The translations under genes and the position numbers were made by a program. Shown one piece after another: positions 1 through 64,000 of a DNA stretch of 64,000 nucleotides. The notes under the pieces were generated by a model that was not told the origin of the DNA, ran no database searches, and saw only the letters and a list, made by a program, of their open reading frames with translations. Every line of letters starts with the position of its first letter. Within the stretch, counting starts at the first letter, position 1. The DNA is from Enterococcus haemoperoxidus ATCC BAA-382. Its GTDB lineage: Bacteria; Bacillota; Bacilli; Lactobacillales; Enterococcaceae. The stretch spans positions 2,057,464 to 2,121,463 of the forward strand of contig NZ_KE136479.1 of the NCBI RefSeq assembly GCF_000407165.1, written 5' to 3'.

Positions 1-43
1 TAACTATCTCCCAGAAATGAAGGCGATGTTGTATGGAAACTGA
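1..43 (+). CDS. C-terminal end of upstream gene, possibly tRNA1(Val) methyltransferase
   Basis: The first bases read in one frame as the peptide NYLPEMKAMLYGN followed by TGA at 41-43. The stop lies inside the next gene, an 11-base overlap that is typical of translational coupling. In Bacillus and many Lactobacillales the GIY-YIG gene that follows (yazA) sits directly behind the tRNA1(Val) adenine-N6 methyltransferase gene (yabB/trmN6), and a short charged tail of this kind would suit that family. Only 13 residues are visible, so the identity rests on gene order rather than on domains. Confidence 0.45.
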   Translation, partial: NYLPEMKAMLYGN

Positions 44-308
44 TCATTATTTTTATGTTCTTTACTGTAAAGATGATACTTTTTACGGAGGTTATACAAC
101 AGACCCTGAAAGACGTTTAAAGGAACACAACAGCGGTACGGGGGCAAAATATACAAGACTTCCTTCACGCTTGCCTGCAAAAATGATTCATATTGAAAAA
201 TTCAGCAGCCGCAGTGACGCTACAAAAGCAGAATATGCATTTAAAAAATTAACGAGAAAACATAAAATAGCGTACTTAAAAGAAAACGGAGCGAGTGGAT
301 GGGCTTAA
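33..308 (+). CDS. GIY-YIG nuclease-fold protein, YazA/UPF0213 family
   Basis: A 91-residue protein made almost entirely of one GIY-YIG domain. The two halves of the signature are visible as YVLYC near residue 8 and FYGGY near residue 17, followed by the conserved arginine region DPERRLKEH and a C-terminal EYAFKKLTRKHK segment that supplies the family's glutamate and basic residues. The length is close to that of Bacillus YazA. Members are small presumed nucleases whose substrate is not established. It overlaps the stop of the preceding gene, so the two are probably co-transcribed; a weak AAGGCG lies about ten bases before the ATG. Family assignment is firm; the cellular role is unknown. Confidence 0.88.
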   Translation: METDHYFYVLYCKDDTFYGGYTTDPERRLKEHNSGTGAKYTRLPSRLPAKMIHIEKFSSRSDATKAEYAFKKLTRKHKIAYLKENGASGWA

Positions 309-316
309 TAATTTGA

Positions 317-425
317 GAATTTAGAACAGCTGAAAAGTTCTATTCTAACTTAGGTTTTCAAGTGAAGAATAACGAATAAGTTGAAGATGAACATGGCTAT
401 ATCCTTGTGGAAAAAATAAAAAATC
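317..425 (+). pseudogene. Remnant of a small enzyme domain (GNAT or VOC C-terminal part)
   Basis: Downstream of the GIY-YIG gene one frame reads EFRTAEKFYSNLGFQ, then VKNNE, a stop at 377-379, and in the same frame VEDEHGYILVEKIK. The pattern A-E-x-F-Y-x-x-L-G-F followed by a GY-x-x-x-E-K strand is what the C-terminal end of a GNAT acetyltransferase looks like; a glyoxalase-type domain is the other reading. There is no start codon or ribosome site and an internal stop, so it is called a decayed fragment. The match was made by eye and could be chance. Confidence 0.3.
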
Positions 426-463
426 CCCAACCGATTATTTTTAAATCGACTAAGGATTTTTTT
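419..463. terminator. Hairpin terminator between yazA-like gene and ltrA-like gene
   Basis: AAAATCC and CGATT on the left pair with AATCG and GGATTTTTTT on the right. The run of Ts on the plus strand and of As on the left makes it usable in both directions, ending the yazA-like transcript and the minus-strand gene that stops at 472. Confidence 0.6.
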
Positions 464-471
464 CTTGTTCC

Positions 472-1572
472 CTATATAAGTTCTTGTTTAACCTTATAAA
501 GTAAAAACAATAAAAATACCACATTCACGAATAAAAATAGCGGTATAAAATCTTGGATAAGCAAACTAATGATGATCCATATCGCAAAATAAATCACACT
601 TTTACTAATGAACGGAAGGTAATTATGCTCTTTTTTTGTATAAATGATCATATTAACAATCGTTCCGCCTAAGAAACAAGCTAAGCTAGCAGCCAAACAA
701 AGTACAAAGAAAAGTGGTTTGATCTGCGCTTCTACATAATTTTCATACAAAACAAGTGACAAACCTAGGCCAACGAAAATAAAATAATGCGAATGGATCA
801 AAACCAAACCGGCTGTTTCTTTTTGTCGCTCGATCCCTGATTTATACACTGCATTGTAAAAAAGAAACATTACAACAACCATCAGAAAGAACAAGACACT
901 ACCAATACTTATTTTATTAAAAACGATCGTATTGGCAACTGCAATCACTGCTTCACCAAATAATAATAGCGTAAATAGACTATAACGCTCCGTTAAATGT
1001 CCAAAATTCGTAGGAAAGTCTTCCAAATTTTTCTTCATAACTATCGGGAAAAATGCTGTAATAAAAATAGAAATCGCATACACACTAAAACGAATAGAAT
1101 AAGCTCCCCACGGTAAAATTGTGATAAACCCGATCAACCCAGTTGCACATAACATAATCGCTAATTGATAACATAACTTTTTAACAACAGAATCTTCCGT
1201 ACTTCTCATTTTCAAATAATACTGCAACGCAATACTGAAAAATAAAATAGAAGTTGCTCCTGCAAATGTAAAATGTGTCTTCTCAAAATCAACATTGATC
1301 GACTGAGCCAAAATAATTACCCAGAACATATCAAAAAATAAAAATAGCGCACTTATCTTATTCTTAATAGAAAATCGGTTAGCAAAAACAGTTTGGTACG
1401 TCCAAATCGTCCAAAAAACTAGTGTCAACATTAGAAACTCACCCATGCTTTTGAAGGATAGCACTTGATCTGCACCAACAAATAGAATTGATGCAATACG
1501 ACTGATTGCATAAGCAAAAATCAAATCATAAAACAGTTCGAACTCGGAAACCTCTTTTTTTAGTACCTGCAT
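472..1572 (-). CDS. Low temperature requirement A (LtrA)-like integral membrane protein
   Basis: A 366-residue protein with about ten to eleven hydrophobic segments and very few soluble stretches. The N-terminus carries the family hallmark ELFYDLIFAYAISRI, and HLTERYSLFTLLLFGEAVIAV around residue 200 is the second conserved block of LtrA proteins (PF06772). The family was named from a Listeria mutant with a cold-growth defect, but its transport or enzymatic activity is not established. The start is supported by GGAAGTGAT eight or nine bases before the ATG. It is a single-gene unit, bounded by a shared terminator at 419-463 and by a second hairpin at 1683-1720 on its upstream side. Family call good, function unknown. 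Confidence 0.85.
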   Translation of the reverse strand: MQVLKKEVSEFELFYDLIFAYAISRIASILFVGADQVLSFKSMGEFLMLTLVFWTIWTYQTVFANRFSIKNKISALFLFFDMFWVIILAQSINVDFEKTHFTFAGATSILFFSIALQYYLKMRSTEDSVVKKLCYQLAIMLCATGLIGFITILPWGAYSIRFSVYAISIFITAFFPIVMKKNLEDFPTNFGHLTERYSLFTLLLFGEAVIAVANTIVFNKISIGSVLFFLMVVVMFLFYNAVYKSGIERQKETAGLVLIHSHYFIFVGLGLSLVLYENYVEAQIKPLFFVLCLAASLACFLGGTIVNMIIYTKKEHNYLPFISKSVIYFAIWIIISLLIQDFIPLFLFVNVVFLLFLLYKVKQELI

Positions 1573-1682
1573 TCGATCACTTCCATTCTGATTGATAGTT
1601 GTATGGTTCCTTTTAATTATAATCGCGATTGCCTACTTAATACAAAAATAGTGACCCTTTTTGGACTTTTTACAGAAAATAA

Positions 1683-1720
1683 AGAGCCAGAAACTAAACA
1701 GCAGTTTTGTTTCTGGCTCT
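1683..1720 (-). terminator. Terminator of the pncA-end operon
   Basis: The arms AGAGCCAGAAAC and GTTTCTGGCTCT are perfect 12-base complements; on the minus strand the hairpin is followed by TTTATTTT. It lies about 150 bases beyond the pncA stop. The rest of 1573-1875 holds no gene that I can see. Confidence 0.8.
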
Positions 1721-1875
1721 AAACCCAAATAAACAGCGAGAAAAAAGCTAAGTACATTTTATTCCCCTCACACAACAACTTCTAAGAGTTGAACTCTTCG
1801 GAAATAGGCTGAAATTATTGTACAATACCTACTTGTTTCTCAGAGATAGACATTTTCGTCTCGTCCGATCAGATT

Positions 1876-2424
1876 CTATTCAATTATTTGTGCTCCTAAT
1901 GTTTGTTTGAAATGACGTAACGCCCATTCATGTCCAACTGGATCAAAACTTGCGACCGCATTTTTATGAATGACAATTTTATACCCTAAATTATAAGCAT
2001 CCACAGCCGTATGCAGTACACAGATATCCGTACAAACACCAACTAAATGGATCTCTGTGATCGCTCTTTCACGCAAGCGTATATCTAAATCTGTTCCACT
2101 AAAAGCTGAGTAGTGTCGCTTATCGATCCAATAAACGTTTGCTTGCTCACGACTTTTTTCATAAATATTAGCAAGTTCTCCGTATAGATTTCGCCCAATC
2201 GTACCAGCAATATTATGCGGCGGAAACAAGCTATTCTCTGGGTGATAAGGATCATTTTGATCATGTCGGTCAATAGCATAGACCACAAAGTCTTTATTTT
2301 CAGTGAATAGTTTTGTCACTTCAACTAAAGAGTCCTCAATCGCTTGGCCCGCATGCCCAGTTGTAAGAGTACCATCTGTTGCGACAAAATCATTCGTATA
2401 ATCTATTGAAATCAATGCTTTCAT
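1876..2424 (-). CDS. pncA: Nicotinamidase, isochorismatase-like cysteine hydrolase
   Basis: Hydrolyses nicotinamide to nicotinate and ammonia for NAD salvage. The 182-residue protein begins MKALISIDYTNDFVA, where an aspartate of the catalytic triad lies, has a lysine in the segment DKRHYSAFSGTDLD and the nucleophile cysteine in VGVCTDICVLHTAVDAY. This arrangement follows Bacillus PncA (YueJ) nearly block for block, so nicotinamidase is preferred over generic isochorismatase. The ATG at 2424 is chosen because GGAGG lies seven bases upstream; an in-frame TTG 18 bases earlier overlaps that site and is unlikely. It is the last gene of a nudF-macP-mtnN-pncA run, and an NrtR-type NAD regulator lies about 11 kb away. 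Confidence 0.85.
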   Translation of the reverse strand: MKALISIDYTNDFVATDGTLTTGHAGQAIEDSLVEVTKLFTENKDFVVYAIDRHDQNDPYHPENSLFPPHNIAGTIGRNLYGELANIYEKSREQANVYWIDKRHYSAFSGTDLDIRLRERAITEIHLVGVCTDICVLHTAVDAYNLGYKIVIHKNAVASFDPVGHEWALRHFKQTLGAQIIE

Positions 2425-2454
2425 CCTAAGACCTCCAAACAATAATATGATAAA

Positions 2455-3147
2455 TTAAACCAGATGCTTCACAAAATTAATCACCATTTGCGCAGATTTT
2501 TCTCCTGCTTCTTCAATAAATTCATCAAATGTTTGAGTAGCTTCATGATCTGCTGTATCACTGATAGCTCTAACAACTAAAAAGGGAATATTAAATTGCG
2601 CCGCTGCTTGAGCAATTGCCGCACCTTCCATTTCACAAGCTAACGCTTCTGGAAACTCGGTAATGATTTCTTTTACTTTTTTCTGATCGTTAACAAAAGA
2701 ATCTCCTGTTACGATCAAACCGTGATGAATTGACATGCCTGTTTTTTCAGCGGCTTTATTCATTTCAAGTTTTAAATAGTCGCTTGATTCATAATACAAT
2801 GGCATTCCTGGTAATTGTCCTGGCTGATAGCCAAATCCAGTAACATCTACATCAAAATAAGCTAACTTATCTGCTATTACGACATCGCCAACAGATAGAC
2901 CTTGTCCAATACCACCTGCTGATCCTGTGTTGATTACCATATTTACACCATATTGATGAACCAATAAAGTGGTCGTAACAGCAGATAATACTTTGCCGAT
3001 CCCAGAACGTACTACAATCACTTCATGACGCCCCAAAGAACCTGAAACAAATACTGCTCCAGCTCTTTCCCAAGATCGAGTATCAGATAACGCTTCTTTT
3101 AAAATTTTTACTTCTTGATCCATAGCACCGATAATTCCAATTTTCAT
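2455..3147 (-). CDS. mtnN: 5'-methylthioadenosine/S-adenosylhomocysteine nucleosidase
   Basis: Cleaves adenine from methylthioadenosine and S-adenosylhomocysteine, giving methylthioribose and S-ribosylhomocysteine; the latter feeds LuxS and the methyl cycle. The 230-residue length is normal. Visible family features are the start MKIGIIGAMDQEVKIL with the catalytic glutamate of GAMDQE, the glycine-rich NTGSAGGI phosphorylase-type loop near residue 75, the substrate-binding CEMEGAAIAQ near residue 170, and VRAISDTADHEA with the catalytic aspartate near residue 195. It starts 17 bases after the macP stop and is followed by pncA after 30 bases, so all four genes are probably one transcript. Confidence 0.95.
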   Translation of the reverse strand: MKIGIIGAMDQEVKILKEALSDTRSWERAGAVFVSGSLGRHEVIVVRSGIGKVLSAVTTTLLVHQYGVNMVINTGSAGGIGQGLSVGDVVIADKLAYFDVDVTGFGYQPGQLPGMPLYYESSDYLKLEMNKAAEKTGMSIHHGLIVTGDSFVNDQKKVKEIITEFPEALACEMEGAAIAQAAAQFNIPFLVVRAISDTADHEATQTFDEFIEEAGEKSAQMVINFVKHLV

Positions 3148-3163
3148 CGTGATTTCCTCTTCT

Positions 3164-3460
3164 CTATAAATTCAATACTATAAATATTACAATAGCCAAC
3201 AAAATTGCCACAACAATAATAGCTTTCGTGAGTGTACTACTGCGCTCACGAATTTTTGTTTGCTCATTTGAACGTGATTTAGTAATTTCCTTTTGCTTCT
3301 TGTGTTCTTTTCGGTAAAAACTAGCTATTTCTTTTTCTTTTTTACGGTACTCTTTGTCAGCTTCTTTTTGTTCTTGCTCAAATAATCTTTGTGCTTCTTT
3401 GTCAGCTTCTTCTTTTCGTTTCCGTAATTCTGTCCGAGTGACCAGCGGACCTTTACTCAT
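3164..3460 (-). CDS. macP: MacP-like membrane protein, putative cell wall synthase accessory factor
   Basis: A 98-residue bitopic protein: a basic and acidic, probably helical cytoplasmic part (residues 1-75, rich in Lys and Glu) and one C-terminal transmembrane helix (about 78-97, AIIVVAILLAIVIFIVL). The N-terminus MSKGPLVTRTELRKRK resembles MacP, the StkP-phosphorylated activator of PBP2a in Streptococcus pneumoniae, whose gene likewise lies between a nudix gene and the MTA/SAH nucleosidase. The threonine at residue 8 is a possible phospho-site by analogy. The ATG overlaps the nudF stop as ATGA. The call rests mostly on gene order and architecture, so some doubt remains. Confidence 0.7.
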   Translation of the reverse strand: MSKGPLVTRTELRKRKEEADKEAQRLFEQEQKEADKEYRKKEKEIASFYRKEHKKQKEITKSRSNEQTKIRERSSTLTKAIIVVAILLAIVIFIVLNL

Positions 3461-4041
3461 TGTTTATCCTCCTTCAGCAGCTTTTTTAGTTGCTGCAGTT
3501 CCCAATACTGCACGGCAAAAATTGTTTTTGCATCACAAATTAGGCCACTGGCAATTTCTGCTTTCGCTTCCTCTAATGTTACTGTATATAATTCTAATAC
3601 TTCGTCATCATCTTGAGGACGGGGATTAGGAACTTTCTCTAAATCTTCGGCATAATAAATATGAAGTAGTTCATTAGCAAATCCTGGAGAAACATACATA
3701 GACGTCACAAAGGTAAACTTATTTGCTCGAAAGCCAGTTTCCTCTTCTAACTCTCTTTCTGCCGTTTCTTTTGGATGGTCATGTTCACCTGGATCAATTT
3801 TACCAGCAGGGATTTCTAAAAGAACTTTTTCCATTGGTTTTCTAAATTGCTTAACCATGATCATTTTATTATCAGCCGTAATAGGAATGACCGCAACAGC
3901 TCCTGGATGAAATACTAATTCACGTGTGCTCGTTTCGCCATTTGGCAAACGTACTTCGTCTAAAACAACGTCAATTATATGTCCTTTAAATATCTCTTTT
4001 CTGGAAATCGTCTTTTCCTCAAACTCTTCAAAGTTCATCAT
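3457..4041 (-). CDS. nudF: Nudix hydrolase, ADP-ribose pyrophosphatase type
   Basis: Predicted to hydrolyse ADP-ribose to AMP and ribose 5-phosphate. The nudix box runs from GKIDPGE to RELEEETGF; it has the required glycine, the RE pair and EExG, but two more residues than usual between the first glutamate and the RE pair. The N-terminal beta domain has the expected VRLPNGETSTRELVFHPGAV pattern of NudF enzymes. The ORF can start earlier at TTG, but GGTGAAGG lies directly before ATGATG at 4041, so that start is chosen (the second ATG at 4038 is also possible). First gene of the nudF-macP-mtnN-pncA operon; the 265 bases upstream hold the promoter region and the next gene's terminator. Confidence 0.85.
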   Translation of the reverse strand: MMNFEEFEEKTISRKEIFKGHIIDVVLDEVRLPNGETSTRELVFHPGAVAVIPITADNKMIMVKQFRKPMEKVLLEIPAGKIDPGEHDHPKETAERELEEETGFRANKFTFVTSMYVSPGFANELLHIYYAEDLEKVPNPRPQDDDEVLELYTVTLEEAKAEIASGLICDAKTIFAVQYWELQQLKKLLKEDKQ

Positions 4042-4258
4042 GTCCTTCACCAATCTTTCTATGGATATAATACCTTAATTTTGAAATTTTATCACTTATC
4101 GTTCTTTTTGTGAATCTTTTCTTTGCTATAACTTGCTATTTTAAGATATCTTCTTTATTTATTAATACTTAATTAAACTTTTCAATAAATGAAAGATTTC
4201 ATCTAATTATACCAGTAAATCAAAATTGGAATAGCCTCATTCAACAACACACAAGTTT

Positions 4259-4301
4259 AAAGGAGAAGCAGGACTATATAAATAGTCTTGTTTCTCCTTT
4301 T
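4259..4301 (-). terminator. Terminator of the lipoprotein gene
   Basis: AAAGGAGAA with GACTAT pairs with ATAGTC and TTCTCCTTT around a four-base loop, leaving one or two mismatches. On the minus strand it follows the stop at 4319 by about 18 bases and is followed by TTTAAAC. Confidence 0.75.
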
Positions 4302-4318
4302 AGTTTATCTGTATCTAC

Positions 4319-5008
4319 TTATTTTTGCAATTCAGCCAGAGAGTTCATGACTTTGATTAAATCGGCTTTGTTACTCTCTTTTTTTTCTGCCAGTGTCCAA
4401 CTGATACACTGCAAATAATGATCCTTACTTTCTACTAAATCGTAGATGTAGTAAACTTCCACACCATCTTTACTTGCAATAAAGCTACGACGTTCACCTT
4501 TTAGTTCATTGTACTTGATCGTTTCTTTCTTTTCATCCGTTATTTCGCCCAAATCAGATAGATCAACAGAGCTTTTGAATGCATCGAAACTGTCAAAATC
4601 TTTTTTTGCTTCGCTTAGCACCATATAGTATTCTTCATTCGCAGCATTCTTTAAACTAACGTCGGCATTATCACTTAATTCTTTGGCTTCTACTGACTGC
4701 CAGCCTTCTGTTAATTCTACTTTAAAGTTTCCATTTTTGGTTTTGATTACTTCTAGCTTACCTTTTGATTCATCTGATTGTTCTTTCGTTTCTTCGGTGG
4801 CCGCTTTATTCTCGTCTAGCGTACCACTTGTTGCAGATTTATCCCTAGGTTCGTAGAACACTTCATCGTCCCCATAAGAACTCGATTCCTCAGAACTTGT
4901 TTCTTCTATATAAACGTCATCGTCTACTTCTTCCACAACTTTACGTCCAGAACAGCCTGTGATCACTAATCCCACTATCAATATGGTCATGATTTTAAAT
5001 TTTTTCAC
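4319..5008 (-). CDS. Lipoprotein of unknown function
   Basis: A 229-residue exported lipoprotein. The signal peptide MKKFKIMTILIVGLVITGCSG carries the lipobox ITGC with Cys19. Residues 20-85 are acidic and Ser/Thr-rich, as in surface linkers. Residues 85-229 form a compact domain (LEVIKTKNGNFKVELTEGWQ and onward, ending in a helix ADLIKVMNSLAELQ) that resembles PsbP-like lipoprotein domains of Firmicutes in outline; this is inference only. It is alone, with its own terminator at 4259-4301, and is divergent from xpaC, so the 275-base gap holds both promoters. Not recognised beyond lipoprotein. Confidence 0.8.
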   Translation of the reverse strand: MKKFKIMTILIVGLVITGCSGRKVVEEVDDDVYIEETSSEESSSYGDDEVFYEPRDKSATSGTLDENKAATEETKEQSDESKGKLEVIKTKNGNFKVELTEGWQSVEAKELSDNADVSLKNAANEEYYMVLSEAKKDFDSFDAFKSSVDLSDLGEITDEKKETIKYNELKGERRSFIASKDGVEVYYIYDLVESKDHYLQCISWTLAEKKESNKADLIKVMNSLAELQK

Positions 5009-5186
5009 ACTGTTTCTCCTTTTATCCTAATCATTCACTTTCATTATACCTCACGTTTCCTAATTTTCATCATATTTCTTTTTGACTTTTTTGTGAACAA
5101 TTTAGTTCATTCTACATCTAAAGTAGTAAAAAACGCTATTTTCCCTTGTCATTTCTTACATTTTCTCTAAATATCAAAATCAACCT

Positions 5187-5215
5187 TTGGACTGATATTC
5201 TTTCTAGCCTAGAAT
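5187..5215 (+). promoter_or_regulatory. Probable promoter of xpaC-telA
   Basis: TTGGAC at 5187-5192 and TAGAAT at 5210-5215 are separated by 17 bases and lie about 70 bases before the xpaC start. No second motif is evident between them and the gene. Confidence 0.5.
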
Positions 5216-5283
5216 GTGCTAAAATAACTTATATAGCGGAGGATAGTAACTTTCGATGGAATAAATGATTGGAGGGAATATAA

Positions 5284-5946
5284 ATGAGAAAAGGAAAACT
5301 TATTCAAATAATTGCTTATTTATTTTTAGCAGGTTTAGTTCTGCGTTTTATTACTGGTATACATATGCCAGCAGTTGTCGTGGTTCTTTTGATTCTAATG
5401 GTCCTACTTTTTACTGGCACGAAGAACAAGGTTGGAAAAAAAGAAGATCAATTGCCTAATCTTACAAAGTCTAGAGAAGAACACTATGAAACGATTGGCA
5501 TGACGGATCAAGAAATTGATTTTTTCCGCGATACAATGAATACGACTAAAAAACAAATTGTTCAGTTACAAGAAAATATGAATGCTTCTACTAAATTAAG
5601 AGCGATCGACTTACGTAATGATACGTTAAAAGTCTCAAAAGCCTTATTTAAAGAATTAGTCAAAGATCCAAAAAAATTACACTTAGCTAATCACTTTCTT
5701 TATACCCACTTACCTAATTTAGTTGATTTAACAGGTAAATATTTAGAGATAGACGATCATGAGATCAAAAATAAACAAACCTACGAAAAACTAGAAGAAA
5801 GTGCTCAAATTATCGATCAAGTCTCTAAATTGATCAAAAAAGACTACGAACAATTTGTAGCAGAAGATTTAGAGGACTTGGATGTTGAGATTTCCGTTGC
5901 TAAAAATAGCTTAAAAAGAGATAATGAAAATAAAAATAATGAGTAG
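5284..5946 (+). CDS. xpaC: XpaC-family membrane protein (5-bromo-4-chloroindolyl phosphate hydrolysis family)
   Basis: A 220-residue protein with two short N-terminal membrane segments (about residues 7-25 and 28-46) and a cytoplasmic helical region. The motif EIDFFRDTMNTTKKQI near residue 78 and KALFKELVKDPKKLHLANHFLYTHLPN in the middle are typical of XpaC proteins, which are regularly encoded just before telA. The family name comes from an early reporter phenotype and says little about function; a link to envelope stress together with TelA is inferred from gene order. Start ATG at 5284 with GGAGGG eight bases before it. An overlapping reading frame that begins at 5265 is a shadow. Confidence 0.85.
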   Translation: MRKGKLIQIIAYLFLAGLVLRFITGIHMPAVVVVLLILMVLLFTGTKNKVGKKEDQLPNLTKSREEHYETIGMTDQEIDFFRDTMNTTKKQIVQLQENMNASTKLRAIDLRNDTLKVSKALFKELVKDPKKLHLANHFLYTHLPNLVDLTGKYLEIDDHEIKNKQTYEKLEESAQIIDQVSKLIKKDYEQFVAEDLEDLDVEISVAKNSLKRDNENKNNE

Positions 5947-5977
5947 TTGCCTGAAACAAGTAAAAAAATACAACGAA

Positions 5978-6011
5978 ATCAAGCTTTGATACTTTAACAT
6001 CAAAGCTTGAT
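5978..6011. repeat. Perfect 13-base inverted repeat behind xpaC
   Basis: ATCAAGCTTTGAT at 5978-5990 and ATCAAAGCTTGAT at 5999-6011 are exact complements with an eight-base loop. No T run follows on either strand, so it may be an mRNA stability or processing hairpin between xpaC and telA rather than a terminator. Confidence 0.7.
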
Positions 6012-6100
6012 CTCAGGTAAACATGGTTGTTTGGTACAGAGGTAACAATGCGAAATGGAGCTACTATAACATTATTTAGCTACACAAATCACTCCCTAGA

Positions 6101-6150
6101 AAAATAGATTACTTTGAAGAATTGATTATTTCAGAGTAATCTCCTATTTT
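6101..6150. repeat. Long imperfect hairpin before telA
   Basis: AAAATAG-ATTACTTTGAA pairs with TTCAGAGTAAT and CTATTTT (one mismatch and a two-base bulge). It could end xpaC transcription or mark telA as having its own promoter; no TTGACA/TATAAT pair is clear between here and telA. Confidence 0.55.
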
Positions 6151-6199
6151 CTACAGAATTAACTGATTTGTTTCGCTTTTAAATTTAGGAGGAATCATA

Positions 6200-7387
6200 A
6201 TGGAAAATGACTCAAAAGATGTAACCCCAGTAAATGATACACTGGATGATTTATTAAATAACCCTTTTTCAACACCTATCGATTCATTAACAACAACACA
6301 ACAAAGTGAGATTTCTGCTTTGCAAGATAAGCAAGTTGCTGACCGCTTAGTTGATAAGTTACCAGCCGATAGACAAGCTCAAGCAAGAGAACTTGCTTCA
6401 AAAATCGATGTTCAAGATTCACAGGCTGTCATCACTTATGGGTCTGCAGCCCAAACAAAATTAAGTGAATTTTCACAATCAATGTTAAATCATGTACAAG
6501 CACAAGACATTGGCCCTGTTGGTGATTCATTAACTGACTTAATGTACCGATTAAGTGAAGCGAATCCTGATCAGCTTAGAGCTGGTGAAGGAAACTTCTT
6601 TTCAAAAATGCTTGGGAAAGTAAAACAATCTGTTTTTGAAATCACGGCAAAATACCAAAAAATTGGTGCTCAAATCGACAAGATCTCAATCAAATTAGAT
6701 CATGAAAAAAATGGTCTTTTAAAAGATAATTTAATGTTGGATCAATTATATAATAAGAACAAAGACTATTTTGATGCCTTAAATATATACATCGCAGCTG
6801 GTGAATTAAAGATGGAAGAACTTCAAACGACAATCATCCCTGAAGCAATGAAAAAAGCGGAAGAATCTGGTGATCAAATGGATGTTCAAATCGCCAATGA
6901 TTATACACAATTTTTGGATCGTTTAGATAAGCGAACGCATGATTTACGCTTAGCACGTCAAATCACGATCCAACAAGCGCCACAAATTCGTTTGATTCAA
7001 AATACCAATCAAGCTTTAGCTGAGAAGATCCAAGCATCAATCAATACTGCAATTCCACTTTGGAAAAACCAAGTAGTCATCGCGTTGACTCTTTTACGTC
7101 AAAAAGATGCTGTTACAGCACAACGTCAAGTATCTGAAACAACAAATGATTTATTGAAGAAAAATTCTGAAATGCTTAAAATTTCGGCAATCGAAACTGC
7201 GAAAGAAAATGAACGTGGCATTGTTGATATCGATACACTTCAAAAAACTCAAAACGATTTAGTTGAAACAATCCAAGAAACCTTACGAATCCAGCAAGAA
7301 GGTAAAGAAAAACGCCGTGCAGCTGAAATCGAATTAGGCCATATGGAAGAAGATTTAAAGAGTAAATTATTAGAGTTGACTCAATAG
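6200..7387 (+). CDS. telA: TelA-family toxic anion resistance protein
   Basis: A 395-residue, almost wholly helical cytoplasmic protein. Family features include [17 protein letters not shown] near residue 150, [20 protein letters not shown] near residue 190, and the block [20 protein letters not shown] with TAIPLWKNQ near residue 275, which is the most conserved part of TelA proteins. The name comes from tellurite resistance plasmids; chromosomal homologues in Firmicutes are linked to resistance to tellurite and cell-envelope agents, but the mechanism is not settled. Length is normal and the AGGAGG seven bases before the ATG is strong. Paired with xpaC 250 bases upstream; ends in a shared terminator at 7396-7440. 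Confidence 0.9.
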
Positions 7388-7395
7388 CGATATAA

Positions 7396-7440
7396 AAAAT
7401 ACTTAACCAAGCCACCGTTGCTTGATTAAGTATTTTTTTT
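7396..7440. terminator. Bidirectional terminator between telA and mtlD
   Basis: AAAATACTTAA and CAAGC pair with GCTTG and TTAAGTATTTTTTTT. The A run on the left and T run on the right allow it to end telA (plus) and the mtl operon (minus). Confidence 0.88.
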
Positions 7441-8590
7441 ATACTAATTCGTGATAAGACATGCGGATTTTCTCAAATAATTTCGTATAAGGTTTTAAGC
7501 CTGTATATAATTCGATCGTCTGATCCAAACCTTGCTCTCTAATCGCTTCTTGTAATGCACAAGCCTCTGCATCTGTAGGTTCTTTGAACTTCATTGCAGC
7601 AGCAATTGCAATTGCTAAAGCTTTCGGTGTTTCATTAAAGGCCTCTACAAATTGTCTTGCTGGTTGGATAAAGCGATCATTTTCTCCGATTTTTCTAATC
7701 GGTGATCGTCCAACACGAGTCACATAATCTGAAACATAAGGATTTTTGAATCGATCAATAATTTTATCAATATACGCTTGATGCTCTTGGTGAGAAAACT
7801 GAAATTTTTTCTCTAACAAAGCCCCTGTTTCTTCTAACGCACTACGTACGATGAAGAGAACTTTTTCATTGTGAATCGCATCTTCGATTGATTCTATGTT
7901 TCTTATATGACCAAAATAAGCTGTTACAGCGTGTCCAGTATTGACAGTAAATAATTTACGCTCAATATAAGGCGTTAAATCTGGTACATAGTTTAGTCCA
8001 GTGATTTTTGGTGCATTTCCTTCATTTATCGGTGCTTCTACTAGCCATTCATAAAATGGCTCTACCGTTACAGTTAGAGGATTTTCATGCTGTTGGTTTG
8101 GCACGATCCGATCAACAGCTGAATTAGGGAAAGCAACAAATCTATTAACATATGCTTTAGCCTCAGCTGATAATAATGGCAACACAGCTGATTGAAGTAT
8201 TTCAGAGCCTCCGATCATATTCTCGCATGCGATCACCGTTAAATAGTGTGTTGAGTCGCTTCTTAATTCAATCCCTTTAGCAATGATTTCTGCTATTCTC
8301 GGCAAAATGGATGGACCAACCGCGGTTGTGATCAGCTCAGCTTCACTAATATATGCCGCTAATTGTTCTGTTTCAGTCATACTATTAATTGCTTTGATTC
8401 CTTTGACTGTAAAACGTTCTTGCTCTTTGTTTGCTAAAATCACGTCATATTGCCCTTGTTCATTAATTTGTGCTACGATTTTTTCATTTACATCAGCAAA
8501 GATCACATCATAACCAGCTTGAACTAATAACCAACCAATAAAGCCTCGACCAATATTGCCAGCTCCAAAATGAACAGCTACTTTTGTCAT
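7439..8590 (-). CDS. mtlD: Mannitol-1-phosphate 5-dehydrogenase
   Basis: Oxidises mannitol 1-phosphate to fructose 6-phosphate with NAD in the cytoplasm, the last step before glycolysis. The 383-residue protein has an N-terminal Rossmann motif VHFGAGNIGRGFIGWLL and the C-terminal dehydrogenase domain with KLFTVNTGHAVTAYFGH near residue 215, which contains the conserved lysine-asparagine-histidine region of the polyol dehydrogenase family. The ATG overlaps the mtlF stop as ATGA, so translation is coupled to mtlF. It is the last gene of mtlA-mtlR-mtlF-mtlD and ends at a strong terminator shared with telA. Confidence 0.97.
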   Translation of the reverse strand: MTKVAVHFGAGNIGRGFIGWLLVQAGYDVIFADVNEKIVAQINEQGQYDVILANKEQERFTVKGIKAINSMTETEQLAAYISEAELITTAVGPSILPRIAEIIAKGIELRSDSTHYLTVIACENMIGGSEILQSAVLPLLSAEAKAYVNRFVAFPNSAVDRIVPNQQHENPLTVTVEPFYEWLVEAPINEGNAPKITGLNYVPDLTPYIERKLFTVNTGHAVTAYFGHIRNIESIEDAIHNEKVLFIVRSALEETGALLEKKFQFSHQEHQAYIDKIIDRFKNPYVSDYVTRVGRSPIRKIGENDRFIQPARQFVEAFNETPKALAIAIAAAMKFKEPTDAEACALQEAIREQGLDQTIELYTGLKPYTKLFEKIRMSYHELV

Positions 8591-9021
8591 GCTCTCACCT
8601 CTTCTTTGAATAGTCCAATGATCTCTTCTTTCGTTTCAGCAGCTATCAACTGTCTTACTTTTTCCATATCAGAACAAACTAGGGCAATACTAGACAATAA
8701 TTCTAAGTGTTCATCTCCTAACCCAGCGATTCCAATGATCAGACGCACTTCATTTCCATCAAATTCTACACCTTTAGGTACTTGTAAAATGACGATTCCT
8801 GACTGATTGATTAAAACTTTTGAATCATCTGTTCCATGTGGAATTGCAACCATATTACCAATATAGGTTGTCGTTAGTCTATCTCGTTCAACCATTTTTT
8901 GAATATAATCTATAGACACATATCCCTGACTTACTAATTGTTTTCCCGCAGCTTCGATAGCTTCTTTTTTGCTGGAAAAACGTTTATTCAATACTATATC
9001 TTCTTGTTTTAATGTCAACAT
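8587..9021 (-). CDS. mtlF: PTS mannitol-specific enzyme IIA component
   Basis: Accepts phosphate from HPr and passes it to the IIB domain of MtlA. The 144-residue protein is a single EIIA-Man/Fru-fold domain; the phosphorylated histidine is His62 in NMVAIPHGTDDS, and IIGIAGLGDEHLELLSSIA near residue 100 is a second family block. In many bacteria this domain is fused to MtlA, but here it is separate, which matches the two-domain MtlA upstream. It begins one base after the mtlR stop and overlaps mtlD by four bases. Confidence 0.97.
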   Translation of the reverse strand: MLTLKQEDIVLNKRFSSKKEAIEAAGKQLVSQGYVSIDYIQKMVERDRLTTTYIGNMVAIPHGTDDSKVLINQSGIVILQVPKGVEFDGNEVRLIIGIAGLGDEHLELLSSIALVCSDMEKVRQLIAAETKEEIIGLFKEEVRA

Positions 9022-9022
9022 A

Positions 9023-11104
9023 TTATTTTTTCCTCGATTCTAAATAAATTAATAATTTTTGAATAAAATACGTCGTGACTTCTTCATTCATACCATTCTC
9101 CAAAAGCTGAATCATTTGGTTATTGTCAACAAACAAAGTGCTGATATAACTAATTACTTCCAAACCTTCTTGTGAAAATTTCTCAGGAACTAGCAGTAAA
9201 GCGATTCGATCAATTAGCATTTTTGTATGGTCCATCGTTTCAATGTAGATAGACTGCTCTAATGAAAATAATTGAAAAAAAGGTTCTTTGATTGATTCAT
9301 TACGGGCATGAAATAGTCCAATTTTTGTCTCAGGTATACCAAATGCTTTCCAATTGCCATCGTATAAGAAAGTGCTGACTAATGACTCAACGTCTAACTC
9401 CGGTACTTTTTCCAAAAGCTGTGTACAAATGACCCTAATCGTATCTTCCATTGTTCCTAGGTTTTCGTTTAACTTTGAATAGCTAAAATTCTTTAAAATT
9501 GTGAGAACAATCGAAGCGAAGACTTGTTGTTGTTCTAGAAAATGAGTTGCTTCAAGTAACGTTAACTGCACCGCTTGTTCTTCTTGTGCAATTTTTTTAT
9601 GGTATCCACTATGCAAACTTTTCAAAAATACACTAATTTGAGAGAGTTCTCTTTCAGTTAAAATAGGTGAAACTAAGAAATAATCAAAATCCACTTGACC
9701 TAAATCAATTGTAGAAATAATGATATTATAACTACCTTCCGCTTTCTTTTTTCCTAATTCAAATAAGGAAACTGTTTCTAATTTTTTCAATTGAGGAATT
9801 CGCTGACGTAATCGAGTAACCAACATCCTTGACGTACCAATACCACTAGCACATACAACTAATCCCGAAAAACTATTTTCACTTTCTAATTGCAATAGTA
9901 CCGAACCAAAATGCAAAACCAAATAGCCAATTTCCTCATCCGGGACTGACTTTTCTTGATACACTTGATCGAACGCTCGCCTGACCACTTCAAAGAGATC
10001 CGCATAATCTTGTTTGATCGAATGGATCAATGGATTATAAATTCGCATGCCTTGACGCAATCGTCTTAGGGTAGGACGTAAATGAGCAATCAGTCCTTTT
10101 GTTAAAAGTTCTTTTGGTAATTTTTGATTAAGTTCAGCTTCAACGTTAGTAATTAATTGTTTAACTAAAATCATTACTTCCAATTCTTCATTTTCCATGA
10201 AGTAAATCGAATTTTCAGTGGTTTTCAGACCTCTAAGATGGGTCGTCACATAAGCTGCTTCACCTACAGGTACAAATTCTGCTTCCATATCTAAAATATC
10301 AGCTAGCATGTTCTGTGCTGCAATAAATTCTGGATAGTCCCTCATTTTATCGCTGGTTCCATTTGGTTGAATGAAATTTCCTGCAATCATTCGTTCAACT
10401 GAAATTGAAATGTGTACAATCAAATTCGCATACGCTTCATCATTGATTCCCTCAGAAGTGTTACTACGCCAATTTTTAACACTTTGCTCCACTTTTTTTA
10501 ATAGTGATTCACTAACTAAATCAAGTAAGCGATCTTCTACCCAATCATTGGTAGCCAGATCTCGAGATTTTTCTTGGAAAAATTTTAGTAATCGATAATC
10601 GGGAAATTGTTCCCCAAAAAGTGCACTCATCAAACTTCTTTTTTGTGCTTCATCAGCTTTTAGCGATACACCAAAGCCTCTTCTTCTTTCAATTTTGACT
10701 GTGTTCGGTAGTCGTTCTTCAATTTTAGTCAGATCATTGCTGATTGTTGAGATCGTAACATTTAGATCGTTCGCAAGCCCAACCAATTTTATGCTCTCTT
10801 CTTTTAAAAGCACTTTAAGAATTTTCTGTTGGCGTTCTTCTGGACTATAGTCGCTATAGGATAAATCCATTAATTGCCAGCGGAAGCGTTGTTTATCAGA
10901 ATCCTGTCCAATCAAGGTTAAGACTCCATGCTCTTTCGTAAACTTAAGCTGATAAGAAGCCAAGATACTTTCAACTTCCTTTAAATCACGCCGGATAGTT
11001 CGTGGACTAACACGTAAATCTTCAGCCAATTCATTAATAAAAACAGGCCGATTATTGGTCAACAGCTGTTCCATGATTAGCCGAGCTCTTGCTGAAAGAT
11101 ACAT
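9023..11104 (-). CDS. mtlR: PRD-type transcriptional activator of the mannitol operon
   Basis: A 693-residue regulator. The order is a DeoR-like HTH (about 1-60, FINELAEDLRVSPRTIRRDLKEV), a second HTH (about 85-135, VGLANDLNVTISTISNDLTKIE), two PRDs (about 185-400, the second with HLRPTLRRLRQG and YLVLHFGSVLLQLE), an EIIB-like domain (about 405-500, VVCASGIGTSRMLVTRLRQRI) and a C-terminal EIIA-like domain (about 550-690, GLFHARN around 610). Such proteins activate mtl transcription; HPr and EII phosphorylation of the PRD and EII-like domains tells them whether mannitol is present. The EIIB-like cysteine is present. It sits inside the operon between mtlA and mtlF, so it probably controls its own synthesis through the dyad at 12715-12739. 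Confidence 0.93.
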   Translation of the reverse strand: MYLSARARLIMEQLLTNNRPVFINELAEDLRVSPRTIRRDLKEVESILASYQLKFTKEHGVLTLIGQDSDKQRFRWQLMDLSYSDYSPEERQQKILKVLLKEESIKLVGLANDLNVTISTISNDLTKIEERLPNTVKIERRRGFGVSLKADEAQKRSLMSALFGEQFPDYRLLKFFQEKSRDLATNDWVEDRLLDLVSESLLKKVEQSVKNWRSNTSEGINDEAYANLIVHISISVERMIAGNFIQPNGTSDKMRDYPEFIAAQNMLADILDMEAEFVPVGEAAYVTTHLRGLKTTENSIYFMENEELEVMILVKQLITNVEAELNQKLPKELLTKGLIAHLRPTLRRLRQGMRIYNPLIHSIKQDYADLFEVVRRAFDQVYQEKSVPDEEIGYLVLHFGSVLLQLESENSFSGLVVCASGIGTSRMLVTRLRQRIPQLKKLETVSLFELGKKKAEGSYNIIISTIDLGQVDFDYFLVSPILTERELSQISVFLKSLHSGYHKKIAQEEQAVQLTLLEATHFLEQQQVFASIVLTILKNFSYSKLNENLGTMEDTIRVICTQLLEKVPELDVESLVSTFLYDGNWKAFGIPETKIGLFHARNESIKEPFFQLFSLEQSIYIETMDHTKMLIDRIALLLVPEKFSQEGLEVISYISTLFVDNNQMIQLLENGMNEEVTTYFIQKLLIYLESRKK

Positions 11105-11132
11105 GGAATTCTCCTCTCAAAAACGTTATTAT

Positions 11133-12578
11133 TTAAACAGATGTTTTAACGACTGATAACTTTTCAACTAATTCATCATATTTATCACTACTCAAAAAAT
11201 TATCAACAGATACATGATACGCTTTAGGTAATTTTTCTTTTGCTCGTGTAGTTAAATCTTTATGAGTCACTACAATATCCGCATCTTCTGGTAATTGTGC
11301 TATAGCTGAGTTGACAACTTCAATCGGTAATCCCGCTTTTTTCACCTTGTTTCGCAAAACAGAAGCACCCATTGCACTAGATCCCATCCCTGCATCACAA
11401 GCAAAAATAATTTTTTTCGTATGGGCAAATGTTTCAACTGTATCACTCATTTTTTCAGCAGTAGAAAAGCTTGTTTGCACTTCTGGTGTCATCGTTTTGC
11501 GACCTTTTAAAGCACTCGCTTTTTCAGAAGCATCCTCAATAGTTATATCTGCCACTTTTGAAGTCTTTAAAACAACAGCAGAGATAGCAAATGAAACGAC
11601 TGTCGCTACAACGATTCCTGCAAAGACACCCAAATAACCATCTCGCGGCGTCATAGCCAAAATTGCAAAAATACTCCCAGGTGAAGCAGGTGCTACTAAT
11701 CCAGCGTTAAATAGTGAAAAAGTCATCACACCTGCCATTCCACCACCGATTGCAGAGAGAATCAATACAGGTTTCATCAAAATATATGGGAAATAAATTT
11801 CATGAATACCGCCTAAAAAATGAATGATCATCGCTCCAGGAGCAGTTTGTTTTGCACTGCCTCGTCCAAAGATCGTATAAGCCAATAATATCCCCAATCC
11901 AGGACCAGGATTTGACTCTAATAAGAACAAAACAGAACGACCACTTTGTGCAGCCTGTTCAATCGCAATTGGACTAATCACACCATGGTTAATCGCATTA
12001 TTCAAGAATAATACTTTTGCTGGTTCAACGAAGATACTTGCTAAAGGAAGCAATGCGTTCTCAACTAAAAAGCCAACACCCGTTGCCAAAATATTATTCA
12101 ATCCTTCAACAGCTGGGCCAACGATCAAGAACGCAATAATCGCTAAAATTGATGCTAAAATACCAGATGAAAAATTATTGACTAACATCTCAAAGCCCGG
12201 TTTGATCTTACCATCAACTAATTCATCAAATTTTTTAATACAATAGGCACCAGCAGGTCCAACCATCATTGCTCCGAGAAACATTGGAATGTCAGCTCCT
12301 GTGATCACTCCCATCGTGACCATTGCTCCAACGACTCCGCCACGAATATCATAGACTAATCGTCCACCTGTAAATCCAATCAAGATCGGCAACAAATAAG
12401 TAATTGTCGGCCCTGTTATTTCATTCAATTGTTCATTAGGAAACCAGCCAGTAGGGATAAATAAGGCAGTCAAAATGCCCCACGCAATAAATGCCCCAAT
12501 ATTCGGCATAATCATTCCACTAAGAAAACTGCCGAACTGCTGAACTTTCACTTTTATATTCCCTTGAGTTTGATCCAT
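11133..12578 (-). CDS. mtlA: PTS mannitol-specific enzyme IICB component
   Basis: Membrane permease that takes up mannitol and phosphorylates it to mannitol 1-phosphate. The 481-residue protein has the IIC domain (about 1-340, eight or so membrane segments) with the substrate-binding loop GGIHEIYFPY near residue 257, and a IIB domain (about 385-480) with the phosphorylated cysteine in FACDAGMGSSAMGASVLR. There is no IIA domain; MtlF provides it in trans. The start ATG has AAGGAGG six bases before it. First gene of the operon; the 240 bases upstream hold a promoter, a cre-like site and a long dyad. Confidence 0.97.
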   Translation of the reverse strand: MDQTQGNIKVKVQQFGSFLSGMIMPNIGAFIAWGILTALFIPTGWFPNEQLNEITGPTITYLLPILIGFTGGRLVYDIRGGVVGAMVTMGVITGADIPMFLGAMMVGPAGAYCIKKFDELVDGKIKPGFEMLVNNFSSGILASILAIIAFLIVGPAVEGLNNILATGVGFLVENALLPLASIFVEPAKVLFLNNAINHGVISPIAIEQAAQSGRSVLFLLESNPGPGLGILLAYTIFGRGSAKQTAPGAMIIHFLGGIHEIYFPYILMKPVLILSAIGGGMAGVMTFSLFNAGLVAPASPGSIFAILAMTPRDGYLGVFAGIVVATVVSFAISAVVLKTSKVADITIEDASEKASALKGRKTMTPEVQTSFSTAEKMSDTVETFAHTKKIIFACDAGMGSSAMGASVLRNKVKKAGLPIEVVNSAIAQLPEDADIVVTHKDLTTRAKEKLPKAYHVSVDNFLSSDKYDELVEKLSVVKTSV

Positions 12579-12622
12579 TGTTTTCCTCCTTCTTCTGAAA
12601 ACAAGAAAAATATTAAGTCTTT

Positions 12623-12638
12623 TGATCTGCGCAGATCA
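12623..12638. promoter_or_regulatory. Perfect 16-base palindrome in the mtlA leader
   Basis: TGATCTGCGCAGATCA is its own reverse complement and lies 45-60 bases before the mtlA start, downstream of the predicted transcription start. It may be an operator or a short leader hairpin; nothing in the sequence decides which. Confidence 0.6.
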
Positions 12639-12669
12639 CTTTTTTGATAGAGCTTTTCTTGTCTTCTAC

Positions 12670-12698
12670 ATTGTAAACGCTCTCCTATACGGTTACAA
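12670..12698 (-). promoter_or_regulatory. mtl operon promoter with cre-like site
   Basis: On the minus strand TTGTAA (12698-12693) and TACAAT (12675-12670) are 17 bases apart. The cre-like sequence TGTAAACGCTCTCC at 12672-12685 (13 of 14 positions of the CcpA consensus) overlaps the -10 box, so CcpA would repress when glucose is present. This fits the known carbon catabolite control of mtl genes in Firmicutes. Confidence 0.65.
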
Positions 12699-12714
12699 GA
12701 AGATGAAAGTGTAG

Positions 12715-12739
12715 TTTTGTCCAAAGCTTTTGGACAAAA
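12715..12739. promoter_or_regulatory. mtlR: Candidate MtlR activator site
   Basis: TTTTGTCCAAA, a three-base centre and TTTGGACAAAA form a perfect 11-base dyad whose centre lies about 30 bases upstream of the -35 box of mtlA, where activators commonly bind. MtlR is the obvious candidate; binding is inferred from position and symmetry only. Confidence 0.6.
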
Positions 12740-12762
12740 ATTGAAGAATAAATGAATAACAC

Positions 12763-12802
12763 AAAAAAACTGAACAGAGCATTTTTTGCTCTGTTCAGTT
12801 CT
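12763..12802 (-). terminator. Terminator of the bioY-CHY operon
   Basis: AACTGAACAGAGCA and TGCTCTGTTCAGTT are perfect 14-base arms; on the minus strand the hairpin is followed by seven Ts. It lies just beyond the stop at 12819. Confidence 0.88.
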
Positions 12803-12818
12803 TTTATAAAACGCTCAT

Positions 12819-13133
12819 CTAATTAAAATAAATAGACGCATGTCTTGAACAATTGGGATTAAACAAATGTCCGCAATTTAAACATTCCGTTTGCTCCTTA
12901 TATTCCTTAGCAGTCATTTCATTTTGGCAAACGCCACAAAGAACTACTTTTGCTTTTGACACATCTGAGTTTGGCCAAGGCATGAACCTATGCTCTTCCA
13001 ATTCATCATGACAGTGAAAACAGGCATAATATTTTCTGCAAAAGTAACATTTATTGGCAATCACATCCACTAAAGAATCATAATGAATGCATCGACTATT
13101 GTTATCAATCGTTAATCCAAATATATTTGCCAA
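12819..13133 (-). CDS. CHY zinc finger protein
   Basis: A 104-residue cysteine- and histidine-rich protein. Conserved zinc ligands include CIHYDSLVDVIANKCYFC, CFHCHDELEEHRF, LCGVCQNEM and CLNCGHLFNPNCSRHASIYF, the usual spacing of a CHY-type zinc finger (PF05495). Bacterial members are small soluble proteins of unknown role, presumably metal binding. It starts one base after the bioY stop, so the two are co-transcribed and its expression should follow biotin status through the BirA site upstream of bioY. Why a zinc protein should be tied to biotin uptake is not clear from the sequence. Confidence 0.88.
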   Translation of the reverse strand: MANIFGLTIDNNSRCIHYDSLVDVIANKCYFCRKYYACFHCHDELEEHRFMPWPNSDVSKAKVVLCGVCQNEMTAKEYKEQTECLNCGHLFNPNCSRHASIYFN

Positions 13134-13134
13134 A

Positions 13135-13680
13135 CTAGTTTCCCCTTTTGGAAAGCGATTTTGAAATCCTTTTTGCTATAATAGCAGTTAGAAATGCTTT
13201 CATCGTATCGCCAGGAATAAAAGCTAGACTTCCCAACAAACTTTTTGACAGTGTAACATCTGATAAAAGACTCACTCCAACTGCGCCACAAAAATCAATA
13301 AATAAAGCGCCAAATAATAAAGTAATGCCAAATCCATACGCACTATTTTGATTATTTGGATTAAATTTTTCACTCATCCAGCCAATAAAAAAGGTAGCAA
13401 ATGGATACGCTAAAAGATAGCCTGCTGTGATACTGAAAAAGACAGTCATTCCCCCTCTACCACCAGCTAGAATTGGAAAACCGATTGCAACAAGAAGTAG
13501 GAAAAGCATTGTTGCAATCGTACCGTTTTTCTTACCTAACAGTAATCCACTAAGCATAAATCCGGCGTTTTGAATCACGATAGGCACTGGTAAAAAACTA
13601 ATTGGAATAGGTGGAAAAAAACCTAAAACAATAATAATACTGACCATAATTGCAATTTTAGTCATGTCTTTAGTTTTCAT
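13135..13680 (-). CDS. bioY: Biotin transporter S component
   Basis: Membrane substrate-binding subunit of an ECF-type biotin importer. The 181-residue protein has about six membrane helices; GFFPPIPISFLPVPIVIQNAGFML near the N-terminus, LLLVAIGFPILAGGRGG in the middle and FIPGDTMKAFLTAIIAKRI at the C-terminus are the family blocks, the last holding the conserved aspartate-lysine pair. Energising subunits (EcfA, EcfA', EcfT) are not in the window and are probably shared ones elsewhere. GGAGAG lies eight bases before the ATG. Promoter and BirA operator lie 40-95 bases upstream. Confidence 0.95.
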   Translation of the reverse strand: MKTKDMTKIAIMVSIIIVLGFFPPIPISFLPVPIVIQNAGFMLSGLLLGKKNGTIATMLFLLLVAIGFPILAGGRGGMTVFFSITAGYLLAYPFATFFIGWMSEKFNPNNQNSAYGFGITLLFGALFIDFCGAVGVSLLSDVTLSKSLLGSLAFIPGDTMKAFLTAIIAKRISKSLSKRGN

Positions 13681-13719
13681 TTTTTCTCTCCAAACGATAA
13701 ATTATATTTTATATAATTA

Positions 13720-13773
13720 AAAATACTATTTCCAAACACTTTTGTCAACCTTTTACAAATAAAGGTTAACCAA
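13720..13773 (-). promoter_or_regulatory. bioY promoter with BirA operator
   Basis: On the minus strand TTGACA (13748-13743) and TATTTT (13725-13720) are 17 bases apart. The -35 box lies within the dyad TTGTCAACC (13742-13750) and GGTTAACCAA (13764-13773), which with the flanking AAA/TTT closely matches the BirA biotin operator of Firmicutes. Biotin-loaded BirA would block the promoter. Confidence 0.82.
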
Positions 13774-13899
13774 AAAGTGATGGTTCCTGAAATAGATTGA
13801 TTTTCTTGAAAGAAAAACACGTGTTTAGTTGTTTTTCCTGATGATAATGATACAATAAAGTAAAAATTACTTTTATCTTATTTAGAGAGGATGAATAAC

Positions 13900-14727
13900 T
13901 TGACACACTTTAGTTCAAAGGAAGAAGAAAAGCAATATTATGAACAACAAGCTGATGAAGCTGACTTTCTAAAATGGTACCACCAACAAGAACTTCCTGA
14001 ATATGAAAAGCCTTCTCTGACTGTAGATATTGTTTTAATGTGCTATAACAAAGAAGAAGATCAGCTGAAAATACTTTTAATTAAACGAAAAAGTCATCCC
14101 TACAGAAATTCTTGGGCATTGCCTGGCGGATTTGTAAATCGTAATGAGTCAACTGGTGAAAGTGTGTTGCGAGAAACAAAGGAAGAAACTGGTGTCGTGA
14201 TTTCCAAAGACAACATCGAGCAACTGCACAGTTTCAGCAGACCTGACCGTGACCCACGTGGTTGGGTAGTAACAGTTAGTTACCTCGCATTTATAGGTGA
14301 AGAACCATTGATTGCTGGAGATGATGCTAAAGAAGTTCGCTGGTTTACAATGGAACGCAAAGAAGGCACGCTTTTCCTTACAAACGATGATGTAGAAATT
14401 ATTTTGGATTTGAATACCGGAGCTTCAACTGGAAAAGATACTTTGGCTTTTGACCATAGTGAAATCATCCTGAAGGCTTTCAATCGAGTTGCCAATAAAA
14501 TGGAACATGATCCTCAGGTTTTACAAGTTTTAGGAAAAGACTTTACAATCACAGAAGCCCGAAAAGTTTTCGCTAAATTTTCCGGTATTGATTATAAAAC
14601 CATTGATCACTCAAACTTTAAAAAAGCCATGCTTCATCATTTTAAAGAAATTGGAGAACGTCCTGTTGGCATCGGACGCCCCTCAAAAATCTATCAATTA
14701 AAACCTGAGAACTCTTACAAAAAATAA
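13900..14727 (+). CDS. nrtR: NrtR-like regulator: nudix domain fused to winged helix
   Basis: A protein of about 275 residues with a nudix domain (about 35-170; box GGFVNRNE ... RETKEETGV complete in its key residues) and a C-terminal winged-helix domain (about 195-270, ending GIGRPSKIYQL). This is the layout of NrtR, a repressor of NAD biosynthesis and salvage genes that senses ADP-ribose. Because the catalytic glutamates are kept, hydrolase activity is also possible. GAGAGG directly abuts the ATG at 13891, leaving no spacer, whereas it sits nine bases before TTG at 13900; TTG is therefore taken as the start. Followed after 31 bases by a GNAT gene. No NAD gene is adjacent; pncA is at 1.9-2.4 kb. 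Confidence 0.8.
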   Translation: MTHFSSKEEEKQYYEQQADEADFLKWYHQQELPEYEKPSLTVDIVLMCYNKEEDQLKILLIKRKSHPYRNSWALPGGFVNRNESTGESVLRETKEETGVVISKDNIEQLHSFSRPDRDPRGWVVTVSYLAFIGEEPLIAGDDAKEVRWFTMERKEGTLFLTNDDVEIILDLNTGASTGKDTLAFDHSEIILKAFNRVANKMEHDPQVLQVLGKDFTITEARKVFAKFSGIDYKTIDHSNFKKAMLHHFKEIGERPVGIGRPSKIYQLKPENSYKK

Positions 14728-14758
14728 TATTTTATTCAATAAAAGGAAGACTACTGTT

Positions 14759-15280
14759 ATGGCAATTTATTTAAGAAAAGCTGCTCCAACTGATCTAACC
14801 AAAATAATGGACATTATTAGGGCAGCTCGTCAGTTTCTCCATGCTCATACTATTCCTCAATGGCAAAACGGTGAGGGTCCAGATGAAAAACAATTGATAC
14901 AAGATATTGCCACTCAACAATGTTATGTTTTGATTGTCGATCAAGAAATTGCTGGCCTCGGGATTATCTCATCTGACATTGAAGAACCTTATGAACAGAT
15001 AAAAAATGGTCATTGGCAACAGGCATCAAAGGATTATGTCGTGATTCATCGCGTTGCCATTGATCCTGTATATCACGGTAAAGGACATGCATTACTTTTA
15101 ATGAACTTACTAATTACTACTGCGAGATTAAATAATCAATTCGACATTCGAATCGATACTCATCCAGATAATAAGCCGATGCAGCATCTAATTAAAAAAG
15201 CTGGCTTTCATTATCAAGGTGAGTTATCATTGCCTGTGGCTGATGGTCAACGATTTGCTTATCAATTAATTCTCTCATAA
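14759..15280 (+). CDS. GNAT family N-acetyltransferase
   Basis: A 173-residue single-domain acetyltransferase. The acetyl-CoA binding segment is VIHRVAIDPVYHGKGHALLLMNLL near residue 105 (the Q/RxxGxG/A loop is here HGKGHA), and the C-terminal IRIDTHPDNKPMQHLIKKAGFHYQGEL is the typical end of GNAT enzymes that act on small molecules or peptides. The acceptor is unknown. It follows the nrtR-like gene after 31 bases and has its own clear terminator at 15286-15336, so the two form a bicistronic unit. AAGGAAG lies nine bases upstream of the ATG. Confidence 0.88.
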   Translation: MAIYLRKAAPTDLTKIMDIIRAARQFLHAHTIPQWQNGEGPDEKQLIQDIATQQCYVLIVDQEIAGLGIISSDIEEPYEQIKNGHWQQASKDYVVIHRVAIDPVYHGKGHALLLMNLLITTARLNNQFDIRIDTHPDNKPMQHLIKKAGFHYQGELSLPVADGQRFAYQLILS

Positions 15281-15285
15281 ATAAG

Positions 15286-15336
15286 AAATGTGAAACATAA
15301 ATCAGTAAATTAGCTGATTTATGTTTCACATTTTTT
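15286..15336 (+). terminator. Terminator of the nrtR-GNAT unit
   Basis: AAATGTGAAACATAAATCAG pairs over 20 bases with the following inverted copy around an eight-base loop and ends in six Ts. Confidence 0.9.
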
Positions 15337-15564
15337 ATAGCCGCTCGACTTGGAACTTCTTTGCTAATTATTCATAAGTGAACGAATAAATGGCCAGAAT
15401 CAGAGTTTCATCTAGTGATCAATTCAAATATAATTAATGTACGTTTATCTTTATAGCTAATAAAGAATATACCGTAGAAGTCATATGGGTTATAGAAATT
15501 ACCTCTTAAATTGCTTGTCTGGTTGCATCACATTTCCAACACCTCATCATCTTTCAGACACGAT
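15337..15564. other. Non-coding stretch, no feature recognised
   Basis: About 230 bases with no ORF, hairpin or motif I can support. One minus-strand stretch of about 40 codons lies between stops but has no start or recognisable motif. Confidence 0.5.
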
Positions 15565-15602
15565 AAAAAGCCTTTTCCTAAAACTTTATTAGGAAAAGGC
15601 CA
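15565..15602 (-). terminator. Terminator of the oatA-like gene
   Basis: GCCTTTTCCTAA (15570-15581) and TTAGGAAAAGGC (15589-15600) are perfect arms; on the minus strand TTTTTA follows. It lies about 75 bases beyond the stop at 15677. Confidence 0.85.
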
Positions 15603-15676
15603 TTTAGTTAAAAGTTATACTATCACTGCAGTCAGGTAATTGATTTTAAATCAATACTCTTTAACACAGTACTTTG

Positions 15677-17545
15677 TCATTTTAAAATTTGTTTCGCAAT
15701 AAAACTCGAATACTTTACTTGACCATCTACATTAGGATGGACACGATCATCGTAAAACCATTCATCATGTTCATTACTATAACCGTACCAGTCAATAACA
15801 ACTAGATTTTTATATTTCTTTTTCATAGTTTCTAACATTGCATTAACTTCATTCTGCCATCGACGTGTTGGAACGCGAACATTGATCCAATAAACTTTAC
15901 GCTTAGAACCAATTGCTGTCATAAACTCATCAAATTGAGCTTCAGTAAATGACCCATTCGTTCCCAGACCAACTAAAACATTCTCTTTCAACAATTTTTC
16001 TTTATCTAATTTTTCAATGATCGGTGTGCTCGTATAAAGTTGTCTACCAACTTCACCATCAACAATCATTTTAGGAAAAATCTCTTGCAGTCCAGCGGCT
16101 GCATCCAGAATAACCGAATCTCCGAAAGCCGTGATCTCCATCTCTTGTGCTTTCTTAATTTCTTCTGCCGTTAAATCAAAGTTAGCTTCTGACTCTTGAG
16201 CTGATTGTTTTGTAGACTCTGTAGTCTTTCCTTCGTTTTTCGCTTTTTCTTCGGCTTTTCGCTGATCTGCTTTCTTTTTGTTTGCTTCAATATTTTTTTG
16301 TAATTGCTGTTGATCAGCAGTTACTTCATTTGAAGGTGCGATAGCAAAAGCAAAAAGAGCAAAACAGGATAAAACCACACTGATCAACGTAGTCACTTTA
16401 GGGACCGTAAGCCATGGTTTCTGGAAAAAATCTTTGATAGCAAACCATGTATATTGATAATAAAACTTACCCAAGGGCTTTTCAATAAAACGGTAAGAAA
16501 GTTCACTGATTCCTAAAATCAGTGCAATTTCAATTAAAGAATGAAGGAACACATGATCACTTAGATTTGTAATTTTTGCTTCGTAAAAAATCATAATTGG
16601 GAATTGATACAAATAAATACCATAACTTCTTCTACCAAACCAAGTAAATACTGGATTTGTCAGCCAACGGTTCAAATCAGCACCTGGATGCGCCGTAACT
16701 GCAACTAACATTGTCGCAAAGATGCTGACAATAAACATCCCTCCGTAATAAACAAAAGAAAAATGATCTGCTAGGAATAAGAAAGAGAGCAATAAAACTG
16801 CTAAAGAGGCAATTCCTACACCATTCAATAAAGTTTTAGCTTTTATCGGAATTTCTTCTTTTAATCGGTAGCTTGGCCAAACAAAAGCCAAACCACTTCC
16901 CATTAAAATAGAAAATAGTCGTGTATCTGTTCCATAATAGACTCTCGTTGGATCTGCTCCTGGACTATAAAGAACTGCCATCAAAATCCCTGAACCAACG
17001 GCTAGGGTCATAATCAAACCAAAAATCTTACCACTATGTTTAACATACTTTTTAAGAACAATAAATAACAAAGGCCAAATCAAATAATTCTGTGCTTCAA
17101 CAGCTAACGACCAAATATGAGTAAATGGCGACTGAGTTGTAAATCGATCAAAATAAGAAAAACCTCTGAAAATCTGCCACCAGTTATTATAGTAAAGTAC
17201 GCTGCTGGCGACTACACTGCGTAAGTTATTCAATAAATCTCTTTGAAAGAGTACAATATACGCTGAAGCTGCGACCAGCATGGCAACAAGTCCAGGATAA
17301 AGTCGCTTCATCCTTCGAATATAAAACCCTTTAACATCAATTGTTTCAGTTTGAAGCCATTCTTGTCTTAGTAAATCAGTAATCAAGTATCCAGAGACTG
17401 CAAAAAAAATAGGGACGCCTAAATAGCCCCCACGCATTATATTAGGGAACAAATGATAGAGAATCACACCAATGACTGCAATGGTTCGAATCCCATCGAA
17501 CCCCGTAATATAACGGCGATTTTCTAATCTTTTTTTATTATTCAT
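15677..17545 (-). CDS. oatA: OatA-like peptidoglycan O-acetyltransferase
   Basis: A 622-residue membrane acyltransferase. Residues 1-405 form the acyltransferase-3 domain with about ten to eleven helices, starting RYITGFDGIRTIAVIGVILYHL with the conserved histidine and followed by the RMKRLYPGL arginine motif. After a charged linker (about 410-455, rich in Lys, Glu and Gln), residues 460-622 are an extracytoplasmic SGNH esterase-type domain with the serine in ITAFGDSVILDAA and the Asp-His pair in DDRVHPNVDG. OatA proteins acetylate MurNAc O-6 and give lysozyme resistance. The two-domain layout is complete and of normal length. Ribosome site weak (GGAAA). Single gene. Confidence 0.88.
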   Translation of the reverse strand: MNNKKRLENRRYITGFDGIRTIAVIGVILYHLFPNIMRGGYLGVPIFFAVSGYLITDLLRQEWLQTETIDVKGFYIRRMKRLYPGLVAMLVAASAYIVLFQRDLLNNLRSVVASSVLYYNNWWQIFRGFSYFDRFTTQSPFTHIWSLAVEAQNYLIWPLLFIVLKKYVKHSGKIFGLIMTLAVGSGILMAVLYSPGADPTRVYYGTDTRLFSILMGSGLAFVWPSYRLKEEIPIKAKTLLNGVGIASLAVLLLSFLFLADHFSFVYYGGMFIVSIFATMLVAVTAHPGADLNRWLTNPVFTWFGRRSYGIYLYQFPIMIFYEAKITNLSDHVFLHSLIEIALILGISELSYRFIEKPLGKFYYQYTWFAIKDFFQKPWLTVPKVTTLISVVLSCFALFAFAIAPSNEVTADQQQLQKNIEANKKKADQRKAEEKAKNEGKTTESTKQSAQESEANFDLTAEEIKKAQEMEITAFGDSVILDAAAGLQEIFPKMIVDGEVGRQLYTSTPIIEKLDKEKLLKENVLVGLGTNGSFTEAQFDEFMTAIGSKRKVYWINVRVPTRRWQNEVNAMLETMKKKYKNLVVIDWYGYSNEHDEWFYDDRVHPNVDGQVKYSSFIAKQILK

Positions 17546-17994
17546 TTATATTTTCCAACTTTACTAGTATTCTTTTTTATATTTCGAGTAATTTTTAACA
17601 AAGGAAACATGATATTAAAATGGATAGATGATAGAAAAAATAAGTCGCGTTTGACCAAAAAAAGGTGGTCTGTTGAAGTGTAAAAAAATTTCTATCTGGC
17701 TCATGTTCTTTGACGGTCGTAGTTTTTCTGACCGATTTAATGTAGTAAGTTAAATATACGTTCTTTCCTAACAAATGGCAAGAGCTCTCACTCCATTTTT
17801 TGACTTTTTTAAGTAAATTTTAGACAATTCAAAATAAAAAAGATTGAACAATATGCAAGAATTTAATCTTACAGATTATTCAATCCGATATTACAAGTTT
17901 TATTGTTGTTTACGGAGCATTTTCTAATATCCAAATAATTGTTAAATGATACATTTTATCTTCATATATTTTTTCAGGCTAGACAGATAATATG
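17546..17994. other. Long AT-rich non-coding stretch upstream of the oatA-like gene
   Basis: Holds the promoter region of the oatA-like gene; no gene and no strong hairpin was found. No clear -35/-10 pair could be assigned. Confidence 0.5.
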
Positions 17995-18195
17995 TTTTTT
18001 GTCCACTGTAAAATCTGTCGTTGTTTTGTCATCAAACATTTTCCCGCCCATTCACCGTTCTCATCTTTTCTTTGAGAACGAATAAGTTACATTGTTTGGA
18101 GTATAAACAAAAGTGATCTCTCCTGCTGTTTTTCAAGCGTTGTGTCTTTGACAGTTTTTTCAGTTATTGCTGTTTTCCCAATTAAGCTAATTTCA
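17995..18195 (-). pseudogene. Decayed gene fragment, possibly a secreted or lipoprotein domain
   Basis: On the minus strand one frame reads EISLIGKTAITEKTVKDTTL, and after a shift of frame the text continues GEITFVYTPNNVTYSFSKK, followed by a stop and more scattered coding-like sequence (MFDDKTTTDFTVDKK). The beta-strand-like, polar wording looks like the end of an exported protein domain. There is no start, no ribosome site and several stops. It lies directly downstream of ilvA in the gap of more than 700 bases. The reading is by eye and the family is not recognised. Confidence 0.35.
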
Positions 18196-18269
18196 AAAAT
18201 AGCCCCCTTAATAAAACGGATTTTCAACTTTCTCTAAGTGATCTATTTGCTATTTTTTTCGTTTACTCG

Positions 18270-19523
18270 TTAGACAAGTAATGCATATAGCGAAGGATTG
18301 TCCTTAAGATCAATATAATTAGGATCAAACTCAGCCATTTTTTTCAGTAAATTTGGTAGTTCCTCTTGATCTTTTAATAATATTCCCAACACAACTGGTC
18401 CTGTTCCACGATTGACTTTTTTTGTATATTCAAAACGAGTGATATCATCATTGGGACCTAAAATATCTGTCACAAACTCTCTTAATGCACCCGGGCGTTG
18501 TGGAAAATTAATTACAAAATAATGTTTTAGCCCTTCAAAAATTAATGAACGTTCTTCGATTTCTTCCATACGGTTAATGTCATTATTACCACCGCTGATA
18601 ATACAAACAACGTTTTTCCCTTTTATATCCTCTTTGACTAACTCTAACGCAGATACACTTAATGCTCCAGCTGGTTCCACAACAATTGCTTGTTTCGTAT
18701 ATAACTCCAAAATAGTTGAACAAACTTGTCCCTCATCAACTGCTAATAGATCATCCACATACTCTAGAGCATGCTCATAGGTTAAATTACCAACTTGTTT
18801 GACTGCAGCACCATCAACAAATTTTTCAACATTATCCAACATGACTGGCTCGCCCTTATCGAAAGCCGCTCGCATAGACTGAGCGCCTAAAGGCTCAACA
18901 CCGATTACTGAAGTTGTTGGACTAACACTTTTCGTATATGTTGAAACCCCACCTACTAAACCGCCTCCGCCAATTGCTGCTAGTAAATAGTCTACTTGAA
19001 ACTCAGACGCCTTAGCTTCTTGGAATATCTCAACTGCCACAGTTCCTTGACCTGCCATAATATTTAAATCGTTAAAAGGATCAATAAAGGCTTGATTATT
19101 GGCTTTAGCATATTCTTTAGCGGCTTTAGCAGAAGCGTCAAAGGTGTCTCCAATCAATTGAACTGTTACCTCGTCTCCACCGAAGAATTTCACTTGAGAG
19201 ATTTTTTGTTGCGGCGTAGTGGTCGGCATAAAGATCGTAGCTGCGACCTGCATTTCATGACAAGTGTACGCAACTCCTTGGGCATGATTTCCAGCACTAG
19301 CACAAACTACACCATTTTTTAGCATATCATGAGACGTTTGCTTAATCGCATAATACGCTCCTCTTAATTTGAAAGAACGAACTTTTTGTAGATCTTCTCT
19401 TTTTAAATAAACATTACATTTGTATTTTTTTGATAAGTACAAATCGTATTGTAATGGTGTTTTCGTTACGACATCTTTTAGTGTACCGTATGCTTCTTCG
19501 ATATTTTCTTTTGTTAATTTCAC
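18270..19523 (-). CDS. ilvA: Threonine deaminase (threonine ammonia-lyase)
   Basis: PLP enzyme that turns threonine into 2-oxobutanoate and ammonia, the entry to isoleucine synthesis. The protein of about 417 residues has the PLP lysine in VRSFKLRGAYYAIKQ near residue 50, the phosphate-binding loop AAIGGGGLVGGVS near residue 185, and one C-terminal ACT-like regulatory domain (about 335-417, HYFVINFPQRPGALREFV), the short biosynthetic form found in Firmicutes. GTG at 19523 is taken as start, with GGTGAGGAAAA eight bases before it; TTG at 19526 is also possible, while the longer upstream extension is not supported. Last gene of the ilv operon; an 11-base hairpin separates it from ilvC. Confidence 0.95.
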   Translation of the reverse strand: MKLTKENIEEAYGTLKDVVTKTPLQYDLYLSKKYKCNVYLKREDLQKVRSFKLRGAYYAIKQTSHDMLKNGVVCASAGNHAQGVAYTCHEMQVAATIFMPTTTPQQKISQVKFFGGDEVTVQLIGDTFDASAKAAKEYAKANNQAFIDPFNDLNIMAGQGTVAVEIFQEAKASEFQVDYLLAAIGGGGLVGGVSTYTKSVSPTTSVIGVEPLGAQSMRAAFDKGEPVMLDNVEKFVDGAAVKQVGNLTYEHALEYVDDLLAVDEGQVCSTILELYTKQAIVVEPAGALSVSALELVKEDIKGKNVVCIISGGNNDINRMEEIEERSLIFEGLKHYFVINFPQRPGALREFVTDILGPNDDITRFEYTKKVNRGTGPVVLGILLKDQEELPNLLKKMAEFDPNYIDLKDNPSLYALLV

Positions 19524-19552
19524 CAAATTTTCCTCACCCTTTATTATGTAAA

Positions 19553-19583
19553 GGGTTGAGAAAAATAACTTCTTTCTCAACCC
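19553..19583 (-). repeat. Hairpin between ilvC and ilvA
   Basis: GGGTTGAGAAA and TTTCTCAACCC are perfect arms with a nine-base loop in the 72-base gap. Only TTTA follows on the minus strand, so it is more likely a partial terminator or a processing/stability element that lowers ilvA relative to ilvDBNC. Confidence 0.65.
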
Positions 19584-19595
19584 CTATTTACTATT

Positions 19596-20645
<1,050 letters not shown>

Positions 20646-21128
20646 TTAGTTGTTGCCTCTAGTAAATCCGGTGACACCTGTTCGTGCTAATTGTTTAATG
20701 CCGTAAGGTGCGACAACATCAACGAACGCACTGATTTTTTCGCTCGTTCCTGTGACTTGAATCACGACTGAACGTGTACCAACATCGATAACATTTGCTC
20801 TAAATGGATCGATCACAGAGAATAGTTCCGCTCGAACAGCTGCTGGTGCATTGACTTTAACTAATGCTAATTCTCTTTCTAAATGTGGTTCATCTGTAAT
20901 ATCGGAAACTTTGATCACATCGATTTGTTTGTTTAATTGTTTAGTGACTTGTTCGCTTTCATTTAAGTCTGCCACTTGGACAATGATAGTGATTCGAGAT
21001 ACATTGTCTAATTCTGTCGGTCCGACTGAGATACTGTCGATATTGACTTGTCTACGAGTCAAAACACCACTAAAGCGATTTAAGACACCAGAATTATTGT
21101 TGACAGTTGCTGTAATAATCCGTCTCAT
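20646..21128 (-). CDS. ilvN: Acetolactate synthase small (regulatory) subunit
   Basis: Regulatory subunit of acetohydroxy acid synthase, which stimulates the catalytic subunit and confers valine inhibition. The 160-residue protein has an N-terminal ACT domain (RRIITATVNNNSGVLNRFSGVLTRRQVNIDSIS, 2-75) with the valine-binding NNSGVLNR loop, and the C-terminal AHAS small-subunit domain (about 80-160). The true start is ATG at 21128, preceded by GGGGGTGG; the longer reading frame runs into ilvB. The ilvB stop and this start are one base apart, so the subunits are translationally coupled. Confidence 0.96.
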   Translation of the reverse strand: MRRIITATVNNNSGVLNRFSGVLTRRQVNIDSISVGPTELDNVSRITIIVQVADLNESEQVTKQLNKQIDVIKVSDITDEPHLERELALVKVNAPAAVRAELFSVIDPFRANVIDVGTRSVVIQVTGTSEKISAFVDVVAPYGIKQLARTGVTGFTRGNN

Positions 21129-21129
21129 T

Positions 21130-22824
21130 TTAGTCCACCCCCAGCATTTGATAGTTTGCTTTGCCTGCTGGAACCATTGGTAAGACATGTTCCGTAGGTG
21201 AAACCATGACTTCGATCAACAAAGGCCCCGTTTCTTTAAACGCTTCTGTTAATTCAGCCTCTACAGTTTCAGGATCATCGATCCTAATCCCTCTGATATG
21301 ATAAGCTTCTGCCATTTTCACAAAATCTGGTTGGGAGGTAAAAACTGATTCCGAACGGCGACCGTTGAAGAAACTTTCTTGCCATTGACGCACCATTCCT
21401 AATGATTGATTATTCAAAATCACGATTTTGATTGGAATATTGTATTCATTTAAAATAGCCAATTCTTGGTTGGTCATTTGAAATCCACCATCACCAACAA
21501 AAAGTACGACTTCTTTATCTGGACAACCTAATTTGGCCCCAATTGCCGCAGGCACACCATAGCCCATTGTCCCTAATCCGCCGCTTGTAACAAGTTGTTT
21601 TTCATTTTTAAAAGGATAAAACTGAGCGGCCCACATTTGGTGTTGCCCTACATCCGTTGCCACGATTGCTTCACCATTTGTTAACTCTCCGATAAATTCA
21701 ATAACTTTTTGAGGTTTGATTTCTGCTTTTTGTTCTTTATCGTATTTAAATGGATGTCGTTTTTTTCTGGAAAGATTTAATTTTTTCCACTCAGTACTAT
21801 CTGCACAATTAATATCGAATTTTAGCATTTCTTTTAATGTTTCTTTCGCATCTGCTACAATTGGAATTTGGGTATCGATCGTTTTTCCGATTTCGGCCGG
21901 ATCAATATCGACATGAGCAATGATTGCATTAGGTGCAAATTCTTTTGGTGCGCTCGCCAACCGATCATCAAAACGAGAACCGATATTGATCAAAAAGTCG
22001 CAATCTGTCAAAGCCATATTTGCCGCAAATGAACCATGCATGCCTCCCATTCCTAAAAATAGTTCATTATCTGTTGGGACAGCACCTAATCCTAATAACG
22101 AACTCAAGGTTGGCACTTGATATTGGTTGATGAATTCTACCAGTTCTTTTCCTGCATCAGCATGTAAGACACCTGCCCCAACTAATACCAAGGGTTTCTT
22201 TGCAACAGTCAAAGCTTCCATTAATTTTTTTACTTGGAGTTTATTAGGTTTAACCGTTGGCTGGTAGCTTGGTAAGTTAAGCTTGACCTCAATATCTGCA
22301 TCTGCTTCCATAATCGTCATATCTTTTGGCAAGTCGATTACAACTGGGCCTTTTCTGCCCGTTGTTGCAATATGAAAAGCTTCTTCAATGATTCTCGGTA
22401 GTTCTTTGGTCTCCCGCACTTGGTAATTATTTTTAGTAATCGGCATTGTAAGTCCAATGACATCCGCCTCTTGAAAAGCATCTTTTCCGATACCATCTGT
22501 AACGACTTGACCTGTGAAAACAACCATCGGGATCGAATCGCTCATCGCATCAGCAATGCCTGTGATAGCATTTGTTGCACCAGGGCCACTAGTTACGATC
22601 ACGACGCCTGGCTTTCCTGTAGCTTTGGCGTATCCTTCTGCTGCATGAACTGCACCTTGTTCATGTCTTGTCAAAATATGAGGAATATCGCCATCATATA
22701 ATGCATCATATAAAGGAAGTACCGCTCCACCAGGATATCCAAAAATCATCTCTACTTTTTGCTTCAACAACGCATCAATTAAAATCCTTGAACCATTTTT
22801 CATTTTTCTCTGTTTTTCTACCAT
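21130..22824 (-). CDS. ilvB: Acetolactate synthase large (catalytic) subunit
   Basis: Thiamine-diphosphate enzyme that condenses pyruvate with pyruvate or 2-oxobutanoate. The 564-residue protein has the N-terminal ThDP domain ([17 protein letters not shown] with the [20 protein letters not shown] glutamate loop), a central FAD-binding domain (about 190-340), and the C-terminal pyrophosphate/magnesium motif [30 protein letters not shown]. Presence of ilvN and lack of the catabolic AlsS features indicate the anabolic enzyme. GAGGAGGG precedes the ATG by seven bases. Second gene of the operon, 13 bases after ilvD. Confidence 0.97.
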
Positions 22825-22837
22825 GAGCTTCCCTCCT

Positions 22838-24529
22838 CTAGTCTAGCAAATCTTCTGGAATCTGCATGATTCCCCCAGTATGAGCTGAAGTAACTAACGC
22901 CGTATATCGAGCTAAGTATCCTGTTTTTACTTTCGCCTTGAATTTTGGCAATTGGTCATTTCTTTTCGCCAACTCTTCATCTGAAACATGTAATTCTAGT
23001 GTTCGATTTATTAAATCAATTTCAATCTCATCACCATCTCTGACTAAAGCGATTGGGCCACCTGCAGCAGCTTCTGGAGAAATATGTCCTACCGCTATTC
23101 CTCTGGTCGCGCCTGAAAAACGTCCATCTGTAATTAAAGCAACATCTTTTCCTAAACCACGCCCAACGATACTAGAGGTTGGTGCCAACATTTCCGGCAT
23201 ACCAGGCCCACCTTTTGGTCCTTCATAACGAATAACTACAACATGTCCTTTTTTAACAGTATGATCATCTATTGCTGCAACAGCTTCATCATGAGAGCTA
23301 AAACAAATCGCTTTACCTACAAATTTTTTGATAGATGGATCCACTCCGCCAACTTTGATTACGCTGCCTTTTGGTGCAATATTTCCATACAATATTGATA
23401 ATCCACCTACTGGGCTGTACGGATTCTCTTTTAGATGAATAACTTCTTCATTTTTGATTACAGCATCCTGAACATTTTCACGAATCGTTTTTCCAGTAAC
23501 TGTAATCCGGTCTGGATGGATTGCATTGCCTAAGTCTACTAACTCCTTCATGATTGCTGGCACGCCTCCTGCTTCATGAACATCATGCATTGAATAAGCG
23601 GATGATGGGGCAATTTTTGATAGATAAGGAACACGTTCAGCAATCGCATTAACTTCTTCTAAGTTGTAATCGATCTCTGCTTCATTGGCAATCGCTAATG
23701 TATGCAAAACAGTATTAGTTGACCCCCCCATTGCCATATCTAATGCAAACGCATCATCGATTGCTTCTTTCGTAATGATATCTCTTGGTTTGATTTGTTT
23801 TTTGACTAGATCCATCAAATGAAAAGCTGATTGTCGAACAAGTTCTCTACGTTCATCTGATACTGCTAAGATTGTTCCATTTCCAGGTAATGCCATTCCT
23901 AAAACTTCCATCAAACAGTTCATTGAGTTGGCTGTAAACATTCCGGCACATGAGCCACAAGTCGGACAAGCATTTTGTTCCATAAAATTGAATTCTTCTT
24001 CTGTCATTTTGCCTTCTTTAAAGGTGCCAACGGCTTCAAACATATTCGAAAGCGTCAAGGTATGTCCTGTTGGATCAAGTCCAGCTTTCATTGGACCTCC
24101 TGAACAAAAAATTGCTGGTACATTCGTTCGGACACTTGCCATTAGCATTCCTGGAGTGATTTTGTCACAGTTAGGAATATAGAATACGCCATCAAACCAA
24201 TGTGCATTTATCACGGTCTCTGCAGCATCCGCAATGATTTCTCTACTGGGTAATGAATAACGCATACCAATATGTCCCATCGCAATGCCGTCATCTACAC
24301 CGATCGTATTGAATTCAAAAGGAATTCCTCCAGCTTCACGAATCGCCTCTTTAGCAACATCCGCTAACTCTCTTAAATGAACATGTCCTGGAACTATATC
24401 AATATAAGAATTACAAATTGCTATAAACGGTTTGTTCATATCTTTAGCATTTTTCACTTGCCCAGTTGCATAAAGCAAGCTTCTGGCGGGAGCCGCCTCG
24501 ATTCCTTTTTTGATTTTATCACTACGCAT
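22838..24529 (-). CDS. ilvD: Dihydroxy-acid dehydratase
   Basis: Iron-sulfur enzyme that dehydrates dihydroxy acids to the 2-oxo acid precursors of valine and isoleucine. The 563-residue protein has the cluster cysteines in [22 protein letters not shown] and [19 protein letters not shown], and the substrate region [11 protein letters not shown] near residue 270. The ATG at 24529 has GGAG ten bases before it. It is the first structural gene of the ilv operon, preceded by a roughly 320-base leader with a leader peptide and attenuator. Branched-chain transaminase and leu genes are not in the window. Confidence 0.97.
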
Positions 24530-24631
24530 TTTTCATCCACTCCAATTCAGTTATCTCCAGAAGATCTCTTTTTTGCTTCTTCTGATTCATTTTCTTATTT
24601 ACTCTGCTCGACTCTTTATAAAACTTTCTAC

Positions 24632-24666
24632 AAAAAAAGCACCCCATCAATTGAATGGGATGCTTT
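24632..24666 (-). terminator. Attenuator terminator in the ilv leader
   Basis: On the minus strand AAAGCATCCCAT pairs with ATGGGGTGCTTTTTTT (one bulge), ending in a run of Ts, about 100 bases before ilvD. The segment AATGGG just upstream can pair with the CCCATT of its 5' arm, giving a mutually exclusive antiterminator. It is the off-switch of the leader described at 24729-24785. Confidence 0.8.
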
Positions 24667-24685
24667 AGTAAGACCCCCATTTACC

Positions 24686-24780
24686 AAAGACAAACAGGAC
24701 TCTAACATCTGCGAAATTTCTCAGTGTTCTAAGTCCTACACGATAAAATAATGACTAATACGTGATTGTTGTTTGTCTTT
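24686..24780 (-). promoter_or_regulatory. Alternative RNA fold around the ilv leader peptide
   Basis: AAAGACAAACA (24686-24696) and TGTTTGTCTTT (24770-24780) are perfect 11-base complements that bring the first codons of the leader peptide to its 3' side; AGGACT (24696-24701) and AGTCCT (24732-24737) nest inside. Translation of the peptide must open this structure, so ribosome position could set which downstream hairpin forms. Confidence 0.6.
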
Positions 24781-24785
24781 TGCAT
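24729..24785 (-). CDS. ilv operon leader peptide
   Basis: An 18-codon ORF reading MQKTNNNHVLVIILSCRT, with AGGAG nine bases before its ATG. Residues 9-14 are Val-Leu-Val-Ile-Ile-Leu, six branched-chain amino acids in a row, as expected of an attenuation leader peptide. Shortage of any of the three charged tRNAs would stall the ribosome there and free downstream RNA from the terminator at 24632-24666. This is the classical attenuation layout, also known from the Lactococcus leu-ilv operon. No T-box sequence is present. The peptide itself needs no function. Confidence 0.82.
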   Translation of the reverse strand: MQKTNNNHVLVIILSCRT

Positions 24786-24858
24786 GGCAATGGTCTCCTT
24801 TTTATAAAAAAAATCTACAAAGATTAAAATAGCATGTGATAAATAAAAGCTTTTGTTA

Positions 24859-24887
24859 ACTATATACCTAATAAATGAGAATGTCAA
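24859..24887 (-). promoter_or_regulatory. ilv operon promoter
   Basis: On the minus strand TTGACA (24887-24882) and TATAGT (24864-24859) are separated by exactly 17 bases. Transcription would begin near 24852, about 65 bases before the leader peptide. Confidence 0.82.
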
Positions 24888-24901
24888 TAAAATTCGATAA
24901 A

Positions 24902-24916
24902 AATATTCAGAAAATT
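24902..24916. promoter_or_regulatory. CodY box upstream of the ilv promoter
   Basis: AATATTCAGAAAATT matches the CodY consensus AATTTTCWGAAAATT at 14 of 15 positions and lies 15 bases upstream of the -35 box. CodY, loaded with branched-chain amino acids, represses such operons in Firmicutes. Confidence 0.8.
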
Positions 24917-25047
24917 CTAAAAACGTTTGTATTTACTTTTTTACTTATTGTTTATTATTTTCGTAACAATTAAAATCAAACGATTTTAGTATTATATTTC
25001 TCTCTTATAATTCAAATCATTCCTCAGCATTTCCACATTATAAATTA

Positions 25048-25088
25048 AAAACAGCTGCTGCTCGTTTTTGCTTGAGCAGCAGCTGTTT
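25048..25088 (-). terminator. Terminator of the 25.1-25.6 kb gene
   Basis: AAACAGCTGCTGCTC and GAGCAGCAGCTGTTT are perfect 15-base arms ten bases apart, directly beyond the stop at 25097. T-rich sequence follows on the minus strand. Confidence 0.85.
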
Positions 25089-25096
25089 AAAATATC

Positions 25097-25612
25097 TTAG
25101 CCTCTTTGGAAATAATATAGAGGCTTATGTGTCAAACGTTTCATTTGTCTTTTTTTATCTTCAATAATCGACAGTAACTCTTCTGAAAAACTTTCTAAGA
25201 TAACTCGGCCGCCTTTATACGTACTTCCTCCCATTGAGATCACTTCATCAGGCGTTAAGATGACTTTTCTATGAGCGATTTTTTTGAAGAACTCTTCAAT
25301 CAAATAGGTCGGTAAGTAAAAATTATTTTGAGCCGAAAAAGATTCTAAATAGATAAAATCATCAATACTGATATAACAATCATCCATCGATATAAAATTC
25401 ACGGATTTATCTACATATATATCTCTTTTCTGTAAAATCTCATTGATTTTTTTATTCAAAAGATTCAACGTTTCTATTTCTTTAACAAAATTTTCTAGTT
25501 CTCGGTAACGTACTGATTTACGTTGCTCATACGTTACACTTAGCGCAACACCAATTGATGCAATAACTGCACCAACTAACACACCAGTCATACCTGCGAT
25601 AAAAACAACCAT
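25097..25612 (-). CDS. Membrane-anchored protein of unknown function
   Basis: A 171-residue protein with one N-terminal membrane helix (about residues 2-25, VVFIAGMTGVLVGAVIASIGVAL) followed by a charged helical stretch (30-65) and a mixed soluble domain (70-171) that is presumably cytoplasmic. The glycine-rich first half of the helix (GMTGVLVGAVIASIG) could support helix packing. No family recognised. GAGGGA lies seven bases before the ATG and a strong terminator follows, so it is a genuine single-gene unit between ilvD and the TM2-domain gene. Confidence 0.7.
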   Translation of the reverse strand: MVVFIAGMTGVLVGAVIASIGVALSVTYEQRKSVRYRELENFVKEIETLNLLNKKINEILQKRDIYVDKSVNFISMDDCYISIDDFIYLESFSAQNNFYLPTYLIEEFFKKIAHRKVILTPDEVISMGGSTYKGGRVILESFSEELLSIIEDKKRQMKRLTHKPLYYFQRG

Positions 25613-25849
25613 TCGGATTCCCTCACTCTTTTCATTCTTGTTTTTTTAGTATAACATACTCTTTCACAAGCGTAAAAAAATATGGTAAAAAGACTAGTAT
25701 ACATTTTCCCATACTAAAAAAAATCACGCCTTTATACATTATTACTACGCTTAATGGTTAGAATATACTTTATGGCTCTAGATAACTATTTCTTTTGATG
25801 CTATAATATAACAGTAATAATATTATAAACAAAAAGTGGGGAAATAGTT

Positions 25850-26326
25850 ATGGGGAAGAAAGTTATTAAATTAGATTTTGATGATGTAGTTATTGCTAAT
25901 GAAGATGGGAGCACAACACGAGCATTGTATGAATGGTTTAATTTCAAGCCAGAAGTCGGTGACCTTGTTGATGTATTCGAAGATGGTGATGAATTAATCA
26001 TCCACAAAACAGAAAAAACTGCAAGTGCAACAGAAAATTTACAAGACAAAATCAATATCAATATTGTCAATGAAAATAACAATTCACAATCAGTGGGCGG
26101 CTACGTGCAACATGGTAGAGTAGTCAATAAATGGATTTATTTCATATTAGCATTTTTCTTAGGTGGAATTGGTATTCACAAATTCTACTCTGGTTTTACT
26201 GGAAAAGGAATTATGTATCTTGTATTCAGTTGGACAATGATTCCTGTAATCATTGCATTTTTCACATCAATTGCTACTTTGCTTAAACCTGCAGATCAAA
26301 ATGGAAACATTGTTGTAACTTCATAA
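25850..26326 (+). CDS. TM2-domain membrane protein
   Basis: A 158-residue protein. Residues 1-65 form an acidic, beta-rich soluble region (VIKLDFDDVVIANEDGSTTR onward), then an Asn-rich linker, then a TM2 domain at about 93-150 with two membrane helices: NKWIYFILAFFLGGIGIHKFYSG contains the TM2 hallmark G-x-H-x-F-Y, and GKGIMYLVFSWTMIPVIIAF is the second helix. TM2 proteins are widespread and mostly of unknown role. The soluble front part is unusual and not recognised. GGGGAAA precedes the ATG. The gene ends just before the dyad repeat at 26340 next to the IS110 element. Confidence 0.85.
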   Translation: MGKKVIKLDFDDVVIANEDGSTTRALYEWFNFKPEVGDLVDVFEDGDELIIHKTEKTASATENLQDKININIVNENNNSQSVGGYVQHGRVVNKWIYFILAFFLGGIGIHKFYSGFTGKGIMYLVFSWTMIPVIIAFFTSIATLLKPADQNGNIVVTS

Positions 26327-26339
26327 TAGTTGAAGATAA

Positions 26340-26379
26340 AGGGGTTGGGACAAACACTCATGAGGGCTACCGCCCTCAC
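26340..26379 (+). repeat. Half of a dyad terminator repeat interrupted at the IS110 left side
   Basis: GGGGTTGGGACAAACACTCA followed by TGAGGGC, a short loop and GCCCTCA resembles the left part of the intact element at 42951-42996. In that copy the right arm continues after CCTCA, but here the match stops exactly there and unrelated sequence begins. This suggests that the IS110 element entered the repeat. Confidence 0.5.
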
Positions 26380-26396
26380 CAAACAGAATGAAAATA

Positions 26397-26615
26397 AAGT
26401 GATCGACCTACAGGCTATTTCCTGTCATACTAGAGATGACAGAAGTGGCTTGTAGGTCGATCGCTTATTGAGGTTCTTCTCCAAGTAACCTTGAGGGACA
26501 AACTAGATCATTCTACTTATTTGCTCCTGCGGTTACTCGTCGCACGAAAAGACCTGCACCAATCATTAGGTCGTAGAACCTGCGTATAAAAATAAATTGT
26601 TTCTATAAGTAGAAT
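26397..26615 (+). ncRNA. Candidate bridge RNA in the IS110 leader
   Basis: Stem A: 26397-26412 pairs with 26451-26466 (16 base pairs, one G-U) enclosing a second hairpin CTGTCAT/ATGACAG. Stem B: ATTCTACTTAT (26510-26520) pairs perfectly with ATAAGTAGAAT (26605-26615) and encloses a loop with GACCT/AGGTC; GTAACC (26485-26490) and GGTTAC (26531-26536) pair alternatively. IS110 elements are known to encode, in the non-coding end next to the transposase, a bridge RNA whose two loops pair with target and donor DNA. Location and folding fit; loops and guides were not assigned. Confidence 0.45.
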
Positions 26616-26654
26616 AGCCTCTTCTGTACTTTTTTTCAAGGAGGAATGTTGAAA

Positions 26655-27839
26655 ATGGAAGATGTACTTCGTTCTTGTTGTGCTGGATTAGACATCCATC
26701 AAAAAGTAATTGTTGCGTGTATTATTCGTTCTGCTGAAGGGAAAAAACGCCCAGAAAAATTCTTTGGTAGTTTTGATACGACAACTCGTGGTCTTTTTGA
26801 CTTATCTGATTGGTTGACTTCTTACGAAGTCACACACATAAGCATGGAAAGCACGGGTGTTTATTGGAAATGTGTCTGGCGAATTTTACAAAATCATTTT
26901 GATTTACAGTTGGCGAATCCTCGCCACATCAAAAATATTCCAGGAAAAAAAACGGATATGAAAGATGCGGAATGGATTGCTCGTCTCACTCGATTAGGAG
27001 TCGTTCCTACAAGTTTTGTTCCACCAGAACCTATTCAGGAATTGAGAGACTTAACACGTTATCGCAAGCACTTAGTAGAAGATCTGAATCGAGAAAAAAA
27101 TCGGGGGCACATGGTCCTGCAGAATGCTGGAATCAAATTAACCTCAGTGATTAAAGATATCTATGGAAAATCTGGCAGAGCCTTACTCTATGCCTTAATT
27201 GAAAATATACCAATCACAGAGTCACTCATTCTCGAGTGTGTGTACACTACCTTACGCAGAAAAGTGCCTCAATTGCTTGAATCCCTAGAAGGATTTATGA
27301 CACCTCATTATCGTAAAATGTTAGCTCTTCATCTCACTCAAATTGAGTGCTTAGAAAAACAACTAGTAGAAGTCGAAGAAACAATCAACGATTATCTCGT
27401 TCCTTATGAAGAATACGTAGAACGTTTGGAGGAAATCCCAGGAATCAATCGAAGAACAGCGGCAGTTGTACTCGCAGAAGTGGGGATAGATATGTCTGTT
27501 TTCCCGACATCTGGACATTTGGCTTCATGGGCAGGAGCGAGTCCAGGAAACAATCAAAGTGCTGGAAAGAATCGAAGTAAACGGGTAGGAAAAGGAAATT
27601 CTTACCTAAAGAAGGTCTTAGCGCAAGGAGCACTAGCAGTTTCCCAAGGGAAACCCAATCGAATCCAAGCATTTTTCTTTCGGGTAAGAAGAAATGCTGG
27701 ACATAAAAAATCGGTTGTTGCGACCGTTCATTTATTAATACGTATCATTTATCGGATGTTTTCCGATCAGTCCCGCTATAATGAACTTGGAGAAAGTTAT
27801 TTACAAAATAGAAAGAACACTCTAACAAATAACTGTTGA
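26655..27839 (+). CDS. IS110-family transposase (DEDD recombinase)
   Basis: A 394-residue RNA-guided DNA recombinase. The N-terminal RuvC-like DEDD domain has Asp13 in GLDIHQ, Glu65 in MESTGVYWK, and Asp101 and Asp104 in TDMKDAEWIA; the C-terminal IS116/IS110/IS902 domain has EEIPGINRRTAAVVLAEVG (about 259-277) and SWAGASPGNNQSAGKNRS (about 291-308), holding the catalytic serine candidate (Ser302). All key residues are present and the frame is intact, so the protein may be active. AAGGAGG ends one base before an ATG at 26646 and ten bases before ATG at 26655; the latter is preferred. The non-coding leader in front fits the bridge-RNA arrangement of the IS110 subgroup rather than IS1111. Confidence 0.93.
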   Translation: MEDVLRSCCAGLDIHQKVIVACIIRSAEGKKRPEKFFGSFDTTTRGLFDLSDWLTSYEVTHISMESTGVYWKCVWRILQNHFDLQLANPRHIKNIPGKKTDMKDAEWIARLTRLGVVPTSFVPPEPIQELRDLTRYRKHLVEDLNREKNRGHMVLQNAGIKLTSVIKDIYGKSGRALLYALIENIPITESLILECVYTTLRRKVPQLLESLEGFMTPHYRKMLALHLTQIECLEKQLVEVEETINDYLVPYEEYVERLEEIPGINRRTAAVVLAEVGIDMSVFPTSGHLASWAGASPGNNQSAGKNRSKRVGKGNSYLKKVLAQGALAVSQGKPNRIQAFFFRVRRNAGHKKSVVATVHLLIRIIYRMFSDQSRYNELGESYLQNRKNTLTNNC

Positions 27840-27858
27840 AGCGTTCTAGACCAATTTT

Positions 27859-27896
27859 AGCTAACTACGGTTTCAGTAGGAGGTAGCTTTTTTTTG
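27859..27896 (+). terminator. Terminator-like hairpin after the transposase
   Basis: AGCTA and CTAC pair with GTAG and TAGCT with a bulge, followed by eight Ts. It would end the transposase transcript. Confidence 0.55.
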
Positions 27897-27975
27897 TTTT
27901 TTTACAGTATTAGTTTTCGTATAAGAAGCTTATTTCTGAAGGAGTTGCTTCTGATTTCACCATTTATCCGGCTTC

Positions 27976-28024
27976 CATGTGACTGGGATGTGACTCACAG
28001 AGTTATGTCCCAGTCATGTTTTTT
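27976..28024 (+). terminator. Dyad terminator repeat before clpP
   Basis: TGACTGGGA and TCCCAGTCA with outer ATG/CAT form the stem, followed by TTTTTT. Its loop contains AGAGTTATGTCCCAG, so it appears related to the GGGACAAA-type elements at 26340 and 42951. It isolates clpP from upstream transcription. Confidence 0.7.
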
Positions 28025-28057
28025 AATCGCTCTTTTTTTTTGATTTAGTGCATTAAA

Positions 28058-28087
28058 GTTGACCTTTATTGACCAATGAAGTATACT
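28058..28087 (+). promoter_or_regulatory. clpP promoter with CtsR operator
   Basis: TTGACC (28059-28064) and TATACT (28082-28087) are 17 bases apart. The direct heptads GTTGACC (28058-28064) and ATTGACC (28068-28074) with a three-base spacer match the CtsR box and cover the -35 region. CtsR is the known heat-shock repressor of clp genes in Firmicutes. Confidence 0.85.
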
Positions 28088-28157
28088 TTTTTTAAGCATT
28101 AAGGTATGCTTTGTGATAAAATGATTTGAAGAGTTTTTTATATAGGAGGAATATACT

Positions 28158-28754
28158 ATGAATTTAATACCAACAGTCATTGAACAATCATCTCGTGGAG
28201 AAAGAGCATATGACATTTATTCACGATTATTAAAAGATAGAATCATCATGTTAAGTGGTCCGATCGATGATAATGTAGCGAACTCAGTCATTGCCCAATT
28301 ACTATTTTTGGATGCACAGGACTCTGAAAAAGACATCTATATCTATATCAATTCGCCAGGAGGAAGTGTTTCTGCCGGATTAGCAATCTTTGACACAATG
28401 AATTTTGTTAAAGCCGATGTGCAAACAATCGTTCTTGGTATGGCAGCTTCTATGGGAAGTTTCTTATTAACTGCTGGTACAAAAGGCAAACGTTTTGCTC
28501 TACCTAATGCCGAAATCATGATCCACCAACCACTAGGTGGCGCACAAGGTCAAGCAACTGAGATCGAAATCGCAGCTAAACACATTCTAGATACGCGTGA
28601 TCGCTTGAATAAAATCTTGGCAGAACGTACTGGTCAACCACTTGAAGTCATTGAACGTGACACAGATCGTGATAACTTTATGACTGCTCAACAAGCAAAA
28701 GAATACGGTTTGATCGATGAAGTAATGGAAAACAGTAGCTCTTTAAGCAAATAA
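28158..28754 (+). CDS. clpP: ATP-dependent Clp protease proteolytic subunit
   Basis: Serine peptidase that forms the tetradecameric chamber of ClpXP, ClpCP and ClpEP for regulated and stress proteolysis. The 198-residue protein has the catalytic triad Ser98 (GMAASMGSF), His123 (IMIHQPLGG) and Asp172 ([10 protein letters not shown]), numbered from the ATG, and the N-terminal [20 protein letters not shown] loop. AGGAGG lies eight bases before the start. CtsR-controlled promoter upstream and a terminator downstream make it monocistronic. The IS110 element lies just upstream, but the promoter region is intact. Confidence 0.98.
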
Positions 28755-28766
28755 TAACTTCTATGT

Positions 28767-28800
28767 CCAAAATTTCTTTTGAAAATTTTGGGCATTTTTA
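28767..28800 (+). terminator. clpP terminator
   Basis: CCAAAATTT and AAAATTTTGG pair around a short loop, followed by GCATTTTTA. Confidence 0.8.
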
Positions 28801-28861
28801 TTTAAACTAAAAGCGAAAAGAGCTACACTTAGAACAGAAGATATGAAAGGATGATACTAAA

Positions 28862-29383
28862 ATGGATATTTCAGTTATCGATGCAACAAAAGTTACAACA
28901 AAAAATGGTTTAGCAATTGGGAGCGATTCAGCACCCGTGAAAATGGTTGAATTTATGAATGTTCGCTGTCCGTATTGTAAAAAATGGTTTGAGGAATCGT
29001 TTGATTTATTGAATGAGTATGTCAAAGAAGGGGAAGTTCAACGAATCATCAAACTTTTAGATAAAGATAAAGAAAGTTTGCAACGCGGTAATGTGATGCA
29101 TCATCATATCAACTACGATTTGCCAGAAAAAGGCCTGACTGATTTGAAACAAATGTATGATACACAAGATCAATGGGGAAATCTTTCTTTAGAAGATGTA
29201 GCAGTATTTGCTGAAGATAATTTACAACTACCTAAAAAAGAGGTACCTGCAATTGTCCAATCAGTGATTGAGGAAGCAACAGCTGCAAATATCAAATTTG
29301 TGCCAACGATCGTGATTGGTGAACATATTTTTGATGAATCAGTTACTAAAGACGAACTGATCAGCTATATAGAAGGTAAATAA
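28862..29383 (+). CDS. DsbA-like thioredoxin-fold protein
   Basis: A 173-residue thioredoxin-superfamily protein with an inserted helical domain. The redox motif CPYC is in MNVRCPYCKKWFEES near residue 41, and the cis-proline loop is FVPTIVIGEHIFDE near residue 145. There is no signal peptide or membrane segment, so it is probably cytoplasmic, unlike classical DsbA. Such proteins are annotated as DsbA-family oxidoreductases; whether it reduces or forms disulfides is not known. AAGGATGA precedes the ATG. Own terminator at 29384-29424. Confidence 0.85.
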   Translation: MDISVIDATKVTTKNGLAIGSDSAPVKMVEFMNVRCPYCKKWFEESFDLLNEYVKEGEVQRIIKLLDKDKESLQRGNVMHHHINYDLPEKGLTDLKQMYDTQDQWGNLSLEDVAVFAEDNLQLPKKEVPAIVQSVIEEATAANIKFVPTIVIGEHIFDESVTKDELISYIEGK

Positions 29384-29424
29384 AAAATAAGACAAAGCTA
29401 ATTTGGCTTTGTCTTATTTTTTTT
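29384..29424. terminator. Bidirectional terminator between the DsbA-like gene and the whiA operon
   Basis: AAAATAAGACAAAGC and GCTTTGTCTTATTTTTTTT pair around a short loop, with A and T runs on both sides. It overlaps the last codons of the small gene ending at 29398. Confidence 0.85.
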
Positions 29425-29598
29425 AGCTATCGTATCAGAACTCATTTTCTTTTCTAGTGAAGAATCTTCAATTTCTTTTTCAGCATCTTCGCCAAAACTT
29501 AAAATCTTATCCACATCTTCTTTTCCAAGAAAAGTCCCTAGACCTTCTCCAAGTTGTTTGATTTGTCTCATAATAAAATCTTTATCTTCTACGCCCAT
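29398..29598 (-). CDS. Small protein, DUF6483-like
   Basis: A short protein of 66 residues from ATG at 29598 (MGVEDKDFIMRQIKQLGEGL onward). The phrase DFIMRQIKQLGEGLGTFLG resembles small DUF6483-type proteins of Firmicutes; the rest is acidic and then lysine-rich. GGTGG lies five bases before 29598, whereas an ATG 14 codons earlier (29640) has no ribosome site, so the shorter start is preferred. It follows whiA closely and its end is within the terminator, so it is the last gene of rapZ-yvcK-whiA. No function is known. Confidence 0.55.
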   Translation of the reverse strand: MGVEDKDFIMRQIKQLGEGLGTFLGKEDVDKILSFGEDAEKEIEDSSLEKKMSSDTIAKKNKTKPN

Positions 29599-29646
29599 CA
29601 TTTCCACCCAGCTCTCTGCTATTGCCTCATAGCAATCCATAAGAAG

Positions 29647-30582
29647 TTACGCACTTGGTTCTCTTAACTTATCCGCAAATTCATTAATTTTACGAATTCG
29701 GTGATTGATTCCTGATTTTGAAATGGCACCTGATGGAATCATTTCCCCTAATTCTTTTAAACTTACTTCTGGATATTCTAATCGTAATTCCGCAATTTCT
29801 TGTAATTTTCCCGGTAACGCTGCTAAACCTACTACACTTTCGATATACTGAATATTTTCGATTTGTTTTGATGCTGCATCGATCGTTTTATTAAGATTCG
29901 CCGTTTCACAATTGACCAAACGATTCACTGAATTACGCATATCTCGTACGATACGAACATCTTCAAATTTCAGCATCGAATTTGTCGCACCGATCAGTGT
30001 TAAAAAATCAGCGATTCGTTCTGCCCCTTTAAGATAGGAAATATAGCCATTACGACGTTCTAATGTTCGCGCATTTAAATCATAATAGTTCAGCATCTGG
30101 CAAATATCATCATTGTGTTCTTCGTAAATCGAAAATATTTCCAGATGATAGCGGCTTGTTTCTGGATTGTTGACAGATCCAGAGGCCATAAAAGCTCCTC
30201 TCAAATAGGATCTCATTTTTTGTGCATTTCCGATAATATCATCTGATACATGGGTATTAAACATCATTCCATCCAGAATATCTAAATCAGCCAGCACACT
30301 TTTCGTATCTTGCTTTAGTCGTACGATATACACATTATTCTTTTTTAATTTCATTTTTTTTCGGACTAATAATTCTGAGCGAACATCATAATGATCTTTT
30401 AAAAGAGAATAGATTCGTCTGGCGATCGCTGCATTTTCAGTTTGAACATTCAATACAAATTGCTGATTCACAATACTTAATGAGCCATTCATCCGAATCA
30501 AAGCAGCTAATTCTGCTCGTGCATGTTCTCGATGAACCTCTAAAGTTGTCAGCTCTTTTTTTACATCTGCTGCAAAAGACAA
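29647..30582 (-). CDS. whiA: WhiA-family DNA-binding protein
   Basis: A protein of about 311 residues with an N-terminal LAGLIDADG-like fold lacking nuclease residues (about 1-200, with [23 protein letters not shown]) and a C-terminal helix-turn-helix (about 225-305, [19 protein letters not shown] and [17 protein letters not shown]). In Gram-positive bacteria WhiA influences cell division and chromosome segregation; in Streptomyces it activates sporulation genes. The TTG at 30582 with AGGAG eight bases before gives the usual start [11 protein letters not shown]; the GTG at 30591 touches that ribosome site and is rejected. Third gene after rapZ and yvcK, the conserved order. Confidence 0.95.
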
Positions 30583-30613
30583 TCTCCCCACTCCTTTCCC
30601 TTGTTCTTACTCA

Positions 30614-31612
30614 TTAATATCTTGCGCCGAATACAATACGGAATAATTCATCCACAACTTTGTCACCATCATGAAAAACACCGCCATCACGTAATTTTAA
30701 AAAGTCCGTAGAAATCACACGACAGCCTTCATCTCTCAATGTTTGGAAATCATGTTCTACCTGAACTAAATATTCATCATAAACTTCCGGATCCATATAA
30801 CCATCAGGGACATTTTCAGTATTGACTAAAACAGTGTCAACAAACTTACTTTTAAGATGTTCGTGCAATACACAAACATGATCAGCATCAGTAAAATGCT
30901 CCGTTTCCCCTTTTTGAGTCATAATATTACAAATGTAGACCACTTCACCTTCAGCGTTAATGATTGCTTCTCCGATTTCCTTGATCACTAAGTTAGGTAA
31001 AATACTTGTAAACATACTACCAGGCCCTAAAACAATCATATCTGCTTCTTCAATTGCTTTTACAACTTTTCTAGCAGCTTTTGGTTGTTCGTCATCATTA
31101 GTGTTCGTTACAAAAACATGATCGATCGTTTTTCGATCAACAGCAATGTTTGATTCGCCAACGGCAATAGATCCATCTTTAAAGACAGCATGCAACGTCA
31201 GTGGCCGTTCAGAGGAAGGATAAATATGTCCATCCACATGCATCATTTTTGAAAGTAACTGAATTGCTTCATACGTACTACCACGCATTTCTGAAACAGC
31301 TGCAATAATCAAATTTCCAATTGCATGATTGGCAAAATATTTATCTGATTTATCAAAACGATATTGAAAAATATCTTCATAAAGCTGTGGCATATCAGAT
31401 AAGGCAACTAATACATTGCGCAAATCTCCAGGAGGTGTCATATTCATCGACTCTCGAATTTCACCGCTACTCCCTCCATCATCTGCAACGGTTACCACAG
31501 CTGTAATATCCGCACTTTGATTACGCAAACTTTTTAAGATAACAGGTAAGCCAGTCCCTCCACCGACAACAACGATTTTGGGTTTTCTAATACGGTATGT
31601 TTTCATTTTCAT
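30614..31612 (-). CDS. yvcK: YvcK/CofD-like gluconeogenesis factor
   Basis: A 332-residue cytoplasmic protein of the CofD-like family. The nucleotide-binding start [19 protein letters not shown] and [29 protein letters not shown] are hallmark blocks, as is the phosphate-binding [18 protein letters not shown] near residue 190. YvcK binds UDP-sugars and is needed for normal growth on gluconeogenic carbon and for cell shape in Bacillus. The ATG overlaps the rapZ stop (ATGA) and GGTGA lies seven bases before it. Between rapZ and whiA, as in most Firmicutes. Confidence 0.95.
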
Positions 31613-32493
31613 GAGCGGTTCACCGTCTCTTTACGCTTTCCTTTATCTCGATGGGTAATGTTGACATGATAATCTTGCCCAAGCTCTTTACCTACACGCT
31701 CTGTCAACGCAACCGAACGATGCTGTCCACCTGTACAGCCAATAGCGATCGTAATGCTTGATTTGCCTTCTTTTTCATAACCGGGCATCACATTTTTTAA
31801 CAAATCAATAAATCGCACATAAAAATTTTCTGTTTCTGGAAAACTCATTACATATTCATAGACAGATGGATCTTGTCCTGTCAGTGGTCTTAATTCTGGT
31901 ATATAATGTGGATTTGGTAAAAAACGTACATCCATGACAATATCTGCGTCGATCGGCAATCCGTATTTAAACCCAAACGAAACAAGTTCGACACGAAACT
32001 CATGGGTATCTCTTGATTTAAACTCTTCATTGATTCTTTCTCGCAATTGCCTAGGTGATAAATCAGTCGTATCGATCACAACTTGAGCATCTCCTCTGAT
32101 TTCTTCAAGAATCGCCCGCTCTTTTCTGATTCCTTCTGTAATCAGACCATCCATCGCTAGTGGATGAGCACGACGCGTTTCTTTATAACGAGAAACAAGT
32201 TCTTCATCAGTCGCATCTAAAAACATAATCGTTGTATCGATCAGATTTGTATTTTCAAGTTCTACCAACATATCTTGAATTTCTCTAAAGAAATTTCGAG
32301 AACGTAAATCAATCACCAAAGCGATTTTCGTTACTTTCCCAGATTCTTTGATCAACTCCCAAAACTTAGGAATCAAACTTGGGGGCATATTATCAATACA
32401 AAAATACCCCATATCTTCAAAACTTTGAATAGCTACAGTTTTTCCTGCTCCGCTCATTCCAGTGATTATAACTAATTGTAAATTATCAGCCAT
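31609..32493 (-). CDS. rapZ: RNase adapter/UDP-sugar-responsive protein RapZ (YvcJ)
   Basis: A 294-residue P-loop protein: Walker [15 protein letters not shown] at residues 9-22, a Walker B-like VVIDTTDLS region near 150, and the C-terminal RapZ domain with [18 protein letters not shown] near 262. In E. coli RapZ guides RNase E to GlmZ; in Firmicutes (YvcJ) it has GTPase/ATPase activity and a link to competence and the cell envelope. The start ATG at 32493 has AAGGAG nine bases before it; an upstream TTG-type extension is not supported. First gene of the rapZ-yvcK-whiA operon. Confidence 0.95.
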
Positions 32494-32519
32494 TTTTTCG
32501 CACTCCTTTGGAAACATTT

Positions 32520-32745
32520 TACTAATTATAGCATCCCGGGCGTATCAAAGAAAGCTTTTCAAACAATTCTAGTCTTTCATTCATACTTTCTTAGGAATTT
32601 ATAGGTTCGAATAAGTTCTTTGATATTAAAATTCAAATACATCTGGATTTAACTTTAACAATGAATATTTAGCTATTTATAAAAAACACAAATAATAATA
32701 AATGTTATTGAAATAAAACAAGCATTATATTCATATAATATATAG
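32520..32745. other. Non-coding AT-rich stretch upstream of rapZ
   Basis: Contains the rapZ promoter region. I see no gene or firm motif in it; a small plus-strand RNA ending at the hairpin 32749-32791 is possible but unsupported. Confidence 0.4.
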
Positions 32746-32748
32746 ATA

Positions 32749-32791
32749 AAAAGACTAAAATAAACGTTTAAAGTTTATTTTAGTCTTTTTT
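32749..32791. terminator. Strong bidirectional hairpin terminator
   Basis: AAAAGACTAAAATAAAC and GTTTATTTTAGTCTTTTTTT are near-perfect 17-base arms. It lies 90 bases beyond the small gene that stops at 32881 and could also end a transcript from the left. Confidence 0.8.
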
Positions 32792-32880
32792 TGTTTATTA
32801 GTTTTTTTGATACTATATATAATGATTTATTAAGGGTTACTCAACCTATGTTAGCATACTCAACCCCAAATCTTTAAAAA

Positions 32881-33087
32881 CTATGCATTTTCAATAACGT
32901 CAAAATAAGCTAAGTTCAAAACAGGATCATCACAATTTATGACTGGACGATCTGTAGGATGGCATTTAACAACTCTAACTTGTACATCTTCTTCTTTTTT
33001 GGAGATGGCCTCTCCTACAAAAAACCAAGAAAAATTTGATCCATGACAAACATAATGCTCACCAATTTTTACTTCTCTCTTTTCCAA
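32881..33087 (-). CDS. Small protein of unknown function
   Basis: A 68-residue acidic protein, MEKREVKIGEHYVCHGSNFS onward, with two cysteines and the phrase VVKCHPTDRPVINCDDPVLN. No family recognised. It begins at TTG with AAAGGATG about ten bases before it, a plausible but not strong initiation site. The reading frame is isolated between the rapZ promoter and uvrA, with the terminator at 32749-32791 behind it. Codon use looks like that of its neighbours; it may be a small beta-barrel-type protein but that is a guess. Confidence 0.5.
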   Translation of the reverse strand: MEKREVKIGEHYVCHGSNFSWFFVGEAISKKEEDVQVRVVKCHPTDRPVINCDDPVLNLAYFDVIENA

Positions 33088-33527
33088 GAAAAAATCATCC
33101 TTTCATACTCTTTTGATAATTATAGAATATCATGTTTTTCCGATAAATATCATTCAACTTACGTATAGATACTTTCTTTTTTTGACTATTTTTAGATTAA
33201 AGTGATTAAAAAACATAAGTTTTTATTTATTTTATTATTTTTCTCTCATTTTCATTTCCCATACCTTTTACTATATTTTTTTCCACTGTATTATAAAACT
33301 TTTAAAACAAAAAAAAGACAACCTTCATTAGAAGGCTGCGCTTTTCTCTTTTGAACGGATTATTTATAGAAGGAAAGATATATACCAATTAGGTTGAACA
33401 ATATATCTATCTGACTGTGATTTTACTTCAATATTACGAAGAAATCAATAGTAATAGATAATTTTTATTCAAACTTCATTCTTTCTTTAAAAACAGTGAT
33501 AATACTTTCAAAATGGAGTATACCAAT
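33088..33527. other. Non-coding gap downstream of uvrA
   Basis: AT-rich. The only structure is AAAAAGACAACCTTC ATTA GAAGGCTGCGCTTTT around 33310-33346, a weak terminator on the minus strand that could serve uvrBA. Otherwise nothing was seen. Confidence 0.5.
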
Positions 33528-36344
33528 TTATAAAACTCGTTTTAAATATTTTCCAGTGTAGCTTGCTTTGACTTTAGCAATTTCTTCTGGTGTTCCTGTT
33601 GCAACAATTGTTCCTCCACCGTCTCCACCTTCTGGACCCAAATCAATTACATGGTCTGCTGACTTTATTACATCCAAATTGTGTTCAATAACAAGTACAG
33701 TATTCCCAGCTTCAACAAGTCTTTCTAATACAACTAACAAGCGAGCAATATCATCCGTATGCAATCCTGTTGTCGGTTCATCTAAGATATAGAAATTCTT
33801 ACCGTTAGAATTTTTATGAAGTTCACTTGCCAGTTTCATTCGTTGTGCTTCTCCACCAGATAATGTAGTGGCCGGCTGTCCTAATGTGACATACCCTAAG
33901 CCTACATCGACGATTGTTTTCAATTTACGATGGATCTTAGGGATATGTTGAAAGAACTCTACTGCATCTTCCACTGTTAGATCTAAGATATCAGAAATAT
34001 TTTTTCCTTTATAGTGAACTTCTAGTGTTTCAGAATTGTAACGTTTGCCATGACAAACTTCACATGGAACATAAACATCTGGTAAAAAATGCATTTCGAT
34101 CTTAATTATTCCATCCCCACGACAGGCTTCACAACGGCCGCCTTTTACATTAAAGCTAAAGCGTCCTTTTTTATACCCACGAACTTTTGCTTCATTCGTT
34201 TTGGCAAATAAATCACGGATATCATCAAAAACACTTGTATATGTTGCTGGATTACTTCGCGGTGTACGACCAATCGGGCTTTGATCGATATCAATGATTT
34301 TTTCTATATTATTGTAACCAGTGATACTTTTGTGTTTTCCTGGTTTATTGGAATTACGATTGATTTTTTGTGCTAAGGCTTTTTTCAAGATTTGATTCAC
34401 TAAGGTACTCTTCCCGGATCCAGAAACCCCAGTGACTGCCACAAACTCTCCTAATGGAAATTCAACCGTGACATTTTTCAAGTTGTTTTCCGTTGCACCT
34501 GTCACTTTGATTTTTTTGCCATTGCCTTTACGACGCTCTTTAGGAACAGGGATTACTTTTTTCCCAGAAAGATATTGACCTGTTAATGAATTAGGATTTT
34601 TTGCTACTTCATCTGGAGTTCCTGAAGCAACGATTTCTCCACCTAAATGTCCAGCTCCAGGTCCTACATCGATTAAATAGTCAGATGCTCGCATCGTGTC
34701 TTCATCGTGTTCAACAACGATCAGTGTATTACCTAAATCACGCATTTTCTTAAGTGACTCGATCAAACGGTCATTATCCCGCTGGTGTAGTCCAATCGAT
34801 GGTTCATCTAAAATATATAAGACACCAGATAAATTTGAACCAATCTGGGTTGCTAAACGAATTCTCTGAGCTTCTCCACCTGATAATGTTCCTGCTGCAC
34901 GACTCAAAGTTAAATAATCTAGCCCAACATTTTTTAAAAAGTTCAAACGATCTTCTACTTCTTTTAAGATTGGTTTTGCAATCATTTGCTCTTGTTCAGA
35001 CAATTTAACCGTTTCAAAAAATTGAACCGCATTTTTGATTGCTAATTGACTGACTTGACCGATATTTGTATTATCTATTTTGACTGATAGAGCTTGCGGA
35101 TTCAAGCGATATCCTTTACATGTTTGACAAGTTAATTCAGTCATATATAAACGCATTTGGTCACGAGTAAAGTCACTATTTGTTTCATGGTAACGACGTT
35201 TGATATTGGTTAAAACACCTTCAAATGGTACTTCTACATCACGTACTCCACCAAAATCATTCTCATAATGGAAATGGAAAGGTTCACCATTTGAACCATT
35301 TAAAATAATATCCTGATGTTCTTCTGGTAGCTCATTAAATGGGGTATCCATATCAATGTTAAAACTATCTGCTGCTTGTTCCAGCATTTGCGGATAATAT
35401 TGAGAGCTGATTGGATTCCAAGGAGCAACCGCTCCTTCACGCAAGGTTTTGGTGGGATCAGGAATAACTAGATCACGATCGACTTCTAATTTAATTCCTA
35501 ATCCATCACAATCAGGACAAGCGCCAAATGGGGCATTAAAAGAAAACAATCTTGGTTCTAATTCTCCCACTGTAAAGCCACAATAGGGACAAGCGTAATG
35601 TTCACTGAAAAGCATTTCTTCCCCGTCAATCACATCTACTAACGCATAACCATCAGCTAATCGTAATGCAGCTTCAAATGAATCAAACAAACGAGAACGG
35701 ATTCCTTCTTTTACGACGATTCGGTCTATGACGATCGCAATATCGTGTTTTTTATTTTTCTCAAGTTCAGGAGCTTCTGTTACATCATACGTTTCTCCAT
35801 CAACCCGCATCCGTACATAGCCTTCACGTTGAATCATTTCAAAGACTTTTTTATGTTGCCCTTTTTTCTTAACAATTACAGGTGCTAAAACTTGAAGTTT
35901 AGTTTTTTCTGGCAGCTCCAACACTTTATCTACCATTTGCTCAACAGATTGACTCGTAATTTCAGTACCATCGTTAGGACAAATTGGGTGCCCGACACGA
36001 GCGAATAAAAGTCTTAGATAATCATTGATTTCAGTCACTGTACCAACAGTTGATCTAGGATTTTTACTCGTTGTTTTTTGATCGATAGAAATTGCTGGAC
36101 TCAGTCCGTCAATACTGTCCACATCAGGTTTATCCATTTGACCTAAGAATTGTCTAGCATAGGCTGAAAGACTCTCTACATAGCGACGCTGACCTTCAGC
36201 ATATAATGTATCAAAAGCCAATGAACTTTTCCCAGAACCTGATAAACCTGTAACTACAACCATTTTGTCACGAGGAATCGTAACATCTATATTTTTTAAA
36301 TTATGAGCGCGTGCGCCATGAATGACGATTTTATCATTTGCCAT
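33528..36344 (-). CDS. uvrA: Excinuclease ABC subunit A
   Basis: Damage-recognition ATPase of nucleotide excision repair, working with UvrB. The 938-residue protein has two ABC ATPase halves: Walker [21 protein letters not shown] (about 32-50) and [15 protein letters not shown] (about 635), signature [12 protein letters not shown] and [12 protein letters not shown], and two zinc fingers, CPYCGFTVG...CPDCDGLG (about 253-283) and CEACRGDG...CEVCHGKRY (about 735-765). Full length. AAGGAG precedes the ATG by eight bases. It follows uvrB after 37 bases, so both are transcribed from the LexA-controlled promoter. Confidence 0.98.
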
Positions 36345-36381
36345 TATTTATCTCCTTTGCTGTGAAACACAGCCACTGTTT

Positions 36382-38376
36382 TTATTCCGCTGCTTTCAAC
36401 TCCAAAATCGTATCTCTTAAAGTCGCTGCAGTTTCAAAGTCTAATGCTTTAGCCGCATCCCGCATTTCTTTTTCTAATTTCATCAATAAATCAGCTTTTT
36501 CTTGACGACTCAATTCATGATACGATTTGTCGATCTTGATTGTTTCGCCCTTTTCATTTGTTTTAGAAATTGAGATCAACTCGCGAATTTCTTTAATGAT
36601 TGTTTTTGGTGTAATGCCATGTTCTTCGTTGTATTTTTCTTGGATCGAACGACGACGTGCGGTTTCATCCATTGCTTTTTGCATCGAATCAGTAATTTTA
36701 TCTGCATACATAATGACGCGGCCATCGGAGTTACGAGCAGCACGTCCAATTGTCTGGATCAATGAGCGTTCACTTCTCAAGAAGCCTTCTTTATCTGCAT
36801 CCAAAATCGCAATCAATGATACTTCTGGTACATCCAATCCTTCACGAAGCAAGTTGATTCCTATCAGCACATCAAATTCACCTAAACGTAAATCGCGAAT
36901 GATTTCCGTTCGTTCTAGCGTTTTGATATCACTATGAAGATATTTAACTTTAATACCTAGTTCTTTAAGGTAGTCTGTTAAATCTTCAGACATTTTTTTC
37001 GTTAACGTGGTAATAAACACACGTTGATCTTTTTCTACACGATCATGGATTTCTCCCACTAAATCATCGATTTGTCCCATAATCGGACGAACTTCAATCA
37101 ACGGATCTAACAATCCCGTTGGTCGGATGATCTGTGGTATCACGGTATCTGTTTGTTCATATTCATAAGGTCCAGGAGTCGCAGAAACATACACGACTTG
37201 GTGGACGTGTTTTTCAAATTCTTCTAATCGTAATGGTCGATTATCCAAAGCACTCGGCAAACGGAAACCATAGTCTACTAGCATTTGTTTTCTAGCCCGG
37301 TCACCATTATACATCCCGCGAATTTGAGGCATTGATACATGGGACTCATCGATCACGAGTAAAAAATCATCTGGGAAGAAGTCGATCAATGTATACGGTG
37401 GTTCTCCTTCTGATCGGCCGTCCATATGACGAGAATAATTTTCAATACCAGACGTGTAGCCCATTTCTCTCATCATCTCGATATCATAATTAGTCCGTTG
37501 TTCTAAACGTTGTGCTTCCAACAATTTATTTTCACTGCGTAAGACTGTTAGACGCGCCTCTAATTCTTCTTGAATTTGCGAAATGGCATGTTCCATATGA
37601 TCATCATTGGTCACAAAGTGAGTCGCAGGGAAAATCGCTACATGTTCAGTCTCACCGATTACTTCGCCTGTTAAAGCGTCCACTTCTCTTATTCGTTCAA
37701 TTTCATCCCCAAAAAATTCAACTCTTAAAGCATGATCATCTCTTGAAGCAGGGAAAATCTCAACTACATCACCCCGTACACGAAAGCGACCGCGCTGAAA
37801 ATCAATATCATTTCGCTCAAATTGAATATTTACGAGATCTGTTAACAGCTGACTTCGATCCATTTCCATACCTACACGAATAGAAACTACCTGTTCACTA
37901 TACTCCTTAGGGTCCCCTAAACCAAAAATACATGATACAGAGGCAACGACGATCACATCATTTCTTTCTAATAAAGAACTTGTCGCTGAATGCCGTAGTT
38001 TGTCGATTTCATCGTTGATACTAGCGTCTTTTTCTATATATGTATCACTTGAAGGAACATATGCTTCAGGTTGATAATAGTCATAATAACTAACAAAATA
38101 CTCGACCGCGTTATTAGGGAAGAATTCTTTAAATTCTCCATAAAGCTGTCCAGCTAATGTCTTATTATGAGCAATCACCAATGTTGGTTTGTTCACTTCC
38201 GTTATTACATTGGAAATCGTAAATGTTTTACCGGTTCCTGTCGCACCCAATAAAATTTGTGCTTTTTCCCCGCCTTCGATTCCTTCAACTAACTTTTTAA
38301 TTGCTTCTGGCTGATCCCCATCCGGCTTATATTTTGATACTAAGTCAAATGTATTGGAGGTCTCTCTTTCTATCAT
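36382..38376 (-). CDS. uvrB: Excinuclease ABC subunit B
   Basis: Central helicase-like subunit of nucleotide excision repair that loads at lesions with UvrA and recruits UvrC. The 664-residue protein starts with the Q-motif region [17 protein letters not shown], has Walker [16 protein letters not shown], the beta-hairpin [21 protein letters not shown] near residue 95, the helicase motif [11 protein letters not shown] near 340, motif [21 protein letters not shown] near 545, and the C-terminal UVR domain [22 protein letters not shown]. Start with GAGGAGG. First gene of uvrB-uvrA. Confidence 0.98.
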
Positions 38377-38560
38377 CCAACATCCTCCTCTTACTTCATT
38401 ATTTGTGGATTCAATTCAATGTAAACAACGGTCAAATCAGCTGATGTATAACGCATCTAGCTATGGTAATACACCTCTTTTGACTTTGATGATTCATGCT
38501 ATTTATAAGAATTTACAACCTTAAAATTGAAAAGAAACTCCTACAATTATTTTAACATAC

Positions 38561-38574
38561 CGAACATATTTTCG
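38561..38574. promoter_or_regulatory. LexA (DinR) box upstream of uvrB
   Basis: CGAACATATTTTCG matches the Gram-positive SOS box CGAACRNRYGTTYG except for one position. It lies about 185 bases upstream of uvrB. uvrBA is a known SOS operon in Firmicutes. Confidence 0.7.
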
Positions 38575-38590
38575 CTAGTTTTAGAATACC

Positions 38591-38604
38591 TTGCGTATAC
38601 GCAA
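38591..38604. repeat. Perfect 14-base palindrome upstream of the LexA box
   Basis: TTGCGTATACGCAA is self-complementary and lies 16 bases beyond the LexA-like box. It could be an operator for uvrB or for the divergent glnP; the binding factor is unknown. Confidence 0.55.
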
Positions 38605-38760
38605 TTTTTACTAATTTATATTTTATTTAACCTTTTGTTTGGGTCTATTTAGTTCGAATGAATAGTATGAGTATCCAGTTATCACAACTCGGATATGTCA
38701 TATAACGTGACACAAAATGTTAGGAAATGATTTTTTTTTAACTTTCTCGTTGTGAATGAC

Positions 38761-38790
38761 TTGTGTTTTAGCCTTTTTTTACTATATAAT
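38761..38790 (+). promoter_or_regulatory. glnPQ promoter
   Basis: TTGTGT (38761-38766) and TATAAT (38785-38790) are 18 bases apart, and the glnP ATG follows about 30 bases later. Confidence 0.65.
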
Positions 38791-38820
38791 TATCCAATAT
38801 GCAAATATAGGAGGTATTTT

Positions 38821-40977
38821 ATGAAAAGGAAACACTTTATACTGTCATTCATTGTAATGATGGCAAGTCTACTGACATTTACCCTTGGGCAGAATGCTCA
38901 GGCTGAGGAAAAAACATATAATATAGGAACGGATTTGACTTTTGCTCCCTTTGAGTTCCAGGATTCTAAAGGAGAATATGTCGGAATCGATGTTGATTTG
39001 CTTCATGCAATCGCTGAAGATCAGGACTTTAAGGTAAATTTGAAGCCACTTGGGTTTGATAGTGCGATCCAAGCGGTACAATCAAAACAAGTTGACGGTA
39101 TGATTGCCGGCATGAGTATTACAGATGAGCGTAAAAAATCTTTTGACTTCTCAGAATCTTATTTCGACAGTGGGCTTCAAATGGCAGTCAAAAAAGGCAA
39201 TGACAAAATCAAAAATTACGAAGACTTAAAAGGAAAAACAGTCGCAGCGAAAGTCGGGACTGAAAGTGCCACTTTCTTAGAGAAAAATCAAGAAAAATAC
39301 GGCTATACAATTAAAAATTTCGATGATGCTACCGGTCTTTATCAATCACTTGAGAATGGTGAAGCTGATGCAATTTTCGATGACTATCCTGTTTTAGGCT
39401 ATGCCATAACAAATGGGCAAAAGCTTCAATTAGTCGGTAAAAAAGAAACGGGTAGCTCTTATGGTTTTGCCGTTAAAAAAGGCCAAAATAAAGAATTGAT
39501 TGAAAAATTCAATGCTGGTTTAAAAGAATTAAAGAGTTCAGGGAAATATGAGGATATTGTAGGGAAATATATTTCTACTGGCTCTGAAACAACTACTACT
39601 GATTCTAAAATGGAAAAGATCCAACCTAAAAAAGATACGTATGTGATTGCTAGTGACTCTACATTTGCACCGTTTGAATTTCAAAATGCTGACGGTAAAT
39701 ACGAAGGAATCGATGTTGATTTAGTAGAACGCATCGCTGAGTTACAGGATTTTAATATCGAGTTTAAATTTATAGGATTTAGTTCTGCTGTTCAAGCCGT
39801 TGAATCTGGTCAAGCAGATGCTATGATTGCAGGAATGACGATCACAGATGAACGGGAAAAATCATTTGACTTCTCCACGCCTTACTTTAACAGCGGCATT
39901 CAAATTGCTGTCAAAAAAGGCAATGACAAAATTCACTCATATGAAGATTTAAAAGACAAAAAAGTTGGTGCTAAAATTGGGACTGAAAGTGCGGATTTCC
40001 TTGAAGCCAACAAAGATAAATATGGTTTTTCAATCAAATATTTAGATACAACAGATGCTTTGTACAGTGCTCTTGAAATTGGCGAGATCGATGCAATGAT
40101 GGATGACTATCCTGTTATCGGTTACGGCGTTGCTCAAAAACAACCCTTAGCTACTCCGATTCCTCGTGAAGAAGGCGGAAAATATGCTTTTGCCGTTAAG
40201 AAAGGTAAAAACCCAGAGTTGGTCCAAATGTTCAATGAAGGTTTGGCTGAACTAAAACGAACTGGCGAATACGATGAAATCATCGGAAAATATGTTAAAG
40301 ATGGTTCTTCAGAAAACAAAGTGGATGAATCAACATTTGTTGGTATGATCCAAAATAACTGGAAACGTCTATTGAGTGGCTTGTGGATGACCATTCAATT
40401 AACACTAATTTCATTTATTTTAGCTTTGATCGTCGGTGTGCTTTTCGGATTATTTAGCGCTTCTCCATCAAAAACATTGCGTGTGATTTCTACTATTTAC
40501 GTTGATATCATTCGTGGTATTCCTTTAATGGTGCTTGCCTTCTTTATCTACTTTGGCTTACCAGGGATTTTAGGGTTCAATATTCCCGTTTTCCTTGCTG
40601 GAATCATTACATTAACGTTGAATGCGAGTGCTTATATTTCTGAAATCGTACGTGGCGGTATCAATGCTGTACCCGTTGGCCAAATGGAAGCTTCACGTAG
40701 TTTAGGTCTTTCATACAACCGTACGATGCAAAAAATCATTTTACCGCAAGCAATCAAAATTATGATTCCATCATTCGTTAATCAATTTGTTATTTCTTTA
40801 AAAGATACAACGATTCTATCTGCAATCGGCTTGATCGAGTTACTTCAAACAGGTAAAATCATCGTTGCTAGAAACTTACAAAGTACAATGGTTTACTTCG
40901 TAATTGCAATGATGTATTTGATTTTGATCACAGCCTTAACGAAATTAGCTAAAGTTTTGGAAAAGAAGGTGAAATAA
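38821..40977 (+). CDS. glnP: Glutamine/amino acid ABC transporter, two substrate-binding domains fused to permease
   Basis: A protein of about 719 residues: signal peptide (1-28, ending GQNAQA), two solute-binding domains in tandem (about 32-258 and 273-500), each with TFAPFEFQ-x2-GxYxGIDVDL and ITDERxKSFDFS, and a permease domain (about 515-719) with five membrane helices and the EMASR-type loop [24 protein letters not shown]. This is the layout of lactic acid bacterial GlnP, which imports glutamine, glutamate and asparagine; the two binding domains differ in sequence and so probably in affinity. Start at 38821 with AGGAGG; the ORF extends upstream through the promoter and is rejected. Coupled to glnQ one base later. 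Confidence 0.93.
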
Positions 40978-40978
40978 T

Positions 40979-41716
40979 ATGGCTGAAAAAATTCTAGTAG
41001 AACATTTAGTAAAAAAATATGGTGATAATACCGTTCTTAATGATATCAATGTATCCATTCAAGAAGGCGATGTTGTTTGTGTTATTGGCCCTTCCGGTTC
41101 AGGTAAAAGTACCTTTCTTCGTTGTTTGAATCAACTTGAAGAAGCAACTAGCGGCGATATTATAATCGATGGTGCAAATTTAACGGACAAAAACACAAAT
41201 ATCAATAAAGTACGTCAACATATTGGGATGGTTTTCCAACACTTCAACCTATTCCCTCACCTATCAATCATGGAAAATATTACGTTGGCACCTACAGACT
41301 TGGGTCGCCTTTCAAAAAAAGAAGCTGAAGAAAAAGCAATCAAGCTTTTAGATACAGTTGGGTTAGCCGATAAAAAAGATAGCTATCCTGAATCATTATC
41401 TGGCGGTCAAAAGCAACGTGTAGCCATTGCTCGTGCCTTAGCAATGAATCCGGATATCATGTTATTCGATGAGCCGACTTCTGCACTAGATCCTGAGATG
41501 GTCGGCGATGTATTGAATGTTATGAAAAAATTAGCAAAACAAGGAATGACGATGGTCATTGTTACCCATGAAATGGGCTTTGCAAAAGAAGTAGCGAATC
41601 GTGTCATGTTTATTGATGGTGGGAATTTCTTAGAGGATGGTACGCCACAGCAAATCTTTGAAAATCCGCAAAATGAACGGACGAAAGATTTCTTGGATAA
41701 AGTATTGAATATTTAA
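40979..41716 (+). CDS. glnQ: Amino acid ABC transporter ATP-binding protein
   Basis: ATPase that drives GlnP. The 245-residue protein has Walker [16 protein letters not shown] (about 36-50), Q-loop [16 protein letters not shown], signature [20 protein letters not shown], Walker [16 protein letters not shown] and the H-loop [14 protein letters not shown]. All catalytic residues are in place. It begins one base after the glnP stop with AAGGTGA in front; the pair ends at the hairpin 41720-41762. Confidence 0.96.
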
Positions 41717-41719
41717 AAA

Positions 41720-41762
41720 GAAAAAATGGATTGCTCTTAATACAGAGTGATTCATTTTTTTA
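41720..41762 (+). terminator. glnPQ terminator
   Basis: AAAAAATGGAT and GCTCT pair with AGAG and ATTCATTTTTT around a short loop, with mismatches. Confidence 0.75.
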
Positions 41763-41838
41763 ATCTCACTTTATTCTTGAAAATTTACACTTTTTAAAGT
41801 AAATTTGAACAGACTATCAACGAAAAGGAGTATTTTTA

Positions 41839-42942
41839 ATGAAGCGATTAACTGCTTTTTTTACCGATGATTTATTATTTACAGTTTCTTTTCTAATTGC
41901 TATTATCAGTTGTTATTTTGGGGCCTTCTCTTTAAAATCAATTGATTTCAACGTTATTTTTTGTTTATTTGGTTTGATGCTTTTTGTAAAGAATATTGAA
42001 AATCTTGGTATTTTGAACTATTTTGCTGAAAAAATGATTGATTTTTCAGCAACAACACGTAGCTTGATTAGAAATATCGTTTTATTATCATTTATCAGTT
42101 CAATGATCCTGACCAACGACGTAGCGATACTAACGTTAATGCCTATTTACTTAACGATCATAAAAAAATTTCCAGCAATGGAAAACAAGATTGCTGGCGC
42201 AGTATTACTAATTGTCGCTGCAAATTTAGGTAGTAGCTTTTTCCCATTTGGAAATCCGCAAAATCTTTTTTTATTCTCATTCTATTCTCTTTCAACAGCA
42301 CAATTTTTTGAATGGGCGTTGCTTCTGCTATTTTCTTCACTTTCTTTTTTATTGATCGCTTTTCTATTTATAAAAAAAAGAACGATTCCCAAACAAAACA
42401 GTCCACTTCCAATAATCAATAAGAAAAAAATGTTTTTTTTAAGCCTAACTGGTCTTTTCATCTTGTTCGGTGTATTTAATGTACTTCCTTATTTTATCGT
42501 CATCCCCATCGCTGCAATTATCCTAACTATTTATGATAAAGAAATGCTTAGACAAATCGACTATAAATTACTGTGGACGTTTGTATTTTTCTTTATTGCT
42601 GTCGGGAATTTTTCTCAAGTAGACATGATTTCAACGTTTATAAAAGAACAATTTACGTCGAATACTCGCACATTTTTTGGAAGTATTCTAGTTAGTCAGA
42701 TGATTAGTAATGTTCCGGCAGCTATTCTGATTGCACCATTCACAGAACAAGCACAAGCACTTTTTTTTGGAGTGAATGTAGGTGGTTTAGGCACGATCAT
42801 TGCTTCATTAGCAAATTTGATTGGGTTTAAACTATATAAAGAATATTACCCTGCACAATCAAAAAAGTTTATTTTGCAATTCACTTTAATAAACTTCGTA
42901 TTTTTGATTTGCTTTGTTCTATTTTTTAGCTTTTTATTGTAA
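41839..42942 (+). CDS. SLC13/ArsB-type anion or Na+/H+ antiporter-like membrane protein
   Basis: A 367-residue membrane protein with about ten helices. SFISSMILTNDVAILTLMPIYL near residue 85 carries the T-N-D motif of the ion transporter superfamily, SSFFPFGNPQNLFLF near residue 135 is the GNPQN substrate loop found in the CitMHS/ArsB/NhaD group, and SQMISNVPAAILIAPFTE near residue 292 is the second half's SN-P motif. Substrate cannot be told from this; anion transport or sodium-proton exchange are both possible. AAGGAG lies nine bases before the ATG. Monocistronic, ending in a very stable terminator. Confidence 0.82.
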   Translation: MKRLTAFFTDDLLFTVSFLIAIISCYFGAFSLKSIDFNVIFCLFGLMLFVKNIENLGILNYFAEKMIDFSATTRSLIRNIVLLSFISSMILTNDVAILTLMPIYLTIIKKFPAMENKIAGAVLLIVAANLGSSFFPFGNPQNLFLFSFYSLSTAQFFEWALLLLFSSLSFLLIAFLFIKKRTIPKQNSPLPIINKKKMFFLSLTGLFILFGVFNVLPYFIVIPIAAIILTIYDKEMLRQIDYKLLWTFVFFFIAVGNFSQVDMISTFIKEQFTSNTRTFFGSILVSQMISNVPAAILIAPFTEQAQALFFGVNVGGLGTIIASLANLIGFKLYKEYYPAQSKKFILQFTLINFVFLICFVLFFSFLL

Positions 42943-42950
42943 AAAAAGAG

Positions 42951-42996
42951 GACGAGACAAACACCCATGAGGGCTATAGTCCTCATGGGTGTTTGT
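42951..42996. terminator. Very stable dyad terminator repeat
   Basis: ACAAACACCCATGAGG (42957-42972) and CCTCATGGGTGTTTGT (42981-42996) are perfect 16-base arms around GCTATAGT, between convergent genes. Related in sequence to 26340-26379 and, less closely, to 27976-28024; the family seems dispersed in this genome. Confidence 0.88.
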
Positions 42997-43017
42997 GCCA
43001 CGCTTTCTTATTTTTAA

Positions 43018-43959
43018 TTAGTTAGCAATTGCTTCAAGTCTAGCCTTCACGTCTTGTTCTGAAAGTTCATTTCTCATCACATAGCGATTTGCAGGATGAT
43101 GGCGACATTCATCTGAACAGCTGCCAAGATACTTCGCTTCATTTTCTTCTGATGCTAAAATTTGTTTATTACAGAAAGGATTTGCACAGTTGATATATCG
43201 TTCGCAAGGTGTGCCGTCAAACCAATCTTTACCGATGATTTTTTTATCTACGTGATTGATTTCAACACTGATTCGCTCATCGAAGACGTACATTTTACCA
43301 TCCCACAACTCGCCTCTTGTTTCTGGATCTTTTCCGTAAACTGCGATACCGCCGTGAAGTTGGGAAACATCTTCAAAGCCTTCTTTCATCAACCAGCCAG
43401 AAAATTTCTCACAGCGAATTCCACCCGTACAATAAGTGACAATTTTTTTATCCATAAATTGTTCTTTATTGTCTCTGATCCATTGCGGCAATTCTCTAAA
43501 GTTACGAATATCAGGACGAACAGCCCCTCTAAAATGACCTAAATCAAATTCATAATCATTTCTCGCATCGATCACAACAGTGTTTTCATCAAGTAATGCT
43601 TCTTTAAATTCAGCTGGTTCTAGATATTTTCCAGTTAATTCTAATGGATTAACATCTTCTTCCAAGCTTAAAGAAACGAGCTCTTTTCTAGGACGAACAA
43701 ACATTTTATGAAAGGCATTTTCTGGCACTTCATCGATTTTGAAATAGGTATCTTTAAAGCGTTCATCCGCTAACATTGCTTCCATATAAGCATCAGTATC
43801 TGCAATCGTTCCTGAAAGTGTGCCATTGATTCCTTCTGTTGCCACTAAAATTCTTCCTTTTAGGTTCAATGATTTACAAAAAGCTAAATGCTCCTTTGCA
43901 AATTCTTCTGGGTTTTCAATCGTCGTGTATTTATAATAAAGTAATACGCGGTAATCCAT
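43018..43959 (-). CDS. trhO: tRNA uridine(34) hydroxylase, rhodanese family
   Basis: Oxygen-dependent hydroxylase that makes 5-hydroxyuridine at tRNA position 34, the first step of mo5U synthesis. The 313-residue protein has an N-terminal acylphosphatase-like domain (1-95, [19 protein letters not shown] and [16 protein letters not shown]), a rhodanese domain (about 120-220) with the loop [18 protein letters not shown] that holds the active cysteine, and a C-terminal cysteine-rich segment CANPFCNKQ...[13 protein letters not shown] that could bind a metal. This is the YceA/UPF0176 layout. AAGGAG lies nine bases before ATG. Single gene sharing its terminator with the convergent transporter. Confidence 0.92.
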
Positions 43960-44125
43960 TTTATCTTTCTCCTTTTTCTAAGAAACTGTTTTGCTATCTC
44001 CATAATAACTGTACAGTCCCTATTTTATCTTCATACGTATTTAGTATATAAAAAAATAAATAAGAAAAGCGAGCTATTTGCTTGTGTATAAATACACAGA
44101 TTAAAAAGTACGGTAAAATTAAAAC

Positions 44126-44161
44126 TACCCAAGCTTTCCAAAAAGAAAAGCTTGAGCAGTT
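44126..44161 (-). terminator. Terminator of the VOC gene
   Basis: CAAGCTTT and AAAGCTTG with outer CT/AG pairs, followed on the minus strand by TTTTAATTTT. Confidence 0.6.
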
Positions 44162-44177
44162 AGTATAGACTGACTTA

Positions 44178-44549
44178 TTATTGACCTGATACTGCAAAAT
44201 AATTCTCATCATTATCAGCAAAGTTAAAAACTAATCCAGTTGGTAATTGAACTAATTCCCCTACTCGTACACCAGCATCTTTCATTTTTTTATATAAATC
44301 TATTACATTGTCTGCAAAAAACATCAATGACGGAGTATTACCAGCAACTTCTGGTGAATGTTGTTGAATAAATTCTAAATCGTATAAAACAATCATTGTT
44401 TCTGCAGTTTCGCTTGGCGCAATTTCTACTACAAGTGTGCCGTCAACGGCATCTCTTTCTTTTTCGACAAAACCGATTTTTTGCCAGAACTTACTTGATT
44501 CCTCAACGTTCGTTACATATAACATTATTTTGATTTGGTTAGTAAACAT
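44178..44549 (-). CDS. VOC/glyoxalase-fold protein
   Basis: A 123-residue protein of the vicinal oxygen chelate superfamily with the two beta-alpha-beta-beta-beta units: KIMLYVTNVEESSKFWQKIGF (5-25) and SLMFFADNVIDLYKKMKDAG (75-95), ending in FNFADNDENYFAVSG. The usual metal-binding positions at the strand starts are not all histidine or glutamate, so it may bind a ligand such as an antibiotic or small metabolite rather than act as a glyoxalase. GAGGAG precedes the ATG by nine bases. Function unknown. Confidence 0.85.
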   Translation of the reverse strand: MFTNQIKIMLYVTNVEESSKFWQKIGFVEKERDAVDGTLVVEIAPSETAETMIVLYDLEFIQQHSPEVAGNTPSLMFFADNVIDLYKKMKDAGVRVGELVQLPTGLVFNFADNDENYFAVSGQ

Positions 44550-44653
44550 GGTTTTTGCTCCTCATCTTTTTTTTCATTTTAAATTAAATGCTTTTTCATT
44601 ATATACTTTTTATCATAGCTTATGGTAAGATTTATGAAAATAAATTTGCTTGA

Positions 44654-44697
44654 AAAAAAAATAAGACATGATTTTAAAAAATCACATCTTACTTTTC
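44654..44697 (-). terminator. tcyP terminator
   Basis: On the minus strand AAGATGTGATT pairs with AATCATGTCTT (two mismatches) and is followed by at least eight Ts. Confidence 0.72.
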
Positions 44698-44736
44698 ATT
44701 AATTAACTATCTTGGGGAAGAAAAGTAGATCACTTC

Positions 44737-46128
44737 TTATGCATTTTCTTCAATAACTAAATTGCGATCATTCAAAACATCACGATCTAATTCATTGATT
44801 CTTGAACTAGTCACAATTCCTGCAACCATGCTATCACTAACGTTAACAGCTGTTCTAGCCATATCAATCAATGGTTCTACAGAAATCACTAATCCAACGA
44901 TTGCAACTGGTAAATTCATTGATCCTAAAACGATCAATGAAGCAAATGTTGCTCCTCCACCGACACCAGCAACACCAAATGAGCTGATTGTTACGATCGC
45001 AACTAACATTAAAATAAATTCTAAACTAAAGACATTGATTCCCACAGTTGGTGCAACGATTGTTGCCAACATCGCAGGATAAACACCAGCACAGCCGTTT
45101 TGACCAATCGATAAGCCAAAACTTGCAGCAAAGTTCGCTGTTGCATCATCAACACCTAAGGCTTTGGTTTGTGTTTCAATATTTAAAGGCAATGCTCCGG
45201 CACTTGATCTTGACGTAAAAGCAAAACTCAAGACTGGGAATGATTTTTTCAAATAATTCACTGGGTTTACTTTAACTGCAACTAAAATCAATAAATGAAC
45301 CAGCATTACTATAATCAACGCGGTATAAGAAGCCAGTACAAATTTTCCTAAATTAAGGATCGCATCAAAATCACTTGTTGCAACAACGTTAGTCATCAAC
45401 GCTAAAACCCCATAAGGCGTTAAACGTAAAACCAAAGTCACGATACGCATCGTGATTTTGTACAAACTATCAATTAGATTTGCAAAAAATTCTGCTTCTT
45501 TCGGTGCTTTTCTTTTCACGCCTAAGTATGCAACGCCGACAAATGCAGCAAAGATTACGACACCAATCGTACTTGTTGGACGAGTCCCTGCAAAATCTGC
45601 AAAGACATTTCTAGGAATAAAGGCTAAAATTTGTTGAGGAATCGATAAGTTTTCAACGGTTTCCTGTCTCGTTGCAAGTTCTGCAATTCGTGCCGTTTCT
45701 GCCGTTCCTTGTGTAAATTTGGCGCCTTGTAGTCCAAACAACATTGTTGTTCCGATACCAATCAACGCAGCCACAGCCGTTGTGCCTAATAATGTTGCTA
45801 GCACATTGAAACTAATTTTGCCTAATTGCTTGGATTCTTTCATCTTAGTAAATGCTCCTACGATAGAAACAAAAACCAAGGGGATTACGAGCATTTGTAA
45901 AAATGCTACATATCCATTACCTACGATACCGATCCATTCCATTGCTTGCGTTGTGACTTTGTCTTGCGTACCGAATGCGAATTGAATAATTCCACCTAAT
46001 ACAATACCGACACCTAATGCGGCAAAAACACGAGTTGAAAATTTGTAGTGTTTCGTTTGCATACGATAAAAGACATATAACACAGCAAGAAATGCAAGGA
46101 CCACTAAAACAGTGATGAGTGTTGTCAT
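44737..46128 (-). CDS. tcyP: L-cystine sodium/proton symporter (DAACS family)
   Basis: Imports cystine as sulfur source. The 463-residue protein has eight or so membrane segments and two re-entrant loops; SFAFTSRSSAGALPLNIETQ near residue 300 is the serine-rich HP1 loop and the following NGCAGVYPAMLATIVAP and GVAGVGGGATFASLIVL correspond to TM7 and HP2 of the dicarboxylate/amino acid:cation symporters. The sequence resembles TcyP/YhcL more than glutamate carriers. Start ATG at 46128 is set by AGGAGG; the ORF runs 25 codons further without ribosome site. No riboswitch or CymR-type site was identified upstream. Confidence 0.88.
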   Translation of the reverse strand: MTTLITVLVVLAFLAVLYVFYRMQTKHYKFSTRVFAALGVGIVLGGIIQFAFGTQDKVTTQAMEWIGIVGNGYVAFLQMLVIPLVFVSIVGAFTKMKESKQLGKISFNVLATLLGTTAVAALIGIGTTMLFGLQGAKFTQGTAETARIAELATRQETVENLSIPQQILAFIPRNVFADFAGTRPTSTIGVVIFAAFVGVAYLGVKRKAPKEAEFFANLIDSLYKITMRIVTLVLRLTPYGVLALMTNVVATSDFDAILNLGKFVLASYTALIIVMLVHLLILVAVKVNPVNYLKKSFPVLSFAFTSRSSAGALPLNIETQTKALGVDDATANFAASFGLSIGQNGCAGVYPAMLATIVAPTVGINVFSLEFILMLVAIVTISSFGVAGVGGGATFASLIVLGSMNLPVAIVGLVISVEPLIDMARTAVNVSDSMVAGIVTSSRINELDRDVLNDRNLVIEENA

Positions 46129-46301
46129 TTTTTTCCTCCTATATTTTAATTTAAATGACAAGTCCATCAAAGGAAGTAAAGGTTCCCGGGGATCATTCTT
46201 CAACGACCCGCCCTAAAAATAAACAATTCATTTTCAGTGATAGATCTATTGTACCTGATTTAAATGGTTGAGGGGTACTATTTTGTTTCTATAATGATAG
46301 A

Positions 46302-46343
46302 AAAAAGAGTTTGTGATAGTCAAAAACTATCACAAACTCTTTA
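46302..46343 (-). terminator. Terminator of the DUF1149 gene
   Basis: AAAGAGTTTGTGATAGT and ACTATCACAAACTCTTT are perfect 17-base arms around CAAAA, flanked by T-rich sequence on the minus strand. Confidence 0.9.
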
Positions 46344-46353
46344 ATTGAACATC

Positions 46354-46740
46354 CTATTCAGCTGCTGACTGGAAGTTTAATTGGATACCAGGCTTGTCTA
46401 ATGCAATTTCAGTGACTTCATAAGCCATACGTTGCACGATATCGAACAACGGACTAACCAACTCATCCACTTCCTCTTGTGAAATATCATCTTGCGTTTC
46501 AATCTTATGATTGATGATATGATTGATTTGGCTAACTGAACCTGATAATAGATATTCCTCAAAAACTAAACGAAACTCTAAGCGAGCTGCAATAATTGAA
46601 TTTTCTTTTGGATAGTTTTCATCGGTTGATTCGATTGGTGAAAAACCTACTCTAAGATCCGTTTCTACCTCTTCCATATCCTGTGTACGCATATCGTAAT
46701 GAAAAGCCTCAACGACTTCTTGTTGACGTTTTATTTCCAT
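46354..46740 (-). CDS. DUF1149 family protein (SecB-like fold)
   Basis: A 128-residue acidic protein starting MEIKRQQEVVEAFHYDMRTQ, with the central RLEFRLVFEEYLLSGSVSQINH and the C-terminal ELVSPLFDIVQRMAYEVTEIALDKPGIQLNF. This is the pattern of DUF1149 proteins of Lactobacillales, whose fold is related to the SecB chaperone; their function is not established. AAGGAGA lies nine bases before the ATG. Single gene with a strong terminator. Confidence 0.88.
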   Translation of the reverse strand: MEIKRQQEVVEAFHYDMRTQDMEEVETDLRVGFSPIESTDENYPKENSIIAARLEFRLVFEEYLLSGSVSQINHIINHKIETQDDISQEEVDELVSPLFDIVQRMAYEVTEIALDKPGIQLNFQSAAE

Positions 46741-46875
46741 GAATTAAAATCTCCTTTTTTTTAAGTTCAAGAACTATTATTTCTATCCAAATTAATCTGA
46801 ACAAAGCATAGTCTATCTATGTTTTCATTATACCACACATCTTTTTATCACAAAAACTCATATCCTCTTTTTAAT

Positions 46876-48216
46876 CTAATTTTTAAACGAATGAATTGGG
46901 GCAGGAATACGGCCACCACGCAAAATAAAATCAGTAGAAGCATAGTTATTGACTTTCATAACTGGGGCTCTGCCTAATAATCCACCAAACTCAACCATAT
47001 CACCAACTTTTGTCCCTTTTGCTGGTATAAGTCTAACAGCCGTCGTTTTGTGATTGATTACACCAATCGCTGCTTCATCTGCAATCATTGCAGCAATTGT
47101 TTCTGCTGATGTCTCACCAGGTATCGCCACCATGTCTAAACCAACGGAACATATTGCCGTCATTGCTTCTAATTTTTCTAGATTCAGCGCACCATTATTA
47201 ACTGCATCGATCATTCCAGCATCTTCTGAAACGGGAATAAATGCACCTGATAATCCACCAACATGATTACAGGCCATGACACCGCCTTTTTTCACTGCAT
47301 CGTTCAACAATGCCAAAGCAGCAGTTGTTCCATGAGTCCCTACACTTTCTAAACCCATTTCCTCCAAAATATAAGCTACGCTATCACCCACAGCTGGAGT
47401 TGGGGCTAAGGATAGATCGACAATTCCAAAAGGTACATCAAGACGTTCTGATGCTATTTTTCCAACCAATTGTCCCATTCTAGTAATTTTAAATGCCGTT
47501 TGTTTTACTACTTCTGCCACGACATCAAAGGGCTCTCCTTTGACTTTTTCTAATGCTCGTTTAACAACACCAGGTCCGCTCACACCTACATTGATCACAC
47601 AATCCGCTTCGCCAACTCCATGAAACGCCCCTGCCATAAACGGATTGTCTTCTACCGCATTAGCGAATACCACCAATTTAGCACAACCCATATCAGATTT
47701 TTCTGCAGTTTCTTTGATTACATAGCCCATATGACGAACTGCATCCATATTGATTCCTGCTTTGGTTGAACCGATATTTACAGAAGAACAGACAAATTCT
47801 GTTTCAGCTAACGCTTGTGGAATCGAATTAATCAAAATTTCATCACCATGTTGGTAGCCTTTTTCAACTAGCGCACTGAATCCACCAATGAAATTGACCC
47901 CCACTGCTTGAGCTGCTCGGTCTAACGCTTTCGCATATTTCACATAATCTTTGTCTGGGCTTGCCGCCGCAATAATTCCAATCGGTGTTACAGAAATTCG
48001 TTTGTTAATGATCGGAATTCCATACTCAGATTCGATCTCTTCACCAACTTTAACTAGATTTTTGGCTAAACGAGTGATTTTATCATAGATTTTTTCACAC
48101 GCTCGATCACTATCGCTATCAATGCAATCTAACAATGAAATTCCCATTGTAATGGTTCGAATATCTAAATTTTCTTCTTCAATCATACGGATTGTTTCTA
48201 GAATCTGATTCGTTTC
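46876..48216 (-). CDS. UPF0210 (PFL-like) family protein
   Basis: A protein of about 446 residues of the UPF0210/DUF711 family, related in fold to pyruvate formate-lyase-like barrels but without known activity. Blocks visible are [49 protein letters not shown] near residue 205, [26 protein letters not shown] near 265 and [23 protein letters not shown] near 315. The TTG at 48216, seven bases after AGGAGG, is the only well-placed start; the reading frame further upstream is unsupported. It follows an ACT-domain gene, the usual pairing in Firmicutes, which suggests ligand control of the pair. Confidence 0.92.
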
Positions 48217-48364
48217 CAAAATATTTCCTCCTAAATTTAAAAGCGTAGTGGGCCGTTTAGGACTAGCAGATTTCATCTTTTCCCTAGACCTTCAATCCTT
48301 CTTAGGAATTGATGTGGTCGAATCCTAGACCATACTCTGTAGCTAAACACCCAAGCACTGATTA
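48217..48364 (-). other. Folded spacer between the ACT and UPF0210 genes
   Basis: Contains the imperfect hairpin GACC-TTCAATCC / GGAATTGA-GGTC near 48291-48340 and a repeat of CCTAGACC. The 18 bases including the ribosome site, TTAAATTTAGGAGGAAAT, are identical to those in front of the ACT gene at 48640-48657. Confidence 0.45.
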
Positions 48365-48634
48365 TTATAGTTTATGCATAACATTGAAGATTTCTTCATT
48401 TTGAATACTGATTGTCACATTTAGTTTCTCACCTAAAGTGTTTAATTCAGAACGGATTGCTTCAAAATCGTTCTTTTCTTTAGAAATTTCCAATACCATC
48501 ATCATTGTAAAATAGCTGTCCATGATTGTTTGGGAAACATCAATAATATTCATGTCCAGTTCAGCTAACTTTTGACTGACTCCTGCAATGATTCCCACTT
48601 TGTCTTTACCGATTACAGTTAATACTGCGCGCAT
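48365..48634 (-). CDS. ACT-domain protein, UPF0237 family
   Basis: An 89-residue protein consisting of one ACT domain: MRAVLTVIGKDKVGIIAGVS, then LAELDMNIIDVSQTIMDSYFTMMMVLEIS. ACT domains bind amino acids and regulate enzymes; UPF0237 members are nearly always encoded before the UPF0210 gene, as here, and the two may form a complex. The ligand is unknown. AGGAGG lies eight bases before the ATG. A structured leader of about 150 bases precedes it. Confidence 0.93.
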   Translation of the reverse strand: MRAVLTVIGKDKVGIIAGVSQKLAELDMNIIDVSQTIMDSYFTMMMVLEISKEKNDFEAIRSELNTLGEKLNVTISIQNEEIFNVMHKL

Positions 48635-48654
48635 ATCATTTCCTCCTAAATTTA

Positions 48655-48795
48655 AAAGTTAAAAGAGCTTTTGTAGCACCAAGTAAAAAATAGGAAAAAA
48701 TGACTGAGATGCTTCTTTTCTCATTCCATTTTTGTCTTTTTTCTGAGGTGGTAGCTCTTGAAGTTAGATAATATAAAACTTAAATAAGTTTTTCC
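48655..48795 (-). promoter_or_regulatory. Structured 5' leader of the ACT-UPF0210 operon
   Basis: In the transcript AAGAGCT (48759-48753) pairs with AGCTCTT (48669-48663) and CCACC with GGTG (48680-48677), closing a large loop that holds a second stem GGAATGAGA / TCTCA...TTTTTTCC. Such a closed, branched leader 5' of an ACT-domain gene could be a riboswitch or protein-binding site. No known class was recognised. Confidence 0.45.
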
Positions 48796-48796
48796 T

Positions 48797-48827
48797 ATTA
48801 TATCATAATTTGTTCAGCTATTAACAA
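48797..48827 (-). promoter_or_regulatory. Promoter of the ACT-UPF0210 operon
   Basis: TTGTTA (48827-48822) and TATAAT (48802-48797) on the minus strand, 19 bases apart; the spacing is longer than ideal but the -10 is perfect. Confidence 0.55.
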
Positions 48828-48884
48828 AAAATCAGAACAAAAGACTTTAAAAAGTAGTGATTGTTCGCTTTTTATTTTGCACAA

Positions 48885-48922
48885 AAAAGCTTCTGAGATT
48901 TTCATAAATGTTCTCAGAAGCT
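48885..48922 (-). terminator. Terminator of the zinc-ribbon membrane protein gene
   Basis: AAAGCTTCTGAGA and TCTCAGAAGCTTT are perfect arms, followed by TTTTTTG on the minus strand. Confidence 0.88.
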
Positions 48923-48928
48923 TTATAA

Positions 48929-49360
48929 TTAAACCGTTTTATTGAATTGTTCTTTACAAGTTGAACAAGTAACCTTGATTTTGCCTTTGCCTTTTGGTGC
49001 TCGTAATTGCTGTTTACAGTTTGGGCACTTGAAAAAAGTATAAGTCTTGCGCTCTTTGAGCGTTTCTTTTGAAAAATTAACTTTCTTTTTTAGTTGCTGT
49101 ACTTTTAAAACATAGCGAGTATTTTCATTGGAGCGAGGATAAATTCTTTTAGAGAAAAAACGATAGTTCATCCATAATAAAAGTGCCACTGCTAACCAAA
49201 ACGCAATCGATGTTGGTAAAAATAAATTAAGCAATAATAGTATCAGACTAATCTTCATCAAGGTATTATTCAATTGATCCATGCGGGCGTATCTTCCTAC
49301 CAATAATTTTTGAATTTTTGCATTCCAGCGAAGTAACCGTTCAAGCCAAATTTGTCCCAT
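48929..49360 (-). CDS. Membrane protein with C-terminal zinc ribbon
   Basis: A 143-residue protein. Residues 30-66 hold two close membrane helices (TLMKISLILLLLNLFL and TSIAFWLAVALLLWMNY), followed by a basic stretch and a C-terminal zinc ribbon with CPNCKQQLRAPKGKGKIKVTCSTC (about 112-136), a CxxC-CxxC layout. The ribbon would face the cytoplasm. Proteins of this type are common in Lactobacillales but their role is unknown. AGAGGGA lies seven bases before the ATG and a strong terminator follows. Confidence 0.8.
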   Translation of the reverse strand: MGQIWLERLLRWNAKIQKLLVGRYARMDQLNNTLMKISLILLLLNLFLPTSIAFWLAVALLLWMNYRFFSKRIYPRSNENTRYVLKVQQLKKKVNFSKETLKERKTYTFFKCPNCKQQLRAPKGKGKIKVTCSTCKEQFNKTV

Positions 49361-49438
49361 ATGATCCCTCTTTTCTTTGCTATTATCTCAATCAATAGTC
49401 GTAGTTTCAAGAGGTATAGTGAAAAAATCTAGAACAAA

Positions 49439-50327
49439 TCAAAAATAAATCTGGTTGATTTTCACAATTTCGTCTTTGACTTTTTCTTTTAATTCAATTG
49501 GGCTTACTACTTCAATTGAAGCACCAAATGATAACAAGTAAGAAGTTAGCCAAGCTCCTTCTGGCTGCCAGGTTTTTACTTTAGTATATTCTGTATCTTG
49601 CTCTATTTTGATATTAGGTAAATCTTCTTGTACTCGGTAAAATAGGTCATTTTTTATCTTAAATTCAATATATATCTTTGAAAATTCTGGCTGATAATCT
49701 TTGATCAAATAAGCTTCATCGATATCGTTAGTAGAAATTACTAGATCGGTCATCCTTCTTAATTTGAATAGTCGAGTGGTTTTTCTAACACAACAATAAC
49801 CAGCTAAATACCAGACATTTTGCTTGAAAATCAATTTATTTGGCATTGCTTCTCTTATAGTTTTTTGGCCTTTTCCATTAATGTAGGAAAAAATGATACA
49901 CTTTTTTTGATTTTTGGCTTTGGTGATCAATCCGATCAGATTTGCTTCATCTTCTCGACCCCAAGTTGAAAAATCTATATCGATCCATTGTTCTACTTCT
50001 TTTTTTAAATAAGGAGGACAGTTTATTGACTAAAGGGGTTACGCTTTTTAAATTAGTCGCTGCTAAATTTTGCAGAGCTAAAATGATCTGATCTTGCTCT
50101 GCATCATCTACAAAAGTAGCGGACAAATGATGCGTGTCCAACAAACGAATTCCGCCATCTCGTCCGCTTTGAGCGTATACTGGAAAACCTAACGCAGACA
50201 ACGTGTTAATATCTCGATAAATCGTACGTGTCGATACTTCCAGTTGTTCTGCTAGGATCATTGCATTCGCTTTATTATGCATCGTTAAATAATGCATAAT
50301 ATAAAACAATCTAAAAAGATTATTCAT
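49439..50327 (-). pseudogene. HTH-WYL (YafY-type) transcriptional regulator, frameshifted
   Basis: Two reading frames make up one regulator of about 295 residues. The first (50327-49947) has the HTH_11 domain (AMILAEQLEVSTRTIYRDINTLSALGFPVYAQSGRDGG) and stops after FKKRSRT; the second (from about 50010 to 49439) continues KKEVEQWIDIDFSTWGRED and then the WYL domain with VWYLAGYCCVRKTTRLFKLRRM. The break lies in TTTAAAAAAAGAAG near 50004-50010: one A too many in a run of seven. Removing it restores a full protein. It may be a true mutation, a slippery site or a sequencing error. It overlaps the DUF3224 gene by eight bases. Confidence 0.85.
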
Positions 50328-50721
50328 TGTCCTTGAAATCCAAAATCAGCTTACTATTGTCACCAACAAAATCATATTGATAAGAGCCAGTCAATCCTTG
50401 TAATTCTCCAGTACTTTTAATGATCATGCCTGGGGAATCAAGTGATCCTTTATCGAAAATTCCCTTTTCAGCCGCTGTAAAGGTTCCTGTTTTTCCTTTA
50501 TATTGGCCTTCAAAGTGAAGGAATCCTGTGATTCTAGCTGTTGCAAGATGACCATCTTCTTTATTGCTTTCTAAATAATAGAGCAAATACTCCACCCATG
50601 CTTTACCTTGCAAAGCGCCTTCAAGTTCGTATTCTGCTCGGACTCGATTCACTGGAAAGTCTATTTTTTGTTCATCTACTGCTTGTTCGTCCCATTTTGT
50701 TACGCTGAATGTTACACTCAT
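50320..50721 (-). CDS. DUF3224 domain protein
   Basis: A 133-residue soluble protein of the allene-oxide-cyclase-like beta-barrel type: TFSVTKWDEQAVDE at the start, ARITGFLHFEGQYKGKTGTF in the middle and GELQGLTGSYQYDFVGDNSKLILDF at the end match DUF3224. Function unknown. AGGAGGGA lies six bases before the ATG. It is followed by, and overlaps, the broken WYL regulator that presumably controlled this pair. Confidence 0.88.
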   Translation of the reverse strand: MSVTFSVTKWDEQAVDEQKIDFPVNRVRAEYELEGALQGKAWVEYLLYYLESNKEDGHLATARITGFLHFEGQYKGKTGTFTAAEKGIFDKGSLDSPGMIIKSTGELQGLTGSYQYDFVGDNSKLILDFKDNE

Positions 50722-50820
50722 ACTTATCCCTCCTTATGAATTACAGGATAGCAAACATACGTTCCTTTTACAAGCGAACAGCGTATTAAAAATTTATTTT
50801 GATACACACATACTTATTTC

Positions 50821-51351
50821 TTAGTTCAATAGGGCTTCTGTAATTTTTCTGCTAAATACCGTCACGTTTTCTGAATTAGACGCTGCCGTCGTAACATCTA
50901 AATGACCAGGATCTTTTGACCATGCGCCTGAATCTGCAGTTAAATAAATGCTTAACTTTTCTTCATTTTTATGTTTATTTAGGTAATCAAGAACAGTTTT
51001 AGGTGGATCACTTGATTGAACTGTCGATAAGACGATTACTTTATCCCAGTCTTCAATCTCATTTTCCCCAATTTCTTCAACCGATTCTACTTGTATATAA
51101 ATATTTTCATCCACTAGATTTTTTTTAAGTTCATTGATTACCTCATTTTTAAAAGCACGGTCTTGAGTGTAAATAATGGCTTTATAGGAATCGGACTTTT
51201 TCTTTAGCTCTTTATTGATTTCATAACTTGAAGTAACACCTTGAATCCTTGCGATGCGGTAATATCCTAAAAATCCAGCTCCTCCTAGTGCAATTAGAAC
51301 AATTCCGATCAATCCATATTTGAACATTTTATTTTTCCATAATTTTTTCAT
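50821..51351 (-). CDS. Membrane-anchored protein of unknown function
   Basis: A 176-residue protein with a basic N-terminus, one membrane helix (about 11-31, YGLIGIVLIALGGAGFLGYY) and an extracytoplasmic or cytoplasmic alpha/beta domain: KAIIYTQDRAFKNEVINELK, WDKVIVLSTVQSSDPPKTVL and KLSIYLTADSGAW alternate strands and helices like a flavodoxin fold, but no flavin loop is recognisable. It follows the GntR-ABC genes and is probably the last gene of that unit; the topology would fit an accessory factor of an ABC exporter. Not recognised. Confidence 0.65.
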   Translation of the reverse strand: MKKLWKNKMFKYGLIGIVLIALGGAGFLGYYRIARIQGVTSSYEINKELKKKSDSYKAIIYTQDRAFKNEVINELKKNLVDENIYIQVESVEEIGENEIEDWDKVIVLSTVQSSDPPKTVLDYLNKHKNEEKLSIYLTADSGAWSKDPGHLDVTTAASNSENVTVFSRKITEALLN

Positions 51352-51373
51352 TTTTTTACCTACTTTCCTTATT

Positions 51374-51652
51374 TTATTCGTAACGTAACGCTGTTATTGG
51401 GTCTAATTTTACTGCTGGATAAAGTGCGAAAATCACGCCTAATATTCCCGCTATCCCTAATGCTGCTGGTGTATTGAGCAGTGCTAGCTGAATGATTTGA
51501 TCAAAACCAATACATAATTCAATTACTGGATCTGCTAAAAATTGGATTAAATGGGCAAAAGTGTTGGATAAAAGCATAATATAGATTGCCTCCGTCCTGA
51601 ATAAACGATTGATATATGCTTTTTTATAGCCAATTGATACATTTTTTCTCAC
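51374..51652 (-). pseudogene. C-terminal remnant of a MacB/FtsX-type ABC permease
   Basis: Ninety-two codons from a weak GTG. The end GVIFALYPAVKLDPITALRYE is the signature C-terminus of FtsX-like permeases, and MRKNVSIGYKKAYINRLFRTEAIYIMLL corresponds to the cytoplasmic IG-x-KKA loop and following helix. A complete protein would carry an N-terminal helix and a large extracellular domain, all missing here. It begins directly behind the preceding permease gene (stop 51653), without ribosome site. Interpreted as a deletion remnant of a second permease in this cassette. Confidence 0.65.
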
Positions 51653-52318
51653 CTATCTATTATCCTTTAACTGATTTTTTTCGAGCCATAGATAAACAAA
51701 TATGATTGCTGCTGAAAGACAAGCATTTAAAATAAACGTACTTGGATAAACATTTCCATTATTAAGTGGTAATGCGATATTCATGCTTTGAGGAAAGTAA
51801 TAACGAGTGACGTCATTCAGCAAAACAATCAGTATCCAACCAATTGCCACAACAACTATTTTTGATAAATTTGGCAACCATAATTTAGCAACAATACCTC
51901 TGAGCAAAATCAAATAACTGATCGTACCGGCAAGATAAACAGCTAACTCTAACGCTAGTAGCAGTAGTTCTACTAGGTCTAACGAAATCATTGTAAAATT
52001 AAACACTAAATTGATTGCACCAATCATGATGACTTGAATATAAGAAAGTAAATATTTGGCAGTGATTTTCTCAAAAGGTGACTGATTAGCTGTGCTTGCT
52101 AATGTCAGATGATTCGACTTTATATCTAGTTGATTGATCCGCCAAGTCAAAACGATTGTCGCCCCTACAGAGATTACAATTGGTAGACGCTCCCACTGAG
52201 ATTCGGGTATCATTATTTGAAAAACATATTTAGCAAAATAGCTGGTTAAAATCAAAAGCAAACTACTTAAAAAGAACTTCTTGCTTTTTTCATGATAAAA
52301 ATTAAATAAACGTATCAT
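51653..52318 (-). CDS. ABC transporter membrane protein
   Basis: A 221-residue hydrophobic protein with six predicted membrane segments (for example FFLSSLLLILTSYFAKYVF, LPIVISVGATIVLTW and IVVVAIGWILIVLL). No permease family is recognisable, but it lies between an ABC ATPase gene and a permease remnant and overlaps the ATPase stop, so it is presumably the membrane partner. GAGGAGGAAG precedes the ATG at 52318; the five-codon longer reading is not supported. Substrate unknown. Confidence 0.72.
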   Translation of the reverse strand: MIRLFNFYHEKSKKFFLSSLLLILTSYFAKYVFQIMIPESQWERLPIVISVGATIVLTWRINQLDIKSNHLTLASTANQSPFEKITAKYLLSYIQVIMIGAINLVFNFTMISLDLVELLLLALELAVYLAGTISYLILLRGIVAKLWLPNLSKIVVVAIGWILIVLLNDVTRYYFPQSMNIALPLNNGNVYPSTFILNACLSAAIIFVYLWLEKNQLKDNR

Positions 52319-53006
52319 TGGCTTCCTCCTCATAGATTTTTTTTAAAGACAAACATTTTCGTTCCCGTAGGTCTTCCAAATTGATTACTTCGCAATATCT
52401 ATTTGGATTCATAAATAATACATCTGTAAATAAGGTATCCATCTCTTCAATAAAATTTGTTGAAACTAAAATTAGTTTGTTTTCACCACTGGCTTTCCTC
52501 AACATTTTTTTTACTTGTATGCGAGAGGAATAATCTAAATAAGCAAATGGCTCATCTAGCAGAAAAATACTTGTTGCTTTGGCGTATTCACATGCAATCT
52601 TCACTTTAACTTTAGTACCCTCTGAAAGTTCCTGCCATTTTTGCTTAGGAGAAATCTGCCAGAGTTCAAGTTGCTCTATCGCCTTTTCTAGCTGAAAACC
52701 AGGAAATAATAAAGTATACTCAATCAGTATTTGTCTAATCGTTTGGGTATCTTCAAAATAGTTAATGGTTGATGCATAGGCTATGCTAGATTTAAATAAA
52801 GTACTACTTTGTGGCTGATCATTGTATAGGATCAGCCCAGTGCTAATATTTTTTTGTCCAGAAATACAATCTAATAGAGTTGTTTTCCCCGTTCCGTTTT
52901 TTCCGAGAATACCGAGAATTTGACCATCACTTAAGTCAAAAGATAACTCATGAAAAATATTTTTTTGATATTCTTTACCGATATTTTTTACCCGTAATTT
53001 ATTCAT
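52302..53006 (-). CDS. ABC transporter ATP-binding protein
   Basis: A 234-residue ATPase. Walker A is GILGKNGTGKTTLLDC (about 32-47), the signature is LSEGTKVKVKIACEYA (about 130-145, degenerate relative to LSGGQ), Walker B is SIFLLDEPFAYLDYSS and the switch region ILVSTNFIEEMD lacks the usual H-loop histidine (Asn at that place). Such degenerate ATPases occur in YtrB-type and bacteriocin-related exporters. ATG at 53006 is preceded by AGGAG; it overlaps the gntR stop. Operon gntR-ATPase-permease. Confidence 0.88.
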   Translation of the reverse strand: MNKLRVKNIGKEYQKNIFHELSFDLSDGQILGILGKNGTGKTTLLDCISGQKNISTGLILYNDQPQSSTLFKSSIAYASTINYFEDTQTIRQILIEYTLLFPGFQLEKAIEQLELWQISPKQKWQELSEGTKVKVKIACEYAKATSIFLLDEPFAYLDYSSRIQVKKMLRKASGENKLILVSTNFIEEMDTLFTDVLFMNPNRYCEVINLEDLRERKCLSLKKIYEEEANDTFI

Positions 53007-53364
53007 TTGCACTCCTCACAATCCGTTCAATGATGTGCTTATTTTCGTTCTGTGTTAAATCAAGCTTCTTTAATTGAACGATGAAAGCTTCTATATGTGC
53101 TTCAATCAATCGTAAGCGTAAATCTGTAATTTTATCCGTTTTGTTTGTCACGAACTTACCAATCCCTCTCTGACTGATCAAAATTTTTTCTTGTTCTAAA
53201 AGACTGTAGGCCCGTTGAATAGTTGTTGGGTTTACCTCTAAATCTTCTGCCATTTGTCTGACAGATGGCACTTTTTCATTTGGTTGCCATTGGTTACTAG
53301 CAATCAAATGTTCGACCTGCTCGATAATTTGTTTATAGATGGGTCTGTTTCCATCATAATTCAC
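52999..53364 (-). CDS. GntR family transcriptional regulator (YtrA subgroup)
   Basis: A 121-residue regulator: winged helix at about 5-70 (RPIYKQIIEQVEHLIASNQW, KVPSVRQMAEDLEVNPTTIQRAYSLLEQ) and a short C-terminal helical dimerisation part without a ligand domain, typical of the YtrA subgroup that controls adjacent ABC transporters. GGGAGG abuts an ATG at 53370, so GTG at 53364, six bases behind the ribosome site, is taken as start. A dyad at 53383-53419 just upstream is the likely autoregulatory operator. Confidence 0.88.
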   Translation of the reverse strand: MNYDGNRPIYKQIIEQVEHLIASNQWQPNEKVPSVRQMAEDLEVNPTTIQRAYSLLEQEKILISQRGIGKFVTNKTDKITDLRLRLIEAHIEAFIVQLKKLDLTQNENKHIIERIVRSANE

Positions 53365-53382
53365 CTGCATCCTCCCTTTCCT

Positions 53383-53419
53383 AGTTGTATGCTGTACTGT
53401 TTCAGCCATACACTCAACT
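53383..53419. promoter_or_regulatory. Candidate operator of the GntR-ABC operon
   Basis: AGTTG-TATG-CTG and CAG-CCATA-CACT-CAACT form an interrupted dyad directly in front of the gntR ribosome site; YtrA-type regulators bind GTGTA...TACAC-like sequences, which resemble the core here. Confidence 0.45.
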
Positions 53420-53451
53420 GGTAAAACCTATTTTAGAGGAAATAAAAAAAA

Positions 53452-53476
53452 CGATTTATATCACTGATATAAATCG
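53452..53476 (-). terminator. Perfect dyad between gntR and crp, terminator-like
   Basis: CGATTTATATCA, a single C, and TGATATAAATCG are perfect 12-base arms. On the minus strand TTTTTTTT follows, as in an intrinsic terminator, but it lies upstream of gntR. It may stop antisense transcription from the crp side or act as attenuator or operator. Confidence 0.6.
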
Positions 53477-53590
53477 CCTAAAGTTGCTTTATTTATGGAA
53501 AGTTAGTTCAAAGAATTAATCAGATTATGCTATACTTTCTATACTTGAAAGGGGGAGGAACCAATCGAATTATATAAAAATAATCTACTT

Positions 53591-54196
53591 TTGATTGACT
53601 ATTTAAAGAAAGTTCCTCATAGTAAATGGTCAGAAAAAACGTATCAAAAAGATACTTTGGTCGTTGATGAATATGAAAAAACGAAAAATATCTATTATGT
53701 TGTTGAAGGTGTTCTTTGTGTGGAAATCCTTAATGATGGCAAACGCTATATTTCTTCTTTTATTTTTCAAAATGATTTTTTCGGCTTGGATAGTTTTTCT
53801 ACCTTTAAACAAAAGGAGCATAGTATTCGTGTCATTAGTGAAGATGCTACAATTTTTTGCTTACCAAAGGACAAGTTTCTTCTTTCATTAAACGAAGATC
53901 CTCATTATTATGAGTTAATGCTGACTAATTTTGCTGACATCTTCCAACGACATTACGGTTATTTTAATTTTCTTCATTTACCTACTACTAAACGAATGAA
54001 ACATGCACTGACTTATTTGAGTGATCACATTGGTATCGTAACAGAGAGCGAACAGTTGGAATTACCGACATTTATCACACAAGAAGTATTATCAAAATTC
54101 TGCCGTACATCACAATCCAGAGTTTCCGTTTCTTTAAATGAATTGGCAGAAGAAGGCTGGTTAATAAAAAAGAAAGTTCCGATCACTATGAAATAA
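53591..54196 (+). CDS. Crp/Fnr family transcriptional regulator
   Basis: A regulator of 201 residues from TTG at 53591. Residues 20-110 are a cyclic-nucleotide-binding-like beta roll (NIYYVVEGVLCVEILNDGKRYISSFIFQNDFFGLDSF), followed by a long helix and a winged helix at about 135-195 (LPTFITQEVLSKFCRTSQSRVSVSLNELAEEG). It lacks the Fnr cysteine cluster at its start, so the signal is unknown. GGGGGAGG at 53551-53558 is too far from the TTG but five bases before an in-frame ATC at 53564, from which the text ELYKNNLL leads smoothly into the protein; a start at AUC is possible. Divergent from gntR. Confidence 0.85.
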   Translation: MIDYLKKVPHSKWSEKTYQKDTLVVDEYEKTKNIYYVVEGVLCVEILNDGKRYISSFIFQNDFFGLDSFSTFKQKEHSIRVISEDATIFCLPKDKFLLSLNEDPHYYELMLTNFADIFQRHYGYFNFLHLPTTKRMKHALTYLSDHIGIVTESEQLELPTFITQEVLSKFCRTSQSRVSVSLNELAEEGWLIKKKVPITMK

Positions 54197-54236
54197 AAAA
54201 GTCAAAAATCAGTATCATGCTGATTTTTGACTTCTT
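54195..54236 (+). terminator. crp terminator
   Basis: GTCAAAAATCAG and CTGATTTTTGAC are perfect arms around TATCATG, with an A run in front and TTCTT behind. Confidence 0.82.
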
Positions 54237-54246
54237 ACGAATAGAC

Positions 54247-54361
54247 GGCGGAAACAAAAACAGTCCCTTCTTATTGCTGTAGAACACAATAAGCTAACAG
54301 TTGATGTTGCACAGTAACTACTTGGTTCTCTTGGGGAAACGCTTTTGTTCCACGCCTTTTT
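54247..54361 (+). ncRNA. Folded intergenic element, possible small RNA
   Basis: GGCG-GAAACAAAAACAG at the left pairs with CTTTTGTTCC-CGCC at the right, followed by TTTTTATTT. Inside are the perfect hairpin CTTATTG/CAATAAG (54270-54293) and AACAGT/AGTAACT. A closed, branched fold ending in a T run would suit a small RNA or a mobile intergenic repeat. No promoter was recognised. Confidence 0.4.
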
Positions 54362-54363
54362 AT

Positions 54364-54618
54364 TTATCTTGTTTTTACGATCATTTCTAAGGCCTTTATC
54401 ATTTCTTCTCCAGCTAGATCGATATTTTCATCTTCCATACACTGCTTTAGATTTTCAGTTACTACAAGCCCTATGACTTTATCGATACTTGAACGAACTG
54501 CCATCAATTGCGTCACAACTTCTCGGCAATCTTTTCCTTCATCCATCATTTTTAAAATACCGCGAATTTGTCCTTCCGAACGTTTCAAACGATTCGCTAA
54601 TTTAGGATCACAAGCCAT
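54364..54618 (-). CDS. cstR: Persulfide-sensing repressor CstR
   Basis: An 84-residue CsoR/FrmR-family (DUF156) regulator, all helical: MACDPKLANRLKRSEGQIRG, then EGKDCREVVTQLMAVRSSIDK. Counted from the ATG at 54618, cysteines fall at 31 and 60, exactly the pair used by CstR of Staphylococcus aureus, and the copper-binding histidine of CsoR is replaced by Asn56. It should therefore sense sulfane sulfur, not copper. AGGAG lies nine bases before the ATG; the gene overlaps the rhodanese stop. Last gene of the sulfur operon, with its operator 2.3 kb upstream in front of the first gene. Confidence 0.88.
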   Translation of the reverse strand: MACDPKLANRLKRSEGQIRGILKMMDEGKDCREVVTQLMAVRSSIDKVIGLVVTENLKQCMEDENIDLAGEEMIKALEMIVKTR

Positions 54619-54913
54619 CCACAACTTCTCCTCTCCATGCAGACATACCGCCCATCACATTCGTAACATCATACCCTACTGAAGCAAAATATTCACTCGC
54701 CATTTGCGAGCGCCCGCCGGCATGACAAATAATATAGTAGTGTTGAGTTTTGTCTAATGATTCTGCTGTTTCTTGTAGCGTGCTTAGTGGTAGATTTTTT
54801 GCACCTTTGATGTGTCCAGAAACATATTCATCTTCCTCACGTACGTCTATGATTGCTAGTTGATTTCTTTTTTCTAATTGTTCAAATTCATCGATCATGA
54901 TTGATTTATACAT
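54608..54913 (-). CDS. Rhodanese-domain protein
   Basis: A 101-residue single-domain sulfurtransferase. The core IIDVREEDEYVSGHIKGAKNLPLS and the active-site loop YIICHAGGRSQMASEYF (cysteine at about 71) are complete. It probably carries persulfide between proteins or from persulfide donors to acceptors such as CoA. Its ATG overlaps the preceding stop (TAATG) with AGGAGG in front, and its own end overlaps cstR by eleven bases. Confidence 0.92.
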   Translation of the reverse strand: MYKSIMIDEFEQLEKRNQLAIIDVREEDEYVSGHIKGAKNLPLSTLQETAESLDKTQHYYIICHAGGRSQMASEYFASVGYDVTNVMGGMSAWRGEVVDGL

Positions 54914-56565
54914 TATTTAATAACCTCCTGAGGGTAAATTGTACTGTATAGTTGAAACGCACCATCTAAATTTTTAACGTTAAAGTCATTATTTTTCAAA
55001 ATTCGTTCTGCTAAATAACTACGTTGCCCACTTTGACAGCTTACAATGATTTCTTTATCGGATGGAAGTTCCGTTAGACGACTTCTTAATTCATCCAATG
55101 GAATATTTTCAGCTTGAGGTAATGAACCGTTACTCTTCAGTTCTCCTGGGTTTCGCACATCTAGTAAAAAGGCACCATTTTCAATTGCTTTTTTCAATTC
55201 GTAGTATTGAATAGTATCAGAAAAACCTTCAACAATATTAGTCGCAGCATAACCAATCATATTAACAGGGTCTTTTGCTGAACCAAATGGTGGTGCATAC
55301 GTAAATTCTAATTCGGGCAGATCCATAACGGTCATATCTGCTTTGATTGCAGTTGCTATAATATCAATTCGTTTATCCACACCATCTTGACCAATCGCTT
55401 GGGCGCCATAGATTTTTCCCGATACAGGATGAAAAAGTAACTTCATCACGATCGGGTGACTCCCTGGAAAATACCCCGCATGGCTTTTGGATGTTGTGTG
55501 AACGGCTTTATATTCTAGATTATTGTTACGTAATTGACGCTCACTTAATCCTGTGCTCGCTGCCGCGAGATCAAACACTCGCACGATTGCAGTGCCTATA
55601 CTTCCTTGGTTTTTACGAGCAACACCTGCGATCACATCCGCTACTTGGCGTCCTTGGCGATTGGCTGGTGAAGCAAGCAAGATCAAAGCATCTTCTTGTG
55701 TAATTTGTTGTTTGACAATGATCGCATCTCCAACTGCATAAATATCTGGATCCGTTGTTTGATATGTTTCATCTACAACAATACCACCACGTATGCCAGT
55801 TTTCAAATCAGCAACAACGGCCAGATCACTAGATGGTTTGACACCAATCGATAGCACTGTAAAATCACTTGAAATTGTTTCACCTGAGCTTAATTTGATT
55901 TGTTTTCCTGCTTTTTTAAACTCCGTTGCTCCGGATCCTGTATAGACAGTGATTCCTTTTTCTTTTAATTCTTTTTCAACAAAGGCCGCCATTTCCTCAT
56001 CTAAAGGTGGTAAAATTTGTGGTGCTGCTTCTACGATTGTGACATCAATGCCTAAATGACTCAAATTTTCAGCCATTTCTAACCCAATGAACCCTGCACC
56101 AATCACAACGGCTTTTTTAGGGTGCTCATTTTTGACAGTTGCTACGATCTTATCGACGTCTGGCACGTTTCTTAATGTATAAACATTTGTTGCTTCATTC
56201 AGCCCTTCGATTGTCGGTAGCACTGGTTGTGCCCCAGGTGAAAGAATCAGTTTATCATAACTGATTGTGTCCTCTTTACCGTTTGCGTTGGTTAATACTG
56301 TTTTATTTTTTCGATCGATTTTAACTGCTTCTGTTTCTGGATAAACGTCAATATTGAATCTTTTTTTCAACTGTTCAGGTGTTTGTAAGATCAATTCAGA
56401 GCGTTCACTGATTTCTCCTGATACGTAGTAGGGCAAGCCACAATTTGCAAAAGAAACATAGGGGCCCTTTTCTAAAACGATGATTTCAATCTCTTCTGAT
56501 AATCTTCTTAATCTAGTCGCAGCTGACATTCCGCCTGCTACACCACCAATAATCACTACTCGCAT
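54913..56565 (-). CDS. CoA-disulfide reductase with C-terminal rhodanese domain
   Basis: A flavoprotein of about 550 residues. Residues 1-445 are the pyridine nucleotide-disulfide oxidoreductase part with the FAD motif VVIIGGVAGGMSAATRLRR, the redox cysteine Cys42 in SFANCGLPYYVSG, the NAD(P)H loop AVVIGAGFIGLEMAENL and the FAD motif YAVGDAIIV; residues 460-550 are a rhodanese domain with VSCQSGQRSYLAER. The CDR-RHD fusion reduces CoA persulfide and polysulfides. ATG at 56565 with AGGAGG; the longer reading overlaps the preceding rhodanese. Central enzyme of the cst-like operon. Confidence 0.92.
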   Translation of the reverse strand: MRVVIIGGVAGGMSAATRLRRLSEEIEIIVLEKGPYVSFANCGLPYYVSGEISERSELILQTPEQLKKRFNIDVYPETEAVKIDRKNKTVLTNANGKEDTISYDKLILSPGAQPVLPTIEGLNEATNVYTLRNVPDVDKIVATVKNEHPKKAVVIGAGFIGLEMAENLSHLGIDVTIVEAAPQILPPLDEEMAAFVEKELKEKGITVYTGSGATEFKKAGKQIKLSSGETISSDFTVLSIGVKPSSDLAVVADLKTGIRGGIVVDETYQTTDPDIYAVGDAIIVKQQITQEDALILLASPANRQGRQVADVIAGVARKNQGSIGTAIVRVFDLAAASTGLSERQLRNNNLEYKAVHTTSKSHAGYFPGSHPIVMKLLFHPVSGKIYGAQAIGQDGVDKRIDIIATAIKADMTVMDLPELEFTYAPPFGSAKDPVNMIGYAATNIVEGFSDTIQYYELKKAIENGAFLLDVRNPGELKSNGSLPQAENIPLDELRSRLTELPSDKEIIVSCQSGQRSYLAERILKNNDFNVKNLDGAFQLYSTIYPQEVIK

Positions 56566-56879
56566 TATAATTTTCCTCCTCTGACTTCTCCACGCCAAGC
56601 ACTCATGCCACCTTTGACGTTGATTGCATTGATTCCTTTAGCTTTTAATTTTTTTACAGCTTGCCGACTTCTCATTCCAGATTGGCAAATTACATAAACT
56701 GGTTCTTTATCTTTGTTTACATAAGAACCAATTTTACTGAGGGGTATATTTTTTGCTCCAGATATGTGACCCGATGCAAATTCTGTCTTTTCTCGAACAT
56801 CAATCACTTCTGGCTTTGTTGCTAATTTTTGTTGAAGTTCACTTGTACTAACTGAATTTCCTTTAAAAAATGAAAACAT
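56565..56879 (-). CDS. Rhodanese-domain protein
   Basis: A 104-residue rhodanese starting MFSFFKGNSVSTSELQQKL, with EVIDVREKTEFASGHISGAK and the active loop VYVICQSGMRSRQAVKKLK (cysteine at about 74). It is related to the second rhodanese of this operon, the two sharing the ending GGMSAWRGEV, which suggests a duplication. First gene of the operon; AAGGAGG six bases before the ATG, and its stop overlaps the next start (TAATG). Confidence 0.93.
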   Translation of the reverse strand: MFSFFKGNSVSTSELQQKLATKPEVIDVREKTEFASGHISGAKNIPLSKIGSYVNKDKEPVYVICQSGMRSRQAVKKLKAKGINAINVKGGMSAWRGEVRGGKL

Positions 56880-56892
56880 TTGCTCCTCCTTT

Positions 56893-56908
56893 ATACCCTA
56901 TAGGGTAT
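56893..56908. promoter_or_regulatory. CstR operator
   Basis: ATACCCTATAGGGTAT is a perfect 16-base palindrome of the CsoR/CstR operator type, lying just downstream of the predicted transcription start. Confidence 0.85.
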
Positions 56909-56919
56909 TTACAAAAACA

Positions 56920-56948
56920 ATCATAAATGATTTTTTTTGAGTTGTAAA
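56920..56948 (-). promoter_or_regulatory. Promoter of the sulfur operon
   Basis: TTTACA (56948-56943) and TATGAT (56925-56920) on the minus strand are 17 bases apart; the CstR operator covers about +4 to +19. Confidence 0.72.
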
Positions 56949-57116
56949 GCACTTTGTTTATTATTTTTTATGATTAAAAAAATAATTAGTGCCTTATTTA
57001 TTAATCAATCTGAAGTATTTATTAAGAAAGCCAAACAACTATTAACTTCTTTGGCATATTTTTGTAACATATAAGCTCTATACTAAATGTAACACTTTAA
57101 GAAAAGAGGTTATTAT

Positions 57117-57686
57117 ATGAATCAAGGAATTCTAAGAAGACAAAATATTTTACCATTACTATTGATTCTACTTCTTTCATTTGCTAGTCTTTTCCTTATT
57201 TTTAATAAAGAAGAACAACCAATCCAAGATGAAACCACTGCTTACCAGCAGATTTTTATTGATGAAATAGCAACTGAAGCTAAACTTTTACAGAAACAGA
57301 CTCATTTATTCGCCAGTATCACTATTGCTCAAGCAATTTTAGAATCTGACTGGGGTCGTAGTGATTTAGCAGTAGAAGCAAAAAATTTATTTGGAATCAA
57401 AGGAGCTTTTAACGAACAATCTAGCATTATGCCTACAGATGAATTTGTTGACGGCGAGCGGATCACGATCGATGATTCTTTTAAAAAATATGAAACGATC
57501 CAAGAATCAATGGTCGATCATATGGAATTTTTAAAAGGTGGGACCTATGATGCAATTAAAACAAGTAAAAATTATCAAGAGGCAGCTGTTGCTTTGCAAA
57601 ATGGAGGCTATGCAACCGATCCAGACTATGCCGAAAAATTGATTCAATTGATTGAGGAGTTTAAACTTTATAAGTATGATAAATAA
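57117..57686 (+). CDS. GH73 glucosaminidase-family peptidoglycan hydrolase, membrane-anchored
   Basis: A 189-residue protein with an N-terminal signal anchor (about 10-30, NILPLLLILLLSFASLFLIF) and a GH73 domain (45-185). FASITIAQAILESDWGRSDLA carries the catalytic glutamate near residue 79, NLFGIKGAFN is the second block, and FKKYETIQESMVDHMEFLKGG, YQEAAVALQNGGYATDPDYAEKLIQLIE complete it. Such short forms cleave GlcNAc-MurNAc bonds or act as small cell-wall remodelling enzymes. AGAGG precedes the ATG. No cell-wall binding repeats. Confidence 0.9.
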   Translation: MNQGILRRQNILPLLLILLLSFASLFLIFNKEEQPIQDETTAYQQIFIDEIATEAKLLQKQTHLFASITIAQAILESDWGRSDLAVEAKNLFGIKGAFNEQSSIMPTDEFVDGERITIDDSFKKYETIQESMVDHMEFLKGGTYDAIKTSKNYQEAAVALQNGGYATDPDYAEKLIQLIEEFKLYKYDK

Positions 57687-57807
57687 TAAAAGCATATCAT
57701 GAGCGGTTCTTATTTGATGCTGCTATGCTTTACACTGATTGAATTTTTTACTAATTCATCCCTTTCTCATCCTAAAGAAAAATAGATTTTTAAAAGGAGT
57801 CGTGAAC

Positions 57808-58452
57808 ATGAATATTTTAGTTGCCGATGATAGTCCCGAAATGGTGCAAATCGTTAGTGCTTATTTAAAAAAGGACGGATTTAAAGTCTATACTGCACTT
57901 GATGGTGAAGAAGCATTAGATATTTTTTATCAAGAAAAATTAGATTTAGCCGTTATTGATTGGATGATGCCTAAAATAGATGGACTAAAAGTCATTAAAA
58001 CAATCAAAGCTGAAAGTTCATTAAAGGTCTTGATGCTAACCGCAAAATCAACCGGTGAAGATGAGTTTCTTTCTTTATCTAGTGGAGCAGATGACTATAT
58101 TACCAAACCTTTTCATCCACAAGTGCTCTTGTTACGTATTAAAAAATTACTTAGTTTGGCTCATTCATTTTATATCAAAGATTTACTAATCGAACCCGCT
58201 AATTTGAAAGTTTGGAAAAATGAGCAACCAGTAGATTTAACAAAAAAAGAATTTGATTTATTGATGATGCTCATTAAGAATCGTGGCAGTATTTTAACCA
58301 GAGAACAACTATTAGTCGGAGTTTGGGGTATGGATTATGATGGTGTAGCACGTACTGTGGACACACATATTAGAAGGCTTCGTGAAAAAATTGGCGATGA
58401 GATTATCACCACCAAACGAGGAGTGGGCTATCTCATTGAACAAGAAAACTAG
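57808..58452 (+). CDS. OmpR-family response regulator
   Basis: A 214-residue two-component regulator. Receiver domain 1-115 with the acidic pair in ILVADDSPEM, phospho-acceptor Asp51 in AVIDWMMPK and the lysine in ITKPFHP; OmpR/PhoB winged helix at about 125-212 with LTREQLLVGVWGMDYDG and VDTHIRRLREKIG. Start at 57808 with AAGGAG; the 23 extra upstream codons of the open frame are rejected. It overlaps the histidine kinase gene by 17 bases. Targets not visible; the glycoside hydrolase lipoprotein downstream or the GH73 gene upstream are possible. Confidence 0.93.
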   Translation: MNILVADDSPEMVQIVSAYLKKDGFKVYTALDGEEALDIFYQEKLDLAVIDWMMPKIDGLKVIKTIKAESSLKVLMLTAKSTGEDEFLSLSSGADDYITKPFHPQVLLLRIKKLLSLAHSFYIKDLLIEPANLKVWKNEQPVDLTKKEFDLLMMLIKNRGSILTREQLLVGVWGMDYDGVARTVDTHIRRLREKIGDEIITTKRGVGYLIEQEN

Positions 58453-59842
58453 AAAAATCAGTACAACACTCACATTGACCTTTTCACTGATTATTGTAGG
58501 TAGCTTTATCATCATGTTTCTTTTAAATAGTCTGATTGTTCCTTATTACTATTTTTCTAAAATGGATCATAAAGTCACCTCCGTTATGACAGATATTCAG
58601 CAAAACACCCGATCTGAACAACAACTAGCTGAATTAGAAGAGAACAATCAAGTCACGATCATCTCACGAAGTTTAGATGGCACCTCTCTTGATGATTTTA
58701 ATGAAGCCTTGAATGTAGAGTTGAATCGAAAAAAGGTCGCATTAAATCGCTTTTGGATTACACAAGAAACATTGGATCAACTACAAAATACATCTCAATC
58801 TGTCCAACGAAATTTTGACCAAGGGAAGCAAAAATCCAGCTTCTTGGTTGAGATGAGGGTGATCGATCATACCTTTTATTTAGTTGGTGTTTCAACAGTC
58901 AATTTTTCCGAAACCGCTAATCTAATCAATACATTTAACTTTATTTCTTTGAGTCTGACATTGGTTCTAATCATTATCCTAATTTACATCTCTGTTCGGA
59001 AAATAACAGATCCTTTAGTCAACTTAAAAAAAGTAGCGGAAGAAATCACTGGGTTAACATTTGTGACGACTGATGATATTCCAGCGAATGAAATTGGTGA
59101 ATTAGCGCTTAGCATCAACAAAATGAGTTATGCTTTAGCTACTTATCAAAAAAATTTATTAGCTAAAAATGAACAACTTAAACAATTCACAGCAGACTTG
59201 ACCCATGAATTAAAAACACCGATTGCTTTGATAAAAGCATATGGCTCTGGTATTGAAGATGATTTAGACGACGGAACGTATCTTGAGGTGATTTTACAAC
59301 AAACCCAACGATTGAATGATATTGTTGATCAAATGTTGGATTATGCAAAATTGGAGCAACAACAGCCAATCAATAAAGTTCCACTACACTTGTCAGATAC
59401 CTGGAGACAAACAGTGACTGAGCTTACGCCGACCATGGAAGAAGAGGAAATTCTATTATTAGAGGCCGATAGCGACAGACCTCTTTCATTGATCGAAGCT
59501 GATCCAATATTGATCAAACGTGTTTTTGAAAATTTATTGACGAACAGTCTAAAATATACAACTGACAAAGAAATTCAAGTTAGCTGGCGAGAAACAGACG
59601 AATTCATTGAATTTACGATTAGTAATCAAACAGCCCTACCTGCTGATTTTGATGTGAACAAGCTTTGGGAAGCCTTCTACGTTCACGAAAAATCACGGAA
59701 TAAAAACTTGTCAGGAACAGGACTAGGCTTATCGATCGTTCAATCAATCATGCAAGAACATGGATTTACAATCGAAACAAGATTAGTCCATCAAACATTG
59801 ATTTTTGTTCTACATTTCTATAAACCTGAAAGACAAGCGTAG
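58436..59842 (+). CDS. Membrane sensor histidine kinase
   Basis: A protein of about 468 residues. Two membrane helices (about 15-38 and 175-198) enclose an extracytoplasmic sensor of about 135 residues; then HAMP (200-250), HisKA with His257 in FTADLTHELKTPIAL, and HATPase with the N box VFENLLTNSLKYT and G box LSGTGLGLSIVQ. All catalytic boxes are present. The start is uncertain: TTG at 58436 with GGAG 12 bases before gives LNKKTRKISTTLT, a good cytoplasmic start; longer frames from 58382 or 58397 run far into the response regulator. Ends at terminator 59833-59863. Confidence 0.9.
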   Translation: MNKKTRKISTTLTLTFSLIIVGSFIIMFLLNSLIVPYYYFSKMDHKVTSVMTDIQQNTRSEQQLAELEENNQVTIISRSLDGTSLDDFNEALNVELNRKKVALNRFWITQETLDQLQNTSQSVQRNFDQGKQKSSFLVEMRVIDHTFYLVGVSTVNFSETANLINTFNFISLSLTLVLIIILIYISVRKITDPLVNLKKVAEEITGLTFVTTDDIPANEIGELALSINKMSYALATYQKNLLAKNEQLKQFTADLTHELKTPIALIKAYGSGIEDDLDDGTYLEVILQQTQRLNDIVDQMLDYAKLEQQQPINKVPLHLSDTWRQTVTELTPTMEEEEILLLEADSDRPLSLIEADPILIKRVFENLLTNSLKYTTDKEIQVSWRETDEFIEFTISNQTALPADFDVNKLWEAFYVHEKSRNKNLSGTGLGLSIVQSIMQEHGFTIETRLVHQTLIFVLHFYKPERQA

Positions 59843-59863
59843 CATTTTACGCTTGTTTTTTTG
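59833..59863 (+). terminator. Terminator of the two-component operon
   Basis: ACAAGCGTA and TACGCTTGT around GCATTT, followed by TTTTTT; it overlaps the last codons of the kinase gene. Confidence 0.85.
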
Positions 59864-59929
59864 ATGTCTGAATTTGGCATTTTTCTGTAACATTCACTTA
59901 GTAAAATTAGGGTACGCTATTGAGTTGGG

Positions 59930-60084
59930 CTAGTTTGCTCAGCTTTTGTATTATCTAGCTTTACAGGCTTGCTCCTTGGAAAAAAGATGATCTATGCTTG
60001 AGGCAAAGAGCGCCTCAGTCATACTTCCCTATTTTTCTGTCGGAGCAGGACGAGCCTGCTCAGCTTTTAAATTAGGAGGAACTC
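59930..60084 (+). promoter_or_regulatory. Structured leader of the glycoside hydrolase gene
   Basis: Hairpins TGAGGC/GCCTCA (59999-60017) and GAGCAGG/CCTGCTC (60043-60061), the latter followed by AGCTTTTAAATT just in front of the ribosome site, so it could act as attenuator. The 12 bases TGCTCAGCTTTT occur twice, near 59936 and 60057. Confidence 0.4.
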
Positions 60085-62421
60085 ATGAAAAAATTGTCTA
60101 TCTATCTTGGCTTAGCCGCAATCACATTCTCTTTATCCGGTTGTCATTTCAACCAAAGTAATGCAACAAACAAAGCAGAAAAGTTAATTGTCAACAATGA
60201 AATTGAAAAAAACAAGACTTATGCTAAAACTGATTTCTCTTTTGATGTTGATCCAGCAACTTTCACTGTCTCTATTACTGAAAATGGTGAAAAAGCAGAA
60301 GTGTCAAAACCTCAAGAACCAAAGGAAGTCTCTGAGCTAAAGAAACGCAAAGAAGAAATCAGTTGGACTTATCCGAATGAACAAATCAAGGTAAAGGTGA
60401 AAAAAGAAAACAATCATCTAGCTGTGGCACTCACAAGTTTATCCGATGAAGATACATCTTTTACTTGGCCTAAATTAGACGCTAAAAACTATGTACTCCC
60501 GATTGCTGAAGGAAAAACAATTCCTAATGATCAAAAAGAGTGGCTTGCCTACTTTAAACAAAATGAAGAATTATCAATGAGTGAAGCTTTCTCAATGAGC
60601 TTTTTTACAACAAATCAAGAAACTTTTGCTACAACTTTTGTAATGGATAACACTTTTAACAGTGATCTTTTAACAAAAACCGAGCCTCACCTTACTTTGG
60701 AAGCTAACCACAATTTTATTGGCTTCGACAAAAATAAAACTATGAATTACCGACTTTATGTTACCGATAACGATCCTGTCGCGATCGCCAAGACCTACCA
60801 AATGGATCGAATCGATTTAGGTGAATTCAAGACACTTGACGAAAAGGAAAAAGAAAATCCAGAAATCAAAAAAATGCGTGGTGCAATTCAAGTTTATTAC
60901 TGGAACAGCCGCATTTTAACAACGGAAGATATTAAGTGGGACAAACTACCTCAAATGATTGATGAACCAATTTTTCAATGGATCGCTGAATTATTGACTC
61001 AATACGGTGAAGATGGTTCTGAGGAATACTTAAAGGCTTTAGAAGCGTTTAAAAACAATGAAGGCTATAAATATGAAAAAAACACCTTCTTAACATCGAT
61101 TAATTATGTTCTGCTTTATCCACAATTTTATACTAAAGATATTTTCAAAAATCCGGATGCAGACGCACAAAAATTGATTGATAAAGGCATCGATAAACTA
61201 AGTGAACAAGAACGCTACACTTTGAATAAACACTTATTAGCCGGTGTCCTAGGTGATTTAGTCCCCCCACTTGCGCAATGGGGACAAGCAACGTCATCTG
61301 ATGTTTTTAAAGAGATGAAAGACTCAGGAGTTGAAAATGCTTGGATTGGTCTACCAAACTGGGCGAATGGCTTGATGAATCCTGAAATGGTCAAAACTGC
61401 AGCTGATCAAGGTTATCTGATTGGTCCTTATGATTCTTATCAGTCGATTCAAGAAAATGCTAGCATCGATTGGAATACCGCTTCTTTCCCTAACAAAAAT
61501 CTATATGACAATGCAACTGTCACGAAGAAAAACGGTGAAAAAGTTGCTGGTTTCTTGGGTAAAGGACGCAAGCTTAATCCAACACTGATTTTCCCTGATG
61601 TAGAAGAACGATTTACTGGTATCATGCAAAATAAAATTCCATTCAATTCTTGGTTCTTAGATACGGATGCTGCTGGTGAAATTTATAATGACTATAGTCC
61701 AGATCACTTAACTACACAAAGTGAAGATGTTGCCGGACGTTTAAAACGGATGGATTATTTTAATCAAAACGGTCTAGTTATCGGTTCTGAAGGTGGGAAT
61801 GATTTTGCTTCAAAAAATATGGTTTTTGCTCACGGAATCGAAACACCTGTCATTATGTGGTCTGATCCTGATATGCGTGAAAATAAAGAAAGTGACTATT
61901 ATGTGGGAAGTTACGCTGCTTTAGATGGCGGTATTCCAACAAAATATAAAAAAGTCGTACCAATCAAGGAAGAATACAAAGCAATTTATACTGATCCTGT
62001 TTATTCTCTGCCACTGTACAAGCTTGTTTATAACCGTTCAGTGATTACTTCTCATCAATGGGAATGGGATAGTTATAAAATCAAAGATCAAGTCGGCGAA
62101 CGTCGTATGAAAGAGTATTTGTACAATACTCCGCCAATGATGCATATCGATAAAGCAGCTTGGGAGGAGCATAAACAAGATATTTCTGATAATGCTAAAA
62201 TTTGGACTCCTTTCCAAAAAGCAGCTTTACAACATGAAATGACTGATTTTAAAGTGTTAACAGATAATCGTTTAGTTCAAAAAACTGAATTTGGTGATTC
62301 TTTATCTGTGATTGCAAATTTCTCTGATACTGATTATGAAGCAGATGGTGTTAAAGTTGCCAGTCATACTGCTTTGATCATAAACGATGGGAAAGAAACT
62401 GTTGTAAAAACAGAGGATTAA
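60085..62421 (+). CDS. Large lipoprotein, putative glycoside hydrolase
   Basis: A 778-residue surface lipoprotein: signal peptide with lipobox LSGC at Cys20, a beta-rich N-terminal region (30-260), and a catalytic (beta/alpha)8-like region (about 265-690). WFLDTDAAGEIYNDYSPDH around Asp526 and LVIGSEGGNDFASKNMVFAHG around Glu569 have the nucleophile-acid spacing and wording of the clan with GH101 and related hydrolases; SVITSHQWEWDSY follows near 655 and a short beta domain ends the protein. Substrate unknown; a mucin-type or host/plant glycan is possible. AGGAGG lies seven bases before the ATG. A structured leader precedes it and a clear terminator follows. Confidence 0.72.
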   Translation: MKKLSIYLGLAAITFSLSGCHFNQSNATNKAEKLIVNNEIEKNKTYAKTDFSFDVDPATFTVSITENGEKAEVSKPQEPKEVSELKKRKEEISWTYPNEQIKVKVKKENNHLAVALTSLSDEDTSFTWPKLDAKNYVLPIAEGKTIPNDQKEWLAYFKQNEELSMSEAFSMSFFTTNQETFATTFVMDNTFNSDLLTKTEPHLTLEANHNFIGFDKNKTMNYRLYVTDNDPVAIAKTYQMDRIDLGEFKTLDEKEKENPEIKKMRGAIQVYYWNSRILTTEDIKWDKLPQMIDEPIFQWIAELLTQYGEDGSEEYLKALEAFKNNEGYKYEKNTFLTSINYVLLYPQFYTKDIFKNPDADAQKLIDKGIDKLSEQERYTLNKHLLAGVLGDLVPPLAQWGQATSSDVFKEMKDSGVENAWIGLPNWANGLMNPEMVKTAADQGYLIGPYDSYQSIQENASIDWNTASFPNKNLYDNATVTKKNGEKVAGFLGKGRKLNPTLIFPDVEERFTGIMQNKIPFNSWFLDTDAAGEIYNDYSPDHLTTQSEDVAGRLKRMDYFNQNGLVIGSEGGNDFASKNMVFAHGIETPVIMWSDPDMRENKESDYYVGSYAALDGGIPTKYKKVVPIKEEYKAIYTDPVYSLPLYKLVYNRSVITSHQWEWDSYKIKDQVGERRMKEYLYNTPPMMHIDKAAWEEHKQDISDNAKIWTPFQKAALQHEMTDFKVLTDNRLVQKTEFGDSLSVIANFSDTDYEADGVKVASHTALIINDGKETVVKTED

Positions 62422-62427
62422 CCATGA

Positions 62428-62466
62428 AAAAGAAACGAAGCCGAAATAAATGGCTTCGTTTCTTTT
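62428..62466. terminator. Terminator of the glycoside hydrolase gene (bidirectional)
   Basis: AAAGAAACGAAGCC and GGCTTCGTTTCTTT are perfect arms between two convergent genes. Confidence 0.88.
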
Positions 62467-63549
62467 CTATTTTTTCAACTTAAACATCATCACAACAGGA
62501 TTATGATCTGAATTTTTAAACTCAGCATCAATCACTTTTCCACTAACGTTCTCAACATTTTCTGAAATGATAAATCCATCAATCAACGCTACAAACGACT
62601 CTCCTTTTTTATAAGGTTTATCCAAATTGCGAACTGATGGCACTGGTATTTTTCTTTCACTTAAAGCCGCAACTTTTAAATTCTCTGGTAATTCTTTTTT
62701 AGGAAAAGGCTGCAGCCATGTGTATTCTTCTGTGGTATCATTTTTAAAAGTCTCAGTCGAAGAATCTAGCAGATCATGGTTAAAATCACCACCACAAACA
62801 ACATAATTTCCTTTTTTATATTCATTTTCCATATGATCAAATAATTTATGGACTTGTTCTTTTTGGATTTTTTGGTCTTTGATGTAGGCAGATAAATGAA
62901 CATTATACAGCATTAGATATTTGCCATTCTCAACAGGGATTTTTGATACAGTAAACGCACGGTCTAAATCAAAAAATTTATTAAAATTCGTTTCGATTGG
63001 TAAGCTATAGCGGGTACTTGCTTCAATGATATTATTGCTTAAGGTTAAAATACCTGATTTTGATTTTCCGATTGGATCTAGAATCGGATACATCAGAAAC
63101 GCTGAATCGTAATTCGATGCGAATACGCTAGAATAGTCCCTGAATTGCTGATTGAGTTGCGCTACTTCATCCACATTACGACTACGGGTCGCTTTTTCAT
63201 CAACCTCTTGAAATAAGGCAAAATCAGGACTGATTTTTTTAGTCGTATCGATCACGCCAGAAATATTTTCGATCACACTGTCTTTACTTACAGCTTTTGA
63301 TTGTTTGCCACCATCCATAAAGAATGTATAATCTGGTGTGTAAGAGCCATAGCCAATATTGAAGGTTGTGATTTTATATTCCTTATCAGTCGATGCTTGT
63401 TTTACTTTAGCTTTTTGATTGATTTCAATAGGCAAGTTGTCCGCGGTTCTAGAGTAACTAAAATAAACGTAGCCAACATAAGCTAGAATGATTGCGATAA
63501 AAATGGCGAGAATGCCTATATAGATCTTGATACTTTTTTTTAAGTTCAT
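62467..63549 (-). CDS. Membrane-anchored endonuclease/exonuclease/phosphatase family protein
   Basis: A 360-residue protein with one N-terminal membrane helix (about 8-30, YIGILAIFIAIILAYVGYVYFS) and an EEP domain (58-358) facing outward. Conserved blocks are TTFNIGYGSY (60-69), FALFQEVDEKATRSRN with the metal-binding glutamate near 114, YNVHLSAY near 216, VVCGGDFNHDLLDSS near 254 and the final NSDHNPVVMMF with the catalytic Asp-His. It could be a nuclease, sphingomyelinase-like or sugar-phosphate phosphatase; the sequence does not decide. Ribosome site weak. Convergent with the hydrolase gene. Confidence 0.88.
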   Translation of the reverse strand: MNLKKSIKIYIGILAIFIAIILAYVGYVYFSYSRTADNLPIEINQKAKVKQASTDKEYKITTFNIGYGSYTPDYTFFMDGGKQSKAVSKDSVIENISGVIDTTKKISPDFALFQEVDEKATRSRNVDEVAQLNQQFRDYSSVFASNYDSAFLMYPILDPIGKSKSGILTLSNNIIEASTRYSLPIETNFNKFFDLDRAFTVSKIPVENGKYLMLYNVHLSAYIKDQKIQKEQVHKLFDHMENEYKKGNYVVCGGDFNHDLLDSSTETFKNDTTEEYTWLQPFPKKELPENLKVAALSERKIPVPSVRNLDKPYKKGESFVALIDGFIISENVENVSGKVIDAEFKNSDHNPVVMMFKLKK

Positions 63550-63564
63550 TATTTTCTCAACTTT

Positions 63565-63723
63565 CTACTGTGTACTTTCCATTCTACAGTAAGAACAAAC
63601 TAATTCATTTGAAGGCATTGGTGCTCCACAAAAATGACAGATTTTATTTCCTACTTTATTCGTTTTCTTTGGTGTTCGAATAACGGCTTCTTTTTCAACA
63701 ACTTTTGTTACTGCAGCAAGGTT
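63565..63723 (-). pseudogene. Zinc-ribbon C-terminal remnant
   Basis: On the minus strand an open frame of 52 codons without start reads AAVTKVVEKEAVIRTPKKTN, then KICHFCGAPMPSNELVCSYC and a stop. The CxxC...CxxC layout is a zinc ribbon, and the preceding linker suggests the end of a larger protein. An in-frame stop lies directly upstream and there is no ribosome site, so it is seen as a remnant left after a deletion. A start outside the visible logic cannot be excluded. Confidence 0.5.
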
Positions 63724-63870
63724 TCATATTATACAACAAACCAGCTCTTTTGATCATAAATAGACTATTTTTTATAACTGCCATATTTTTATTTTCCCCC
63801 AACACAATTCCATTTTTTTAACGTAATATCCATTATAAGCATAAAATTGATTAGATTCAATATGGTATAA
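63724..63870. other. Non-coding AT-rich stretch
   Basis: No gene or motif seen. Confidence 0.4.
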
Positions 63871-63917
63871 AAATAGCTTGAAAATCATTTTAGCTACATC
63901 TGATTTTCAAACTATTT
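63871..63917. terminator. Hairpin near the right edge
   Basis: AAATAGCTTGAAAATCA and TGATTTTCAAACTATTT pair with one mismatch around a 13-base loop. It probably ends a gene whose body lies beyond the window. Confidence 0.6.
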
Positions 63918-64000
63918 GAGGATTTATATTGAACTAAGTTCTTCTCTTTCGGTATCCAGTATCCTTATTTATTAATTTTTTTGTACTAGCTCGGCAAGCT

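Follow-up and report, generated by a model that had tools for sequence, protein, structure and literature searches.

Published work describes the IS110 group as elements with a long left end and a short right end, and bridge RNAs have been predicted for 85.7% of them (PMC11208160). The type of system treated here is thus already known, and the locus described below is a new instance of it. In IS621, a DEDD/Ser recombinase, the catalytic roles of whose DEDD/Ser residues are known (PMC11208158), is accompanied by a guide RNA that the long left end encodes. Its left guides have the sense of the top strand, its right guides are complementary, the two overlap at the insertion point, and the element inserts into repetitive palindromes (PMC11208160, PMC11208158). 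The seekRNA of ISEc21, which has been purified and sequenced, comes from the upstream non-coding region and carries a bottom-strand match 5' of a top-strand match; insertion takes place inside IS3-family transposase genes and duplicates no target (PMC11187229). IS621, ISPa11, ISPpu9, ISPpu10 and ISRm19 share a fixed insertion place in a dispersed palindromic repeat (REP) (PMC1525189). Enterococcus is not found in the text of that report.

The stretch of DNA analysed here (the window) comprises 64,000 nucleotides of Enterococcus haemoperoxidus ATCC BAA-382, the genome of which amounts to 3.58 Mb in two contigs. It holds a single IS110-group element, located between a TM2-domain gene and clpP, and this is the only full copy in its own genome. 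A first-pass annotation had read the leader of the transposase gene as a bridge RNA. Our analysis supports that reading, in that stretches of the leader match the element’s DNA partners and change together with them in relatives. Because these guide stretches match the element’s own end and its insertion site and change in step, the leader very probably makes a guide RNA. Judging from sequence comparison, we put at about 0.88 the probability that this intact element carries in its leader the gene of a bridge RNA (seekRNA) that would direct the recombinase to its DNA sites.

The Enterococcus element thus described has much in common with the systems above. Like IS621, it pairs a DEDD/Ser recombinase with a putative guide RNA in the long left end, its left guides read as the top strand and its candidate right guides are complementary with an overlap at the insertion point, and it sits in a repetitive palindrome. 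It differs in that the target loop precedes the donor loop in IS621, whereas here the left target guide lies before the donor stem and the right candidate, tentatively, after it; and in that the core is CT in IS621 but less clear here. With ISEc21 it shares the upstream position of the non-coding region, the order of bottom- and top-strand matches and the lack of a target duplication; unlike ISEc21, its target is an intergenic palindromic repeat, and its RNA is predicted from DNA sequence. The fixed place in a dispersed palindromic repeat is shared with the REP-inserting elements, although the sequence of the repeat is another one.

Element, recombinase and insertion site

The features discussed below are collected in Table 1. 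Aligning copies, as the first-pass annotation had suggested, fixed both ends of the element from several copies together with empty sites and the orthologous locus. The Enterococcus copies have ..GACAAACAC in common on the left and TTTTCGTATAA on the right, and their sequences diverge outside the ends. In the window, GGTTGGGACA abuts AACACTC at the left junction (left end at about 26352), and TTTTCGTATAA abuts GAAGC at the right junction. The left end deviates in three copies (L040, L009 and L048), and the terminal CGTATAA on the right is identical across all full copies and both-end deletion derivatives that were read. The leader is non-coding and structured, as had been proposed, but it starts about 30 nt further out than had been assumed. 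A left end much longer than the right one, with the guide region upstream of the gene, places the element in the IS110 group as opposed to IS1111. Over 11 aligned Enterococcus copies, the left non-coding end shows a mean column identity of 85%.

Table 1. Features of the element, its leader and its target repeat (window coordinates)
Feature	Position	Strand	Remarks
Target repeat, left half	26341..26352	+	GGGGTTGGGACA
IS110-group element	26353..27924	+	about 1572 bp; shares one or two bases (26351-26352) with the target
Long left non-coding end	26353..26645	+	293 nt; holds the candidate bridge RNA gene
Small left-end hairpin	26358..26379	+	GAGGGC/GCCCTC
16-pair hairpin	26397..26466	+	upstream of the guides
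Left target guide (LTG), probable	26495..26500	+	GGGACA
Donor-binding stem-loop, predicted	26510..26615	+	arms 26510-26520 and 26605-26615
33-nt insert	26524..26556	+	in the window, L007 and L039; missing from 8 of 11 aligned Enterococcus leaders
Left donor guide (LDG), probable	26582..26589	+	GCGTATAA; copy of the right end TCGTATAA
Right donor guide (RDG), candidate	26598..26607	+	TGTTTCTATA; matches the donor junction discontinuously, as judged by eye
Right target guide (RTG), candidate	26621..26627	+	CTTCTGT; complementary to ACAGAAG across the insertion point
Run of seven T	26630..26636	+	
IS110-family recombinase	26646..27839	+	397 aa, open frame
Short right non-coding end	27840..27924	+	85 nt; terminates in TTTTCGTATAA
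Target repeat, right part	27925..28026	+	dispersed palindromic repeat of the genus

The transposase, described as intact in the first-pass annotation, is indeed encoded by an uninterrupted frame with both Pfam domains of the family, DEDD_Tnp_IS110 (PF01548, 92.9 bits against a cut-off of 29) and Transposase_20 (PF02371, 76.4 bits against 21.3). By alignment, D16, E68, D104, D107 and S305 correspond to the catalytic positions of ISCro4. Among solved recombinases, the similarity to IS621 is only distant (E 6.7e-13), with ISCro4 at E 4.6e-13; the nearest named transposase relatives are from E. crotali, E. ureilyticus and Enterococcus sp. BWB1-3. Genome G002 has, near its IS110 copy, another IS110-family gene of a different kind (positions 1-1140 of L009). 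Neither the element nor its leader nor the target repeat gave a match in plasmid records, and a protein search gave matches in 76 of these records, every one below 60% identity; no match was found in viral contigs.

The insertion site was read from three empty repeats (L087, L089 and L098), all of which have GGTTGGGACAGA.., which places the insertion at the left end of the palindromic repeat, with GGTTGGGACA before it and GAAGCTT after it. Repeat-type matches occur in 16 of 22 genomes among the matches listed; since the query consisted partly of the clpP upstream region, its tally of 22/22 genomes is not specific to the repeat. With at most one mismatch, GGTTGGGACAGAAG occurs 15 times in the own genome (four times exactly), against one occurrence of the reversed-pattern control. 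Inside the window GGGACAGAAG has two matches, against 1.83 expected by chance, the enrichment being seen genome-wide only. A single A is common to the target and the junctions, the left junctions being mostly CA and the right ones AA; a two-base core is, on these sequences, not clear.

The orthologous locus in G004 has the repeat and no element, and in G019, which showed the greatest similarity in the clpP region among the genomes searched, only a terminator stem-loop is present. Together, these two loci suggest that the terminator was replaced by the repeat first and that the element entered the repeat afterwards, so that the order at clpP would have been terminator, repeat, element. The EFAR repeats of Enterococcus faecalis are said to be mosaic miniature elements that replace stem-loop sequences, reportedly described by Venditti et al. 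in 2007. By this description, the right part of the target repeat presumably resembles them; in G019 it is likewise a terminator stem-loop that occupies the place of the window’s repeat and element.

The left tip of the element is also found apart from it. The sequence of its small hairpin recurs in small dispersed palindromes of the genus, and five intergenic palindromes (L165, L166, L169, L171 and L173, of which L171 is in the own genome) consist of the left tip and its inverse (GGACAAACACTCATGAGGGC..GCCCTCATGAGTGTTTGTCC).

Leader structure and candidate guides

Both stems named in the first-pass annotation are found, one of 16 pairs (26397-26412 with 26451-26466, including one G-U) and one of 11 pairs, all Watson-Crick. 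Folding of the 275-nt leader gave -91.5 kcal/mol, compared with -59.8 (sd 4.9) for shuffled sequences, which corresponds to a z of -6.45, with none of 200 shuffles as good. For 26466-26640 alone, z is -1.78 (9 of 200 shuffles as good), and for a homologue that lacks the 33-nt insert it is -0.99 (38/200); therefore, most of the leader’s excess comes from the 16-pair hairpin, outside which the predicted fold is not exceptional by energy. The 11-pair stem is missing from the minimum-energy folds of the 275-nt leader and of 26466-26640, while it does form in those of the insert-less homologue and of a shorter segment of the window.

Among Enterococcus leaders, double-sided changes were seen in 5 of 70 consensus pairs, all in the 16-pair hairpin; the 11-pair stem is nearly invariant within the genus, where structural covariation is limited to the upstream hairpin. 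This hairpin precedes all guide stretches and may lie outside the mature RNA. Across relatives, a helix of 8–12 pairs built from differing bases stands at the position of the donor stem in 11 of 12 sequences, and at most 14 of 500 shuffles were as good in 10 of the 12. The exceptions are L247, with 56/500, and Paenibacillus dendritiformis, with six pairs and 316/500.

Rfam models gave no match over the window at the gathering score and four sub-threshold hits in 26300-27960 at a lax threshold. Two of these four are microRNA models on the 16-pair hairpin (best E 0.0014, with 35 bits where the gathering score is 59), which we attribute to chance, given how long and perfect this hairpin is. A promoter scan found no good promoter, and its one minus-strand match compares with 0.7 expected. 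The run of seven T near the end of the leader may mark the 3' end of the RNA.

Comparison of the loop segments with the flanking DNA, again proposed in the first-pass annotation, did yield guide stretches that match the target and the donor. GGGACA equals the left target in the empty repeat, and its match to the integrated left junction extends to 26503 (GGGACAAAC). On the donor side, CGTATAA (26583-26589) is a 7-nt match to the right end. For the putative right target guide, CTTCTG is invariant in all 11 Enterococcus leaders, and the right flanks carry GAAG exactly in 8 of 17 copies and at least three of its four bases in 13 of 17. The candidate right donor guide would be discontinuous, and such a guide is described for IS621 (PMC11208160). 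Of the four guides, two have strong natural evidence behind them, one has moderate evidence and the last one weak.

Our reading of these matches is as follows. GGGACA and CTTCTGT, lying on opposite strands and overlapping at the insertion point, would jointly read GGGACAGAAG at the left end of the dispersed palindromic repeat. The stem-loop closed by the 11-pair stem would carry CGTATAA and probably the right donor guide as well, and the DEDD/Ser recombinase would use the RNA to join the circular element with the repeat and to exchange strands. We infer transcription of the leader, its binding by the recombinase, the recombination itself and both right-hand guides. With the left target guide at the 5' foot of the stem and CTTCTGT as the right one, the target loop would enclose the donor stem, an arrangement that we propose tentatively.

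Guides and their DNA partners in relatives

Relatives were drawn from a search of 395 genomes of the order, of which 31 have a match at E <=1e-60, with Paenibacillus dendritiformis in addition; their recombinases are about 37–52% identical. Their leaders share the layout found in the window, and each of those read has its left target guide at the foot of the donor stem, on the 5' side.

For the left guide, the seven bases preceding a common AAAC anchor were compared between the guide and the element’s own left junction in nine lineages (G109, represented by L240, was excluded, its left end being unrecognised). They agree at 48 of 63 positions, against a permuted mean of 23.1, and the only one of 362,880 permutations to reach 48 is the true pairing, although the lineages are related and such counts, here and below, are not strict probabilities. 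The copies were chosen by the analyst: G046 is represented by L245 (6/7) and not L246 (2/7), and Enterococcus by the window (5/7) and not L009 (2/7). With these two worst copies swapped in, 41/63 positions agree, against a permuted mean of 21.3, and 12 of 362,880 permutations do as well. Over all 15 copies, 75 of 105 positions match, L009 and L246 being the poorest copies. A small change followed on both sides was seen in L237 (G391), which has GGGAAA in guide and flank, its near relative L234 having GGGACA in both. No empty sites were found for the relatives, so that in them the bases of the left match may belong either to the target or to the element tip.

The donor guide was likewise compared with the right end (excluding G080, whose right end was unrecognised). 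The summed common stretch is 55, against 45.4 in permuted pairings, a value matched by 37 of 100,000 permutations. At the eight core-adjacent positions, 6 or 7 match in each of ten lineages, and the guide follows the right-end variants TATAA, TACAA, AAATAA, AAACAA and ATATAA.

These joint changes bear directly on what else the leader could be. It might be a regulatory 5' untranslated region that limits read-through transcription or translation of the transposase, the matches to end and target being by-products of recombination. For ISPpu9, an IS110-family element of Pseudomonas, sRNAs and a structure in the 5' untranslated region are reported to regulate the transposase (PMC8450116). The strongest structure in the leader, the upstream hairpin, is also the one with compensatory changes, and the outer stem in the predicted fold of L026 reaches the Shine-Dalgarno region. 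However, a regulatory role gives no account of guides that track the left junction and the right end across lineages, and we consider it improbable as the whole explanation; the regulatory and bridge RNA roles can coexist. A still less probable view takes the leader to be chiefly a dispersed repeat of the EFAR type that captured an IS110 transposase, with a structure that belongs to the repeat and not to a bridge RNA. Leader copies without a transposase are common in the genus and form mosaics with other repeat modules, which speaks for this view, but homologous leaders of the same layout precede the recombinases of other genera and Paenibacillus, so that the association of leader and recombinase is old. 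Moreover, the five copies that have lost internal sequence and retain both ends of the element look as deletion derivatives should.

Within the bridge RNA reading, the right target guide may have another position. CTTCT is also present at 26476-26480, before the left guide, and if the right target guide were there, or elsewhere, the target loop would be shaped differently. Reading by eye, no counterpart of the 3' candidate is visible in the relatives, which speaks for such an alternative; against it, the 3' candidate has the greater length, with 7 nt, and contains the invariant CTTCTG, whereas the upstream stretch is CTGCT in L010, and the order reported for IS110 elements places the top-strand match 3' (PMC11187229). 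We therefore regard a different location as rather unlikely, though a good deal less so than the two readings of the leader discussed above.

Transposase-less leader copies

The less ordinary part of the case is the population of leader copies that lack a transposase. In the genus, 27 of them could be read through and were classed, a set that excludes copies running into a contig end. Five have an internal deletion and retain both ends, the donor guide GCGTATAA is the exact endpoint of four (L036, L044, L045 and L068), another four end at 26606-26614, 17–25 nt after it (L037, L043, L070 and L071), and 14 end elsewhere; thus 8 of 27 end at or just past the donor guide. Three of the four with their endpoint at the guide (L036, L044 and L068) continue into the repeat module found after full elements. 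Either the recombinase or a simple deletion between 7-bp repeats may have produced the ends at the donor guide.

Three copies at different places of genome G016 (L038, L039 and L040) share one deletion, 26641/27645. This is compatible with an element that bears the guide RNA and was moved in trans, and also with recurrent deletion at a short repeat. In ISEc21, the non-coding region acts in trans and mini-elements move (PMC11187229). The miniature elements in the portion of the literature examined derive from IS982 and IS1182, with no IS110-derived non-autonomous element carrying a bridge RNA among them.

The window’s 33-nt insert is the unit that is tandemly amplified in several leader copies of G016. 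Tandem 32-bp units lie inside the transposase-less leaders L035, L036, L037 and L038 of this genome, and 39-bp units in L042. The insert unit was also seen singly in a different dispersed repeat (..CTTTGAAACATGCCAAGAAACACAACGAAG..TGCTCCTGCGATTACTCGTCGCACGAAAAGACTTGG..) of G006 and G013, at nine or more loci (L055-L063).

These copies, taken with the proposed architecture of the RNA, allow a more speculative reading, in which recombination takes the donor-guide DNA GCGTATAA, a copy of the right end, as a surrogate for that end. The transposase would be lost in this way and short repeats left behind, and the target loop would enclose the donor stem. The bridge RNA gene would then double as a recombination site of its own element, and the resulting short elements would keep most of the guide RNA, spread or persist between genes and gain tandem 32-bp units. 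We hold this combination of claims to be doubtful, and put it forward as a possibility only.

For the family, the elements assembled here form a naturally varied Gram-positive set of IS110-group guide RNAs, with fixed ends, empty targets and guides that change with their sites, and the set would be useful for testing the retargeting of bridge RNAs. The transposase-less copies whose endpoint is the donor guide point to a way, open to testing, in which RNA-guided elements become short dispersed repeats. If the surrogate-end reading is true, the dispersed repeats of enterococci would in part be fossils, or trans-mobilised passengers, of an RNA-guided recombinase.
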